From assembly GCA_018396955.1 (NCBI GenBank), contig JAGTQI010000003.1, positions 1 through 48,228 on the forward strand: a DNA stretch of 48,228 nt, read 5' to 3'. Source of the stretch: Candidatus Bathyarchaeota archaeon. Lineage in GTDB: Archaea; Thermoproteota; Bathyarchaeia; Bathyarchaeales; Bathycorpusculaceae. Shown piece after piece: positions 1 to 48,228 of this stretch. The position numbers and the translations under genes were made by a program. Within the stretch, counting starts at the first letter, position 1; the number at the start of each line of letters is the position of its first letter. The notes below the pieces were generated by a model. The model saw only the letters and a list, made by a program, of their open reading frames with translations. It had not been told where the DNA came from and did not search any database.

Positions 1-24
1 GGAATCATATCTAAATAAAATTGT

Positions 25-123
25 TTAAGACCTTGATTTCTGTTTTTCAATGTAGACCTTAACTTTTTCCCTCAATAATGGAAACTCGTCCAGCATCGCC
101 TTTACCACTTGCAGCGGATTTCG
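25..123 (-). other. Possible C-terminal gene remnant in the left-edge intergenic stretch
   Basis: On the minus strand a 32-codon open stretch reads into a TAA stop at 25-27 and looks protein-like (PLQVVKAMLDEFPLL is part of it). A stop codon lies immediately upstream and there is no good start codon, so this is either the tail of a decayed gene or chance. The rest of positions 1-230 is AT-rich, and I see no RNA gene or strong signal in it. Confidence 0.25.
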
Positions 124-230
124 TCATTTTCTTCTTTTCTACGGCTCATTTTGAATCAAATATTAAGTAGCAATACGCCATATAAACCTTTTACTCCCAA
201 AAACAACATATAAAAAAGAAAAAGGAGATT

Positions 231-1604
231 TTATTTAACTTCTAGGATGTTTATAGGCTTTTTCCGAACTTTCACAGCGGCAACAACCAAGACAATGACG
301 GCGGTAGCACCGACCAGAACTAGTAGAAGTTTCTGGTTTATAAGCTCTGGAATTAATGGAGCTGATGTTAAGCCGATTGTTGGGTCATGCTCTAACGTGC
401 TGTTACCAAAGTATGGATAGCAGATAAACAGCCTCAAGTGACCGCCAGCAGCAACATAAGAAGCAGTAACATCTACAAAAATTGTGTCTTCAGTCTCGTC
501 GAGCAGTCTTGCCCATGGAACAAACTCCAAGAAACCCACGGGCACATCTGTCTTTCCAACTGCAAAGTGCAGCCTAATGCGCTCCCTAAACCTCTCTCTA
601 AGCTCAAGCGTAGCTTGCACAGGCTTCTCATCTTGTCTTGTCTCATCCTTATCTATGGTATAATATTCACCGTTTATCACTACTTCCCGCATTCGAGAGC
701 AAGCCTCAACTTGGTTCTGTGCTTGATTCTGGACCTCTTCGCCAACTTTTGGTAAAGATTCAAGTTTTATTGAAGCTAAGTTAATCCATAGAGCTAATCC
801 TGTTCGGCTCTCAGGTATTTCCTTATCTATACCGTGATTTTTGAGAAACTGGTTGATTTTATCTATGTTCCACTCCCAACGCTTCACAACAAAGTCAAAT
901 TTTAACTGCCCAGCGGCAACGGCATAATTGTATTGTGAGTACTTTGGATCTGGGGTTTCCGTGACTGTCTTGTTGTAGAATCTGCACCTTATCTCGATGT
1001 TGTTCTTCGCAAACTCCTTAAATCTTGGATGACCATAAACATCCGTTAGAGTAAAGTTGAAAGACCAGTAATCTTTGCCCTCAACAAACACCGGTCCGCT
1101 TAACGTCCAGTTGCAGGCACTGAAAGGCAAATAAGCCCTATGCAAACTTTTTAACAACTCCTTAAATTCGACAACTCTGCCTTCATACCATCTAAGACCA
1201 TATTGGTTTCTTCTTTGGTATAGTTTTGGTTCGATGTAATTACTCCATAACGTTTTGTTTATAGCGCCGTCGTCTGCGTGGAACCTATGCCTATAATAAG
1301 GCTTGTCAAGCATCAAGTACTCGATGACGCCTTGAAACTTCACCACATATATATTGCTGCTATCTTTGGTATACCACCACAAGAACATGGGCTTTTTGCC
1401 ACCGGCAGGAAAGATCAAGGTTACCAAAGAGCTATTAAACCTATACCACGTATTATTCCAGACATATGGAGGTTTTACGTCCAAGCGTTGAATGTTCTCT
1501 ACAGAGTCATCTGCGTTTACCCTCAGGCTTAAAACAGCAAGCGCTGGTGAAGCCAGTAGAAAGGCTAAACCCAAAGCCAATATTGTTTTTCTTCCGATTT
1601 TCAT
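231..1604 (-). CDS. Secreted, membrane-anchored protein of unknown function
   Basis: The 457-residue product has a basic N-terminus followed by a hydrophobic stretch ending in ALA, which reads as a Sec signal peptide (about residues 1-31). A long polar, aromatic-rich extracellular region follows. Near the C-terminus there is one membrane helix (about 428-446) and a short basic tail, so most of the protein should sit outside the cell, anchored by its C-terminus. The ATG is preceded by a GGTG ribosome-binding site. I recognise no enzyme motif and no known family. It could be a surface-layer-associated or substrate-binding protein, but the sequence does not show which. Confidence 0.8.
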   Translation of the reverse strand: MKIGRKTILALGLAFLLASPALAVLSLRVNADDSVENIQRLDVKPPYVWNNTWYRFNSSLVTLIFPAGGKKPMFLWWYTKDSSNIYVVKFQGVIEYLMLDKPYYRHRFHADDGAINKTLWSNYIEPKLYQRRNQYGLRWYEGRVVEFKELLKSLHRAYLPFSACNWTLSGPVFVEGKDYWSFNFTLTDVYGHPRFKEFAKNNIEIRCRFYNKTVTETPDPKYSQYNYAVAAGQLKFDFVVKRWEWNIDKINQFLKNHGIDKEIPESRTGLALWINLASIKLESLPKVGEEVQNQAQNQVEACSRMREVVINGEYYTIDKDETRQDEKPVQATLELRERFRERIRLHFAVGKTDVPVGFLEFVPWARLLDETEDTIFVDVTASYVAAGGHLRLFICYPYFGNSTLEHDPTIGLTSAPLIPELINQKLLLVLVGATAVIVLVVAAVKVRKKPINILEVK

Positions 1605-1704
1605 GCTTTTTCACCAAAAAAGACTATGCAAAACGGCTTATTAAGAAAACCGCTTCCAAAAAACCCGAACTTTGCCAATCGAAAGTTCTAGAAACCCCGA
1701 ACTT

Positions 1705-2535
1705 TTACGTGAAACGTCCGAGTATGTATAGGGCGGCTATATTTAGGTATATGGCTGTTAGGCTTATGATTATGCCCTTATCTAGTCTTAAGCCTTTTCC
1801 ATAGCAGACTGCCGCGGAAACAAGTAGCAGACTCCAAACTTGCAAAATTATCAGTATTACTTGCCTTATCATTTCAATTTCTATGTAGTATAGGTTTAAT
1901 CCGCTTAGGGCTTCTGGAACAGCTACGTAGAAATATGGGAAAACCGCCAGCGGGAGGGCTGCCAGTCCAATGCATGTGAAGAGTTGAAGCTTGTTTCCCA
2001 CGCGTTTGAATAGCGCGAAAGCTAGGGCTTCTGTGAATAGGAATAGCCCTATCCAGTTAAAAATGAACAGTGTTATGGTGCTTGTTGGGCTTCGTGTAGA
2101 GTATTCGAAATAGAAGAATAAGGCTGGTTCAAGTCTTGCCATGGCTGCTCCATAAGCCCCTAAAAACAGGATTACCAGAGAGAATGGCAGCAACTTCAGC
2201 GGCTTGATTGTTTTGGCGAAGAGCGGTGAAAGAAAAAGCCACTTTGCCAAGCTGTTGCTTAGGGTTTCGCTTATTCCAAGGCTTGCTGGTATGCTTCCCT
2301 CTTTTAAAATGCGGTAGAGCATTCTCCCCTTCTCGTTCAGCCTATACTTACGCTGCTTGTCTTTTTCAAGAAAGCCTGAAAGCATGTCAAGATGATAGTA
2401 GACTGTTCCTACGCCTAAACCTAAAGCTTCGCGGAGCTCCTTAAATCCCACCTTCTCCTGAGCGCCCAAAATCTCAATTATTTTTCGCCTAGCCGGGTCT
2501 TTTAAGAGTGCATAGTAACGTGTTGAGTCTTCCAT
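1705..2535 (-). CDS. ArsR-like winged-helix regulator fused to a multi-pass membrane domain
   Basis: Residues 1-80 form a winged helix-turn-helix of the ArsR/MarR type: a helix with DPARRKIIEIL, a recognition region with LGVGTVYYHLDML, and a wing ending KYRLNEKGRMLY. After a linker come about five hydrophobic helices (roughly residues 115-135, 150-170, 185-205, 220-245 and 255-272), so the DNA-binding domain should be held at the inner face of the membrane. This layout is known in archaea, where such proteins are taken to be one-component membrane sensors; the signal here is unknown. The ATG has a GAGGG ribosome-binding site about 6 bases upstream. Confidence 0.8.
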   Translation of the reverse strand: MEDSTRYYALLKDPARRKIIEILGAQEKVGFKELREALGLGVGTVYYHLDMLSGFLEKDKQRKYRLNEKGRMLYRILKEGSIPASLGISETLSNSLAKWLFLSPLFAKTIKPLKLLPFSLVILFLGAYGAAMARLEPALFFYFEYSTRSPTSTITLFIFNWIGLFLFTEALAFALFKRVGNKLQLFTCIGLAALPLAVFPYFYVAVPEALSGLNLYYIEIEMIRQVILIILQVWSLLLVSAAVCYGKGLRLDKGIIISLTAIYLNIAALYILGRFT

Positions 2536-2739
2536 GAATTGCCCTCGGAATCAAAAACGTTGAAACGCCGAGTATTTATGTTTTCTTAACTTTTGATAAG
2601 TTTCTGTCGTTAGCGTTTAAGCTATGGTTTTCTCTGATATATTTTCAATCGGGAATACACGCTTTATTTAGAAGAGGACTAGGAAGTTTTGAGAAAGGAG
2701 AAGGCCGGAGCAATTTTTATGAGAAAAAATATGCTGGAA

Positions 2740-2995
2740 CAGCGTGCCGTATATGAGAGCGTGTTACCGTTCGTTTCCATAATTGTTCCAGCCCTATAAC
2801 AAAGAGAAGAGAGTCTCAGAAATTTATAAAGAACCTTTTCAAAAGCGCGGTGCAGTACCCGAACTTCTATGAAATCTTATTGTTGATGACGGAAACAGCG
2901 ACTACACGTATGAGATAACATGGGCAACAATTCGAAAGTTTCGGAGATTGTGAAAGAGTATATGCTGGCGAATATTGGCGAGAAAGAGAAAGCCT
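2740..2995 (+). pseudogene. Relic of a family 2 glycosyltransferase N-terminus
   Basis: Reading across three frames on the plus strand recovers the start of a GT-A family 2 glycosyltransferase. LPFVSIIVPA (from about 2764) is followed after a frame change by YNKEKRVSEIYKEP, and after another by IVDDGNSDYTYEI. The nucleotide-binding strand SIIVPAYN and the VDDGNSDYT loop are hallmarks of the family. The frames are interrupted by a TAA near 2794 and later stops, and no catalytic domain follows, so this is a decayed fragment. Nothing else convincing is seen between 2540 and 3020. Confidence 0.6.
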
Positions 2996-3022
2996 ATCAA
3001 AATTTTTCCAAATCCATGATTT

Positions 3023-4299
3023 TCAAGAACCGTTATGTTCTTTAAGCCTTTTAAGACAGAAGTAGACGACGCCTGCAGCTAGTGTTGCAGCGCCTAAAAT
3101 CCATGCTTGGGGCAAAACGAAAAGTGTAAAAACTAAAAGAGCCATGCATGATGTTGCCCCTAAAAATGGCACAATTTTTGGGCACATTCTATTATGCATT
3201 TTTAGCTTTAATGCTGAAACGTTAGCCAACGTATAACAGAAAAGCAGTGCGAAATTGCTTATAGCTACAACCCGTGTTATGTCCACGAAAAGAGCAAGCA
3301 GCGTCATGACGGCGCCTACAATCCATATGGAGAGATATGGAGTGTTATATTTTGGGTGGAGCCTGCTTAGGGCTTGGGGCAAATCTTTTCTCCTTGCCAT
3401 GGCATATGCCATGCGGGAAACTCCCAAAATGGCTGTTAGCAAAACGCTTACGGTTGCAATTAACCCGCCAACCGAAACCGTGTAGACCGCAAGGGTGTTT
3501 CCAGCGACGCCCATAGCTTCTGCAAGCGGAGAGTCTGAATGACCAAGCTTTGAGGCGCCTACAAGCCCAAGAGCCACAAAACCCACTAAAATGTAAATCA
3601 CCGTTGATATCGCCAAAGAAAGCATAATAGCCTTAGGCACATTTTTTCTGGCATCTTTAACTTCTTCCGCCACTACGGCCACTCTTGCAAACCCGCCATA
3701 AGCGAAGAAAATGTAAAATGCGCCGGACAAGACTCCCATTTGAAAGGGGTTGAAGGGGGTAAGATTTGAAGGATTCATGTGGAAGGCTCCATAAACTGCA
3801 AAGAATCCTAAAATGGAAGCTTAGCCGCCACAAGCACATTATTTAGGAGGGCTGATTGGCGCACCCCCAAAAAGTTGAGCGCTGTGAAGAGAAGCAGAAA
3901 AACAGCCGCCGCAACGTTTGGCGGTAATGCTGGAAAAAGAGCGCACAAATAACTTGCAAAGCCCAAAGAAACAGCTGCACCGACAAAAGTGTTAGATATA
4001 ACCCACATCCAACCAGCTAAGAAGCCTGCAAAGGGCGAAATCAGTTGATAAGAATACTCGTAAATGCTTCCCTCAATAGGCTTCCAAAGAGTTAATTCGG
4101 CAAAACTTAAAGCCGTAAGCGTAGATATGGCTGCTGCCAAAAGCATGGAAACGATTAAGGCTGGACCTGCAAAGCGAGCCGCTATGCCGGTCACAACGTA
4201 TATGCCAGCACCCACTATGGCACCTATGCTTATGGCGGTAGCGTCAAACAATCCTAAAGTTGGCTTAAGCTCTCCATGCTGGGAGCTGTTTTTAGCCAA
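3023..4299 (-). pseudogene. APC-family amino-acid permease broken by one frameshift
   Basis: Two adjoining minus-strand frames make up one amino acid-polyamine-organocation permease of about 425 residues. The N-terminal part (4299-3808) has the family's first helix (AISIGAIVGAGIYVV) and ends shortly after NNVLVAAK. The C-terminal part is open from about 3815 down to 3023, continuing as SILGFFAVYGAFHM and then the FFAYGGFARVAVVAEEVKDA helix typical of helix 6. Losing one base near 3810-3820 explains the break. The start is probably TTG at 4297-4299. Both halves are otherwise well preserved, so this is either a recent mutation or a sequencing error. Function, if intact, would be amino-acid uptake; the substrate is unknown. 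Confidence 0.85.
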
Positions 4300-4336
4300 A
4301 ATTTTGCAACCTGCTCGAGTTTCTAAGTGAAGGTTT

Positions 4337-7231
4337 TCAAGCGGTTTTCTTGTCTTCCCAGAACTCCCTTGTTTTTAAGTATTGGATTTTCGCCTTTAAT
4401 AGGTCCATGTAGAATTCCTCTTCGCTTGGATGCATTTTTCCAAGAATTCTAAAGGCTGTTTCCGGTCCCACGCCTTTGACTTTTAGGGCTGTTATCGCTT
4501 TCTTTCCATAGCTTAAGATTAGGTCGGCTGTACGCCTTGCGTGGGCTATCTCCTTAAGATCTTCATTTGTTAAACTTTTGCCCATGCGCCTTTTACCCAA
4601 TATTTCTTTGAGATGTTTCGCCTCTTGACTTGGATACAACAATGCTAAAAGCCTTGAACCACATTTTCCACATAGAGGGTAGTCTGGCAATTCTTTAATC
4701 TTCTTTTCCGACAATTCTCCGCATTCAATGCACATTAGCGCCGCTGTCTTCGCTTCTATTGCCCTTTTCGTCCTTTCAATGTTGCTTAGTAAGATGCGCT
4801 CTGGAGCCATAAGCTCCGAAAGGTCGCCGTATTTCGCCAAAATATGGTAAGCTAATGGTGTTGGATTTTCTGCCCTATATAGGGTGCTAACCTTAATTTT
4901 TCCATCCTTAATGTCATGCATAATTTCCTTAACTTTCTTTAAGTCGGCTTTCTCGAGCATGGCTTCCCTTAGGGTCTCATCGTAGATGGGTGTTCCCTTG
5001 AAAATGGCTGGTAGTTGGCTCTGCCTCTTTGGACCCATGGTTTTTCCCCTTGGGAGGGCGCCGAACCTTTCAGCCACAAACTTCATTTTATATGCGTATG
5101 GAAACTTTGCCTCCAAATAATCCTTAAAGGCTTTTTCAACTTGCTCGTTATTTAAGCCGAAAAGTGTTTCCGGCATTTTATCAACTTCTCGTGGCAAGAG
5201 CTTTCGCGGAGCCTCTATTAGGATGCGGTAGCCGTCGTTCCACCAGCCCACAATTAGCTCCTTATCTGAAAGTATCGCATCGAAAATGCCTCCGAGGGTG
5301 GTGTTTACAATCTCACCGAAGCACGCGTGCACTACCAAATACTTGTCAAAAGCTTCGATGAGGATGTTGTTATGGGTCGGTAGTGGTGCTCCTTGTTTTA
5401 TGTGTTCCTCAATTTCCTTAACCGCTTCGTTTAGCATTTCTCTGTTTATGTTGAACTTTTCCGCAACCTTTTCCGCCACAGTGTCGACGTTTCCAAAAGT
5501 TTTCAGCAGTTCGCCAATTTCTTGGCGAATTTTTCCAGTTTCTTGCGCTAGGTCGAAGGGTACGGGTAGCATTTCGCCGTCCCATCCCGGGATGGCGGCG
5601 AATGGGTCTTCGGATGGAACCACATAAACCGTTCCAGTTTCATCCTCAATCTGAATTATGCGCCAGACTTTTCCTCGGACAATTATGTTTAAACCTATTC
5701 GGGCTTTCAAAGCCATAAACTCGTCGCCCAGTGTGCCAATCCGCTTATCTGTTAGGATATTTATTATTGGGTAGCGCCTCTCGTCTGGAATCATTGAAAG
5801 GTTCTCGTAATAATAGCCCCTTGTCCTCCGCGTTTTCCTCAAAACTTCCTCTTCCTCATATATTTTTAATTGGTTAAGGTTGGCTAAAAAGTGTATCACT
5901 TTAAGCAGTGTTTCTTTGGCAAGATGCTTGTACGGGTAGGCTCTTCGGAGAATAGCCAAAAGTTCGTTCACAGTGATGCTTTCCCTATCCATCAACACGC
6001 CAGCAACTTGATGAGCTAAAACGTCCAAGGCGTTTTCATGGATTAAAACAGGCTCAATTCTGCCATTATAGGCATTTCTAACAGCAGCCAAAGACTCCAG
6101 CAAGTCGTCTGGGAAGGCGGTTACTATTATGCCTTCAGAAATCATATCCAAGCGATGTCCGCTTCTTCCAACTCTCTGAATTAGGCTGCAAACTTGTCTA
6201 GGCGAAAGGTATTGAATGACTAAGTCTACGCTTCCAATGTCTATGCCAAGCTCCAACGTGCATGTGCAAATTATAGCCTTCAAAACTCCAGCCTTAAAGT
6301 CGTCCTCAACTTGGATGCGCTCCTCCTTTGACAATGAACCATGATGAACAGCAATGTCGCCTCTCCCAAGCTGGGTGAAGCGATGCCCGAGCATCTCAGC
6401 CACCGTTCTGCTGTTCACAAAGATAAGTGTGGACTTGTGGCTGTCTACAAGCTCGGCTATGCGCCTTATTCTGGCAGCGCCCTCAGGCGAAATGCCAAAT
6501 TTTCCAGCCAACTCGTAGTCAGCATCTGTTGGCACTGGATTCTCAACATTGTACTTATAACCTTTCGAAAGTGATGCTTGAACAACCCTTATGCTTCTGT
6601 TTGTCCCAGCTATGAACTGGGCAACTTGCTCCGGGTTGCCAACAGTGGCTGATAAGCCTATCCTTTGGAACTCTTTGCTGGCAATCTCGCGTAGGCGTTC
6701 AAGAGCCACTGTCAATTGGGTTCCCCGTTTGCTGGAAGCGAGCTCATGCACCTCATCTATAACCACCCATTTAACATGTTTTAGGTGTTCCTTCATGCGG
6801 GCGCCTGGAAGAACCGCTTGAAGTGTTTCCGGAGTTGTAACAAGCATGTTAGGCGGCGAAACCGCTTGCCTTCTACGCAGTCTTAACTCCGTGTCGCCGT
6901 GCCTAACCTCAACGGTTATGCCAAGCCTCGAAGCCCAAAAGGTTAGACGCTTCAAAAGGTCCCGGTTCAAAGCCCTCAAAGGCGTAACATAAACAATCCC
7001 TACGCCTCTTTCGTCTCTATGCTGGATAAAGTTTGAGAAAACAGGTAGAAGAACAGCCTCTGTTTTGCCACTCCCAGTCGGCGCAATTAAGAGGACGTTT
7101 TCCCCAGTTAGAATATGGGGAATAGCCAAAACTTGGGGCAAGGTAGGCTTTGAAAATCTAAGTTCTGCTAGCCCCTCTCGGATTGGCTTGGCAAGAAGAC
7201 TGAAAACATTTAAGCCGGCAGTTTCCTTCAT
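4337..7231 (-). CDS. lhr: Lhr-type ATP-dependent helicase
   Basis: The 964-residue product is a superfamily 2 helicase of the Lhr (large helicase-related) family. Walker A is APTGSGKT (about residues 50-57), the Walker B box is DEVH (159-162), and the SAT-like motif reads LSATVGN. Motif VI is QRVGRSGHR in the second RecA domain. The Lhr winged-helix and DUF1998-like middle region follow. A four-cysteine zinc finger (CIECG...CGKCG, about residues 831-855) and a helix-hairpin-helix-like element (VKGVGPETAFRILG) close the protein. Lhr proteins unwind forked DNA and DNA/RNA hybrids and are linked to replication-coupled repair. The length suits an archaeal aLhr; subgroup assignment needs a tree. 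Confidence 0.92.
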   Translation of the reverse strand: MKETAGLNVFSLLAKPIREGLAELRFSKPTLPQVLAIPHILTGENVLLIAPTGSGKTEAVLLPVFSNFIQHRDERGVGIVYVTPLRALNRDLLKRLTFWASRLGITVEVRHGDTELRLRRRQAVSPPNMLVTTPETLQAVLPGARMKEHLKHVKWVVIDEVHELASSKRGTQLTVALERLREIASKEFQRIGLSATVGNPEQVAQFIAGTNRSIRVVQASLSKGYKYNVENPVPTDADYELAGKFGISPEGAARIRRIAELVDSHKSTLIFVNSRTVAEMLGHRFTQLGRGDIAVHHGSLSKEERIQVEDDFKAGVLKAIICTCTLELGIDIGSVDLVIQYLSPRQVCSLIQRVGRSGHRLDMISEGIIVTAFPDDLLESLAAVRNAYNGRIEPVLIHENALDVLAHQVAGVLMDRESITVNELLAILRRAYPYKHLAKETLLKVIHFLANLNQLKIYEEEEVLRKTRRTRGYYYENLSMIPDERRYPIINILTDKRIGTLGDEFMALKARIGLNIIVRGKVWRIIQIEDETGTVYVVPSEDPFAAIPGWDGEMLPVPFDLAQETGKIRQEIGELLKTFGNVDTVAEKVAEKFNINREMLNEAVKEIEEHIKQGAPLPTHNNILIEAFDKYLVVHACFGEIVNTTLGGIFDAILSDKELIVGWWNDGYRILIEAPRKLLPREVDKMPETLFGLNNEQVEKAFKDYLEAKFPYAYKMKFVAERFGALPRGKTMGPKRQSQLPAIFKGTPIYDETLREAMLEKADLKKVKEIMHDIKDGKIKVSTLYRAENPTPLAYHILAKYGDLSELMAPERILLSNIERTKRAIEAKTAALMCIECGELSEKKIKELPDYPLCGKCGSRLLALLYPSQEAKHLKEILGKRRMGKSLTNEDLKEIAHARRTADLILSYGKKAITALKVKGVGPETAFRILGKMHPSEEEFYMDLLKAKIQYLKTREFWEDKKTA

Positions 7232-7288
7232 TATCTTGTTTCGCCAATATTTTCTGGTTACATCGTCCTCTTATCCTTTGCTAAGCTT

Positions 7289-7843
7289 TTAAGCCCCACT
7301 CCTTTCCTTCATGGCTTCTTGGAGAAGTCTCTGAACCTCGTATGGATTTTTTACAGCCCTAAAAGCCGGGCGAACCAACATTCCATAGCGGCTTGGAGTT
7401 TCAACTGGAACATAGCCAGCCGTAACTGCGATGATCGATCCGGTTCCATAAATCTTATCCAGTAAACCAACAGTCACGTAAACTTCTTGGATTTTGTCTA
7501 ATTCAACGAACCTCGTGTCTAATCCTATAACTCCTGTTTGTGCTATGATCCTCTGATTTGTGATCGCATACTCGGTGTTTCTGTACCTCAAAATCTCCAC
7601 TAACAACGGAGCTAAGGCTATGCATAACCCGAACAAGATAAAGAATGCTATATAAAACATAAATGGGAAAGGCTGCGCGCTGGCAATGGGCATTGATGTA
7701 ATCATAAGGAGGATGAAAATAAGCCAGATGAACCCAAAAAGGGAAAGACCCGCATACCTAGAAAATATGAAGGGTATAATTTCAGGCTTGCCGCTCCATA
7801 AAATCTTCTCGTCTTGACGTAAATATTTGCCTAGCTGGGACAT
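7289..7843 (-). CDS. Membrane protein with a bacterial-PH-like (DUF304/YdbS-type) domain
   Basis: The protein has 184 residues. A cytosolic N-terminus contains the ILWSGKPE element typical of this family. Two membrane helices follow (about 28-50 and 62-85), then a PH-like beta domain with the diagnostic EYAITNQRIIAQTGVIG and DLDKIQEV-like segments (here ELDKIQEV). Such proteins are widespread small membrane proteins of unclear function, with some bacterial members implicated in membrane stress. The start is ATG at 7841-7843. It lies downstream of the glutamine amidotransferase gene on the same strand, but a 40-base gap gives only weak operon evidence. Confidence 0.8.
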   Translation of the reverse strand: MSQLGKYLRQDEKILWSGKPEIIPFIFSRYAGLSLFGFIWLIFILLMITSMPIASAQPFPFMFYIAFFILFGLCIALAPLLVEILRYRNTEYAITNQRIIAQTGVIGLDTRFVELDKIQEVYVTVGLLDKIYGTGSIIAVTAGYVPVETPSRYGMLVRPAFRAVKNPYEVQRLLQEAMKERSGA

Positions 7844-7883
7844 TTTCTTAAAACTTATTTTGGCTCTGTTCTAATTAGGTTTT

Positions 7884-8669
7884 TTATTGTAGACTGAAAG
7901 TGAAGGTTGCTTTAAGACTTCCCTCTTCGCCATATGGGATGGAGAAATGCTCCATAAAACCGCCTTCATCAAGGAAAAAGCCCAGCGTTTCCATTAACGG
8001 TTCTTTTCTCGAACAGAAAATGACTTCACCTCTTTTGTTTTTCCATATGGTTAAGCCTCTAGTCTTCCCCTTATGAATAAGGTGGAGGAGCACTTGCCCT
8101 TTTCCGATTTGTAGGAGGCTTACAGTGTTTGGTCCTTCAATAATTGAGTGAAGCGTGTGTAGGGAATTTTCATGGCTGCCTTTCTCAAATAGGAGCTCTT
8201 CAAAAAAGTGTGGTATAACTTCAGAATCTATAAGCTCAGCCCTTTCAGATTCGAAAATATGTTTTCCGTCAAGCCTCTCCCTAATAGTCCTATAGTTTGT
8301 CACGCTTCCATTGTGGGCTGAAACTACCGTTAATCCAGAATAGCACCTTGCAACATATGGTTGGGCTGTTTCTTTAAAATGGGCTGTTTTCATGAACCAT
8401 GGGCTTGGCAGCCGCACATGCCCAATCAAGACCGCTGCTGTGTCAAACTTGCATGTTTTAGCCAAGTGCTCCGCGGGTGAACCATTAACCTTTCCAACCT
8501 TTTCAAGCAATACTGTCTCAGAACTTGTGAGGATAGCTATTCCGGCGCCATAACCCCCAACAGGTTTGGGCTCGTTTGAGTATTGATGCCTTTCAAGCCT
8601 TTGTAGAACCTTTAGGGCGTATGCGACTTCTATAGGCGTTTTTAGTACGTAGCCAAATATGCCGCACAT
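7884..8669 (-). CDS. Stand-alone class II glutamine amidotransferase
   Basis: The N-terminus MCGIFGY gives the nucleophilic cysteine at position 2 after Met removal, the hallmark of class II (Ntn) glutamine amidotransferases such as GlmS, PurF and GltB. I chose the ATG at 8667-8669 over an in-frame start three codons earlier because the cysteine must become N-terminal. The expected HVRLPSPW-type arginine region and the AHNGSVTNY oxyanion/asparagine motif are present. At about 261 residues there is only the glutaminase domain and no synthase partner, so ammonia must be passed to a separate protein or the substrate is unusual. The neighbours do not suggest a partner. Confidence 0.85.
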   Translation of the reverse strand: MCGIFGYVLKTPIEVAYALKVLQRLERHQYSNEPKPVGGYGAGIAILTSSETVLLEKVGKVNGSPAEHLAKTCKFDTAAVLIGHVRLPSPWFMKTAHFKETAQPYVARCYSGLTVVSAHNGSVTNYRTIRERLDGKHIFESERAELIDSEVIPHFFEELLFEKGSHENSLHTLHSIIEGPNTVSLLQIGKGQVLLHLIHKGKTRGLTIWKNKRGEVIFCSRKEPLMETLGFFLDEGGFMEHFSIPYGEEGSLKATFTFSLQ

Positions 8670-8692
8670 ATTTAACATTCGCCCTGCCTAAA

Positions 8693-9215
8693 CTATGTAT
8701 TTCTGGTCTGTTTTCTCAAAGCTTTAACTATTTCCATGACCTGCTTAGCGTGAAATGCCTTGTCTAATGGTATGCTCTTCAGCAAAGCCCACGGTTGCTT
8801 TTGGCTACGGCTGTGACTATGTGCTCCTCGCCAAAGCACTCCCTTGCAATATGGTAGACCAATTGCCCACCCTCAATTCTGAGACATGCCCTAAGGCGTG
8901 GAGATACCCGTGGAGAAGAAGATTATAAATTAAGGCATTTACAACTCGCTTCGAATTTGTGGAGACTTCAACAGCTCTAACAAGAAAGCGGTTCAAAATT
9001 ATATTGTCTGTCCAATAGGGTGATAAGCGCCAAGTTGAAAGGCAAATCGTCAAGGAAAGCATCATTCCAGCCCTCCGCTGGTTCAAAGAAAAGGCAACAG
9101 TGTCCTTAACAACCTCCCATATGTCGCCATAACTCAAGGCATTCTCAAGCCTTAAACGATAATTCTTAACGTGGCTTTTTCCAAAAACTTTCTCTCTCCA
9201 GCTTTCACGACTAGA
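8693..9215 (-). pseudogene. Decayed zincin-like metalloprotease
   Basis: A single protein can be followed on the minus strand only by changing frame about five times: LENALSYGDIWEVVKDTVAF, then MMLSL, DDLPFN, GAYHPIG, TDNIILNRFLVRAVE, NALIYNLLLHGYLHALGH, QLVYHIARECFGEEH, and a tail PWALLKSIPLDKAFHAKQ to a TAG at 8693-8695. The zinc motif expected as HEYLHALGH reads HGYLHALGH: the catalytic Glu codon has become GGG at 8907-8909. Frameshifts plus loss of the catalytic base show real decay rather than sequencing error. The intact family would be a small archaeal zincin of unknown substrate. I see nothing convincing between 9216 and 9393. Confidence 0.75.
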
Positions 9216-9393
9216 ATGCTTTGCGAAACATAAATAATTTCGTTAGCACTTGTTGTTTATTGGACGATGAGGAGATCGAGGTACGCTGAATTGATGATTG
9301 TTTTTTCCGCTCCTGAGTCCAGAAAATAAACATTAGGCAATCAACTAACAATTCGTTAGAAGAAGTAAAAAGGTAAACGGGAGTTTGGAAAGG

Positions 9394-9609
9394 CTACGTT
9401 TCTTTTGGCCCTGTGATGTATGCCCATATGCTGACTATTATGAGGGTTAGGAAGGCGCCTGTAAGACCTGAGAGGATATATTTACTGAATATAATTGGCA
9501 GTATGGCTGCAAGCGCTGGGATGACGTACTCTATTGTTAGTTGAGCTATGACTCCGGCGATGAACCCTAGTACGGCGACAAATAGGAATACCTTTAATCT
9601 TTCGCCCAT
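9394..9609 (-). CDS. Small two-helix membrane protein
   Basis: A 71-residue protein with a short basic N-terminus and two hydrophobic segments (about residues 8-30 and 42-64). It ends in a polar tail. The ATG at 9607-9609 is preferred over an in-frame GTG three codons upstream because the GGTGG ribosome-binding site ends about 6 bases before the ATG and would overlap the GTG. It is not recognised as a known family. It is divergent from the cdv operon, and no functional link can be shown. Confidence 0.65.
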   Translation of the reverse strand: MGERLKVFLFVAVLGFIAGVIAQLTIEYVIPALAAILPIIFSKYILSGLTGAFLTLIIVSIWAYITGPKET

Positions 9610-9752
9610 ATTTTCCACCTAGCCTAGAATTGAATTATAAGCCTCTTTTTAGTCTAACTTACACTTTTTTGTCTATTTACGAGAAAGCAGCAAGGATTTC
9701 TTTTCACTGGAAAATTAAAGCTCAAAAAGGTTTCAGCTGGCACATATAGCTC

Positions 9753-9762
9753 TACATATATA
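9753..9762 (+). promoter_or_regulatory. Probable TATA box of the cdv operon
   Basis: The run ACATATATAC ends about 26 bases before the ATG at 9788. An archaeal TATA box is expected about 25 bases before the transcript start, so a nearly leaderless mRNA beginning at or just before 9788 is implied. This supports 9788 over the GTG at 9764 as start of the first gene. Confidence 0.5.
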
Positions 9763-9787
9763 CGTGGATAATGCGGGCATATTAAGA

Positions 9788-10501
9788 ATGTATAAAGATT
9801 TGCCAAGCCCCTTAAGCCTTCTTTCGGAGGAATCAATCTTGTCTGAAAAGTTTAGTAGAAGATGGGATGAGAGACGCGACGAGCAACCACTAACAGAACG
9901 CATTAAAGAGGCTGTCAGGCCGCCAGGTCCACTAAAGCCACGACTTGACATGGCCGTCCGCCGCATAGAACTCCAAATACAGAAGCTAGATCAAGCAAGT
10001 GAAAGATTTAGCCAAAGAGACAAGTCAATATTTGCGAGGATTGTCGACGCTTACACAAAGCATGACATGGCTCGGGCGAACGTCTTCGCAAACGAGTTGG
10101 CTGAGATAAGGAAAATGGAAAAGATGATTATGCAGGCCAGGCTTGCCCTTGAACAAATTGTCTTAAGGTTACGCACAGTATCAGAGCTTGGAGACGTTGT
10201 TTCAACCCTCGGCCCTGCAGTAAGCGTTCTAAGAGCCGTGAAAACTGGAATGGCTAACATCTTCCCAGAAGCGGAGAGGGAGTTGGGGCAGATAGGCAAC
10301 CTTTTAAGCGGAATAATAGTGGAGGCTGGACAGAGCACAGGGTTATCCATAAACTTTGAAACAGCCAACGAAGACGCCCAAAAAATCCTCACAGAGGCTG
10401 CCGCTGTCGCAGAGCAAAGAATTAAGGAGAAGTTCCCAGAGCTTCCGGCAGGAATACCGCAAGTGCCGCTTCCAGAAAAATCCCCGACGGAAACATCTTA
10501 G
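9788..10501 (+). CDS. cdvB: CdvB-family ESCRT-III protein (first paralog)
   Basis: The product (237 residues from ATG 9788) matches archaeal ESCRT-III/Snf7 proteins: an amphipathic N-terminal stretch, a PPGPLKPRLDMAV entry into a long basic helical hairpin, the strongly conserved RANVFANELAEIRKM and LEQIVLRLRTVSELGDV helices, and an acidic C-terminal part. CdvB polymers form the constricting division ring in TACK archaea. No C-terminal winged helix is visible, unlike the second paralog at 11328-12185, so this copy probably cannot bind CdvA by that route and may co-polymerise instead. The proline-rich tail (PQVPLPEKSP) could be a MIT-interacting element for CdvC. It heads the cdv operon; cdvA follows about 20 bases later. 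Confidence 0.88.
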   Translation: MYKDLPSPLSLLSEESILSEKFSRRWDERRDEQPLTERIKEAVRPPGPLKPRLDMAVRRIELQIQKLDQASERFSQRDKSIFARIVDAYTKHDMARANVFANELAEIRKMEKMIMQARLALEQIVLRLRTVSELGDVVSTLGPAVSVLRAVKTGMANIFPEAERELGQIGNLLSGIIVEAGQSTGLSINFETANEDAQKILTEAAAVAEQRIKEKFPELPAGIPQVPLPEKSPTETS

Positions 10502-10522
10502 CAATATAATGGAGGAATGCAT

Positions 10523-11239
10523 ATGCCACAAGACCCCAATCTTTTTTTGTCCCTCGGTAAAGTCATTAAAGACGAGTATGGACGCCCAATAGGTGAGGTT
10601 GCATCCCTAGTCGTAAAGCCTCACGGTGGAGTAGACGCCGTTTACATAAAGCACAGTGATGGACGCTTCGCTAAGTATCCTGCTGGAACCATAAAAGTTG
10701 AAGGCTCAGATGTAATATTCCTTTCAAAAGTTAAATATGACACTTCGGTTTTCTGTGACCAGATTCCACTTATATGGCGTAAAGACCAAGCCTTAAAAGA
10801 GCTTCTTGAGAAAAAGAAGATTTCACCAGAAGTCTATGAAGAACTGCATAGAAGTTTTGAAGGTGCCCTAAACCAGCTTAAAAGCGAAGCTCAAACCTTG
10901 CTGGAGAGAATTGATAAAGAGATTGAGAGGTGCAACCAAGAGATTAGGGAGCTGAATTATGCACTTGTCCACTTGGAAGTGGAGCATGAAATAGGCGAGG
11001 TTGACGACCAATCTTATCAGGCGGCGTTTGCAACGATTCAAGAATGCCTAAAAAGGGCGAATTTGGAGAAGATGGACCTTGAAAGCATGAAAAATAAACT
11101 TTCAAACATCCTCTTGGGAGAAGCGCCGCAGAAAACTGTTGCTGAAGAGCATGTTGAAGCCCCAACTCCCCCGTCTCCAAGTCTCCCAGAACCCCCAGTC
11201 ATAGTTTACGTGAAAGAAGCGGGCGAATCCAGAATTTAG
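10523..11239 (+). CDS. cdvA: CdvA, membrane-binding cell division protein
   Basis: The 238-residue product has a PRC-barrel-like N-terminal beta domain (about residues 8-75, GKVIKDEYGRPIGEV and following). A coiled-coil segment spans about 90-195. A proline-rich linker then leads to PPVIVYVKEA at the C-terminus. That final beta-strand motif corresponds to the E3B peptide that completes the winged-helix domain of CdvB in Sulfolobus. CdvA binds the membrane and recruits ESCRT-III at mid-cell. I chose ATG 10523 because GGAGG lies 7 bases upstream of it but touches the in-frame ATG at 10517. Its position between two cdvB genes fits the partner role. Confidence 0.88.
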   Translation: MPQDPNLFLSLGKVIKDEYGRPIGEVASLVVKPHGGVDAVYIKHSDGRFAKYPAGTIKVEGSDVIFLSKVKYDTSVFCDQIPLIWRKDQALKELLEKKKISPEVYEELHRSFEGALNQLKSEAQTLLERIDKEIERCNQEIRELNYALVHLEVEHEIGEVDDQSYQAAFATIQECLKRANLEKMDLESMKNKLSNILLGEAPQKTVAEEHVEAPTPPSPSLPEPPVIVYVKEAGESRI

Positions 11240-11327
11240 GCTTCTGCGTAGCGGGCGGAGGGAGCCAAAAATAAAAAACCCTTTCACCCAAACCCCTCCA
11301 CCACTACGAGAAGTTATAATCAAATCT

Positions 11328-12185
11328 GTGCATAAACTGCGAATCCAACAACACAAAGTGGTCCAGGCATCACTGAGGCTTAAAGAAAGAGACAAAAACT
11401 TATTCCAAACATGCGTAACGGCAATGAGAGCCAACAACAAAGAAAGAGCTGTAATATGTGCAAACGAGCTAGCCGAAGTTCGAAAGTTAATCAATTTTCT
11501 TCAACAAGTGGAGCTTGCAATTGAAAGGGTTATCCTCCGCCTCGAAACCGTGAAAGAGCTAAGCGACATAGTAATAGACCTAAAACCAGCGCTAAGAACC
11601 CTCCAAAGCGTTTCTAAGCAGCTTTTCGATGTTTTACCAGAGGTTTCCTCTGAACTTAGCGAAATTAACGATGTTATAGGGGAAACAATTTATTCAACAA
11701 GGATATCAGCAGACGAAGTGGTAATTCCCGTTGACAGAGTCACGCCAGCTGGAGAGCAGATTTTGAAGGAAGTTTCAAGCTTCTTAGAGAAAAGGTTGGC
11801 CGAGAAGCTTCCTGAACCGCCCGCTATGCAAGAGGAAACGCCGCCAAGGCTGGAGGCAAAACTGGAGCCTGCTCAAACCCAAATTAAGCAGATGGTTGCC
11901 CTAGCAGCTTCATGTGCACAGTCGGTGGGCAGTGAAGCTGTTGAAACCGATGGGAGCAGTTCCCAAAATCTCATCTCCTTCAGGAAGGCTGAAATTCAGG
12001 AGATTTCGCTTCGTGTTGGAAAGCCAACGCTTGAAGATGCCCTCCTAGAATATGTCCGGAAAAGTGGGGGAGAGATAGACTTGACGCGTTGTTCTCGAGA
12101 GTTGGGCGCCTCATGTGAGGATGTTGAAAAAGCCCTTCAAAGTCTTGGGGCTAAGGGTAAAATAAAGATTGAAGTTAGAAGGTGA
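11328..12185 (+). CDS. cdvB: CdvB-family ESCRT-III protein with C-terminal winged helix (second paralog)
   Basis: The protein carries the Snf7 helices (ICANELAEVRKL, ERVILRLETVKELSDI) and, at residues about 235-285, a winged helix (EYVRKSGGEIDLTRCSRELG...), the domain CdvA binds through its E3B peptide. It is therefore the better candidate for the CdvA-recruited ESCRT-III. The start is a problem. From the GTG at 11328 the first helix is truncated, yet the same frame is open upstream to a stop at 11211-11213. That upstream stretch encodes TPPPLREVIIKSVHKLR, which aligns with PPGPLKPRLDMAVRRIE in the first paralog. No ATG, GTG or TTG lies in that upstream stretch. GGAGGGAG at 11257-11264 precedes an ATA codon at 11271. 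The true N-terminus is unresolved. Confidence 0.82.
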   Translation: MHKLRIQQHKVVQASLRLKERDKNLFQTCVTAMRANNKERAVICANELAEVRKLINFLQQVELAIERVILRLETVKELSDIVIDLKPALRTLQSVSKQLFDVLPEVSSELSEINDVIGETIYSTRISADEVVIPVDRVTPAGEQILKEVSSFLEKRLAEKLPEPPAMQEETPPRLEAKLEPAQTQIKQMVALAASCAQSVGSEAVETDGSSSQNLISFRKAEIQEISLRVGKPTLEDALLEYVRKSGGEIDLTRCSRELGASCEDVEKALQSLGAKGKIKIEVRR

Positions 12186-12192
12186 TCTCGTC

Positions 12193-13362
12193 ATGGAAGC
12201 GTCGCAGGAGCTTGAAAAATCCGCTACAAATTATGCGATGGAGGCTGTTCGCCTCGACAAGCAGGGAGCCAGAGGCATGGCTATAACCATGTACCAGAAA
12301 GCCATAGAAACCCTCCTAAAGCTTGTTCAGCTTTACCCAGATTACAGCCTAAACAAGGTTTACATTCAAAGAGCCATAGCCTATCAAGAAAGGATAAAGG
12401 TGCTGCAGGGTGCTGTTGGTCCAGCAGAGCCAAGAGCGAAGGAGGCAAAGGGCGTTGAAGGAGCCAAAATGGGCGAGGAAAAAAGGGCCAGCTACGAAGA
12501 CCTAATTGTTAAGGAAAAGCCAAACGTGAAATGGGACGAAGTCATCGGACTTGACACTGCGAAGAAAGCCATAAAGGAAGCTATAATCTACCCAGTTCAA
12601 AGACCAGATCTTTTCCCGCTTGGCTGGCCTAGAGGCATACTCTTATTTGGGCCGCCCGGGTGCGGTAAAACTTTGTTGGCTGCTGCCGCTGCAACAGAGA
12701 TTGATGCCGTTTTCATTTCTGTGGATGCTGCCTCAATAATGTCTAAGTGGCTTGGCGAGGCCGAGCAGAATGTTGCTCGTCTTTTTGAGTCGGCTAGGAA
12801 ATCCGCTTTGGACGATAAGAAGCCAGCCATAATTTTCATTGACGAGCTGGACTCTTTGATGGGGAAGCATTCCAACGAGGTTGGCGGCGAGGTTCGAGTG
12901 CGAAACCAGTTTTTGAAGGAGATGGACGGCATAATAGACAAGGGCAAAAATATCCACGTCTATGTTATTGGCGCTACAAACAAGCCTTGGGATTTAGACT
13001 GGCCGTTTATTAGGCGTTTCCAGAAGCGCATTCTTGTGCCGCTTCCAGACCACCACGCCCGCCTAATGATGTTTAAGCATTATACAAGCAACTTGCTTTT
13101 GGCTCCAGATGTGGACTTGCACGAGCTGGCTAGGCTTTCAGAAGGCTTTTCTGGAAGCGATATAAAAGACGTTTGCCAAGCGGCCCACCTAAAAGTTATA
13201 GGCGAATTCTTTGAGTCCGGCCAAGCATCAAACAAACTTGCTAAGCCGAGGGCCCTGCGGATGAGCGATTTTAGGCAAATTCTTGAGGAGAGGAAGCCAA
13301 GCGTCTCCCTTGATATGCTGGCACTATACAACCGTTGGTTTGAAGCCTTTAAAGCCCTATAG
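12193..13362 (+). CDS. cdvC: CdvC, Vps4-type AAA ATPase
   Basis: A 389-residue ATPase with an N-terminal MIT three-helix domain (about 1-70), a linker, and one AAA domain. Walker A is GPPGCGKT (about 153-160), Walker B is IIFIDE with the acidic pair near 217-218, sensor 1 lies in VIGATNKPWDL, and arginine fingers sit in FIRRF. A short C-terminal helix follows. CdvC remodels and disassembles ESCRT-III polymers and is recruited through MIT-interacting motifs in CdvB. ATG 12193 follows GGTGATC, with a normal gap; the gene begins 7 bases after the second cdvB ends, which argues for one transcript from 9788. Confidence 0.95.
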   Translation: MEASQELEKSATNYAMEAVRLDKQGARGMAITMYQKAIETLLKLVQLYPDYSLNKVYIQRAIAYQERIKVLQGAVGPAEPRAKEAKGVEGAKMGEEKRASYEDLIVKEKPNVKWDEVIGLDTAKKAIKEAIIYPVQRPDLFPLGWPRGILLFGPPGCGKTLLAAAAATEIDAVFISVDAASIMSKWLGEAEQNVARLFESARKSALDDKKPAIIFIDELDSLMGKHSNEVGGEVRVRNQFLKEMDGIIDKGKNIHVYVIGATNKPWDLDWPFIRRFQKRILVPLPDHHARLMMFKHYTSNLLLAPDVDLHELARLSEGFSGSDIKDVCQAAHLKVIGEFFESGQASNKLAKPRALRMSDFRQILEERKPSVSLDMLALYNRWFEAFKAL

Positions 13363-13460
13363 GAGCGCCTCAAAGTGGAAAGGTTTGGAGAAACCACTTC
13401 TAAATTTTTGAAAAGCTCTCCTTTCTCCCTTCTCCCCCTCGGAATCTCCAAACCCCACAA

Positions 13461-14029
13461 TTAGCGCGGCGCTCGTAAAGGGCTACTTTCGATACCTTTT
13501 TCTCCCCGTATAACTTTTTCTACAAGCTCCGCAAGTTTAGCTTGCTCCCTTAAAACATCGAAATACGGGGCTGGCAATTCTCTTCTCATCGCCAAATAGG
13601 GACCCGTGAAGGCTATTATGGGCTTAAAGGTTTTTAAGGCTTCAACAACTTCCTCTTCGGATTTAACCGCTACTATTTTTGGCACGTTGGGCTTGGCGCC
13701 TAAAATTTTTCTGAAGCCTTCAACGAGGATTATATCGTTGTCTCGGCACTTTTCTACTATGCTTTCAAGGGAAAAATCGTTTGTGCTGCCTCTTTCTATG
13801 ATGGCTATTTCTTTTGATGAAATGCTAACCACAGTCTTGGCTCCAGCTTCGGCGAACCTCCAAGTGTCTTTGCCCTTTGCTCAATTGTGAAGTCCCTTTC
13901 TGGGATGTGTTTCACGGCTGCCACTTTGTAGCCTCGGCGGGTTAGCTCCCTCGTCAAGGCTTCTATCGTTGTTGTTTTTCCAGACTCTTTGCTTCCCAAG
14001 ACTGCTATAACTGTTGCTGTTGTTTTCAA
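13461..14029 (-). pseudogene. mobB: MobB (molybdopterin-guanine dinucleotide accessory GTPase), frameshifted
   Basis: The N-terminal frame from ATG 14029 has the P-loop GSKESGKTT, the switch-like AVKHIPERDFTI and then runs out of frame after EQ. The second minus-strand frame continues KDTWRFAEAGAKTVVS and then DNDIILVEGFRK, the standard MobB order. Restoring one base within the CAAAGGGC run near 13870-13880 would rejoin them as about 188 residues. MobB binds GTP and assists MobA in making bis-MGD for molybdenum or tungsten enzymes, such as the formylmethanofuran dehydrogenase encoded at 19930-24315. Both halves look preserved, so recent loss or a base-calling error is likely. The upstream regulator gene ends 3 bases before it. 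Confidence 0.82.
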
Positions 14030-14031
14030 TT

Positions 14032-14517
14032 TTACACCTTCTTGCTTTTCATCTCTTCATTAAAGATCTTCTTAAACGTGGCCTTTTCCATGTGAAGCTT
14101 TTCCGATAGATTTTTAACCCATCTTATGTAACTTCTAAAAATGTTCTGTAATATTTCTGCCTTTTCCCTGCCTGAAAGCTCTTTTTCTTCAGCCAAGAGA
14201 AGAGCAAACCATTTTCCCGCGTCTGAAAGTTTGTAGGCTTTAACCCAAACTATGCGTCCTTCATGTTGTGTTTTCTCCATGTCCTCTATTAGGATTCCAA
14301 GCTTTGTCAAAACTTTCAAGTTCTCAATTATCGTCTTGTTTGAGTAGGAGAGCTTCCTAACGAGGTCTTTCTGGTAAACCTTGTTTGAAATTCCAGTTTT
14401 AAGGAAGAATCTTAAAATGTCAAGGGAAGCCTTAGAACCAAAAATTGCACTTAATATGCGGTCCTTTTCTTCAGCTGGAAGGAAAACTACATAGGGATGT
14501 AGTGAACTCACCTGCAC
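14032..14517 (-). CDS. Winged-helix transcriptional regulator
   Basis: The 161-residue protein contains a winged helix-turn-helix at about residues 25-100: SLDILRFFLKTGI, YQKDLVRKLSYSNKTIIENLKVL (helix-turn-helix) and a wing before AYKLSDAGKWF. A helical C-terminal part probably dimerises. The start is GTG at 14515-14517 with GAGGAC a few bases upstream. It is transcribed away from the nucleotidyltransferase genes at 14602 and towards mobB, which begins 2 bases after it. It could control the shared 84-base promoter region, but no operator was identified. Confidence 0.75.
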   Translation of the reverse strand: MQVSSLHPYVVFLPAEEKDRILSAIFGSKASLDILRFFLKTGISNKVYQKDLVRKLSYSNKTIIENLKVLTKLGILIEDMEKTQHEGRIVWVKAYKLSDAGKWFALLLAEEKELSGREKAEILQNIFRSYIRWVKNLSEKLHMEKATFKKIFNEEMKSKKV

Positions 14518-14564
14518 ACCGTCCTCAAAGTTTTAATGTTTGTCTTAAAATGTTTTCTCTAAAG

Positions 14565-14580
14565 TCAACACTTTTAAAAC
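14565..14580 (+). promoter_or_regulatory. Probable TATA box for the nucleotidyltransferase pair
   Basis: The sequence CACTTTTAAAACAG lies 25-32 bases before the GTG start at 14602, the spacing expected for an archaeal TATA box on a leaderless transcript. No ribosome-binding site of note precedes that GTG, which agrees with leaderless initiation. Confidence 0.4.
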
Positions 14581-14601
14581 AGTCAATCAAATTCTATTAA
14601 G

Positions 14602-15639
14602 GTGTCATTGACGGCTGCACCTAAAAATTGGCTTCCAATGGATGGAGACACGTTTGCAACTAGCGAAGGGTTCATTCTAAACGTTTTTGGATATGAGCAT
14701 CCAGAGAAGCGGGTCTTCGCTTTTCTGAAGTATATTCCATCAAGATTTAAAGAACTCTTTAATGTTCGCTTTTTGGGGAGAACATGGCGTTATGGGCGAA
14801 CCGAGCTTTTTAGGGCTGAAAAGCTTTACACGGCGAAAAACTACCAGACTTTCCTAGAAGTTTTTCGCGCACATTTTCCAGACTATGTTTACCATTGTCC
14901 ATTCAGAAGAAAGGATGTTATCAGCGCGCCCTGGGCAAGAATTAAGCGGGTTTACGTTCCAAGAGAGCGTCTTCAGAGGCTTTTGAGGGTAAAGAGGCTG
15001 GATAAACTGCAGAAAATGACTCTGGATTTTCTGGATTTAGTCTCTGGCGCGTCAAAAGTTGCCTTAGAAGATTTTGGTGTTCACGGCTCCGTAGCCTTAA
15101 ATATGCATTCCCAAAAGTCGGACATAGACATAGTTGTTTATGGCGGGAGAAACTTCCGCATAGTAGAAAATGCCATCCACAAGCTTGTCGAGGAGGGAAC
15201 CCTTAGTTATGTTTTTAATAATCGTTTGGACGCCGCGAGACGGTTTAGGGGGCGGTATCATGAAAGGATTTTCATGTATAATGCCGTCCGCAAACCTGAA
15301 GAAGTGACAACCAAGTATGGCAAATACTATTACACGCCAATAGCTCCGGTAAAGTTCCAATGTAAGGTTAAGGACGATAGTGAAGCCATGTTCCGTCCAG
15401 CCATATACAAAATTGAAGAGTACACATCGTTAAATCAGAATTCAAGACTTCCCAAAGAGATGGTTCCAAGCGCTGTTGTCTCCATGATTGGATGCTACAG
15501 AAACATAGCCAGGAACGGCCAGAAAATAGAGGTTTCTGGAGTGCTGGAACGCGTCGAAAAAGTGGATAGTGGCGAAACCTTCTACCAAGTTGTTGTTGGA
15601 ACCGCTGGAAGCGAGGAAGAGTACATTTGGCCTGTTTAA
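14602..15639 (+). CDS. Polymerase-beta-like nucleotidyltransferase, paralog 1
   Basis: The 345-residue protein has three visible parts. An N-terminal domain (about 1-120) begins with [16 protein letters not shown] nucleotidyltransferase core carries HGS (about 161-163) and, ten residues on, SDIDIVVYG with the metal-binding aspartates near 174 and 176. A C-terminal region holds [14 protein letters not shown] and a small beta-rich end ([16 protein letters not shown]). The GS...DxD pair is the signature of the DNA polymerase beta superfamily. A third carboxylate strand is not obvious. Two paralogs of the same architecture follow at once. The family is annotated only as predicted nucleotidyltransferases in archaea; substrate unknown. 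Its stop overlaps the start of the next gene. Confidence 0.8.
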
Positions 15640-16718
15640 GGCTTAGAGACCGCGACGCAATAATCACACGCGAAGGCTTAATCTTCCGCGTTTTCGGCTA
15701 CACACACCCGCCAGAAGGTTTTGTATGCGATGCTGAGTATGCGCCCTCCAATCTTTTCAAGTCAGCTAATCCAAAAGCCTATAGAACTGATGGAAAAAAC
15801 ACCTTTTACAAGTTTTACGAGGATGAGGGCTGGCGTTTTATAGAGGCAAACTACCCACAATACATGCTTCTATACAAGCCTATTGGCGGGAAAGTTGTAG
15901 GTGTCAGCCATTCGGATGTGGCAGGCATAAGAAAGCCGGAGGATGCCCTTAGAAGGCTTATTGAAAAAGAGCCGAAAGACGAGCTTATCAAGGCTCTTCA
16001 AAAAGTCCTGGAAGCAACTGTGATAAGTTCCGGCTTGTCCACCGGGGATTTTGGTGTTTTCGGCTCTCTTCTTCAAGGCTTTTATCATCCAAAATTCTCC
16101 GACATAGACATAATTGTTTATGGCAAGAGGAATCTGAAGCGGATACGCGGAGTTCTTAGGGAGCTTTACAATGATAAAGGTTCAAGGTTTTCTAACGAGT
16201 TTGATAACCACTCGCCCGTCATGGGGAAACCTTGGCGCTTCAAGAACATAAGCCCGGAAGAGTTCGTTTGGCACCAGAGGCGCAAGCTCATTTATGGAGT
16301 CTTCCATGACGAATCATTTGGAAGGGACATAAAAGTCGAGTTTGAACCCGTGAGAGACTGGAGTGAAATCAGCAACGAATACAGCCAAATTAAAAGGATA
16401 ACTAGAGAGGGATGGGTTAAGGCACTTTTACATGTAAAAGATGATTCGGAAGCGCTTTTTATGCCATCGATATACCATGTTGAGGCTGTAAAGATAGTTG
16501 AAGGCCCAAGAGTTGAAGACTTGAGGAAAATTGTTTCTTATCTCGAGGAGTTTAGAATGCAAGCGTGGAAAGGCGAAACAGTTTATGCTGAAGGAAACCT
16601 TGAAAGGGTTGAGTTGTGGAACGGCGGAGGCTTCCACCAAATAACATTAACCTATGGGCCACGCTACTACGAACAAGTCTTGAAGGTTGTAGAGCCTCAT
16701 CAAAATTTAGTGTTTTAG
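15627..16718 (+). CDS. Polymerase-beta-like nucleotidyltransferase, paralog 2
   Basis: This 363-residue protein repeats the architecture of paralog 1: [15 protein letters not shown] at the start, [22 protein letters not shown] with the paired aspartates in the centre, [13 protein letters not shown], then [15 protein letters not shown]. It also has KVEFEP between the core and the DDxEA motif, a possible third acidic catalytic residue that the other two copies lack. The TTG at 15627 overlaps the end of paralog 1 by 13 bases, so the two are translationally linked. Its 3' end overlaps the oppositely oriented third paralog by 12 bases. Function unknown; the preserved metal-binding residues suggest an active nucleotide-transfer enzyme. 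Confidence 0.78.
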
Positions 16719-17729
16719 AATCATGCAGTCTGTGGGCCGGTTTCCGAGAAGAAGCCTAAAATATTCACATCCACTTCTATTGTCTGTTACGTGTTCAAGT
16801 TTTCCCTGCGCCACAACAGTCTCGCCTTTCCTTGCTTGCTCGCAGAACCTTCCACGGAAGGACACAATCTCCCTTATCGGCTCGAGTTTCGGCCCCTCAA
16901 CAACCTTAACATCCCCAATCTTATACTTGCATGGCGTGAAAATAGCCTCAGCATCGTCAACAACAACAGCCTCAACCCTTGCATAGCCACAATTCTTATA
17001 GCGGACATCACCATACTTTTCACCTATTTCGCTGAAGTCTTTCACGAAACGGATAAAAAAGTTCCTATCCATAAACTTGCCCTGAAAACTTTTTCTGGAT
17101 TCTACTGTTACAAAGTCTTTAAAGCTCATGATGGTGTCTCTCGAACGGAACTCAAAAAGCTTCCGCAACTCGTCCAGGGAATAGGGCTTTAAGAGACTGG
17201 AGGGCTCCTCGAACAAGGATTTAATCGTAGAGTAAACTTTCCAGCAGTTTTCAGACCCATAGATAACTAAGTCAATATCCGAACCATGTGTGTGCAAACC
17301 AACCATAACAGATCCCGAAGCACCTATGGCTTTCCATGGGATGCGGGCTGAGAATTTAAGCAGAGAAGCCATTTCTAAGACTGCATTTTCCAAACTGTCT
17401 AGATTTTCGGCTTTTCGAAGCCTTTGGATCACCCTGGTTGGCGTGTAACGTTTTTTAACATGGTTTATTGGCACTTCGCATAATACTTCATCGAAAACTG
17501 GATCGTAAACTAAGTATTCTGGAAAATTCTTTTTCAACCATTCATAACGCTTGTGCAGGGAATAAACCTTCTTGAAGTGGCGACTTTTGCCTCGCCTCTC
17601 ACCCGCCTTGTCAGGGTAATATCTTATGAAGGCTATCACCTTGTTTGACGGGTGGATTAACCCCTTCACGTCGAATATTAAACCTAGCCTCGTTTCTATG
17701 AAGTCTCCTTCGCGGAATCCTTTTTCCAT
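16707..17729 (-). CDS. Polymerase-beta-like nucleotidyltransferase, paralog 3
   Basis: The third copy (about 340 residues) is on the opposite strand. It keeps TRLGLIFDVKGLIHP, the core GASGSVMVGLHTHGSDIDLVIYG, the VDDAEAIFTPCKY motif and the C-terminal ARKGETVVAQGKLEHV element. ATG 17729 is preferred to the TTG one codon upstream. Sequence identity with the other two is low outside the motifs, so the duplication is old. A convergent pair of paralogs with overlapping 3' ends is unlikely from a simple tandem duplication and suggests an inversion or selection to keep them together. Confidence 0.78.
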   Translation of the reverse strand: MEKGFREGDFIETRLGLIFDVKGLIHPSNKVIAFIRYYPDKAGERRGKSRHFKKVYSLHKRYEWLKKNFPEYLVYDPVFDEVLCEVPINHVKKRYTPTRVIQRLRKAENLDSLENAVLEMASLLKFSARIPWKAIGASGSVMVGLHTHGSDIDLVIYGSENCWKVYSTIKSLFEEPSSLLKPYSLDELRKLFEFRSRDTIMSFKDFVTVESRKSFQGKFMDRNFFIRFVKDFSEIGEKYGDVRYKNCGYARVEAVVVDDAEAIFTPCKYKIGDVKVVEGPKLEPIREIVSFRGRFCEQARKGETVVAQGKLEHVTDNRSGCEYFRLLLGNRPTDCMILKH

Positions 17730-17761
17730 CAAAAGTTAAAATGGCCGCCATGTATTTTTTA

Positions 17762-18715
17762 TTATTTTTGTCTCTTGAAAATGAGGCCTGTCTTGTAAAG
17801 TCCGGACGTCAATCCAACTCCGACTATTGTTGCCACAACGGTCATTAATACTCTTTCGATGGCTGAAACTGGAACCATGTACATGAATAGCGATGGGACA
17901 TCAGGCAGCCCCAATGGTTTGAGGAAGTAGTTTTCCACTACGCTCAGCGGGATGAAGATGTCTATTGTCCCTATGAATATTAGGTTTCCAAGCATGTGGT
18001 CAGCAATTATTCCACAATAGCTGGCCAGGAAGACTGATGATATGAAGGAAAATCGTCCTACCCCGAAAATTCCGTAAAGGACTAGCACTGCGGCTATAAT
18101 GTAAAATGGAAACGAAAGATAGTTTAATGGAACAGCTTCGCTTATATACGGCTTTGTAAACATGTAGCCGACAAAAAACAGAATCACGCCGGATAGTATA
18201 GAAGCTGGCTTAAACTGCCAACTCTCCTTTGGAACTCCAATTTCCTTAAATGAGTTTGCAGTCCAGCTTCGTGTGATCAGAATGGCAAACAAGCCTGCAA
18301 AGTGTAAGATTGGGTAGAATATGGCTTTTTGTCCAATCCATGTGGTATACCACCCAGCTATTAAGGCAGCAAGGATTACCGCGGACATGACCCATCCTTG
18401 AACCTTGCTATTTTTTGAGATTTTGTCCAGCGTTAGGAATCCGGCCACCATTGCGGAGATTGCTGGGCAGAAGGACGTTAAGATGCTGAAAGGGCTTCCA
18501 GCGGCGATTAAGCCGCCTATTAAAGCAGCTAGAAAGCCTAAATATGGGCCTATTATCATTCCGTAGAGGGGAGCGAAGGCGGCGTCAAATTTTATTTGGG
18601 CGTCTGGAACGCCAACTATGGGTATTCCGGGTATGAACTTGCAGATGATAAAGGAGAGGGCAGCGAAAATTGTCAGTAACGCCACGTTTTTTGCGGATAG
18701 TTCAATGTCGGCCAA
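17762..18715 (-). CDS. Multi-pass membrane protein resembling an ECF transporter substrate-binding component
   Basis: About 317 residues with eight or more hydrophobic helices. The N-terminal part (NVALLTIFAALSFIICKF, then FDAAFAPLYGMIIGPYLGFLAALIGGLI) resembles the substrate-specific S component of energy-coupling-factor vitamin transporters. The protein is longer than a usual S component (about 180-200), so a fused or duplicated form is possible. TTG 18715 is favoured because GGTGG lies about 6 bases upstream; the GTG at 18724 would overlap that site. No EcfA ATPase or EcfT gene is in the window, so it would rely on a shared energising module. Substrate unknown. Confidence 0.65.
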   Translation of the reverse strand: MADIELSAKNVALLTIFAALSFIICKFIPGIPIVGVPDAQIKFDAAFAPLYGMIIGPYLGFLAALIGGLIAAGSPFSILTSFCPAISAMVAGFLTLDKISKNSKVQGWVMSAVILAALIAGWYTTWIGQKAIFYPILHFAGLFAILITRSWTANSFKEIGVPKESWQFKPASILSGVILFFVGYMFTKPYISEAVPLNYLSFPFYIIAAVLVLYGIFGVGRFSFISSVFLASYCGIIADHMLGNLIFIGTIDIFIPLSVVENYFLKPLGLPDVPSLFMYMVPVSAIERVLMTVVATIVGVGLTSGLYKTGLIFKRQK

Positions 18716-18809
18716 GTGTCCCACCTGTGTATTTTTGGTAATTGCAGTGTAATTTTTTACACAACATTAATAAGCTTTTCCATGTGATCTAACTACAAAG
18801 GCTGTAAAG

Positions 18810-19769
18810 GTGCACGCTTTGAGGCCGATCATCGACAAAGCCACTCATGTTGCCCAGTGCCTAGAATTGGCCATTTTGTTGGAAGTTAGCGCCGACAAGC
18901 CTGGCAACGTCAATTTGGTTGTTGGTTTTGAGGGAACAAACCACATGCATTTTTTGGCTTCCGCCGTTGCTGCTGCCCCGCATTTTAGGTTGGCTGCTGA
19001 GCGGGGAATGGCCGTTTCGAGGGGCGAAATAAGCGTTGAAAATGTCGGCGTTGGTAGTCTCATCAGAGATTGTGTGGCTGATGTGAGTGCTTGGCAAAGT
19101 GGTGGAAATACATTGCTTGGAACAATTATACTTTTTACGCCTTTGGCTGTGGCGGCTGGTATGGCTCCCATGGAGAAGGAAGCTTTTGACATGTCTGTTT
19201 TAAGGCGTAATTTAAAAAGTGTCATTGAGGCAACAACGCCTGAAGACGCTGTTGCGGTTTACGAGGCTGTTAGGATTGCGAAGCCCAGCGGTTTGGGGAA
19301 GGCTCCAGACTTAGACGTTAATGATCCAAGCTCTGTGAAACGCATAGTCGAGGAGAAGATTTCGCTTAACCAAGTTTTTAAAATAGCTTCATCCTATGAC
19401 ATGGTTTGCTCAGAATGGGTTAACAATTACCCAGTAACCTTCGAATACGCTTATCCACTGTTGATGCAAAACCTCAAGGAAGATGGAGACTTAAACACAG
19501 CGATAATTCACACTTTCCTAGGGGTTTTGGCTAGGCATCCAGACACCTTCATTGCCAGAAAAGTTGGGCTAGAAAGGGCTTGTGAAGTCTCAGCCGTAGC
19601 CGGAGAAGTCTTGAAAAGCGGGGGACTCAGAACAGCCATCGGAAGGGAAAAACTCCGCCAATTTGACGTCATGCTTAGAAAGGAAAGCAACCTCCTCAAT
19701 CCTGGAACAACAGCAGACATTATTGCAGCTGCCCTAGCCTTGGCTGTGCTGGGCGGCTATAGACCATAA
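18810..19769 (+). CDS. CitG-like triphosphoribosyl-dephospho-CoA synthase family protein
   Basis: The 319-residue protein shows the CitG family signatures: EVSADKPGNVN near the N-terminus, HFLASAVAAAPHF, and GGNTLLGTIILFTPLAVA. In bacteria CitG makes the prosthetic-group precursor of citrate lyase from ATP and dephospho-CoA. No citrate lyase genes are seen here. Archaeal homologs are common in genomes that use methanopterin-type cofactors, and this one lies directly upstream of the fwd operon on the same strand. I therefore infer a role in a phosphoribosyl-transfer step linked to C1 cofactors rather than in citrate lyase. Start GTG 18810. Confidence 0.75.
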   Translation: MHALRPIIDKATHVAQCLELAILLEVSADKPGNVNLVVGFEGTNHMHFLASAVAAAPHFRLAAERGMAVSRGEISVENVGVGSLIRDCVADVSAWQSGGNTLLGTIILFTPLAVAAGMAPMEKEAFDMSVLRRNLKSVIEATTPEDAVAVYEAVRIAKPSGLGKAPDLDVNDPSSVKRIVEEKISLNQVFKIASSYDMVCSEWVNNYPVTFEYAYPLLMQNLKEDGDLNTAIIHTFLGVLARHPDTFIARKVGLERACEVSAVAGEVLKSGGLRTAIGREKLRQFDVMLRKESNLLNPGTTADIIAAALALAVLGGYRP

Positions 19770-19929
19770 AACAGAAAACTAGAGGGGGCTGTCACCATCG
19801 GCTTTTTCGGCAGCCAAAAATACATGGATTTTTCCCACCATTCAAGGGATAAATTAATTAGGATTGAGGTTTCTGTATGTAGCTTTAAGAAACGTTTAGG
19901 CAGCTGATAAACACTGTTGAGGTTAACTA
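19770..19929 (+). promoter_or_regulatory. Leader region upstream of the fwd operon
   Basis: This 160-base gap holds a potential hairpin with arms GGCTG (19787-19791) and CAGCC (19811-19815) just after the CitG-like gene, and an AT-rich TAAATTAATTA at about 19850-19860 that could be a TATA box. GAGGTT lies about 7 bases before the ATG of fwdD. No known riboswitch class was recognised. Confidence 0.3.
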
Positions 19930-20337
19930 ATGGAGGAAAAACCTAAGCTGAAGGTTACCTTGTTGACTGGGCGCACAATAGAGCAAGGTGTTGGAAAAGA
20001 GTGGGGAAAATCCTCCAAAGAATATGTGGAAAGCGTTTCAGTCTGTTATATGGACCCGGAAGACATGAAAAGGCTGGGCGTAAAAGATGGAACTAACATC
20101 CAAGTTTCAACGGCTTTCGGCTCTGTGGTGGTTAAAGCTGTCAAGTCTTTGAGGGCGCCGCACCCTGGCGTTGTGTTTATCCCATATGGTCCATGGGCAA
20201 ACGTTGTCGTTGACCCTGAAACTCACAGCATAGGTATGCCCTCCTTTAAAGGGATTCCAGCCACTGTAGAGCCAGCCCCGGACAAGCCGGTTCTAGGCTT
20301 GAAAGAGCTTCTTAAAACTGTTTTTAGGAAGGGTTAA
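19930..20337 (+). CDS. fwdD: Formylmethanofuran dehydrogenase subunit D
   Basis: The 135-residue protein is the molybdopterin-dinucleotide-binding beta-barrel subunit D. It opens with LKVTLLTGRTIEQGVGKEWGK, a family hallmark, followed by VKDGTNIQVSTAFGSVVVKA and PGVVFIPYGPWANVVV, which contact the bis-MGD cofactor in related molybdo/tungsto enzymes. With FwdB it makes the formate dehydrogenase-like half of the complex that reduces CO2 to formate and passes it to FwdA. It is the first gene of the run fwdD-fwdB-fwdA-fwdC-mch; fwdB starts 3 bases after its stop. Confidence 0.95.
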   Translation: MEEKPKLKVTLLTGRTIEQGVGKEWGKSSKEYVESVSVCYMDPEDMKRLGVKDGTNIQVSTAFGSVVVKAVKSLRAPHPGVVFIPYGPWANVVVDPETHSIGMPSFKGIPATVEPAPDKPVLGLKELLKTVFRKG

Positions 20338-20340
20338 TGG

Positions 20341-21795
20341 ATGCCTGTTGTTAAGGCTGTAACTTGTCCTGTTTGTGGAAGCCTATGCGACGATATAGAA
20401 CTGACTGTTGAAAATGGGCGTATAGTTAAGGTTAAGAATGGCTGTGCCATGTGTGAAGCTAAGTTCTTGGGCTACTGTGGCGAGCATCGTGTTTTAAAGC
20501 CTATGATTAGGAAGAACGGCGGACTCGTCAAGACAACCCTCAAAGAGGCTGTTAGAAGGGCTGCTGAAATCTTGGCTGAAGCCAACTATCCAGTGCTTTA
20601 TGGTTGGAGCAGCACAAGCTGCGAAGCCATAAGCGTCGGCATAGAACTAGCCGAAGAGGTTGGTGGAGTAATAGATAACACTTCCGTCGTTTGCCACGGT
20701 CCCTCAATTTTGAGCATCCAAAACGTGGGGATCCCATCATGCACTCTGGGACAAATTAGGCACAGGGCTGACCTCATTGTTTATTGGGGAAGCAACCCTT
20801 GGAGCGCCCACCCAAGGCATATAGAGCGTTACACAGCCTTCGCAGAAGGAAGATTCGAGAAAAGCGCTTGGAGAAGCTACGTGAACAAGGTTAAGGCTCT
20901 TGTTGGGCGGAAAAAACTTCAAAGCGCCATCAAAAGATTATTTGTAAAGAAACCTGCACCAGTTCCCCCACCCATTTCCGAGTATAAGCCCTACCCGTTC
21001 ATAACCAAAGAGGGAAGAAAACTCATAGTTATCGACGTTAGGAGAACAAAATCCGCTGAAATCGCAGATTACTTCGTGCAAGTTGAGCCCAACAAGGATT
21101 ATGAGCTCTTGCAAGCTTTTAGGATGTTGATCCGCGACCAAGAACTTGAAGTTGACAGGGTAGCCGGTGTTCCAGTTGAATATTTGGAGGAGGTTGCTGA
21201 CGTCATGGTCAGCTGCGACTTCGGCGCCTTATTCTTTGGGCTTGGCTTAACAATGAGTAGCGGCAAGCTACGAAACATTGATGCAGCCCTCTCGTTGGTG
21301 CGGGACCTAAACATGCGGACAAAGTTCATTATAATGCCGATGCGAGGACACTTCAACGTGACTGGCGCCAACATAGTTTTTACCTGGCAAACAGGCTACC
21401 CATATGCTGTGGACTTTTCCCTTGGTTATCCACGGTACAATCCAGGTGAAACATCAGTTGTCGACGTCTTACTACGGAAGGAGTCTGACGCCGCCATCAT
21501 AGTAGCTTCAGACCCTGTTTCAAGCTTCCCCCGAAAGGCAGCTGAGCACCTTGTGAAAAACCCCCTAATAGTTATCGACCCCCACATGAATGTGACGGCC
21601 CAAATGGCTGATGTGCTTATTCCGTCAGCTTTTGTTGGCATAGAAGCCTCTGGAACAGCCTATCGGATGGATCACGTGCCCATACCCCTAAAAAAGGTTG
21701 TCAACCCGCCAAAGGGCATACATCCAGACGAGGAGATTTTGAGGCGAATCCTAAAGGAAGTTAGGCGAATAAAAAAGAAGGAGGAGGCTGCCTAA
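20341..21795 (+). CDS. fwdB: Formylmethanofuran dehydrogenase subunit B (catalytic, Mo/W)
   Basis: A 484-residue molybdopterin oxidoreductase. An N-terminal [4Fe-4S] site is formed by CPVCGSLC and a cysteine in GCAMCEA. The metal-ligand cysteine is Cys118 in DNTSVVCHGPS, the position that is Cys in FwdB and selenocysteine in FwuB; here the codon is TGC, so it is the Cys form. Cofactor-binding segments such as VYWGSNPWSAHPRH and MRGHFNVTGAN follow. A charged insertion near residues 185-215 is unusual to my eye. The enzyme reduces CO2 to formate or works in reverse. Whether molybdenum or tungsten is used cannot be told. Confidence 0.96.
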   Translation: MPVVKAVTCPVCGSLCDDIELTVENGRIVKVKNGCAMCEAKFLGYCGEHRVLKPMIRKNGGLVKTTLKEAVRRAAEILAEANYPVLYGWSSTSCEAISVGIELAEEVGGVIDNTSVVCHGPSILSIQNVGIPSCTLGQIRHRADLIVYWGSNPWSAHPRHIERYTAFAEGRFEKSAWRSYVNKVKALVGRKKLQSAIKRLFVKKPAPVPPPISEYKPYPFITKEGRKLIVIDVRRTKSAEIADYFVQVEPNKDYELLQAFRMLIRDQELEVDRVAGVPVEYLEEVADVMVSCDFGALFFGLGLTMSSGKLRNIDAALSLVRDLNMRTKFIIMPMRGHFNVTGANIVFTWQTGYPYAVDFSLGYPRYNPGETSVVDVLLRKESDAAIIVASDPVSSFPRKAAEHLVKNPLIVIDPHMNVTAQMADVLIPSAFVGIEASGTAYRMDHVPIPLKKVVNPPKGIHPDEEILRRILKEVRRIKKKEEAA

Positions 21796-21796
21796 A

Positions 21797-23488
21797 ATGG
21801 AGCTTCTAATAAAAAATGGGCTTGTCTACGACCCAATTAATGGCGTTAACGAAGAAAAAATGGACATAGCCGTAAAAGATGGCAAAATAGTTGAGAAAGT
21901 CAACGAGCGAAGAGCCAAGAAGATAGATGCCTCTGGAATGATTGTCATGCCAGGCGGGATTGACATCCACAGCCACATAGCCGGCGGAAAAGTGAACTCT
22001 GGTAGACTTTTGCGTCCAGAAGATCATTTTAAGGATTTTGAACGCAAAACAGCCGTAACAAGGTCTGGTGTAGGCTATTCTATTCCGTCCACCTTTACAA
22101 CGGGCTACCGCTACGCAAGGATGGGCTGGACAACAGTCATGGACCCAGCCATGCCGCCGTTAGAGGCGAAGCACACGCATGAGGAATTAAGCGACACGCC
22201 CATAATTGATAAGGCCAGCTACCCACTTCTCGGCGACTGGTGGTTTGTCCTCGAATACTTACGAGACGGCAAAATAGAAGAATGCGCACGACATGTGGCA
22301 TGGATGATTAAGGCGACCAAAGGTTACGCGATAAAGCTTGTCAACCCCGGCGGGCTCGAGGCTTGGGGCTTTGGGCGCAACGTAAAAAACATAGACGACC
22401 CAGTCCCATACTTTGGAATTACGCCCCGCGAGATTATCCGCGGACTATGCAGAGTTAATAAGCTTTTAAACTTACCCCACACTATCCACGTGCACACCAA
22501 CAACCTCGGCAAGCCTGGCAATTATGTTACAGCCCTAGAAACAATGAAATGTGTGGAGGATTTAGCCGAAGACGGAAAGCCGGTGATTCACATAACCCAC
22601 TGCCAGTTCAGCGCCTTCAAAGGCGACGACTGGAGAACCTTCGAATCCGGAGCGGAAGAAATAGCCAACTACGTTAATGCGCATTCCCACGTGACAATGG
22701 ACATGGGGCAAGTAATATTCACAGACACCACAACAATGACGGCTGATGGGCCATTCCAGTACATACTTTACACTTTAAGCGGAAATAAGTGGGTGAACCA
22801 CGACGTCGAAACAGAAACAAGCGCCGGAATAGTGCCATTCCACTATAGAAGAAGAAGCTACGTCCACGCAACCCAGTGGTCCATTGGACTGGAGCTAGCC
22901 CTGCTAATAAAGGACCCGTGGAAAATCTTGATGACCACTGACCATCCGAACGGGGGGCCATTTATTGCTTACCCAAGAATTGTGGCTTGGCTCATGAGCA
23001 GAAAAGCAAGGGAAGCCACCCTTAAAAAGATTAATTCAAAAGCTAGAAGCAGAAGCCTCCTCCCAACAATAGACCGTGAATTAAGCTTTTATGAAATAGC
23101 CATAGTTACAAGGGCTGGACAAGCCAAAGCCTTAGGGCTTAAAAACAAGGGACACTTAGGCATAGGCGCAGACGCGGACATAGCCATATACAAATTTAAC
23201 TCGGAAACCATGGACCCCTCAAAGAAGTATAAGGCTGTAAGGCGGGCTTTCAAAAGGGCAGCCTACACCATCAAAAGCGGACAAGTAGTGGTTAAGGATG
23301 GCGAAGTCCTAAAACATGTTGACGGTGCGACCATGTGGCTGGACGTAAAAACAAGCGAAGAGGCAAAAATAACAGAGGAAATGAAAAGACGGTTTAAAGA
23401 TTACTGGACCGTTGAGTTTGAAAATTATCCCGTAAGTGAGGATTATTTGGCGATTTCCCAACCCACAACCGTGAAGGCTGATGTATGA
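21797..23488 (+). CDS. fwdA: Formylmethanofuran dehydrogenase subunit A (amidohydrolase)
   Basis: A 563-residue member of the amidohydrolase/dihydroorotase superfamily with a dinuclear zinc site. The family motif appears as GGIDIHSHIAGGKVNSGR (about residues 54-71), metal-binding histidines recur in HTIHVHTNN and ITHCQFSAFKG, and TTDHPNGGPF carries the catalytic aspartate region. FwdA joins formate, delivered by an internal tunnel from FwdB, to methanofuran to give formylmethanofuran. It begins one base after the fwdB stop with GGAGG upstream, and its TGA overlaps the ATG of fwdC (ATGA), so the operon is tightly coupled. Confidence 0.96.
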   Translation: MELLIKNGLVYDPINGVNEEKMDIAVKDGKIVEKVNERRAKKIDASGMIVMPGGIDIHSHIAGGKVNSGRLLRPEDHFKDFERKTAVTRSGVGYSIPSTFTTGYRYARMGWTTVMDPAMPPLEAKHTHEELSDTPIIDKASYPLLGDWWFVLEYLRDGKIEECARHVAWMIKATKGYAIKLVNPGGLEAWGFGRNVKNIDDPVPYFGITPREIIRGLCRVNKLLNLPHTIHVHTNNLGKPGNYVTALETMKCVEDLAEDGKPVIHITHCQFSAFKGDDWRTFESGAEEIANYVNAHSHVTMDMGQVIFTDTTTMTADGPFQYILYTLSGNKWVNHDVETETSAGIVPFHYRRRSYVHATQWSIGLELALLIKDPWKILMTTDHPNGGPFIAYPRIVAWLMSRKAREATLKKINSKARSRSLLPTIDRELSFYEIAIVTRAGQAKALGLKNKGHLGIGADADIAIYKFNSETMDPSKKYKAVRRAFKRAAYTIKSGQVVVKDGEVLKHVDGATMWLDVKTSEEAKITEEMKRRFKDYWTVEFENYPVSEDYLAISQPTTVKADV

Positions 23489-24315
23489 TGTTGGTAAACC
23501 TATACCCACTAAAAGAGTTTAAACTGCCAGTAGTGGCTGAATGCATAAACCCGGACATTTTCCAAGGGAAAAAGCCAAAAGAAATTGAAGGGCTGGAGGT
23601 TTGGGAGGGGAACAAGCAGAAAAGGCTTGGAGAACTCTTCAAAGTTGAAGTGGCAAAGGAAGAAAGCGTCTCCGAAGCCGCTGTAATAACAATTCATGGC
23701 GATGTCAGCCATGTAAAGCGGATAGGCGTTGGCATGAAAGGCGGCGAAATAGTTGTTAAAGGCGATGCTGGCATGCACTTGGGCGAAGAGATGTCTGGCG
23801 GAAAAATAACAGTTTATGGCAACGTTTTAGGCTGGGCTGGCTCCATGATGAAGGGTGGGACGATAGAAATTCACGGGAATGCTGGCGATTATTTGGGCGC
23901 ACCGTATCGTGGAAGCACGGAAGGAATGAAAGGCGGAAAAATAATAGTGCATGGAAACGTTGGTAACGAAGTCGGAGCTCACATGAAGAAAGGCCTAATA
24001 AAAATTTATGGAAATGCCGGACAGTTTGTAGGCTTTAGGATGCATGGTGGCACAATTTACGTACAGAAAGACTGCGGTGGAAGGGGCGGGGCATGCATGA
24101 CGGATGGGACGATTGTTGTCGGCGGCTTTTTAGAGTCCGTCCTTCCCACATTCACAATTGAGGGTTTAAGGAAGAGGGTTAAAATTGAAGAAGGCGAAGT
24201 TGTGGAAGCGCCTTTCTATCTATTCCTTGGAGACTTAACTGAAAACGGTCGCGGAAGGCTCTTTGTCGCAAAAGAGCCTAACCCCCACCTAGGTTACTAT
24301 GAAAAGTTTCTGTAA
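23485..24315 (+). CDS. fwdC: Formylmethanofuran dehydrogenase subunit C
   Basis: The 276-residue protein carries a series of G-x-x-x-G-x-x-M/H-x-x-G beta-helix repeats between residues about 75 and 205 (for example VGMKGGEIVVKGDAG, MSGGKITVYGNVLG, MKGGKIIVHGNVGN, MHGGTIYVQ). This right-handed beta-helix is shared with the C-terminal domain of glutamate synthase. It braces the FwdA-FwdB core in the known complex. The N-terminus has two consecutive ATG codons at 23485 and 23488; either could be used. No polyferredoxin subunit (FwdF/FwdG) follows; mch does. Confidence 0.94.
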   Translation: MMLVNLYPLKEFKLPVVAECINPDIFQGKKPKEIEGLEVWEGNKQKRLGELFKVEVAKEESVSEAAVITIHGDVSHVKRIGVGMKGGEIVVKGDAGMHLGEEMSGGKITVYGNVLGWAGSMMKGGTIEIHGNAGDYLGAPYRGSTEGMKGGKIIVHGNVGNEVGAHMKKGLIKIYGNAGQFVGFRMHGGTIYVQKDCGGRGGACMTDGTIVVGGFLESVLPTFTIEGLRKRVKIEEGEVVEAPFYLFLGDLTENGRGRLFVAKEPNPHLGYYEKFL

Positions 24316-24329
24316 AAGGGGGATGAGCC

Positions 24330-25292
24330 GTGAATGGTGGATTAAGTGTAAACCGCTTGGCATGGAAACTGCTAGAAAAGCTTCGTGGAAACTCCGAATT
24401 CTACGGCGTAAAAGTTCAAAGAGGGGAGTGCGGCGCCACAGTGGTGGATGCTGGAATAAAGGCGAGGGGTGGCTTCCAAGCCGGCAAGATTATAACGGAA
24501 ATCTGTATGGGCGGATGTGGAAAAGCCAAAATAGGCTTTAGACATTACGGCAAATTTGAGCTACCAACAATATTTGTCTATACAGACCATCCAGCCATAG
24601 CCACTTTGGGCTCCCAGTTCGCAGGATGGAACATTAAAGAGGGCGATTATTTCGCCATAGGCTCTGGACCCGCAAGAGCCCTAGCCCAAAAACCTAAAGA
24701 AATCTATGAAAAGATAGGATATAAGGACGAGTTTGACAAAGCTATAGTGGTCTTGGAAACCGATAAAGCCCCGCCGGAAAAGTTGATGAAAAGGCTGGCT
24801 GAAGACTGCCACGTCCAATGCGAAAACTTGGCATTAATATTAACCCCCACAGCCAGCCTTGCCGGGGCAACACAAGTAGCCGGTAGAATAGTTGAAACGG
24901 GAATTCACAAACTTACAATGTTGGGCTTCAACCCAAAAGCTATTCTTTATGCTTGGGGATGCGCCCCCATACCGCCAACCCACCCAAAATTTGTAGAGGC
25001 TATGGCCAGAACCAACGACGCCATCCTATACGGAGGCACAACCCATTACATAGTTGACTACGAAAAGGAAGATGAACTCGCCAGAATAGTGGAGAAAGCT
25101 CCATCAAAAGCATCAAAGGACTACGGCAAACCCTTCCTAGAAATCTTTAAAGCCGCAAACTACAATTTCTACAAAATAGACCCAAACATATTCGCGCCAG
25201 CAAAAATAACAATAAACAATGTAAGAACCGGAAAAACCTTCACAGCTGGAGAAATCAACCCAAAAATATTAATGGAAGCCTTAATTTCATAA
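24330..25292 (+). CDS. mch: Methenyltetrahydromethanopterin cyclohydrolase
   Basis: The 320-residue protein is a clear Mch: VNRLAWKLLEKL at the N-terminus, ECGATVVDAGIKARGGFQAG, EICMGGCGKAKIG, CENLALILTPTASLAGATQVAGR and the late GGTTHYIV segment. It interconverts 5-formyl-H4MPT and 5,10-methenyl-H4MPT, two steps after Fwd (Ftr lies between and is not in the window). The GTG at 24330 is chosen because GGGGGAT lies about 7 bases upstream. It sits 14 bases after fwdC, so the CO2-activating and cyclohydrolase steps are probably co-transcribed. Confidence 0.96.
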   Translation: MNGGLSVNRLAWKLLEKLRGNSEFYGVKVQRGECGATVVDAGIKARGGFQAGKIITEICMGGCGKAKIGFRHYGKFELPTIFVYTDHPAIATLGSQFAGWNIKEGDYFAIGSGPARALAQKPKEIYEKIGYKDEFDKAIVVLETDKAPPEKLMKRLAEDCHVQCENLALILTPTASLAGATQVAGRIVETGIHKLTMLGFNPKAILYAWGCAPIPPTHPKFVEAMARTNDAILYGGTTHYIVDYEKEDELARIVEKAPSKASKDYGKPFLEIFKAANYNFYKIDPNIFAPAKITINNVRTGKTFTAGEINPKILMEALIS

Positions 25293-25301
25293 CTTTTAAC
25301 T

Positions 25302-25874
25302 TCAAATTCTAACATGCGATTTTATTGTTTCTGTAATAGCGTAACCTAACGGAACAGTGTAGAGGGCTAAAGTGGCATTAAAGACTGCAATAAGTGGGAG
25401 AGACATCATGATCGCTTGTTCCGGCATTCCAAACCCCACTGGCGGTGGAAAACGGAGAAAAGCCCAATTAACAACAGTCATAATCCCCACTCTAAAGATT
25501 ATTCCAAAAGTCGTGAACATAGCTACCAGCGTCCATTTGTCTGCTTGAAGGTTTTTATGAATGATTTTCGGTATGGAGATGCCTATAAGCATGCTGATCA
25601 CTGCCGCCAAATTATAGAGCGGACCAGTTAATAGCATGCCTGGAAAAACCATGAGTAATACAAGCGTATTCAGTATCGTGATGGCTATACCAGCGAAGAA
25701 GCCGTAAAGAAGGAATGCTGCAACTATTGGAATTTCCCAAACTTGATATATTAGGTATGGTGCGTAGGGTGCTGGTATCTTTATTGGAGAAAGATTAAGC
25801 GATATTGTGAGTGCGGCGAATACAGCTATAACCGCTATTTTTTTGGCGTTTACCTCAGCATGTTTTATCACCAT
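25302..25874 (-). CDS. ECF transporter substrate-binding (S) component
   Basis: A 190-residue, roughly six-helix membrane protein of the size of ECF S components. The first helix KIAVIAVFAALTISLNL, the following PIKIPAPYAPYLIYQVWEIPIVAAFLLYGFFAGIAI, and the conserved NTLVLLMVFPG region fit the family. S components bind a vitamin or metal with high affinity and dock to an EcfAAT module, which is absent here. ATG 25874 has a GGGGGAT ribosome-binding site about 6 bases upstream. It converges on mch with a 9-base gap. Substrate unknown. Confidence 0.75.
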   Translation of the reverse strand: MVIKHAEVNAKKIAVIAVFAALTISLNLSPIKIPAPYAPYLIYQVWEIPIVAAFLLYGFFAGIAITILNTLVLLMVFPGMLLTGPLYNLAAVISMLIGISIPKIIHKNLQADKWTLVAMFTTFGIIFRVGIMTVVNWAFLRFPPPVGFGMPEQAIMMSLPLIAVFNATLALYTVPLGYAITETIKSHVRI

Positions 25875-26004
25875 TTGCTATCCCCCGTCTCCTTTTCAGT
25901 CATCGAGAATCTTTGTAGTTATTATTTAAGAGTAGCTACTTAAAAATGAGTGCTTCCCTTTAAACTTAATATGGCTTTTGGCTTATCTTTATTTGGGAGA
26001 AACT

Positions 26005-27261
26005 TTGTCAATAAGCCTTAAAATTTCCTTTAATGAGCTTAGGGATTGGCTTGAAAACGAAACTGGTGATGTTCTTGGTCCAGTGCATGCTAAGGCTGAG
26101 AGGCTTCTTGGCGAGATGCTGGATGCTCATCAAGGTTTAGTTGATGCTTGTCGCATGCTTTTGGAGAGCAGCCGTAAAGAGATTGAGAAGCGTAATATGC
26201 GCACTTTTAAGAGGGCTCAAGCCCTAAACAAGCTTGCAAAACTTTTTCTGGATAGGATGCAGCCACTTAAGGTTCCGGAGAAGCCCTCCTTTAAAGATGT
26301 TGAAGGCTTTGTTAACGATGCCAAGAAGGCTTATGCTGTTACGGATATTGACGTGAGAAACTGGTTTCCAAGGATTTCGCCCTTCTTCATAATGGATAGG
26401 GGAAAATTCTTAAGAGCTTTTGAAAGCGCGAAGGGTTCGCTTAAGGAGCTTAACGAGTTTCTAACAAAAGAGTATGTTAAAGCTAAAGTCTTAGAGGAAA
26501 CTTTCCAACTCATAGACGAGGTTAATAGGTTAAGGGAGCGGGCGGCAAACTTAAAAGAGGAGAGAAAAAGGGCTGAAGCTGAGCGTAGAAAGGTTGAAGA
26601 AGGGTTGGCTGACGTTCAGCGTAGGATTGTTGAACTTGAGAAAAGCGGCGGCTTAAGCCACCTAGCAGAGCTGGAAGAGACAATAAGCGGTTTAAGAAGG
26701 GATGTTGAGTATTGCCTTCGGCATCTTCAAAAACCTCTTATAAAGCTTCAGTCTCTAGCGTCCCGCGGTGAGGGAAGCGGACTAACACCAGAAGAATTGA
26801 AAAAGCTTAATCAGTATTTGGCAGATCCCTTTGAGGCTTTGGCAACGGAAAATGAGGGATATCCGCTTTTGAGGCAAATTCTGCAAAAAACCATGAAGCT
26901 TATGGCGAACGGCAAGCTTAAACTTAAGCCGGATAAAGAGCGTAAGGCACGGCAAGCCATAGAAAAAATTCTCGGCAGGAATTCTCTTGCAAGCCTATAC
27001 CAAAAATGTGTGGATGCTGACCAGCTTAAAGCTGAACTTTCTGCATCTTCAACGTTAATTGAAGCCAAAAGCGAAATGGCAAAACTAAATGAGCATGTTG
27101 ATAGGCTTAAGAAACAAGCCGAAAGCCTAGAGGCTGAAATAGAGGCGGCTGAAAAAGACTTAAAGGATGTCACGGCGAAGGTTTTTGAGTGCAAGAGCCG
27201 CATGGAAAAGAACATCCTCAATTTCTCCGGAAAACGTGTTGAAATAGCCATAGAAGTTTGA
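26005..27261 (+). CDS. Large coiled-coil protein paired with a PPP phosphatase
   Basis: About 418 residues. The N-terminal 120 residues are mixed helical. A long coiled coil spans about 170-225 (ERAANLKEERKRAEAERR is typical), a middle helical domain lies near 240-330, and a second coiled coil spans about 345-400. The end is beta-rich (FSGKRVEIAIEV). It is not recognised as a known family. TTG 26005 is preferred because GGGAGA lies 5 bases upstream and a TATA-like TTTAAACTTA sits near 25960; an alternative TTG is at 25978. The phosphatase gene starts 11 bases after its stop, so the two are probably one unit and this protein may be the phosphatase's scaffold or substrate. Confidence 0.7.
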   Translation: MSISLKISFNELRDWLENETGDVLGPVHAKAERLLGEMLDAHQGLVDACRMLLESSRKEIEKRNMRTFKRAQALNKLAKLFLDRMQPLKVPEKPSFKDVEGFVNDAKKAYAVTDIDVRNWFPRISPFFIMDRGKFLRAFESAKGSLKELNEFLTKEYVKAKVLEETFQLIDEVNRLRERAANLKEERKRAEAERRKVEEGLADVQRRIVELEKSGGLSHLAELEETISGLRRDVEYCLRHLQKPLIKLQSLASRGEGSGLTPEELKKLNQYLADPFEALATENEGYPLLRQILQKTMKLMANGKLKLKPDKERKARQAIEKILGRNSLASLYQKCVDADQLKAELSASSTLIEAKSEMAKLNEHVDRLKKQAESLEAEIEAAEKDLKDVTAKVFECKSRMEKNILNFSGKRVEIAIEV

Positions 27262-27271
27262 GGCAAGAGTT

Positions 27272-28204
27272 TTGCAAGAGTTAAACCTCAAGCAAGTAGT
27301 CAAGGAAGCTTTTGAAGCCTCATGTGAAGATTTTCGGCGCGTCGTCCAAGAAGCAAGAGAAATAATTTGCAGAGAGAACGGGAGAATTGGGAACTTTGAG
27401 GTTTTGGGGAGGCTTATTAGGCTTTCACCTGTTGGCATGGCATTAGTTGTTGGGGATTTGCACGGCGACCTAGAAAGCCTAATAGAAATCTTGAAGGGCA
27501 GCGGCATCCTAAATAAGCTAAGCCAAGACCCCAATGCAACAATGATTTTTCTCGGAGATTATGGGGATAGGGGTCCCTTATCCGCTGAAATCTACTATAC
27601 AATTTTGAGGCTTAAGCTGTATTTTCCAAAACAGATAATCCTAATGAGGGGAAACCACGAGGGACCAGAAGACCTTTTAGCTTCGCCTCATGATTTGCCA
27701 TGGCAGTTCCAAGCGAAATTTGGCAAGACATGGGAAACAGCCTACAAAGAAATCTTCAAACTTTTCAAGTGCTTATATAACGCTGTGATTGTTGAGGAAC
27801 GCTATCTAATGGTGCACGGCGGCGTGCCGCCACAAGCAAAAACACTGGCGGATTTAGCCTACGCCCATGAAAGACACCCTAAAGAAAGCTTATTGGAGGA
27901 CTTGCTTTGGAGCGACCCCACAGACGCTGTAGGCGAAACATGCGCCTCTTACCGCGGCGCTGGAAAACTTTTCGGACAAAAAGTAACCAATGATGTTCTA
28001 GAAAATTTTGGCGTTAGGGTTTTGATAAGGGGACACGAACCATGCGATGAAGGATACAAAATAAACCACCATGGAAAAGTTTTAACACTTTTCTCAAGAA
28101 AAGGACCGCCATACTATAACCAACATGGTGCATACCTGAAACTGGAGCTTTCTCAAAAGCCACAAAACGCGGAAGAACTGATGAAAAACATCCACAAATT
28201 CTGA
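27272..28204 (+). CDS. PPP-family serine/threonine protein phosphatase
   Basis: The 310-residue protein contains all PPP signature motifs in order: VGDLHGDL, FLGDYGDRGP, LMRGNHEGP, the metal-ligand histidine in MVHGGVPP and the late RGHEP. These coordinate two metal ions in the PP1/PP2A-type active site. PPP phosphatases are uncommon in archaea compared with eukaryotes. TTG 27272 is chosen because GAGG lies about 9 bases upstream. It follows the coiled-coil gene closely, which may provide its target or localisation. The final part (KINHHGKVLTLFSRKG) is also typical of the family. Confidence 0.92.
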   Translation: MQELNLKQVVKEAFEASCEDFRRVVQEAREIICRENGRIGNFEVLGRLIRLSPVGMALVVGDLHGDLESLIEILKGSGILNKLSQDPNATMIFLGDYGDRGPLSAEIYYTILRLKLYFPKQIILMRGNHEGPEDLLASPHDLPWQFQAKFGKTWETAYKEIFKLFKCLYNAVIVEERYLMVHGGVPPQAKTLADLAYAHERHPKESLLEDLLWSDPTDAVGETCASYRGAGKLFGQKVTNDVLENFGVRVLIRGHEPCDEGYKINHHGKVLTLFSRKGPPYYNQHGAYLKLELSQKPQNAEELMKNIHKF

Positions 28205-28261
28205 ACCTCGTTTGTAATGTGGGAAACTTTAAGAACTTAGTTAAGAAGGATCTCATGAAAG

Positions 28262-29158
28262 TTGTTAGAGCGGATAAAATTGAGAATTGGCATAGTCACC
28301 CGAAACCCCGATGCTTATAGTTCAGCTCAGCTTCGCGAGGCACTGTCTAGACGTGGAATTCCCTATGCTTGCTTTAGCTTTCCCTGGCTTGTTGCACGTG
28401 TGGGGTTTAAGCCCTATTTAAACGTACTCGGCATCGATGTCTTAAAGGATTTAAACGCTTTGATAATCCGTCCGATTGGACGCGGTTCACTCGAAGAAAT
28501 TGTTTTCCGCATGGATGTTCTTTACCGGCTTGAGCGTTTGGGCTTTTATGTTGTTAACCCGCCAGAGGCTATTGAACACTGCGTTGACAAGTATGATTTA
28601 CTGGCGATACTGGAGGATGCTGGCATACCAGTGCCGCGAACCGCTGTTACGGAGGACGCTGATGAAGCTTTGAAGGCTTTTCATGAGCTTGGCGGAGACG
28701 TTGTTCTCAAGCCCATTTTCGGCTCCAGGGGCATAGGCTCAACCCATTTGACAGATCCGGAGGTGGCGTACACCGCCTTTAAAGCTGTAATGTTCTATCA
28801 TGGCGTAATTTACATCCAAGAGTTTGTGCCTCATGGATGTTCCGACATCAGAGCCTTTATTATAGGCGACCGGGTGGTTGCAGCCATGCGGCGGGTTGCC
28901 ACAAGCTGGAAAACCAACTACAGTCAAGGAGCCCGGCCAGAACCAATAAAGTTAGACGCTCAACTGGAAGATTTAGCCATAAAATCCGCCCAGCTAATAA
29001 AGTGCAAAATTGCCGGCGTGGACATCCTGGAAAGCCCAAGAGGTCCCTTAATAGTTGAGGTTAACAGCCAACCCGGATGGAGAGGCCTACAATCCGTCAC
29101 TCGGGTCAACATTGCAGATGAAATAGTCAATTTTGTGCTTTTGGAACTGAAAAAATAG
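28262..29158 (+). CDS. RimK-type ATP-grasp ligase, probably MptN/CofF-like
   Basis: A 298-residue ATP-grasp ligase. An N-terminal preATP domain (about 1-100) precedes the grasp: VDKYDLLAILEDAGIPVPRT, VVLKPIFGSRGIG (the phosphate-binding glycine-rich loop), IQEFVPHG, and the metal-binding VDILES...LIVEVNSQPGW. Archaeal relatives add glutamate to tetrahydromethanopterin (MptN) or to coenzyme F420 (CofF). Since the window encodes methanopterin-dependent C1 enzymes, the MptN activity is the first guess, but LysX- or RimK-like roles are possible. The start is likely TTG 28262; an ATG at 28255 is in another frame. Confidence 0.82.
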   Translation: MLERIKLRIGIVTRNPDAYSSAQLREALSRRGIPYACFSFPWLVARVGFKPYLNVLGIDVLKDLNALIIRPIGRGSLEEIVFRMDVLYRLERLGFYVVNPPEAIEHCVDKYDLLAILEDAGIPVPRTAVTEDADEALKAFHELGGDVVLKPIFGSRGIGSTHLTDPEVAYTAFKAVMFYHGVIYIQEFVPHGCSDIRAFIIGDRVVAAMRRVATSWKTNYSQGARPEPIKLDAQLEDLAIKSAQLIKCKIAGVDILESPRGPLIVEVNSQPGWRGLQSVTRVNIADEIVNFVLLELKK

Positions 29159-29182
29159 AGGGGGGTATCCAATTTAGCAAAG

Positions 29183-29956
29183 GTGGAGATAGTTAAAATA
29201 GACACGGCAGCCAAAACACTTCAGAAAATCGAGGATTATGTGGCTGAAGAAAGGCCCATCCATATATTCCTAAACAAAAGGCACTACGCCACAGTAATGT
29301 GCACCCCAAAAGACCTTAAAGAAATGGTTTTTGGGCATCTCCTCACCGGAGGCATGGTTAAGGCAGTTGAAGAAGTCGAAAAAATAACTGTCAAAAAGGA
29401 CTTTTGCCACGTAAACCTAAAAACAAGCATAAACCTAGAAACTCGCCTAAAACTAGTTGGACAGCTATCCCGCGTAATTCCATCGGCGTGTGGAGGACCC
29501 TATAGGCCTCAAACCCTAAAAACCCTAAAGAAAATCAACTCAAAAACAGCTGTTAGAGCCGAAACCATCCAGAACTGCGTAAACAACCTAAACTGCATGG
29601 CGGAAAACTTCAGAAAAACAGGCGGAGTGCATGCCGCTGCAGTTTACAAGACGGATGGAACGCTTCTGGCTTTTGCAGAGGATGTTGGACGCCACAACGC
29701 CGTAGATAAAGCCATAGGAAAATGCGCCCTACAGAAAGCAGATTTCAACGAATGTTTCCTAACCCTGAGTGGAAGGCTAACAGCCGACATAGTCTTGAAA
29801 GCCGCAAGAGTTGGCATACCAATAGTTGCCTCAATAGCCGCGGCACTAGATTCCGGCATCGAAGTTGCTAAGAAGGCAAACCTAACGCTGATAGGCTTTG
29901 TTCGTGGAAGGCGGATGAATGTCTATAATGCTCCTGAAAGAGTGCTACTTTCCTAA
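29183..29956 (+). CDS. fdhD: FdhD-like formate dehydrogenase accessory protein
   Basis: The 257-residue product has the FdhD fold signatures: GHLLTGGMV, GGVHAAAVY, FAEDVGRHNAVDKAIG and TLSGRLTADIVLKAARVGIPIVAS. FdhD carries sulfur from a cysteine desulfurase to the Mo/W-bis-MGD cofactor of formate dehydrogenases. In Escherichia coli the sulfur is held on a CxxC pair; here the matching region is PSACGGPYRP, with only one cysteine. Its likely client in this window is FwdB. The start is probably GTG 29183. The 3' end overlaps the zinc-finger gene on the opposite strand by 12 bases. Confidence 0.88.
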   Translation: MEIVKIDTAAKTLQKIEDYVAEERPIHIFLNKRHYATVMCTPKDLKEMVFGHLLTGGMVKAVEEVEKITVKKDFCHVNLKTSINLETRLKLVGQLSRVIPSACGGPYRPQTLKTLKKINSKTAVRAETIQNCVNNLNCMAENFRKTGGVHAAAVYKTDGTLLAFAEDVGRHNAVDKAIGKCALQKADFNECFLTLSGRLTADIVLKAARVGIPIVASIAAALDSGIEVAKKANLTLIGFVRGRRMNVYNAPERVLLS

Positions 29957-30076
29957 AAGCCTAGCACATTTAACGCAAATTCCGTGGTGGAAGTAGCAGT
30001 TTCTGCAAACGCGCCTTCCACACCTTCGGCAAGTGTAATTTGCAATCCTTCCTTTACAGACGCTGCAAGAGTTCAT
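29945..30076 (-). CDS. 43-residue zinc-finger protein translationally coupled to thi4
   Basis: This short frame encodes 43 residues with four CxxC pairs at 4/7, 16/19, 24/27 and 34/37 and two histidines at 30/31 ([35 protein letters not shown]). Eight regularly spaced cysteines in so short a protein fit a cross-brace two-zinc fold. Its ATG (30074-30076) overlaps the TGA of thi4 (30073-30075) as ATGA, the mark of translational coupling. No function is known to me. A metal- or sulfur-handling partner of Thi4, or a regulator, is possible. Confidence 0.75.
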
Positions 30077-30879
30077 GAAGATTTAGACGCCCTTGCCTTA
30101 AACTTATCTATAACCAGCTGTGCAACTTTGACGCCGCTGAGAAGCATGCCGCCAAATATTGGACCCATACGTGGCGCTTGGTCTATGGCGGCCACAGCCA
30201 TTCCAGCGGCAAAAAGCCCCGGGCAAACTTCTCTAGTATTTTTGACTGTGAGCTCTTCGGCGCGGGATGACCACATAGACTTTTCGCCTTGAATAGCTAT
30301 TCCCAGCTCCGGAATTTTTCTAGAGGCTACCGCGAGAACCTCCGCATCGTGGCCGGTGCAGTCAATAACAGCCTTAGCCTTAACAGCCAACGGGTCAACA
30401 TGGATGCCAGCCATGATGACGGACGTCCACTGGACAACAACGCCAACAACTCTCGTTGGCGAATCGCGATATATTAAGTCGTCAACGGTTACGCCCAAGA
30501 TTATTTTTGCTCCGGCGTCGATGGCTCCACAAGCCAGCTTAGCCATCATATCAGCCGTATCCACAATGTAAAGCCCCTTCTCTAAGGGTTCAAGCTTGCA
30601 GCCCACATCCCTAAGAATCTTGTCCGCTGGTGTTTGCACAACAATTTTGTGGAGTTGCATGCCTCCACCGCCTATTCCGCCGCCAAAAGAGAGTTTCCTC
30701 TCAAAAACAACCGTTTTCAGCCCAGCCTTTGCTAAGTGTCTGGCTGCGGTTAAGCCGGAGGGGCCTGCTCCGACGACGACAACGTCTGTTTCAGCTATGT
30801 TTATCCAATCTTCCATGGCTTTCTGAATTATCGCCCTTGTTATGACTTCCTCCTCAACTTCTCTTATCTTTTCAGCCAT
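30073..30879 (-). CDS. thi4: Thi4-type thiazole synthase
   Basis: About 268 residues: a dinucleotide-binding [21 protein letters not shown], the [11 protein letters not shown] loop, and [20 protein letters not shown] near the C-terminus. Yeast Thi4 gives up a cysteine sulfur in a suicide reaction; archaeal homologs have His in that place and use free sulfide with iron as a true catalyst. Here the site reads [10 protein letters not shown], so the archaeal sulfide-dependent type is expected. The product is the ADP-linked thiazole of thiamin. ATG 30879 follows GGTGG by 8 bases and beats the upstream GTG. GTATAAAG near 30906-30913 is a likely TATA box. Confidence 0.93.
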
Positions 30880-30949
30880 TGACCGTTCCACCAGCCTTTA
30901 GGAAGGGCTTTATACAGCTTAAAACCATTTCTTCTTTAGGTAGCCGAAT

Positions 30950-31090
30950 ATGCGATGCCAAGTCTGCGGAAAAATTATAACTGGAAAACCAGTCGTGCGC
31001 AAAACATGTTGTGTTAATAAACTTTATGTTTTCTGCTCTGAAGAGTGCTTGCGGAAATGGGCTAGAAACTGGCTTAAACGCCAAATATAA
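30950..31090 (+). CDS. 46-residue TRASH-like zinc-finger protein
   Basis: A small plus-strand frame encodes 46 residues with cysteines arranged as C-x2-C near the start (MRCQVCGK) and C-x3-C after a central turn (YVFCSEECLRKW), plus a CC pair at 20-21. The C-x2-C ... C-x3-C pattern with FCSEEC is that of the TRASH/MYM-type treble clef used by archaeal and bacterial metal-sensing proteins. CTTAAAAC at about 30918 gives a TATA box about 30 bases upstream of the ATG, in the divergent region with thi4. The stop lies one base from the end of the convergent thiDN gene. Confidence 0.65.
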   Translation: MRCQVCGKIITGKPVVRKTCCVNKLYVFCSEECLRKWARNWLKRQI

Positions 31091-31091
31091 C

Positions 31092-32459
31092 CTACACATC
31101 ATCCTTCTTCTCTCCAGCAATTTCTACGAGTAGCTTCGCCAATGACGCCGCATCCCTTCCAAAAATAACTATCATAGGCTCCTTTCCAACATCGCCTCTA
31201 TGATAAATGACATCCGGCACTTTTCCAACGTTTTTTATCGCTTCCCTCACACCCCAAGGTATGGTCATGCCCTCAACTCTTTTGATTTCTTCAGGCTCCT
31301 TTGCACGGTCGTAGAAAGATATGATTAAACCTCGCTTCTCCAAGATTTTGAGGGTTTCCTCTGAAAACCTCAAATTTATCGCCGCCCTCCTATCCTCATC
31401 ATGCCTGACAACTTCAACCAGATACTTGGCTAGGTGGCGGGAACACCCAAATCTCAGGTTTCCAGCAGCTCTAACACCGCTCAATGTTCTAACAATCCTC
31501 CCGTCTATGGCGGCAACGTCGTCGACGCTTTCGGCATACATGGCAGCCATGGCAACATTCATGCCAACCTCTGGCACGAACTCTGCAACTTCTGGATGCT
31601 TTTCCAAAAGGTTTTTGGCTTCTTCCAAATTGAGCAAAACCTGATACTTGGAGGCTTCGCGATAGAGATAAGCCATGGGATTAACTGGGCCGTAGCCCTT
31701 CCCAATTTTTAAGCCGAACTTTATGCTTAAAGTCACAAAATTCTTGGCATTTTCAACAGCTTCCGGAGTATCTAATTTTTTGGCGAGCTCAGCTGCTATA
31801 GCCGCTGAAAAGCTGCATCCAGTTCCATGTGTAGTCTTTGCGTCTAGCCTTAAAGATGTGAACCTCCAAAACCTTCCCTTATAATAGAGGATGTCCGTTA
31901 CCTCTACGCCTTCCATATGCCCACCCTTAACCACAACAGCCTCTGGTCCCATCTTTGAGATTTTCTCGGCGGCAGCCTCAGCCTCCCCTAGGCTTTTTAT
32001 TTTTATGCCTGAAAGCCTCTCAGCCTCGAACTTATTAGGAGTAACAACGGTTGCCAAAGGAAGCAGATGCTCTTTCAGCGCGTTGACGGCTTTAGGCTTT
32101 AGAAGGGGTGCACCAGACTTCGCCACCATCACCGGGTCGACAACCAGTGGAAAATTGTACCGGGAAACTTCCGAAGCCACAGCCCTTATGATTTTCTCTG
32201 TATGGAGCATGCCTGTTTTTCCAGCGTCAATGCCGAAGTCTTCGGCAACAGCCCTTATCTGCTCGCTGACGATTTCCGGCTTCAAGTCTTGGACAGCCCT
32301 AACCGAATAAGTGTTCTGGGCTGTGACGGATGTGATGGCAGTTGTTCCATGAACACCCAAAGCCGCAAAAGTTTTCAGATCCGCTTGGATTCCAGCGCCG
32401 CCTCCGGAGTCGCTTCCAGCGATTGTTATTGCCACTGGAATTCGGCTTTTCATAGGCAT
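31092..32459 (-). CDS. thiDN: Bifunctional HMP/HMP-P kinase and ThiN-type thiamin phosphate synthase
   Basis: Residues about 1-260 are ThiD, a ribokinase-fold enzyme that phosphorylates hydroxymethylpyrimidine twice: [37 protein letters not shown] and the anion-hole/catalytic [11 protein letters not shown]. Residues about 275-455 are ThiN, the archaeal thiamin phosphate synthase unrelated to ThiE (MNVAMA...[21 protein letters not shown] here in part, then WGVREAI and [15 protein letters not shown]). ATG 32459 with GGAGG upstream is chosen; it overlaps the end of thiC by 10 bases, while an ATG at 32453 gives an ATGA overlap. The operon with thiC provides both pyrimidine synthesis and coupling to thiazole. 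Confidence 0.94.
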
Positions 32460-33751
32460 TGCCCCTCCGCCTTTAAAGCTTCTCTTAAAATTTTTATGGC
32501 ACAGTATTCTGAGCACATGGAGCATGTTTCCGGGCTTTTAGGCCTTATCCTTCCATGAACCCTTTTTGCTTTTCCCGGATCTATGGCATTTACAAACTGC
32601 TCTTTCCAGTTAAGGTTTGCCCTGGCCCTCGCCATGGCTAAATCTCGTGCCGCGGCTTTTGCTCCAAGCTTTGCAATGTCCGCGGCGTGAGCTGCAATTT
32701 TTGTGGCCATTACACCTTCTTTAACGTCATCTAGGCTTGGCAAGCCTAGGTGTTCCGCTGGCGTCAAGTAGCATAGAAAGTCGGCGCCAGCAAGACCGGC
32801 CAACGCTCCACCTATTGCTCCAACAATATGGTCGTATCCAGGCGCTATCTCGGTGACAACTGGACCAAGCACATAGAAAGGAGCACCCTTACAAATGGAT
32901 TTTTCAAGCTGGACGTTTGCAGCTACATCGTTTAGTGGCAGGTGGCCGGGTCCCTCAACCATAACTTGCACGTTGGCCGCTCTAGCCCTATCAACAAGTT
33001 CTCCAATAGTGAGCAGTTCTTGGATTTGAGCCCAGTCTGTGGAGTCGAATATGCATCCCGGTCTTAAACCGTCCCCTAGGCTTAAGGCGAAATCGTATTT
33101 TTTGGCTATTTCCAGAAGATAGTCGTAGTTGGCGTACAATGGGTTTTCCTTGTTCTGGTGAAGCATCCATGCGGCTAGGAATGTTCCGCCACGGCTTACA
33201 ACTCCTATAAGCCTAGGATGTTTCGCCAGTTTTTTGACAATCTGCTGCGTTACACCACAGTGCACTGTCATGAAGTCAACGCCGTCCTTGGCGTGTCTCT
33301 CTACGGCATTGAATATGTCGTCTTCAGTCATGTGGATTATTGCGCCCTTCTTTTTTGCGGCTTCTATGGCTGCTTGATAAATTGGCACTGTTCCGATTGG
33401 CACATTCACAGCCCTAATTATGGCTTTTCTTATTTCATCCAAGTTGCCAGCAGTGCTTAAATCCATGATAGTATCAGCACCATATTTGACGGCAACTTTA
33501 GCCTTCTTAATCTCCAACTTTGGGTCGCATAGGTCTAGACTTGTGCCGACGTTGGCGTTAACCTTCGTTCGCAAACCTTTGCCAATTCCAATCGGATGAA
33601 CTTTTTCCCTCTGGATGTTGCGGGTTATAATAACAGTGCCTTGGGCTATGCGTTGACAGATGGCTTGGGGGGATTCGCCTTCATCCTTAGCGACTATTCG
33701 CATCTCCTCTGTTATCTGCCCCCTTTTAGCTGCCTCAATCTGTGTTGCCAA
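32450..33751 (-). CDS. thiC: Phosphomethylpyrimidine synthase ThiC
   Basis: The 433-residue radical SAM enzyme converts aminoimidazole ribotide to the thiamin pyrimidine HMP-P. Family segments include [52 protein letters not shown] and [14 protein letters not shown]. The cluster cysteines sit at the C-terminus as CSMCSEYC, a CX2CX3C spacing, one residue shorter than the CX2CX4C of the Escherichia coli enzyme. The start is TTG 33751 with GGGGG about 8 bases upstream. A TPP riboswitch occupies the leader, so synthesis should fall when thiamin diphosphate is plentiful. Confidence 0.96.
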
Positions 33752-33827
33752 TTAAAAACCCCCAAAAACCGGAATAGACTATTATTATCTGTTTAGAGAA
33801 ATCTGAAAGCACTTCTGTTCAACTCCG

Positions 33828-33918
33828 TTTCCCTCCGCCGGCATTACCCGGATCAGGTTCTAAGGGTCGACGGCGCTCAGCCGTCCTCTCAGCCGGGTCA
33901 CCGCCCAGCTCCCCTAAA
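33828..33918 (-). ncRNA. TPP (THI-element) riboswitch
   Basis: On the minus strand the leader of thiC has the hallmark order of the TPP aptamer: GGGGAGCTGGGC, then CTGAGAGG, a P3 extension, ACCCTTAGAACCTGATC, and CCGGGTAATGCCGGCGGAGGGAA. CUGAGA and ACCUGAUC form the pyrimidine- and pyrophosphate-binding cores, and the outer GGGGAG/CUCCC-like pairing (P1) closes the element. The aptamer ends about 76 bases before the TTG of thiC. The expression platform is not obvious; the G-run at the ribosome-binding site and two U-runs (GTTTTTGGGGGTTTTTAA) make translational control or termination both possible. Confidence 0.95.
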
Positions 33919-33946
33919 CCTTGAGCGGAGTAATTGTTATGTACTT

Positions 33947-33956
33947 GTATATTTAT
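33947..33956 (-). promoter_or_regulatory. Probable TATA box of the thiC-thiDN transcript
   Basis: The minus-strand sequence ATAAATATAC lies about 25-30 bases before the 5' edge of the TPP aptamer (near 33920). This is the expected archaeal spacing, so the transcript should begin right at the aptamer. Confidence 0.55.
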
Positions 33957-33982
33957 CTTTCCTAAAGTCGAAGTTTGTTAGG

Positions 33983-36454
33983 ATGTCTGGCATGAAGCCT
34001 TTGCCCAAAGAGTTTAACGTATTGGCTGTTGAGCGGAAGTGGCAGAAGCTTTGGGAAGATTGGGGCATATACCGTTTCGACTGGAAGGATTATAAACGTC
34101 CAGTTTTTAGCATCGACACCCCTCCGCCCTATCCATCTGGCGAGTTCCACATGGGGAACGTCCTAAACTGGACCTATTTCGACATCGTCGCAAGATACAA
34201 ACGCATGAAAGGCTACAATGTTTATTTTCCGCAGGGATGGGACTGTCATGGTTTGGGTATAGAGGTGCAAGTTGAAAAAGAGCATAACATTCGCAAGCGG
34301 GACTTGCCACCGGACAAGTTTCGCAGTTTGTGCATGCAACTGGTTGAAAAGTACATCGCCATGATGAAGGAGGGCATAATAAGGCTTGGATGCAGTGTTG
34401 ACTGGACAACGGAATATCGAACCATGGACCCGGAATACTGGCGGAAAACCCAGCTAAGCTTCATAATGCTATATCGTAAAGGCTACATTTATCAGGGCAC
34501 CCATCCCGTCAACTGGTGTCCAAGATGTGAAACAGCCATTGCAGACGCTGAAGTGGATTATGAAGAGCGGGAGGGCAAACTCCATTACATAAGGTTTCCA
34601 TTGGCGAATGGTGACAGCTACCTCCTCATAGCCACAACCCGACCGGAATTCATACCTGCATGCGTGGCTGTTGCCGTAAACCCAACAGACACCCGCTACA
34701 TAAAATACATTGGAAAACGCATAACAGTCCCAATAGTTAACCGCACTGTGGAAATAATTCCAGACGAGAATGTTGAACCGTCTTTTGGCACAGGCGTTGT
34801 CATGATATGCACCTACGGCGACAAGGAAGACGTCCGCACAGTCAAACGGCACAACCTGCCAATAATCATAATTTTAACGGAAAATGGGTTGATAAACGAG
34901 AACGGAGGAAAATATAAGGGCTTAACAGTGGAGAAAGCAAAAGAAATCATAGTCAAAGACTTGGAGGCTGTTGGGCTTCTAGAAAAAGTTGAACCAATAC
35001 GGCAGGAGATAGGCGTATGCGACAGGTGTAAGACACCCATAGAAATTTTGGAACGCAAGCAGTGGTTCATGAAAACCAGAATCCTAACAGACCGCGTCGA
35101 AAAAGAGGCCAACGAAGTTGTTTGGTACCCAGACTATATGAAAACCCGCCTAATAGACTGGGCGCGTTCACTGGACTGGGACTGGGTGATAAGCCGCCAA
35201 CGCATATTCGCCACGCCCATCCCCGTATGGTACTGCAAAAAATGCGGGGAAACAATCCTAGCAGAAGAAAGCTGGGTTCCCATAGACCCAAAACTGGAAA
35301 AACCCCGAATAAACGCTTGTCCAAAATGCGGATGCAGCGAGTTCGTTCCAGAACGGGATGTGCTGGACACATGGATGGACTCGTCTATTTCATGTGCAGT
35401 GCATGCCGGCTGGCCAGATCGTAAGGACTGGCGTAGGCTTTTTCCGGCTGATTTGCATCCTTCAGGCGTGGACATCATCCGCACATGGGCATACTACCTC
35501 ATGGTTCGCCACCTAGCCCTATTTAATGAAAAGCCTTACAAAAGCTGCCTCATCAACGGCATGGTGTTGGGCGCTGATGGCAGAAAAATGAGCAAATCCT
35601 TAAAAAACTATGTGGCAACCCCAGAAGTCCTCGACAAGTATGGCGCTGACGCCGCAAGACAATGGGCTGCCGGAGGCGGAGCCACAGGCTCAGACATTCC
35701 GTTCCGATGGCCAGATGTAGAGTATGGTAGACGTTTCCTAACAAAGCTTTGGAATGCCGCCCGCTTCGTTAGCAGCCAACTCACAGATTATAAGCCAGGC
35801 AACGGCGACTATGAGCTTCAATTGTTAGACAAATGGATCTTAAGCAAGGCTGAAAGGCTAACAAAGCGGGTTACAGAGGCTCTGGAAAAATGCCAGTTCA
35901 ACACAGCCACTGAAGAAGCCCGCAACTTCACCTGGCATGTTTTCTGCGATCAATACATCGAGGCTGTCAAAGACCGCTTATACAAGCCAGAACTGTATGG
36001 TGAAGCCAAAAGAAGGGCTGCTCAACACACGCTTTACACGGTTTTATACCGCATACTACAACTGCTAGCGCCAATAACACCCCACATAACAGAGGAAATC
36101 TACCAGCACATTTACGCTGAATACATTGGTGAGAAAAGCATACACAAAACACAATGGCCACAAGTGGATGCAGGCAAAATTGACGAGAAAGCCGAGAAGG
36201 AGGGAGAACTACTCATCGCTTTAATAACTGAAATTAGAAGGGACAAGGCTGAGAAACGAAAGCCTCTAAACACAGCCGTAAAACTTGTGAAGGTTTATGG
36301 TGGAAACAGCGAGTTCGCTGAAACCTTAGCCAAAAACAAAGAAGACCTTGTTGGGACATGTAAAATCCAGCGGTTGGAAATTCTTCCAGAAAAGGGTGAT
36401 GGTAGGCAAGTTCCCCAATACCCTGAAGTAAGCTTCAAGGCTGACTACGACTAA
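33983..36454 (+). CDS. valS: Valyl-tRNA synthetase
   Basis: An 823-residue class I aminoacyl-tRNA synthetase. The first signature is PPPYPSGEFHMGNVLNW, HMGN being the HIGH equivalent, and the second is DGRKMSKSLKN. The CP1 editing domain (about 150-330) follows a WCPRCETAIADAEVDY zinc-like knuckle and contains ATTRPEFIPACVAVAVNP. Further CxxC pairs (CDRC, CKKC, CPKC) suggest extra zinc knuckles. An anticodon-binding helical domain occupies the last third. The PSGEFHMGN form and editing features point to ValRS rather than IleRS or LeuRS. The long C-terminal coiled coil of bacterial ValRS is reduced. Start ATG 33983; a second ATG lies 9 bases downstream. Confidence 0.96.
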   Translation: MSGMKPLPKEFNVLAVERKWQKLWEDWGIYRFDWKDYKRPVFSIDTPPPYPSGEFHMGNVLNWTYFDIVARYKRMKGYNVYFPQGWDCHGLGIEVQVEKEHNIRKRDLPPDKFRSLCMQLVEKYIAMMKEGIIRLGCSVDWTTEYRTMDPEYWRKTQLSFIMLYRKGYIYQGTHPVNWCPRCETAIADAEVDYEEREGKLHYIRFPLANGDSYLLIATTRPEFIPACVAVAVNPTDTRYIKYIGKRITVPIVNRTVEIIPDENVEPSFGTGVVMICTYGDKEDVRTVKRHNLPIIIILTENGLINENGGKYKGLTVEKAKEIIVKDLEAVGLLEKVEPIRQEIGVCDRCKTPIEILERKQWFMKTRILTDRVEKEANEVVWYPDYMKTRLIDWARSLDWDWVISRQRIFATPIPVWYCKKCGETILAEESWVPIDPKLEKPRINACPKCGCSEFVPERDVLDTWMDSSISCAVHAGWPDRKDWRRLFPADLHPSGVDIIRTWAYYLMVRHLALFNEKPYKSCLINGMVLGADGRKMSKSLKNYVATPEVLDKYGADAARQWAAGGGATGSDIPFRWPDVEYGRRFLTKLWNAARFVSSQLTDYKPGNGDYELQLLDKWILSKAERLTKRVTEALEKCQFNTATEEARNFTWHVFCDQYIEAVKDRLYKPELYGEAKRRAAQHTLYTVLYRILQLLAPITPHITEEIYQHIYAEYIGEKSIHKTQWPQVDAGKIDEKAEKEGELLIALITEIRRDKAEKRKPLNTAVKLVKVYGGNSEFAETLAKNKEDLVGTCKIQRLEILPEKGDGRQVPQYPEVSFKADYD

Positions 36455-36910
36455 ACGTTTCTAAATTTCACCTTTCTAACCTCCTCTACAAACATGTCTA
36501 TCTCCTCTTCCGTGTTGTAGAAGTGAGGCGAAACCCGTATTCAGTTGGCTCCTGTAGAAACCACTATGTTATTGCGCTTTAAATATTTCAACCTCTTGGC
36601 TTCTTCACTTTAAAATTGACTATACCAGAGCGGTATTCGGGTTCCTCCGGAGTTTGAACCTCCAAAATCTAAAGCTTCGACAGTCCCTATCAAACAGTCT
36701 GTAAGCCTAGCACCTGCTACAATGTTTTCAATTCCAAAGCCTAAGAGCATTTTAACGGCTTCAGCCGCGCCTACAGAGCCAATAGCTTGGCGTGCCCACT
36801 TCAAAGCGGCTTGCAGTTTCCGAGAGCCTCAAATTGCAAATGTCCCAAAAATCTTCAGTTCAAAAATTTCATGTTTAACGCTTGCCCATCCAATGTAAGG
36901 TTCCGAACCA
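36451..36910 (-). pseudogene. Decayed class V aminotransferase (cysteine-desulfurase-like) C-terminus
   Basis: Stitching frames on the minus strand gives EPYIGWASVKHEIFEL, DFWDICNLRLSETASRFEV, SVGAAEAVKMLLGFGIENI, TDCLIGTVEALDF, VQTPEEPEYRSGIVNFKV and IRVSPHFYNTEEEIDMF, the normal order of the C-terminal half of class V aminotransferases. At least three frameshifts separate these, and a TGA at 36541-36543 stands where the family has Arg (CGA to TGA would explain it). The N-terminal half with the pyridoxal lysine is missing: the relic stops just next to tRNA-Arg. Its stop overlaps that of valS. I see no other gene between 36455 and 36917. Confidence 0.78.
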
Positions 36911-36917
36911 AAAAAGG

Positions 36918-36996
36918 TGGCGGGCCCGGTGGGATTTGAACCCACGTTCTCCGGCTCCGAAGGCCGGCGCCTTGATCCGTTCTTGGCCACGGGCCC
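36918..36996 (-). tRNA. tRNA-Arg (anticodon TCG)
   Basis: A full cloverleaf on the minus strand: acceptor GGGCCCG pairs with CGGGCCC, the anticodon stem is CCGGC/GCCGG around the loop CTTCGGA (anticodon TCG), and the T arm is GTGGG-TTCAAAT-CCCAC. Discriminator G is followed by an encoded CCA (36918-36920). The D loop is somewhat long. No intron is needed. Confidence 0.95.
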
Positions 36997-37089
36997 TATC
37001 TTTGTGAAGATATGCTTTTGAAGGGTTAAAAGGGTTCTGAAAACCTTAAAAATGTTGATTGTTTATTAACTGTTTAGTGTTGTGATGGT

Positions 37090-37164
37090 GGGCCGGTAGC
37101 TCAGCTTGGTTGGAGCGTTCGGCTGATAACCGAAAGGTCGCCGGTTCAAATCCGGCCCGGCCCA
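37090..37164 (+). tRNA. tRNA-Ile (anticodon GAT)
   Basis: Acceptor GGGCCGG pairs with CCGGCCC. The anticodon stem is TTCGG/CCGAA around CTGATAA, giving anticodon GAT. The T arm is GCCGG-TTCAAAT-CCGGC, with discriminator A at 37164. CCA is not encoded. No intron. It is divergent from tRNA-Arg across a 93-base gap, and a broken integrase begins 57 bases downstream. Confidence 0.96.
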
Positions 37165-37221
37165 CTTAAATTTTTAAACAAATCCTTAATAGAACATGCT
37201 TCCTCCTCTAATAGATGAAGT

Positions 37222-38521
37222 ATGAGGGCTAAGTACGCTCATCTACTCTTGGACGCGGATGTCAAGCGCTGGTTTGAAAATTTGGCCGCTAAATCCATTG
37301 TCACCGCGACTGTATACCTTAGGACTTTGGGTTTTTACTGTGAGCTAATCAGGACTGGTCCTAAGGCTATTCTCAAAGTCGCCGTGACCAATGCTGCTAT
37401 CTAGTTTAAGAAGGTTCTTAACAGCTGGCTCTCTTATAATGGAGTTGATGTTAAGCTTAAGGTTGACATTAGAGGAGAGTCTGACACGCCTAGAATAGCC
37501 AATGAACGCGTGCCAAACAAAAAGGAGCTTGACGGAATCCTGAGAATGGCCACGCCCAGAGGTAGGGTTCAATAGCCCTTATGGCCTTCAGCGGGTTAAG
37601 GCTTGAATCCATCAGAAGTTATGATGGAGGCGTTGGCTTGAAGCTTGGAGACTTTGTTGAGGTGAGAATCCACAAGGACGGAATCGAATTCACCAAGGTT
37701 CCATCCATGCTCACAATAAGGAAAAGCCTCAGCAAGGCTAGACACCAATAATTTACATTCGTCCCACAGCAAACAATAACATACATTGAAGAGTATTTGG
37801 AGGAAAAAGTTGAGTGTGGCGAACAGCTAAGCAAAGATTCTCCGTTACTGGGCTTTGATCCTAGAGGGGTTAAAAAGAACATGTTTTTGAGGACGACTCT
37901 TGTGACGAGGGATATTCGCGAAGCCATTTTGAGGGCCGGATTCAAGTGGAGGCCTTATGTGCTCCGGGCTTACTGCGACACAAACATGATTGTAGCAGAG
38001 TTTAAGGGCAAGATAAGCCACCCATACTTGCAGTTTATTATGGGGCATAAGGGCGACATAGAAGCCCGCTACAGCACGAATAAAGGCGTGCTACCGCCAG
38101 ACATGATTGAGGACATGCGCAAAAGCTACCGCGAATGCGAACCATTCCTAAGCACGGCAACACAACCCCGAGAACAGTCAACCATAATAAAAGAAGCAAA
38201 AATAGAAGCCCTAAAAAGCATGGCAAAAAGCCTATTGGGAATAGACTTGCTAGACGTCAAGGTTGCAAAGGAAAGGCAAATTGGAAGAGAACTAAACAAG
38301 GATGAGGAACTAGAGCTCTAGAGAAAGAACTCAAAAAGCTTAGAGAGGGAAAACACAACCCTCAAAGAATAGTGCACGAGAAAGCGCTTGAAAAATATTT
38401 GACTGAAGGATGGCAATTCTTAAGCGCACTACCCTCACGCAAAATCTTAATTAAAAAAATCATTAAGAAACAATACTTAACCGACGGTTATCTTCTATTA
38501 TCTGCAACTAACAGAACGTAA
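37222..38521 (+). pseudogene. Decayed tyrosine-recombinase integrase
   Basis: Fragments in changing plus-strand frames follow the layout of an archaeal tyrosine integrase. The N-terminal DNA-binding part is YAHLLLDADVKRWFENLAA (from 37222). Then comes IALMAFSGLRLESIRS with the first catalytic Arg, a TAA at 37749-37751 inside KARHQ-FTFVP, VLRAYCDTNM with the second Arg, MGHKGDIEARYST with the His/Lys and the nucleophile Tyr, and a tail ALEKYLTEGWQFLSALP ending at 38521. At least three frameshifts and one or two stops break the gene. Its place 57 bases beyond tRNA-Ile suggests an old tRNA-targeted insertion. Nothing further is seen between 38522 and 38616. Confidence 0.82.
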
Positions 38522-38616
38522 TTAATATTTTGCGTGTTATTTTTGTCACAATTGTTTGTTAAAGCTGCGCGAATGCATGAGAAAGTTCTAATTTGCCAAC
38601 GGTGAAAAATTTCTTT

Positions 38617-39765
38617 TTACCAATATGTTGTTTGGAGGATTGTTGTTATTTTGCCCCAATCAGGCACTAGCCCAAAGCCTTTAAAGTAGTAACTATTTTT
38701 CCTGGTCTTAAGAATTTTGAATCCGCCTCCCCATAGGGATATCATGGCCTGGAGGTTTCTTCTTACGCCTCTGTGGGCTCTTCCAAATCCCCTTTTCATA
38801 AGTTCGTCTGCCATTTTGTTTAAGTATTCGTTTTGGGTTTTGTGTTGGATGTTGTTGTTTATCATGTTTATTTGGATATCCCATATGTATTTCAGTAGGA
38901 GTAGGTGTTTTCCGTTGGTTAGATATGCTTTTGCTAGGGCGTTTCTGAATTCTTCTGAGTCCCATCCATACGTGTCTCCGATGGAGAGGATTCTTGTTCC
39001 AGTCAGGGTTAATTTTCCGTCTAGGCTCCATAATCCGCAGTGGAGGAAGGGCAAGCGGTAATTTAGAAACCATGAGGAGAACTTTAAGCGGCCTCCTAAT
39101 CTTCTAGGGGTCCCATCATTCGTATAAGTCTGACCTTGCTGCATTAGAGCGAATACATCCTTGAACACTTTTTCTTTTATGTCTCCTGGCTCGTTTCTTA
39201 GTTCATATGAGCGTTTTAGCATGAGGTAAAATTCGTGTATTGATTCATCCATCCAGAACGCCCAGAAAACTTTTCCTATGGCCGCCCTTCTTTCTAATGG
39301 ACCTACTGGCTGGGAAGGGTATGGAACGAGAACTTCTAATCGTTTGATGTCGGTGGGTTCATAAGCTATTACGCCTATTTTCAGCGGTAGGCTACGTACA
39401 ATGCTAGTGATGTAATCGGCTATGTTGAAATTTTCAGCTGTTTTGGGAAGGATTAAGGTTGAATGGGAGAAATGTGTTAGATAAGCCACGGCTTGTCCTA
39501 TCCCTAGTAGATATTCTCGCCTAACTTGTTCAGGAGGTTTAAATTCAAAACTGTAGGTCATCCCTTTTCTGTCATCAAATACGAAATCTGGTTCTGGCCA
39601 CTCTGAGGATGATGTGATGACTATTGTTGGTTTGTACAATGTTTTCCAAGGATCAACACCTTTTAAGACTAAGTCTCTGATTGTGCGAGCAACTTCGAAC
39701 GCCATTTCATCATGCGAAAGAGCGCTTACCAGCTCTTCACCAGTTAAAGTATATTGGATGCTCAA
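38617..39765 (-). CDS. Probable restriction endonuclease, PD-(D/E)xK type
   Basis: A 382-residue protein, unlike anything I can name. It is encoded 3 bases after a DNA methyltransferase on the same strand. The segment WPEPDFVFDDRKGMTYSFEFK (about residues 54-74) gives P-D...E-F-K, the core of PD-(D/E)xK nucleases, and GIGQAVAYL that follows is a frequent helix in that fold. A large C-terminal region may hold the recognition domain. TTG 39765 is the likely start, with GAGGGATG upstream inside the end of the methyltransferase gene. Context and motif together make a type II restriction enzyme the best reading; specificity is unknown. The region is AT-rich against its neighbours, which suggests transfer. 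Confidence 0.65.
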   Translation of the reverse strand: MSIQYTLTGEELVSALSHDEMAFEVARTIRDLVLKGVDPWKTLYKPTIVITSSSEWPEPDFVFDDRKGMTYSFEFKPPEQVRREYLLGIGQAVAYLTHFSHSTLILPKTAENFNIADYITSIVRSLPLKIGVIAYEPTDIKRLEVLVPYPSQPVGPLERRAAIGKVFWAFWMDESIHEFYLMLKRSYELRNEPGDIKEKVFKDVFALMQQGQTYTNDGTPRRLGGRLKFSSWFLNYRLPFLHCGLWSLDGKLTLTGTRILSIGDTYGWDSEEFRNALAKAYLTNGKHLLLLKYIWDIQINMINNNIQHKTQNEYLNKMADELMKRGFGRAHRGVRRNLQAMISLWGGGFKILKTRKNSYYFKGFGLVPDWGKITTILQTTYW

Positions 39766-39768
39766 GTT

Positions 39769-40686
39769 TCATCCCTCTTCTTTTCTGAAAATTAGACAAT
39801 ATTGATGTGCTCTGTTTCCTATCCATACGTTGTAGATGCCTAGTGGAAGTAGTGGTTTGTCGTCTTGCAGCCAGATCTTCTCATCCTTTGGAACCCACGC
39901 GTATGGTTCTCCGCTTAAAATTTTTAGAGTATCAAAGGCTAGGGGGTATAACCTTTCATTGTAGAATACGTTGTTTGTTATGACTGTTAAGTAGCCGCCG
40001 TTTTTGGTTACTTTATAAACTTCATTGAATATTTGTTTCAGAGCTTTCAGGAATTCATCATAGTCATCGATGTTTCCTATGTCTTTTGGATCTTCACTGT
40101 ATTTTGTTTCAAAACCTTTTTCCTTTCTTTCTCTTTGTCTAAGGTAATCCCTTTTAAGCTGGTTCCAGTATGGCGGACTCGTGATGCAGTAGTCTACTGG
40201 CGGAAAATTGTTCTCTTTCCATATTTCACTTAATCTTCTAGAGTCTCCATGTATAACCTTAATTAGCAGTTTTTCTGGAGTTAATCCCATCGAATTTAGC
40301 AAATATTCTGAGCCTTTTCTTTGGCTTAATAGGTTTTTGACTCTCATTTCAGCAATATCAGCCCACTTTTTCACGACCTCTACACCTATACCGGATCTTT
40401 CACATTCAATGCAAGCGATAAGTGTACTACCAGTACCTAAGAAAGGATCCAGAACAAGCTGTCCTCTTTTTGTGAAAAACTCGATAAACTCCTTTGCGAG
40501 TGATTCAGGAAAAGCTGCTGGATGTAAAAGTTTAGCATTTTCTCTAGGTGCTGGGCGATGGATAAACCATGTTTTGGTGAATTTAATCCATTCTCTGCCG
40601 CTTAACTCGTTAAGCTTGTTGAAAATTTTTCTCTTGTTCTGGACTGCTTCCATCACTTTCTCCAGTGTCCTATTATCAGAATCCAT
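39769..40686 (-). CDS. DNA methyltransferase of a restriction-modification system
   Basis: A 305-residue amino-methyltransferase. The AdoMet site appears as LDPFLGTGSTLIACIE (motif I, about residue 80), preceded by a motif X-like helix (PAAFPESLAKEFIEFF), and the catalytic motif IV is CITSPPYWNQL. The motif order is X, I, then IV. TSPPYW is usual for N4-cytosine and some N6-adenine enzymes. ATG 40686 is preferred over an upstream in-frame start because two TATA-like runs precede it at the right spacing. The nuclease gene follows directly, so modification is made first from the shared mRNA. Its AT-rich composition and nearness to tRNA and integrase remains fit a mobile origin. Confidence 0.88.
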   Translation of the reverse strand: MDSDNRTLEKVMEAVQNKRKIFNKLNELSGREWIKFTKTWFIHRPAPRENAKLLHPAAFPESLAKEFIEFFTKRGQLVLDPFLGTGSTLIACIECERSGIGVEVVKKWADIAEMRVKNLLSQRKGSEYLLNSMGLTPEKLLIKVIHGDSRRLSEIWKENNFPPVDYCITSPPYWNQLKRDYLRQRERKEKGFETKYSEDPKDIGNIDDYDEFLKALKQIFNEVYKVTKNGGYLTVITNNVFYNERLYPLAFDTLKILSGEPYAWVPKDEKIWLQDDKPLLPLGIYNVWIGNRAHQYCLIFRKEEG

Positions 40687-40697
40687 AATTAAGCGTT

Positions 40698-40717
40698 GCT
40701 TTATATGTCCTATATAG
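40698..40717 (-). promoter_or_regulatory. Probable TATA box of the restriction-modification operon
   Basis: The minus strand reads CACTATATAGGACATATAAAGC. CTATATAGG is centred about 26 bases before the ATG at 40686, as expected for a leaderless archaeal transcript; ATATAAAG nearer the gene is a second candidate. Confidence 0.5.
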
Positions 40718-40759
40718 TGAAGCCATGTTATTTCTCTGGTTTTACGGATTAAAAACAAT

Positions 40760-41088
40760 CTTAGTGATCGACCTGAATATTGTGTTAACGATGATTAACA
40801 GAATTGGTCAACGAAAGATTTAGAGAACTCTTTTGAATCGAGACTTTCTGGCAACCTACTAAATATCAACGAGTTTTCCATTTTTCATTAGAGTTGCACC
40901 GTCAATTTCTATGTTTGGCATGAGAAGCATAAGAGCTCAGCCTTCAACCGCTAAATTTGCGGTTTATGAGAGAGCGTATAAAAGGGCAGCGGCGAATCAA
41001 CTCTTTCGAACAGTGGAGAGAGATAGTTAAAGTGAAATTATGGCGCATAAAGTGCGTTAATCTTAAATCTGATACGCATTAAACTTTA
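40760..41088. other. Intergenic stretch with possible gene relics
   Basis: No convincing gene lies in these 330 bases. On the minus strand a 23-codon frame (LLMPNIEIDGATLMKNGKL is part of it, about 40860-40931) ends in TAG and looks protein-like. On the plus strand a 36-codon frame begins at about 40920. Either could be a remnant of a decayed gene. TCTTAAATCT at about 41061-41070 may be the TATA box of the next gene. Confidence 0.3.
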
Positions 41089-41358
41089 GTGTGGGCTTTG
41101 TTGACTGAAAAGGTTGAGGAAGAAAGGCTTCCGGTTTCCGAGAAAGTTAAGGTTTTGCGTTTTCAAACTTTGTTTAAGGGTGGGCGTTGGTGGGCTGCAG
41201 CAGGACTGTTTGAGGCTTTCGGCAGAAAGCACATAGCTCTTTATTTGTGGCATAGGCGTGGCGATGCTTGGAAGAGGAGGCAGAAATTCGTTTTCAGGTC
41301 GAAAGATGAGTGGGAGAAAGCCAAAAAGGCCATTGAAAGTCTTGCAGCGGAGCTTTAA
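41089..41358 (+). CDS. Small conserved-looking basic protein upstream of a Hef-like helicase
   Basis: An 89-residue protein rich in Arg, Lys and Trp: KVKVLRFQTLFKGGRWWAA, HIALYLWHRRGDAWKRRQKF, then FRSKDEWEKAKKAIESL. Alternating strands with exposed basic and aromatic residues followed by a helix would suit a small nucleic-acid-binding domain, but I do not recognise the family. It starts at GTG 41089 (TTG codons follow at 41098 and 41101) and ends 4 bases before the helicase ATG, so the two are almost certainly co-translated. Confidence 0.7.
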   Translation: MWALLTEKVEEERLPVSEKVKVLRFQTLFKGGRWWAAAGLFEAFGRKHIALYLWHRRGDAWKRRQKFVFRSKDEWEKAKKAIESLAAEL

Positions 41359-41362
41359 GGGT

Positions 41363-43243
41363 ATGCTGGCTGAGAAACGCTACGTCTGGCACAACCTCTT
41401 AAAGGAAAAGGCGGTAGAGGATAGGCTCTACCAGAACAGGATTCTGGAAAAAGCTCGCCAATGTAACACGCTGGTTGTTTTGCCAACAGCCCTCGGAAAA
41501 ACAGTAATAGCACTATTGTTGGCAATCGAAAAGGCTGAGGAGGGTAAAATATTCTTTTTGGCGCCTACAAGGCCGCTTGTCCAGCAGCACCACCAAACCT
41601 TTCTAGATAAAACATGGTTTGACGAAGCTGAGCTTGCCCTTGTTACTGGGCGGTATCCTCCAAACCATAGATCAGCCCTATACAGTAAGGCCAAGGTTGT
41701 TTTTGCAACCCCACAATGTGTCTGGAACGATTTAAAAAGCGGGCTTTTAAGGCTTGACAACGTTTCGCTTATGGTTTTTGATGAGGCTCATAGGGCTAGG
41801 GGAAACTACGCCTATGTTGGCATAGCCACATACTATTTTAGGCAGTGCCGCAAACCCCTGGTTTTGGGTTTGACAGCCTCCCCGGGCGGAAGCGAGGAGA
41901 AAATAGCTGAGGTCTGCAGGAATTTGGGCATAACAGCCATAGAACACAGAACAGATGAGGATAAGGACGTTAAGCCCTACATTCAGCCCATAGAAGTTGA
42001 ATGGAGACGCGTAAAGCCTCCAGAGGAGTATTTGGCTGTTCGGGATAGGCTTAGGCAGATGCTTGTTGAGCGGGTTAAGGGGCTGCAAGCTTTAGGCGTT
42101 TTAACCGGTAAGGAGCCAGCCTTCATTACTAGACGAGACTTGGTTGAGCTTAATGATGAGCTTCAGCGTAGGCTTGGAGGGGGCCAAGGCGGATGCCTAT
42201 ACCAGCTTAAGGTTCAAGCCACAGCAGCCCTAAGCATAGCCCACATGATAGAACTCATAGAATCGCAGGGCCCTGAAACCTTAGAAGCCTTTATAGAGAA
42301 AAGCCTAAAACGCATGGCCATGGAGGGAAGCAGAGGCCACAAGTCCATACTAAACGACCCACTCTTCATAGAAGCAAGAAAATCCCTTAGAAACTGTATG
42401 GCAAAAGAAAACCCGAAAGTAATAGAGCTTGTTAAAGTTTTGGAGGCCCAGCTTAAAGCCAAGCCAGACTCTAGGCTTATCGTTTTTACACAGTATCGTG
42501 ACACGGTGAACGCCCTAATCAAAGCCATAAACAAAAATTCCAGGCTTAGGGTTGAACGTTTTGTCGGTCAGGGTGAACGTGAAGGCGATCCCGGAATGAG
42601 CCAAGAACAACAGAGAGAAGTTCTTGAAAGGCTTAGGAATGGAGAAACAGACGTATTGGTGGCCACAAGTATTGCTGAGGAAGGCTTGGACATACCGGAG
42701 GTGGACCACGTGGTCTTTTATGAGCCTGTTCCAAGCGAGATACGTTATATACAACGCCGTGGCAGAACAGGAAGACGAGTAGCGGGAAAAGTCACAATTC
42801 TCATAGCTGAAGACACGGTTGACGAGGCCTTCTACTGGTCAAGCATTTCAAGAGCCAGGAAAATGAAGCGAATAATAAGCCAGCTTAATAGAAAACTGCC
42901 AGAACTGATAAAAGAGAAAGCCACGCCCACTATAACCCTAATGGACTTCCAACCACAAGCAGCTCAAGCTGCAACAATAAACGCTCAAACGTTTACAACA
43001 GAAGCTAACCCGCCGAGAAAAGAGTTATGGAAACCCCAAATAATGCAGACTAAGGGCTTAAGCCAAGCCTTGAAATGGCTATTGGAAAACCTACCAAACC
43101 AAACAATCTCAATAGAAGAAGTTGTCAGGCGCGCTTACGAAGAGGAAGGCCTTGAAAGGGCGGCTGTCGAAACAGCCATATGGCGCCTAACACAACAAGG
43201 CCAAATATACCAGCCACAACCAGGGAAAATAAGGAAACTTTAA
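41363..43243 (+). CDS. Hef/FANCM-like superfamily 2 helicase without nuclease domain
   Basis: About 626 residues from ATG 41363. Helicase motifs are LPTALGKTVIAL (Walker A), APTRPLVQQH, FATPQCVWNDL, DEAHRARGNYAYV, LTASPGG, and in the second RecA domain IVFTQYRDTVNAL, VATSIAEEGLDIPEV and QRRGRTGR. A helical insertion (about 240-330) between the RecA domains matches the fork-binding domain of Hef. After the helicase comes a Gln-rich linker and a winged-helix-like end (ISIEEVVRRAYEEEG), but no XPF-type ERKxxxD nuclease as in euryarchaeal Hef. The in-frame start at 41258 is rejected because it overlaps the previous gene by 100 bases with no homology. Likely role: fork remodelling and repair. Confidence 0.9.
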   Translation: MLAEKRYVWHNLLKEKAVEDRLYQNRILEKARQCNTLVVLPTALGKTVIALLLAIEKAEEGKIFFLAPTRPLVQQHHQTFLDKTWFDEAELALVTGRYPPNHRSALYSKAKVVFATPQCVWNDLKSGLLRLDNVSLMVFDEAHRARGNYAYVGIATYYFRQCRKPLVLGLTASPGGSEEKIAEVCRNLGITAIEHRTDEDKDVKPYIQPIEVEWRRVKPPEEYLAVRDRLRQMLVERVKGLQALGVLTGKEPAFITRRDLVELNDELQRRLGGGQGGCLYQLKVQATAALSIAHMIELIESQGPETLEAFIEKSLKRMAMEGSRGHKSILNDPLFIEARKSLRNCMAKENPKVIELVKVLEAQLKAKPDSRLIVFTQYRDTVNALIKAINKNSRLRVERFVGQGEREGDPGMSQEQQREVLERLRNGETDVLVATSIAEEGLDIPEVDHVVFYEPVPSEIRYIQRRGRTGRRVAGKVTILIAEDTVDEAFYWSSISRARKMKRIISQLNRKLPELIKEKATPTITLMDFQPQAAQAATINAQTFTTEANPPRKELWKPQIMQTKGLSQALKWLLENLPNQTISIEEVVRRAYEEEGLERAAVETAIWRLTQQGQIYQPQPGKIRKL

Positions 43244-43337
43244 AGGACTCGCTTAAATATTTAGTTGCAATGGCCGGCCCATTTTTCAACTTTTAAGCAT
43301 CAATTTTTTATACTGCTTATAGAAAACTGTTATTTAT

Positions 43338-44015
43338 ATGATATCTGTTTGGGAGGTAGTTATAACCGTCTTGCTTTTTGTCTGGGTTATTTTTGTAGCT
43401 GAGGTTTTGACTAGGAAGCTTTACGGCTTTTTAACTGGGCTGGGTTTGGAACACCATGTTGCTGTTTATTACAACAGGAAGATTATTCACATCTTGACTG
43501 GTGGGATGGTGGCTTTTCTTGTGCCCTTCATTTTTAAGACACCCATTTTTCCATTTGCCATGGCTATGCTTCTAGCTGTTTTCCTATACGTACCCCATAG
43601 GCGTGGGAAGCTTATGTACTGGTTCCAAACGGAAGAGAACGCTTATGAGGTTTCTTTCTGCATCATGTGGGGTGTTGTGATAAGCCTTGGCTGGCTCATT
43701 TCCAGCGGGGAAAGCTTCTGGTATGGAGTGTTACCAGTGATCTTCATGTCTGTTGGAGACGCCATAACCGGTATCGTGCGGAACATTCTGTATAAAAGAA
43801 GAACTAAGTCTTGGTGGGGAAACTTGGCTATGGCTTCCTTCTCTATACCTACAGGTGCTTTTTTGGGTGTAGCTGGAATTATAGCTGGAGCCACAGCCTC
43901 TTTTATTGAACATTTTGAGTCAAATCCCATAGATGATAATATCACTGTGCCGCTTTCCTCTTTCCTAATACTTGTATTGGCAAGGGTTTTTGCGCCTTGG
44001 CTTCTATCGTTTTAA
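43338..44015 (+). CDS. Dolichol/phytol kinase-like membrane protein
   Basis: A 225-residue protein with about six or seven membrane helices. RKIIHILTGGMVAFLVPF near residue 47, SVGDAITGIVRNILYKRRTKSWWGN in the middle, and FIEHFESNPIDDNITVPLSSF near the end match the polyprenol kinase family (SEC59, VTE5), related to CDP-diglyceride synthetases. In archaea such enzymes may phosphorylate dolichol or isoprenoid alcohols for lipids or N-glycosylation. A TATA-like TTTTTATAC lies about 28 bases before the ATG, so the mRNA is probably nearly leaderless. It overlaps the GNAT gene on the other strand by 4 bases. Confidence 0.82.
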   Translation: MISVWEVVITVLLFVWVIFVAEVLTRKLYGFLTGLGLEHHVAVYYNRKIIHILTGGMVAFLVPFIFKTPIFPFAMAMLLAVFLYVPHRRGKLMYWFQTEENAYEVSFCIMWGVVISLGWLISSGESFWYGVLPVIFMSVGDAITGIVRNILYKRRTKSWWGNLAMASFSIPTGAFLGVAGIIAGATASFIEHFESNPIDDNITVPLSSFLILVLARVFAPWLLSF

Positions 44016-44482
44016 AGCTTTTTCACCAGGAAATGGCTCCAAAGCTTAAAACCAAGTTTTTCAAAAAGTTTCTTAGCGTTCTCGTTCCAATAGTTGACTA
44101 GGAGGCCGACCTTTTCAATCCCTATCGACTTTAAATAGGCTATTGCATTTTCGATAAGGGCAGTTGCTACACCTCTATTTCTGTATTCCTTAGCAACATA
44201 AAGGTCCCATATGTAAGCGGTTTTCCACGTGATATCCATCACTACACCTTCATAATTATGCAACTTTTTAACAGCAACACAATAGCCGACGATTTTGCCG
44301 TTTGTGTATGCAATTTTAACAAGGTTTTGATCATGGCGGATTATCCCTAGAACAGCCTTAACCCACTCATCTAAATACTCTTCTGGAGGCTCCCAGCCTA
44401 ACTCTGTTTCGCAAAGTTTCTTCAAAGTTTTGAGTTCTTGTATCTGTTGTTCGGCTAAATTGCAGATTTTTACTTTGAACAT
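44012..44482 (-). CDS. GNAT-family N-acetyltransferase
   Basis: A 156-residue acetyltransferase. The diagnostic motif A is AYIWDLYVAKEYRNRGVATALIENAIAY in part, with the R/Q-x-x-G-x-G/A loop seen as RNRGVA. LLVNYWNENAKKLFEKLGF is the usual motif B. ATG 44482 gives the normal GNAT N-terminus and lies 14 bases after tldE; longer in-frame starts run back into tldE. Acetyl acceptor unknown. It may act on the same peptide as TldD/TldE, but position is the only evidence. Confidence 0.85.
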   Translation of the reverse strand: MFKVKICNLAEQQIQELKTLKKLCETELGWEPPEEYLDEWVKAVLGIIRHDQNLVKIAYTNGKIVGYCVAVKKLHNYEGVVMDITWKTAYIWDLYVAKEYRNRGVATALIENAIAYLKSIGIEKVGLLVNYWNENAKKLFEKLGFKLWSHFLVKKL

Positions 44483-44496
44483 GACGTAAGGACATG

Positions 44497-45846
44497 CTAC
44501 TGTTTCGAGATTATATGAATGTTGTCTACGAGTATAGGCGGTGTATAAGCGCGGATCTCTGTTGGGCGGGTTTCGCATCCAATTTCGATTATGTCTTTTA
44601 ACGCTTGGAAGGCGTTGCCGGAAATCATAGTTTCTCCCAGAGCATGTTTTATTTGCCCTTTCTCTATATAGCTTGCTTGTTTGGCTATTCCTGAGAATTC
44701 TCCGCTGTCTGGTCGAACGTTTCCGCTGAAGCGGCGAACAATTATTCCTTTATCAACTTCTGCTATGAGCTCCTCAAGCTTCTTTTTTCCAGCTTTAACC
44801 ACGAAGTTTGAGGTTGCCACTGTTGGGAGCATGTTGTAGCTTTCTCTATAGGCGTTTCCAGTTGATTTTTTCCCTTCCTTATTTGCCGTGTAGGAGTTGT
44901 ATATGAAGCCTTCAAGTTTGCCGTTTATTATTATTGGTGTTTTTTGTCTTGGTGCACCTTCAAAATCGAAGTTTAGGGAGCCTATTCCTTTAGGCATTAA
45001 GCCATCATCAACAACTGTAAGCTCCGGGGATGCAACTTTTTCGCCGACTTTTCCAGCCCATAAGCTTCTTCCCCTCTGCACGTTGTCGGCGTTCACGCTG
45101 CTGATAACTGGATAAAACAATATGGAGGAGGCTGGGTCTGAGTCCAGAATGACTTTTCCGGTGAAGGATTCTATTGCCTTTGGATGAAGTGAGGATAAGG
45201 CTTTCTCAGCGGAAGTTTTCCCAATTTTTTCCGGTGAAAACTCCCTAAGCATTGTTGAGACGTCATATTCGTATGCCATACTTGATGTTTCGCCGCGTTC
45301 CTTTGCCACGCAGACTAAATATCCCTCTATGCGGGTTGTTTTTTCTTGAGCTTCAACCCCATGAGAGTTTGCAATTGCTATCTCGTTTAGGATTGCCGAG
45401 AACTTTCCATCGTCAATGTCCACACGTTTGTCATATCCTTTCGCTGCGTCATATGCGTCAATGACGAGGTTTAACATTTCGTCTCCGCTTATGCTGGCAA
45501 TTTCCGGATCGAATATACCTTCCGGAGTTTTTGGAAACTCATCTTTGGCTGGAAGCGAAACCCATTCTGGGTTTGGCACAGAAACTTTTGCTAGGCTTAT
45601 GGCAGCCTTGCAGGTGTTCTTTATGCTTTCTCTTGAGAGTTTTGATGCAAAGGCGAAGCCAAGCTTCTTATCTTTTATTACGCGTATGCCTATGCCGCTT
45701 TGGGTTTTGAAACGTTCGTTTTGGATTTCAGCCCTTTCAAGGACAACTTCCACTATCTGCAGGTTTTGAACGAAAGCTTCAGCCTCATCCGTTCCAAGCT
45801 TCTGGCATGTATTGACGGCTAAGCTTGCAAAATCTAGGAGGCTCAC
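44497..45846 (-). CDS. tldE: TldE/PmbA-family protease partner
   Basis: About 449 residues of the TldD/PmbA family: RFKTQSGIGIRVIKDKKLGFAFASKL early, SVNADNVQRGRSLWAGKVGEKV in the centre and YNSYTANKEGKKSTGNAYR towards the end. TldE lacks the HExxxH zinc motif, as expected, and pairs with TldD in a heterodimeric metalloprotease that trims unfolded or modified peptides such as microcin precursors. The GTG at 45844-45846 is used: it overlaps the tldD TGA (GTGA) with GGGGGGTGC just upstream. Confidence 0.92.
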   Translation of the reverse strand: MSLLDFASLAVNTCQKLGTDEAEAFVQNLQIVEVVLERAEIQNERFKTQSGIGIRVIKDKKLGFAFASKLSRESIKNTCKAAISLAKVSVPNPEWVSLPAKDEFPKTPEGIFDPEIASISGDEMLNLVIDAYDAAKGYDKRVDIDDGKFSAILNEIAIANSHGVEAQEKTTRIEGYLVCVAKERGETSSMAYEYDVSTMLREFSPEKIGKTSAEKALSSLHPKAIESFTGKVILDSDPASSILFYPVISSVNADNVQRGRSLWAGKVGEKVASPELTVVDDGLMPKGIGSLNFDFEGAPRQKTPIIINGKLEGFIYNSYTANKEGKKSTGNAYRESYNMLPTVATSNFVVKAGKKKLEELIAEVDKGIIVRRFSGNVRPDSGEFSGIAKQASYIEKGQIKHALGETMISGNAFQALKDIIEIGCETRPTEIRAYTPPILVDNIHIISKQ

Positions 45847-47219
45847 TTTGCACCCCCCATTAGAACCTTTGTTCTTAGGCTTGGACCACCTAGGCCAACA
45901 TAATTTACCTGTTCCTTTCCACATAAGCCAGTGCGCATTGCAAAATCTTTGCCCACCGCATCCACGTTTTTTAGGACTTCGAAGGCGTTTCCGCTAATTG
46001 TAACGCCGCGTAAAGATTCAGCGAATTCGCCCTTCTCTATTTTTACAGCTTCTTGTGTTCCAAACATGAATTCTCCGTTGAAGTCTGCTTGCCCGGCAAG
46101 TCCACCCTTTAAGAAGAAGCCCTCTTTTATGTCTTCAGCGAGCTCTTCAAGCGTGTAGTCGCCAGCCTCAATATACGTGTTCCTCATTCTTATAATTGGG
46201 TCGTATTCGAAGGTCCATGCACGGGCGTTTCCGGTGGGGCTGACGCCGAAGTGCTGGGCTGTTTCACGGGAATGTAGAAAACTTTTGCAGATGCCCTTCT
46301 CAATGATTATGGTTTTTTGTGTTGGAACACCTTCATCATCATATTTCATTGTTCCAAAACCGTTTGGGAATACTCCATCATCAACTAAGGTTACCTTCTC
46401 AGAGGCAACCTTCTCTCCTATCTTGTTGGCTAGAAAGCTTCCGCCGAAAACAAGGTCTGCCTCCGCACAGTGTCCAACAGCCTCGTGGGCTAATAACCCA
46501 ACAATGCGGTTTTCAAGGATTACTTGATGGTATCCGGCTGGCGCCATTTTTGCTGAAACAAGTTTACTTGCCCTCTCAGCAGCTGTTAAACCAGCATTCA
46601 TTAGCGGCGTTTTTTCCAAAACCTCAAGACCGGATTGTTCACCAATGCTTTCGTAGGCGGAGGCGATGTTTCCCTTTTCTCTGGCTACAACCATGACGCT
46701 GCCGAAGCATCGCACAATATGCTGATGGATTTCAGAGCCCTCTGAGCTTAGGAAGGCTAGGTTGTCGTCAACTATGTTGAAGGTTACGGTGTCGGAAACT
46801 ATGATTTTTGAGAAGCCCCTGACGGCTTTGTCAACGTCTATTACTAGGCTGACGAGTTCCTCTTTATCCGACTTTTCGGGGTCTTTCTTCATAGGAGTTT
46901 CATATCTGCCCACCTGCGGTTTAAGGCTTACAAGTTTCACAAAGCGTTTCTTTTTAGGCTTTGAAGACTTGGCAAGGGAAGTAGCACTCCTTAACATTTT
47001 ATCAATTTTTTCTTTTCCAAGAGTTGTTGAGGAGGCAAAACCCCAACTTCCATCTACTAGAACTCTTGCACATGCACCCTCCACGACTCCACTGTTAAGC
47101 GTCTCGATTTTACCATCTTTAACGGAAATGCTGAAGGTTTGCCTACTGTGGTATCGCAGTTCCACATAGCCCTCTGGACGCTTTTGGAGAATTCCCTTCA
47201 AAACTTCCACAGTCACCAT
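45843..47219 (-). CDS. tldD: TldD metalloprotease
   Basis: The 458-residue catalytic partner of TldE. It carries LLAHEAVGHCAEADLVFGG near residue 245, the HExxxH zinc motif of the family, and LVDDGVFPNGFGTMKYDDEG after it. RAWTFEYDPIIRMRNTYIEAGD and FFLKGGLAGQADF are also conserved. ATG 47219 is preceded by GGTG and is chosen over an in-frame start 15 bases upstream. TldD/TldE form a barrel that degrades unstructured peptides. It forms an operon with tldE, with overlapping stop and start. Confidence 0.94.
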   Translation of the reverse strand: MVTVEVLKGILQKRPEGYVELRYHSRQTFSISVKDGKIETLNSGVVEGACARVLVDGSWGFASSTTLGKEKIDKMLRSATSLAKSSKPKKKRFVKLVSLKPQVGRYETPMKKDPEKSDKEELVSLVIDVDKAVRGFSKIIVSDTVTFNIVDDNLAFLSSEGSEIHQHIVRCFGSVMVVAREKGNIASAYESIGEQSGLEVLEKTPLMNAGLTAAERASKLVSAKMAPAGYHQVILENRIVGLLAHEAVGHCAEADLVFGGSFLANKIGEKVASEKVTLVDDGVFPNGFGTMKYDDEGVPTQKTIIIEKGICKSFLHSRETAQHFGVSPTGNARAWTFEYDPIIRMRNTYIEAGDYTLEELAEDIKEGFFLKGGLAGQADFNGEFMFGTQEAVKIEKGEFAESLRGVTISGNAFEVLKNVDAVGKDFAMRTGLCGKEQVNYVGLGGPSLRTKVLMGGAK

Positions 47220-47307
47220 TTTCACCAACAGCATTGTTATAGGCTTTAGAATAAAAGATTTGGCATTGGAACTTGTTGATTATTCTTTTTGATTATTCTT
47301 TGTTTTC

Positions 47308-47538
47308 TTATGATTCTTGGACTACGGTTAATTCCGCTTTTATGAAAATCTTTTTTATTCCTAGGTAAATAACGAGGCAGCCGAATACTATTGCTCCGGT
47401 GAGGAGCGATAACAAGGCGAGTAAGACAAACTGCTTTTTTATGGTTTCCTCCAATGCTTGTAAGGATAAGTATGAGAAGTAGAAGGTTAGGAAGATGCAA
47501 ACTGCAACAGCTATAACTATTGATGACTCTGCCTTCAA
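47308..47538 (-). CDS. Small two-helix membrane protein
   Basis: A 76-residue protein with two hydrophobic segments (about 6-28 and 37-62) and a charged loop between (ALEETIKKQ). The end is mixed (KKIFIKAELTVVQES). It is not recognised. It lies upstream of tldD on the same strand with an 88-base gap and may have its own promoter. Confidence 0.6.
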   Translation of the reverse strand: MKAESSIVIAVAVCIFLTFYFSYLSLQALEETIKKQFVLLALLSLLTGAIVFGCLVIYLGIKKIFIKAELTVVQES

Positions 47539-47632
47539 TTATAATGCACCATGTCGCCTTTCAAGGTTAAAAGTGGTTGGGCTTCAAAAAGGCTTTATGA
47601 ATTAAGAATTCAAATAGAAACTAAACAGTTAG

Positions 47633-47926
47633 TTGGTTTTGGAAGTGGCTGCAAAACTTAAGCCCAGAACAGGTAAGCTTTTGTCTGCGCTAGGAAGCTC
47701 AGCCTTTTCAGCGCTTTTGCAAGTTCCTTACTGTTTAGCCTTTCTATTTTTTCTTGGAATTCCTTATGCTAGGATAGACTTTGTTTGCGGTACGATTCTT
47801 TTTCTTGAGATTGCGGCTTTCTCAGAAAGTTCTGTTAGAATTTTTATGATTCCGCTTTTTCCGATTTCGTTTATCTTTTCTATGTTCCAGCCATTGGAGG
47901 GTTTCCTTAACGAGTTTTGTGCCTAA
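47633..47926 (+). CDS. Small membrane protein of unknown function
   Basis: A 97-residue product from TTG 47633 with a basic N-terminus (KLKPRTGK) and about three hydrophobic segments (20-42, 45-62, 66-84). No family is recognised. The gene is divergent from the small membrane protein at 47308-47538; the 94-base gap has no clear ribosome-binding site for it, so leaderless expression is possible. Large inverted repeats follow its stop. Confidence 0.5.
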   Translation: MVLEVAAKLKPRTGKLLSALGSSAFSALLQVPYCLAFLFFLGIPYARIDFVCGTILFLEIAAFSESSVRIFMIPLFPISFIFSMFQPLEGFLNEFCA

Positions 47927-47930
47927 GCCT

Positions 47931-47998
47931 ATTGCGTGGTTTTTGATTAGAAAACAATCCAAAAAGGGTGTAATAATCCACCCAAAAAACCGCGCAAT
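47931..47998. repeat. Imperfect inverted repeat, arms of about 15 bases
   Basis: The left arm ATTGCGTGGTTTTTG (47931-47945) pairs with the right arm CAAAAAACCGCGCAAT (47983-47998), with one mismatch and one extra base. The spacer of about 37 bases contains a further complementary pair (AAAGGGTG with CACCC-like). It lies just after the membrane-protein gene. It might be a transcript end structure or the remains of a mobile element. Confidence 0.5.
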
Positions 47999-48050
47999 CC
48001 TCAACCACTTTTTCTGGTAGCCTAAGCTGAACTTGAGTCACAACGCTCCA

Positions 48051-48070
48051 CGTAAACAAAAACGTTTACG
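48051..48070. repeat. Perfect inverted repeat CGTAAAC/GTTTACG
   Basis: CGTAAAC (48051-48057) and GTTTACG (48064-48070) form a perfect 7-base inverted repeat around a 6-base AAAAAC spacer. It lies 28 bases beyond the stop of the truncated gene at the right edge. Either a hairpin at the end of that transcript or a dyad protein-binding site is possible. Confidence 0.45.
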
Positions 48071-48098
48071 AAACACTTAAACAATTTACTAAAACACC

Positions 48099-48228
48099 TC
48101 ACCCTTCCTGTGTCATTATGCCTTCAAGAATTTCGAGAGTGCCTTCTTTTACCGCTTTTCGCTTAACCACCGCAAGGTTGACCCGTGTGAATTTTAGGAT
48201 GGCTTTTACGTCTTCTACATCTTTTATG
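48099..48228 (-). CDS. C-terminal end of a gene cut by the window edge
   Basis: An open minus-strand frame runs from the window edge to TGA at 48099-48101: 42 residues including DVEDVKAILKFTRVNLAVV and AVKEGTLEILEGIM. The helix-rich DVKAIL...EGTLEIL ending resembles the C-terminus of some archaeal nucleotidyltransferase-like (DUF6036-type) proteins, but this is a weak resemblance and most of the gene is outside. Confidence 0.5.
   Translation of the reverse strand, partial: IKDVEDVKAILKFTRVNLAVVKRKAVKEGTLEILEGIMTQEG

Follow-up and report, generated by a model that had tools for sequence, protein, structure and literature searches.

Nucleotidyltransferase paralogs next to CitG-like and one-carbon genes in Bathyarchaeia: candidates for late steps of H4MPT-type coenzyme assembly

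A family of nucleotidyltransferases (NTs), represented by three diverged paralogs (A, B, and C) in one locus of a Candidatus Bathyarchaeota archaeon, adjoins genes of enzymes using tetrahydromethanopterin (H4MPT) and co-occurs almost constantly with CitG-like triphosphoribosyl transferases; it is therefore proposed to contain candidates for the missing late steps of H4MPT synthesis. The locus lies in a window (the whole stretch of DNA analysed) of 48,228 nucleotides from contig JAGTQI010000003.1. The assignment of the family to the H4MPT-type coenzyme pathway is probable. That A, B, and C help to assemble this coenzyme at a late stage or to remodel it, together with a CitG-like partner and by a mechanism in which CitG acts first and the NT follows, has about an even chance of being correct, and the exact step, in which the NT would form the hydroxyglutaryl phosphodiester, is suggested by analogy and falls a little short of that. 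The Thermoproteota NT family itself is uncharacterised. Archaeal COG1665 (“predicted nucleotidyltransferase”) is presumably the same protein type; we know of no function described for it, and the term is absent from the open-licence papers searched. In an inventory from 2011, about seven methanopterin enzymes were still unknown (PMC3087415). Among open-licence papers, none was found that links CitG with methanopterin.

The preliminary description of this DNA claimed three diverged paralogs and a winged-helix gene at one locus, and these open reading frames, with the paralogs at full length, were confirmed. Paralog A (14602..15639, + strand, 345 aa; stops are counted in the coordinates of all three paralogs; alternative ATG start at 14638) contains an NT core with GS..SDID and Asn at the position of the third catalytic acid. 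Paralog B (15627..16718, + strand, 363 aa) combines the NT core with an SSB-like OB fold and bears the acidic strand KVEFEP; paralog C (16707..17732, − strand, 341 aa) has Arg at the third-acid position. Both overlaps reported previously were found, i.e., A and B overlap head-to-tail by 13 bp, provided that B starts at the TTG at 15627, and B and C converge with ends overlapping by 12 bp. The gene of the winged-helix regulator (14032..14517, − strand), weakly Lrs14/Sta1-like, indeed reads away from A, and it is found again beside A in relatives. The neighbouring gene of MobB (molybdopterin guanine dinucleotide synthesis; 13461..14029, − strand) consists of two ORFs in this contig (123 and 74 aa) and of a single ORF of about 175–182 aa in most relatives; the split may be either a frameshift or an assembly error. 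Elsewhere in the window, one amino-acid permease is apparently broken into two adjacent ORFs (3023–4299, − strand), and an ORF pair at 44497–47234 (− strand) resembles TldD/PmbA proteins, which follow NT loci in other families.

On the other side of the locus, 29 bp upstream of C and on the same strand, lies the gene of a folate-family-like (FolT-like) ECF transporter S component (17762..18724, − strand; TIGR04518 E = 1.5e-7, under the curated cut-off). Behind this gene, C faces a CitG-FwdDBAC-Mch run on the opposite strand. The run is headed by a gene of a CitG-like triphosphoribosyl transferase (18810..19769, + strand; PF01874 E = 1.7e-69), which is a full-length CitG, followed by the formylmethanofuran dehydrogenase genes FwdD, FwdB, FwdA, and FwdC (19930..24315, + strand), whose Pfam domain types match and whose subunit names were assigned from the order of Pfam domains, and by methenyl-H4MPT cyclohydrolase Mch (24330..25292, + strand; PF02289 E = 1.4e-125). 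Further on, a RimK-type ligase (28262..29158, + strand) is nearest to MptN (tetrahydromethanopterin:alpha-L-glutamate ligase), with 258 bits against a curated cut-off of 350.

The three paralogs are homologous over their length and are the sole members of the family in the window’s genome: a single-sequence search with B returned C (33 %, E = 7e-36), A (E = 2e-15), and nothing else. Their Pfam matches to PF01909 are weak (E = 3e-4 for A, 6e-7 for B, and 9e-4 for C) and no other superfamily was matched; the same model was matched by 17 of 19 diverse family members. The domain plan consists of an N-terminal domain, a Pol-beta NT core, and the SSB-like OB fold. The likeness to the Pol-beta-like NT superfamily (PF01909 / PF18765) lies in the GS motif, DxD, and the putative NT core of the AlphaFold models, whereas the added N-terminal domain and C-terminal OB fold, as well as the third acid missing in three of four clades, set the family apart. 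The structure prediction suggested earlier gave confident models of B and C (mean pLDDT 93.9 each), but in Foldseek the NT core matched NT enzymes only weakly (E ~1e-2), and no homologs with solved structures were found by sequence search; the putative NT assignment is carried by sequence motifs. The small C-terminal beta element described previously is present; however, it does not stand alone but belongs, according to the models, to the OB fold, and this part of the models matches SSB-type OB folds (Foldseek probability 0.9–1.0). Candidates of another kind were tried and rejected. Against the MntA model of the MntA/HEPN toxin–antitoxin system, whose cut-off is 60 bits, A scored 12.5, and B and C gave no match; no HEPN or effector partner was present among Pfam matches of the scanned neighbours; PADLOC matches to anti-phage systems were only weak; and, concerning a virus origin, PHROG gave no match below 0.1, and viral contigs yielded no relative.

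A tree of 184 members (FastTree, midpoint rooting) resolved four clades, A (36 members), B (36), C (64), and D (48), with local supports of 1.0 for A and B, 0.855 for C, and 0.945 for D. The GS...SDID core, proposed from three sequences to be shared, is family-wide, as GS and both Asp residues of DxD are invariant in 184/184 members of all four clades; the DDxEAxFxP region is largely conserved, with the final P in 183/184. The third-acid position differs. The acidic strand attributed to copy 2 only is indeed exclusive to it and is general to its clade, E-F-E-P being invariant in B (36/36), whereas the position is occupied by N in 34/36 members of clade A, by R/K in 64/64 of clade C, and by H in 39/48 of clade D. 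The canonical third carboxylate on the following core strand is absent in A, C, and D, and the textbook triad exists in B only. Because the residue differs clade by clade, the paralogs are not simple duplicates, and this pattern, together with the keeping of A, B, and C side by side, supports the earlier suggestion that the diverged copies have separate roles. In the OB region, a D-x-x-E/D motif is conserved (D259/E262 in C; columns 334/337 of the alignment) and might replace the third acid.

With B as a query, relatives were found in 52 of 61 related genomes. The co-occurrence of A, B, and C in the same arrangement (A and B in tandem, C converging on B) is kept across the window’s Bathyarchaeia family, and the A-B junction is near-identical in almost all loci listed; the opposite case, in which copies would be scattered and their neighbourhood not kept, was not seen. 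With C as a query, the family was found in 141 of 300 Thermoproteota genomes, and with a profile of C and D in 152. C and D occur together across distant Thermoproteota families, often adjacent, and in most lineages without B; the window’s family is devoid of D. A and B occur mostly in the window’s order, with few members outside (families f26 and f55, and B in f11). C and D look like an old, ancestral pair, and A and B look younger. A heteromer would be compatible with how tightly A and B are joined and with the pairing of C and D seen in other lineages. In one clade B gene from the window’s order (L106:7640-7642), the conserved WHQ.RK region is interrupted by one in-frame TAG (codon 213 of that stretch), which may reflect a pseudogene, an error, or read-through.

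The distribution of the NT profile follows that of CitG. Both were found in 133 of the 300 Thermoproteota genomes, NT only in 19, CitG only in 2, and neither in 146 (Fisher p = 4e-61, uncorrected for relatedness). A count by hand of GTDB families gives 36 with both genes and 3 (f8, f21, and f15) with a single one of the two. Diverged NTs were found by the profile in 9 of 10 genomes first scored as CitG-only and in 0 of 6 genomes without CitG. At a looser CitG threshold, 3 of the 19 NT-only genomes become positive for both, and several of the remaining ones are incomplete. CitG is also present in M. jannaschii and M. acetivorans. For NT and RFAP synthase in the same 300 genomes, the numbers are 112 (both), 40 (NT only), 4 (RFAP synthase only), and 144 (neither). 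About half of the 300 genomes lack both NT and CitG, and nearly all of these also lack RFAP synthase. The pattern of RFAP synthase is less strict because several Bathyarchaeia, including the window’s genome, show none: RFAP synthase at E <= 1e-15, MptA, and the DHPS-like protein were not found in several Bathyarchaeia, among them the window’s 91 % complete genome. These Bathyarchaeia do encode Mch. Apparently, they use H4MPT but do not make its front half, although absence cannot be proved from a 91 % complete genome; the ECF importer next to C fits such use.

The neighbourhood of NT genes points in the same direction. Loci of other families contain CitG, RFAP synthase, the DHPS-like TIGR00284, MptA, MptD, MptE, and DUF447, and further neighbours are an AfpA/DmrX-like flavoprotein, an MptN-like ligase, Ftr (in the count, a Pfam-confirmed protein separate from Mch), Fwd, the methanofuran genes MfnB, MfnE, and MfnF, and HisA-like orf17. 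Genes of H4MPT or methanofuran were present within 5 kb in 39 of 74 loci outside the window’s family, loci that are not fully independent of one another, and were spread over 23 of the 29 other families. In the control, pathway genes were present in 5 of 40 stretches of 16 kb, hand-picked at fixed positions in large contigs and some of them from the window’s family. In locus L134, for example, MptE, the DHPS-like gene, MptA, and MptD are followed by C-D; pathway genes also adjoin C or D in L136, L114, and L151, and MfnB/E/F lie beside D in L146, L149, and L160-L162. CitG adjoins the NT in many families. In family f30 (by our reading, Sulfolobales), CitG has a diverged NT as its immediate neighbour, and their operon also includes DUF1464 and what seems to be a metallophosphatase; the carrier of this family may be a coenzyme other than H4MPT, which counts against the proposal, as do five families (f22, f23, f27, f38, and f42) in which C and D are kept and pathway genes within 5 kb are absent. 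A protein that combines a second Pol-beta NT domain with a kinase-like (APH/RIO) region was seen in L144:8958-10604 and in related loci of f23, f27, and f38; in 13 loci its gene adjoins clade D, and a TldD/PmbA gene comes next. As the NT genes are clustered and co-inherited with known genes of H4MPT biosynthesis, and given their surroundings (CitG, Fwd, Mch, ECF-S, and H4MPT/methanofuran genes), coenzyme biosynthesis is favoured over tRNA, RNA 3′ ends, and proteins, the targets considered initially.

The terminal part of H4MPT is a ribose-5-phosphate in alpha linkage, which forms an ester with 2-hydroxyglutarate. From ATP, CitG produces a ribosyl triphosphate, likewise alpha-linked, and adenine is set free; CitX and MdcG, which are NT-type enzymes, move the phosphoribosyl unit onto a hydroxyl with the release of pyrophosphate. 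From the family, the co-occurrence, the neighbourhood, and the residue pattern, we infer a substrate, a step, and a division of labour as follows. The coenzyme precursor would first receive, on its ribitol hydroxyl, a triphosphoribosyl group that the CitG-like enzyme takes from ATP; adenine would be set free and an alpha-ribosyl-5-triphosphate formed. The hydroxyl of 2-hydroxyglutarate would then attack the alpha phosphate in the NT-catalysed step, pyrophosphate would leave, and the phosphodiester of H4MPT would remain. This would be the chemistry of CitG/CitX (MdcB/MdcG) of citrate lyase and malonate decarboxylase, on a small-molecule acceptor. C, with D elsewhere, would be the old enzyme; A and B, later copies that have stayed beside it, may have a different substrate. 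In the window’s lineage, without recognisable early pathway genes, the NT set may act on an imported pterin. The likeness to CitX/MdcG with CitG/MdcB lies in the genomic pairing of an NT-type enzyme with a triphosphoribosyl transferase of the CitG family; the context of archaeal NTs, in contrast, is that of C1 coenzymes and not of acyl carrier proteins. Pfam models of CitX/MdcG gave no match at E <= 1 for A, B, and C or at E <= 0.1 for 19 members of C and D, and this absence of similarity is counted against the scheme. So are the two to four paralogs, more than one step requires, the OB fold, which could mean nucleic acid binding, and the third catalytic acid missing in A, C, and D.

Bacterial clusters offer a comparison. 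M. extorquens, a methylotroph, has H4MPT without the phosphate and hydroxyglutarate (PMC8141765). In the bacterial mch-orf5-orf7-fae-orf17 cluster, the position of orf7 is taken by a CitG-like gene, with mch, fae, and RFAP synthase as neighbours, and the dephospho-H4MPT cluster on an Azospirillum plasmid contains mch, a RimK ligase, CitG, fae, a HisA-like gene, and RFAP synthase and is devoid of an NT, matching the coenzyme without phosphate and hydroxyglutarate (PMC8141765). The presence of CitG and absence of an NT are as predicted by a scheme in which CitG would provide the ribose and the NT the phosphodiester. No NT genes were found in plasmid records having CitG matches. C-like genes among plasmid records come from Streptomyces only (L174 and L175), where the full-length NT of this family shares its operon with an APH-like kinase, a histidine phosphatase, and an unknown protein of 384 aa, which weighs neither for nor against the coenzyme idea. 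On a haloarchaeal plasmid (L173:7989-9433), CitG is directly followed by DUF447; haloarchaea are thought to use folate.

The same co-occurrence and neighbourhood would also be expected if the family acted at another step of the same pathway, e.g., by activating a side-chain acid or sugar with a nucleotide (compare CofC, which does so with phospholactate for F420) or by modifying a ribosyl-phosphate intermediate. The several paralogs suggest several substrates, and DUF1464 with the apparent metallophosphatase of family f30 would suit such a role; the partnership with CitG favours the phosphodiester step, and the alternative is considered doubtful. It is unlikely that the proteins are RNA- or DNA-directed NTs, acting in tailing or repair and guided by the SSB-like OB fold. 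In favour of this, the fold has high Foldseek probabilities, and poly(A) polymerases and CCA enzymes are matched weakly; however, whole-model E-values to RNA enzymes are ~1e-2 at best, and the phylogenetic pattern and neighbourhood track the coenzyme pathway. The restriction of the third acid to B, the nearly invariant A-B junction, and the adjacent C could indicate that B is the sole catalyst, forming a heteromer in the window’s family with A, C, and, elsewhere, D being inactive or regulatory. Against this, GS and both Asp are invariant in every member, and in most lineages C and D are present but B is not, so that C or D must function independently of B; this reading is quite improbable. Similarly improbable is the proposal that CitG and the NT build a prosthetic group resembling phosphoribosyl-dephospho-CoA and fix it to a carrier protein: a CitG with an NT-fold enzyme is the known pair of citrate lyase and malonate decarboxylase, and the archaeal CitG is full-length, but none of the genes next to the NT and CitG was recognised as coding for citrate lyase, malonate decarboxylase, or an acyl carrier, and H4MPT/methanofuran genes are found there instead. 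A toxin–antitoxin (MntA type) or anti-phage CD-NTase system, to which the NT fold, the winged-helix neighbour, and CD-NTases among the weak fold matches of B might point, is contradicted by steady inheritance across families and the conserved metabolic context and is extremely improbable.

The late-assembly reading can be extended, tentatively and with chances clearly below even, to a model in which CitG and the NTs are the two missing enzymes building the distal half of H4MPT, alpha-ribosyl-5-phosphate linked to 2-hydroxyglutarate, by chemistry borrowed from the citrate-lyase prosthetic group, and in which, in Bathyarchaeia whose early pathway has been lost, the three paralogs and the FolT-like importer form a module for salvage or remodelling of pterin coenzymes. 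Methanogens and many other archaea, as well as methylotrophs, have H4MPT as a central one-carbon carrier, and the pair of CitG and an NT with a predicted reaction makes a part of the methanopterin enzyme gap directly testable. If the proposal is true, it would account for the presence of CitG, known from citrate lyase, in archaea and in C1 clusters of methylotrophs, and it would suggest how Bathyarchaeia without recognisable early genes get a coenzyme that they use.
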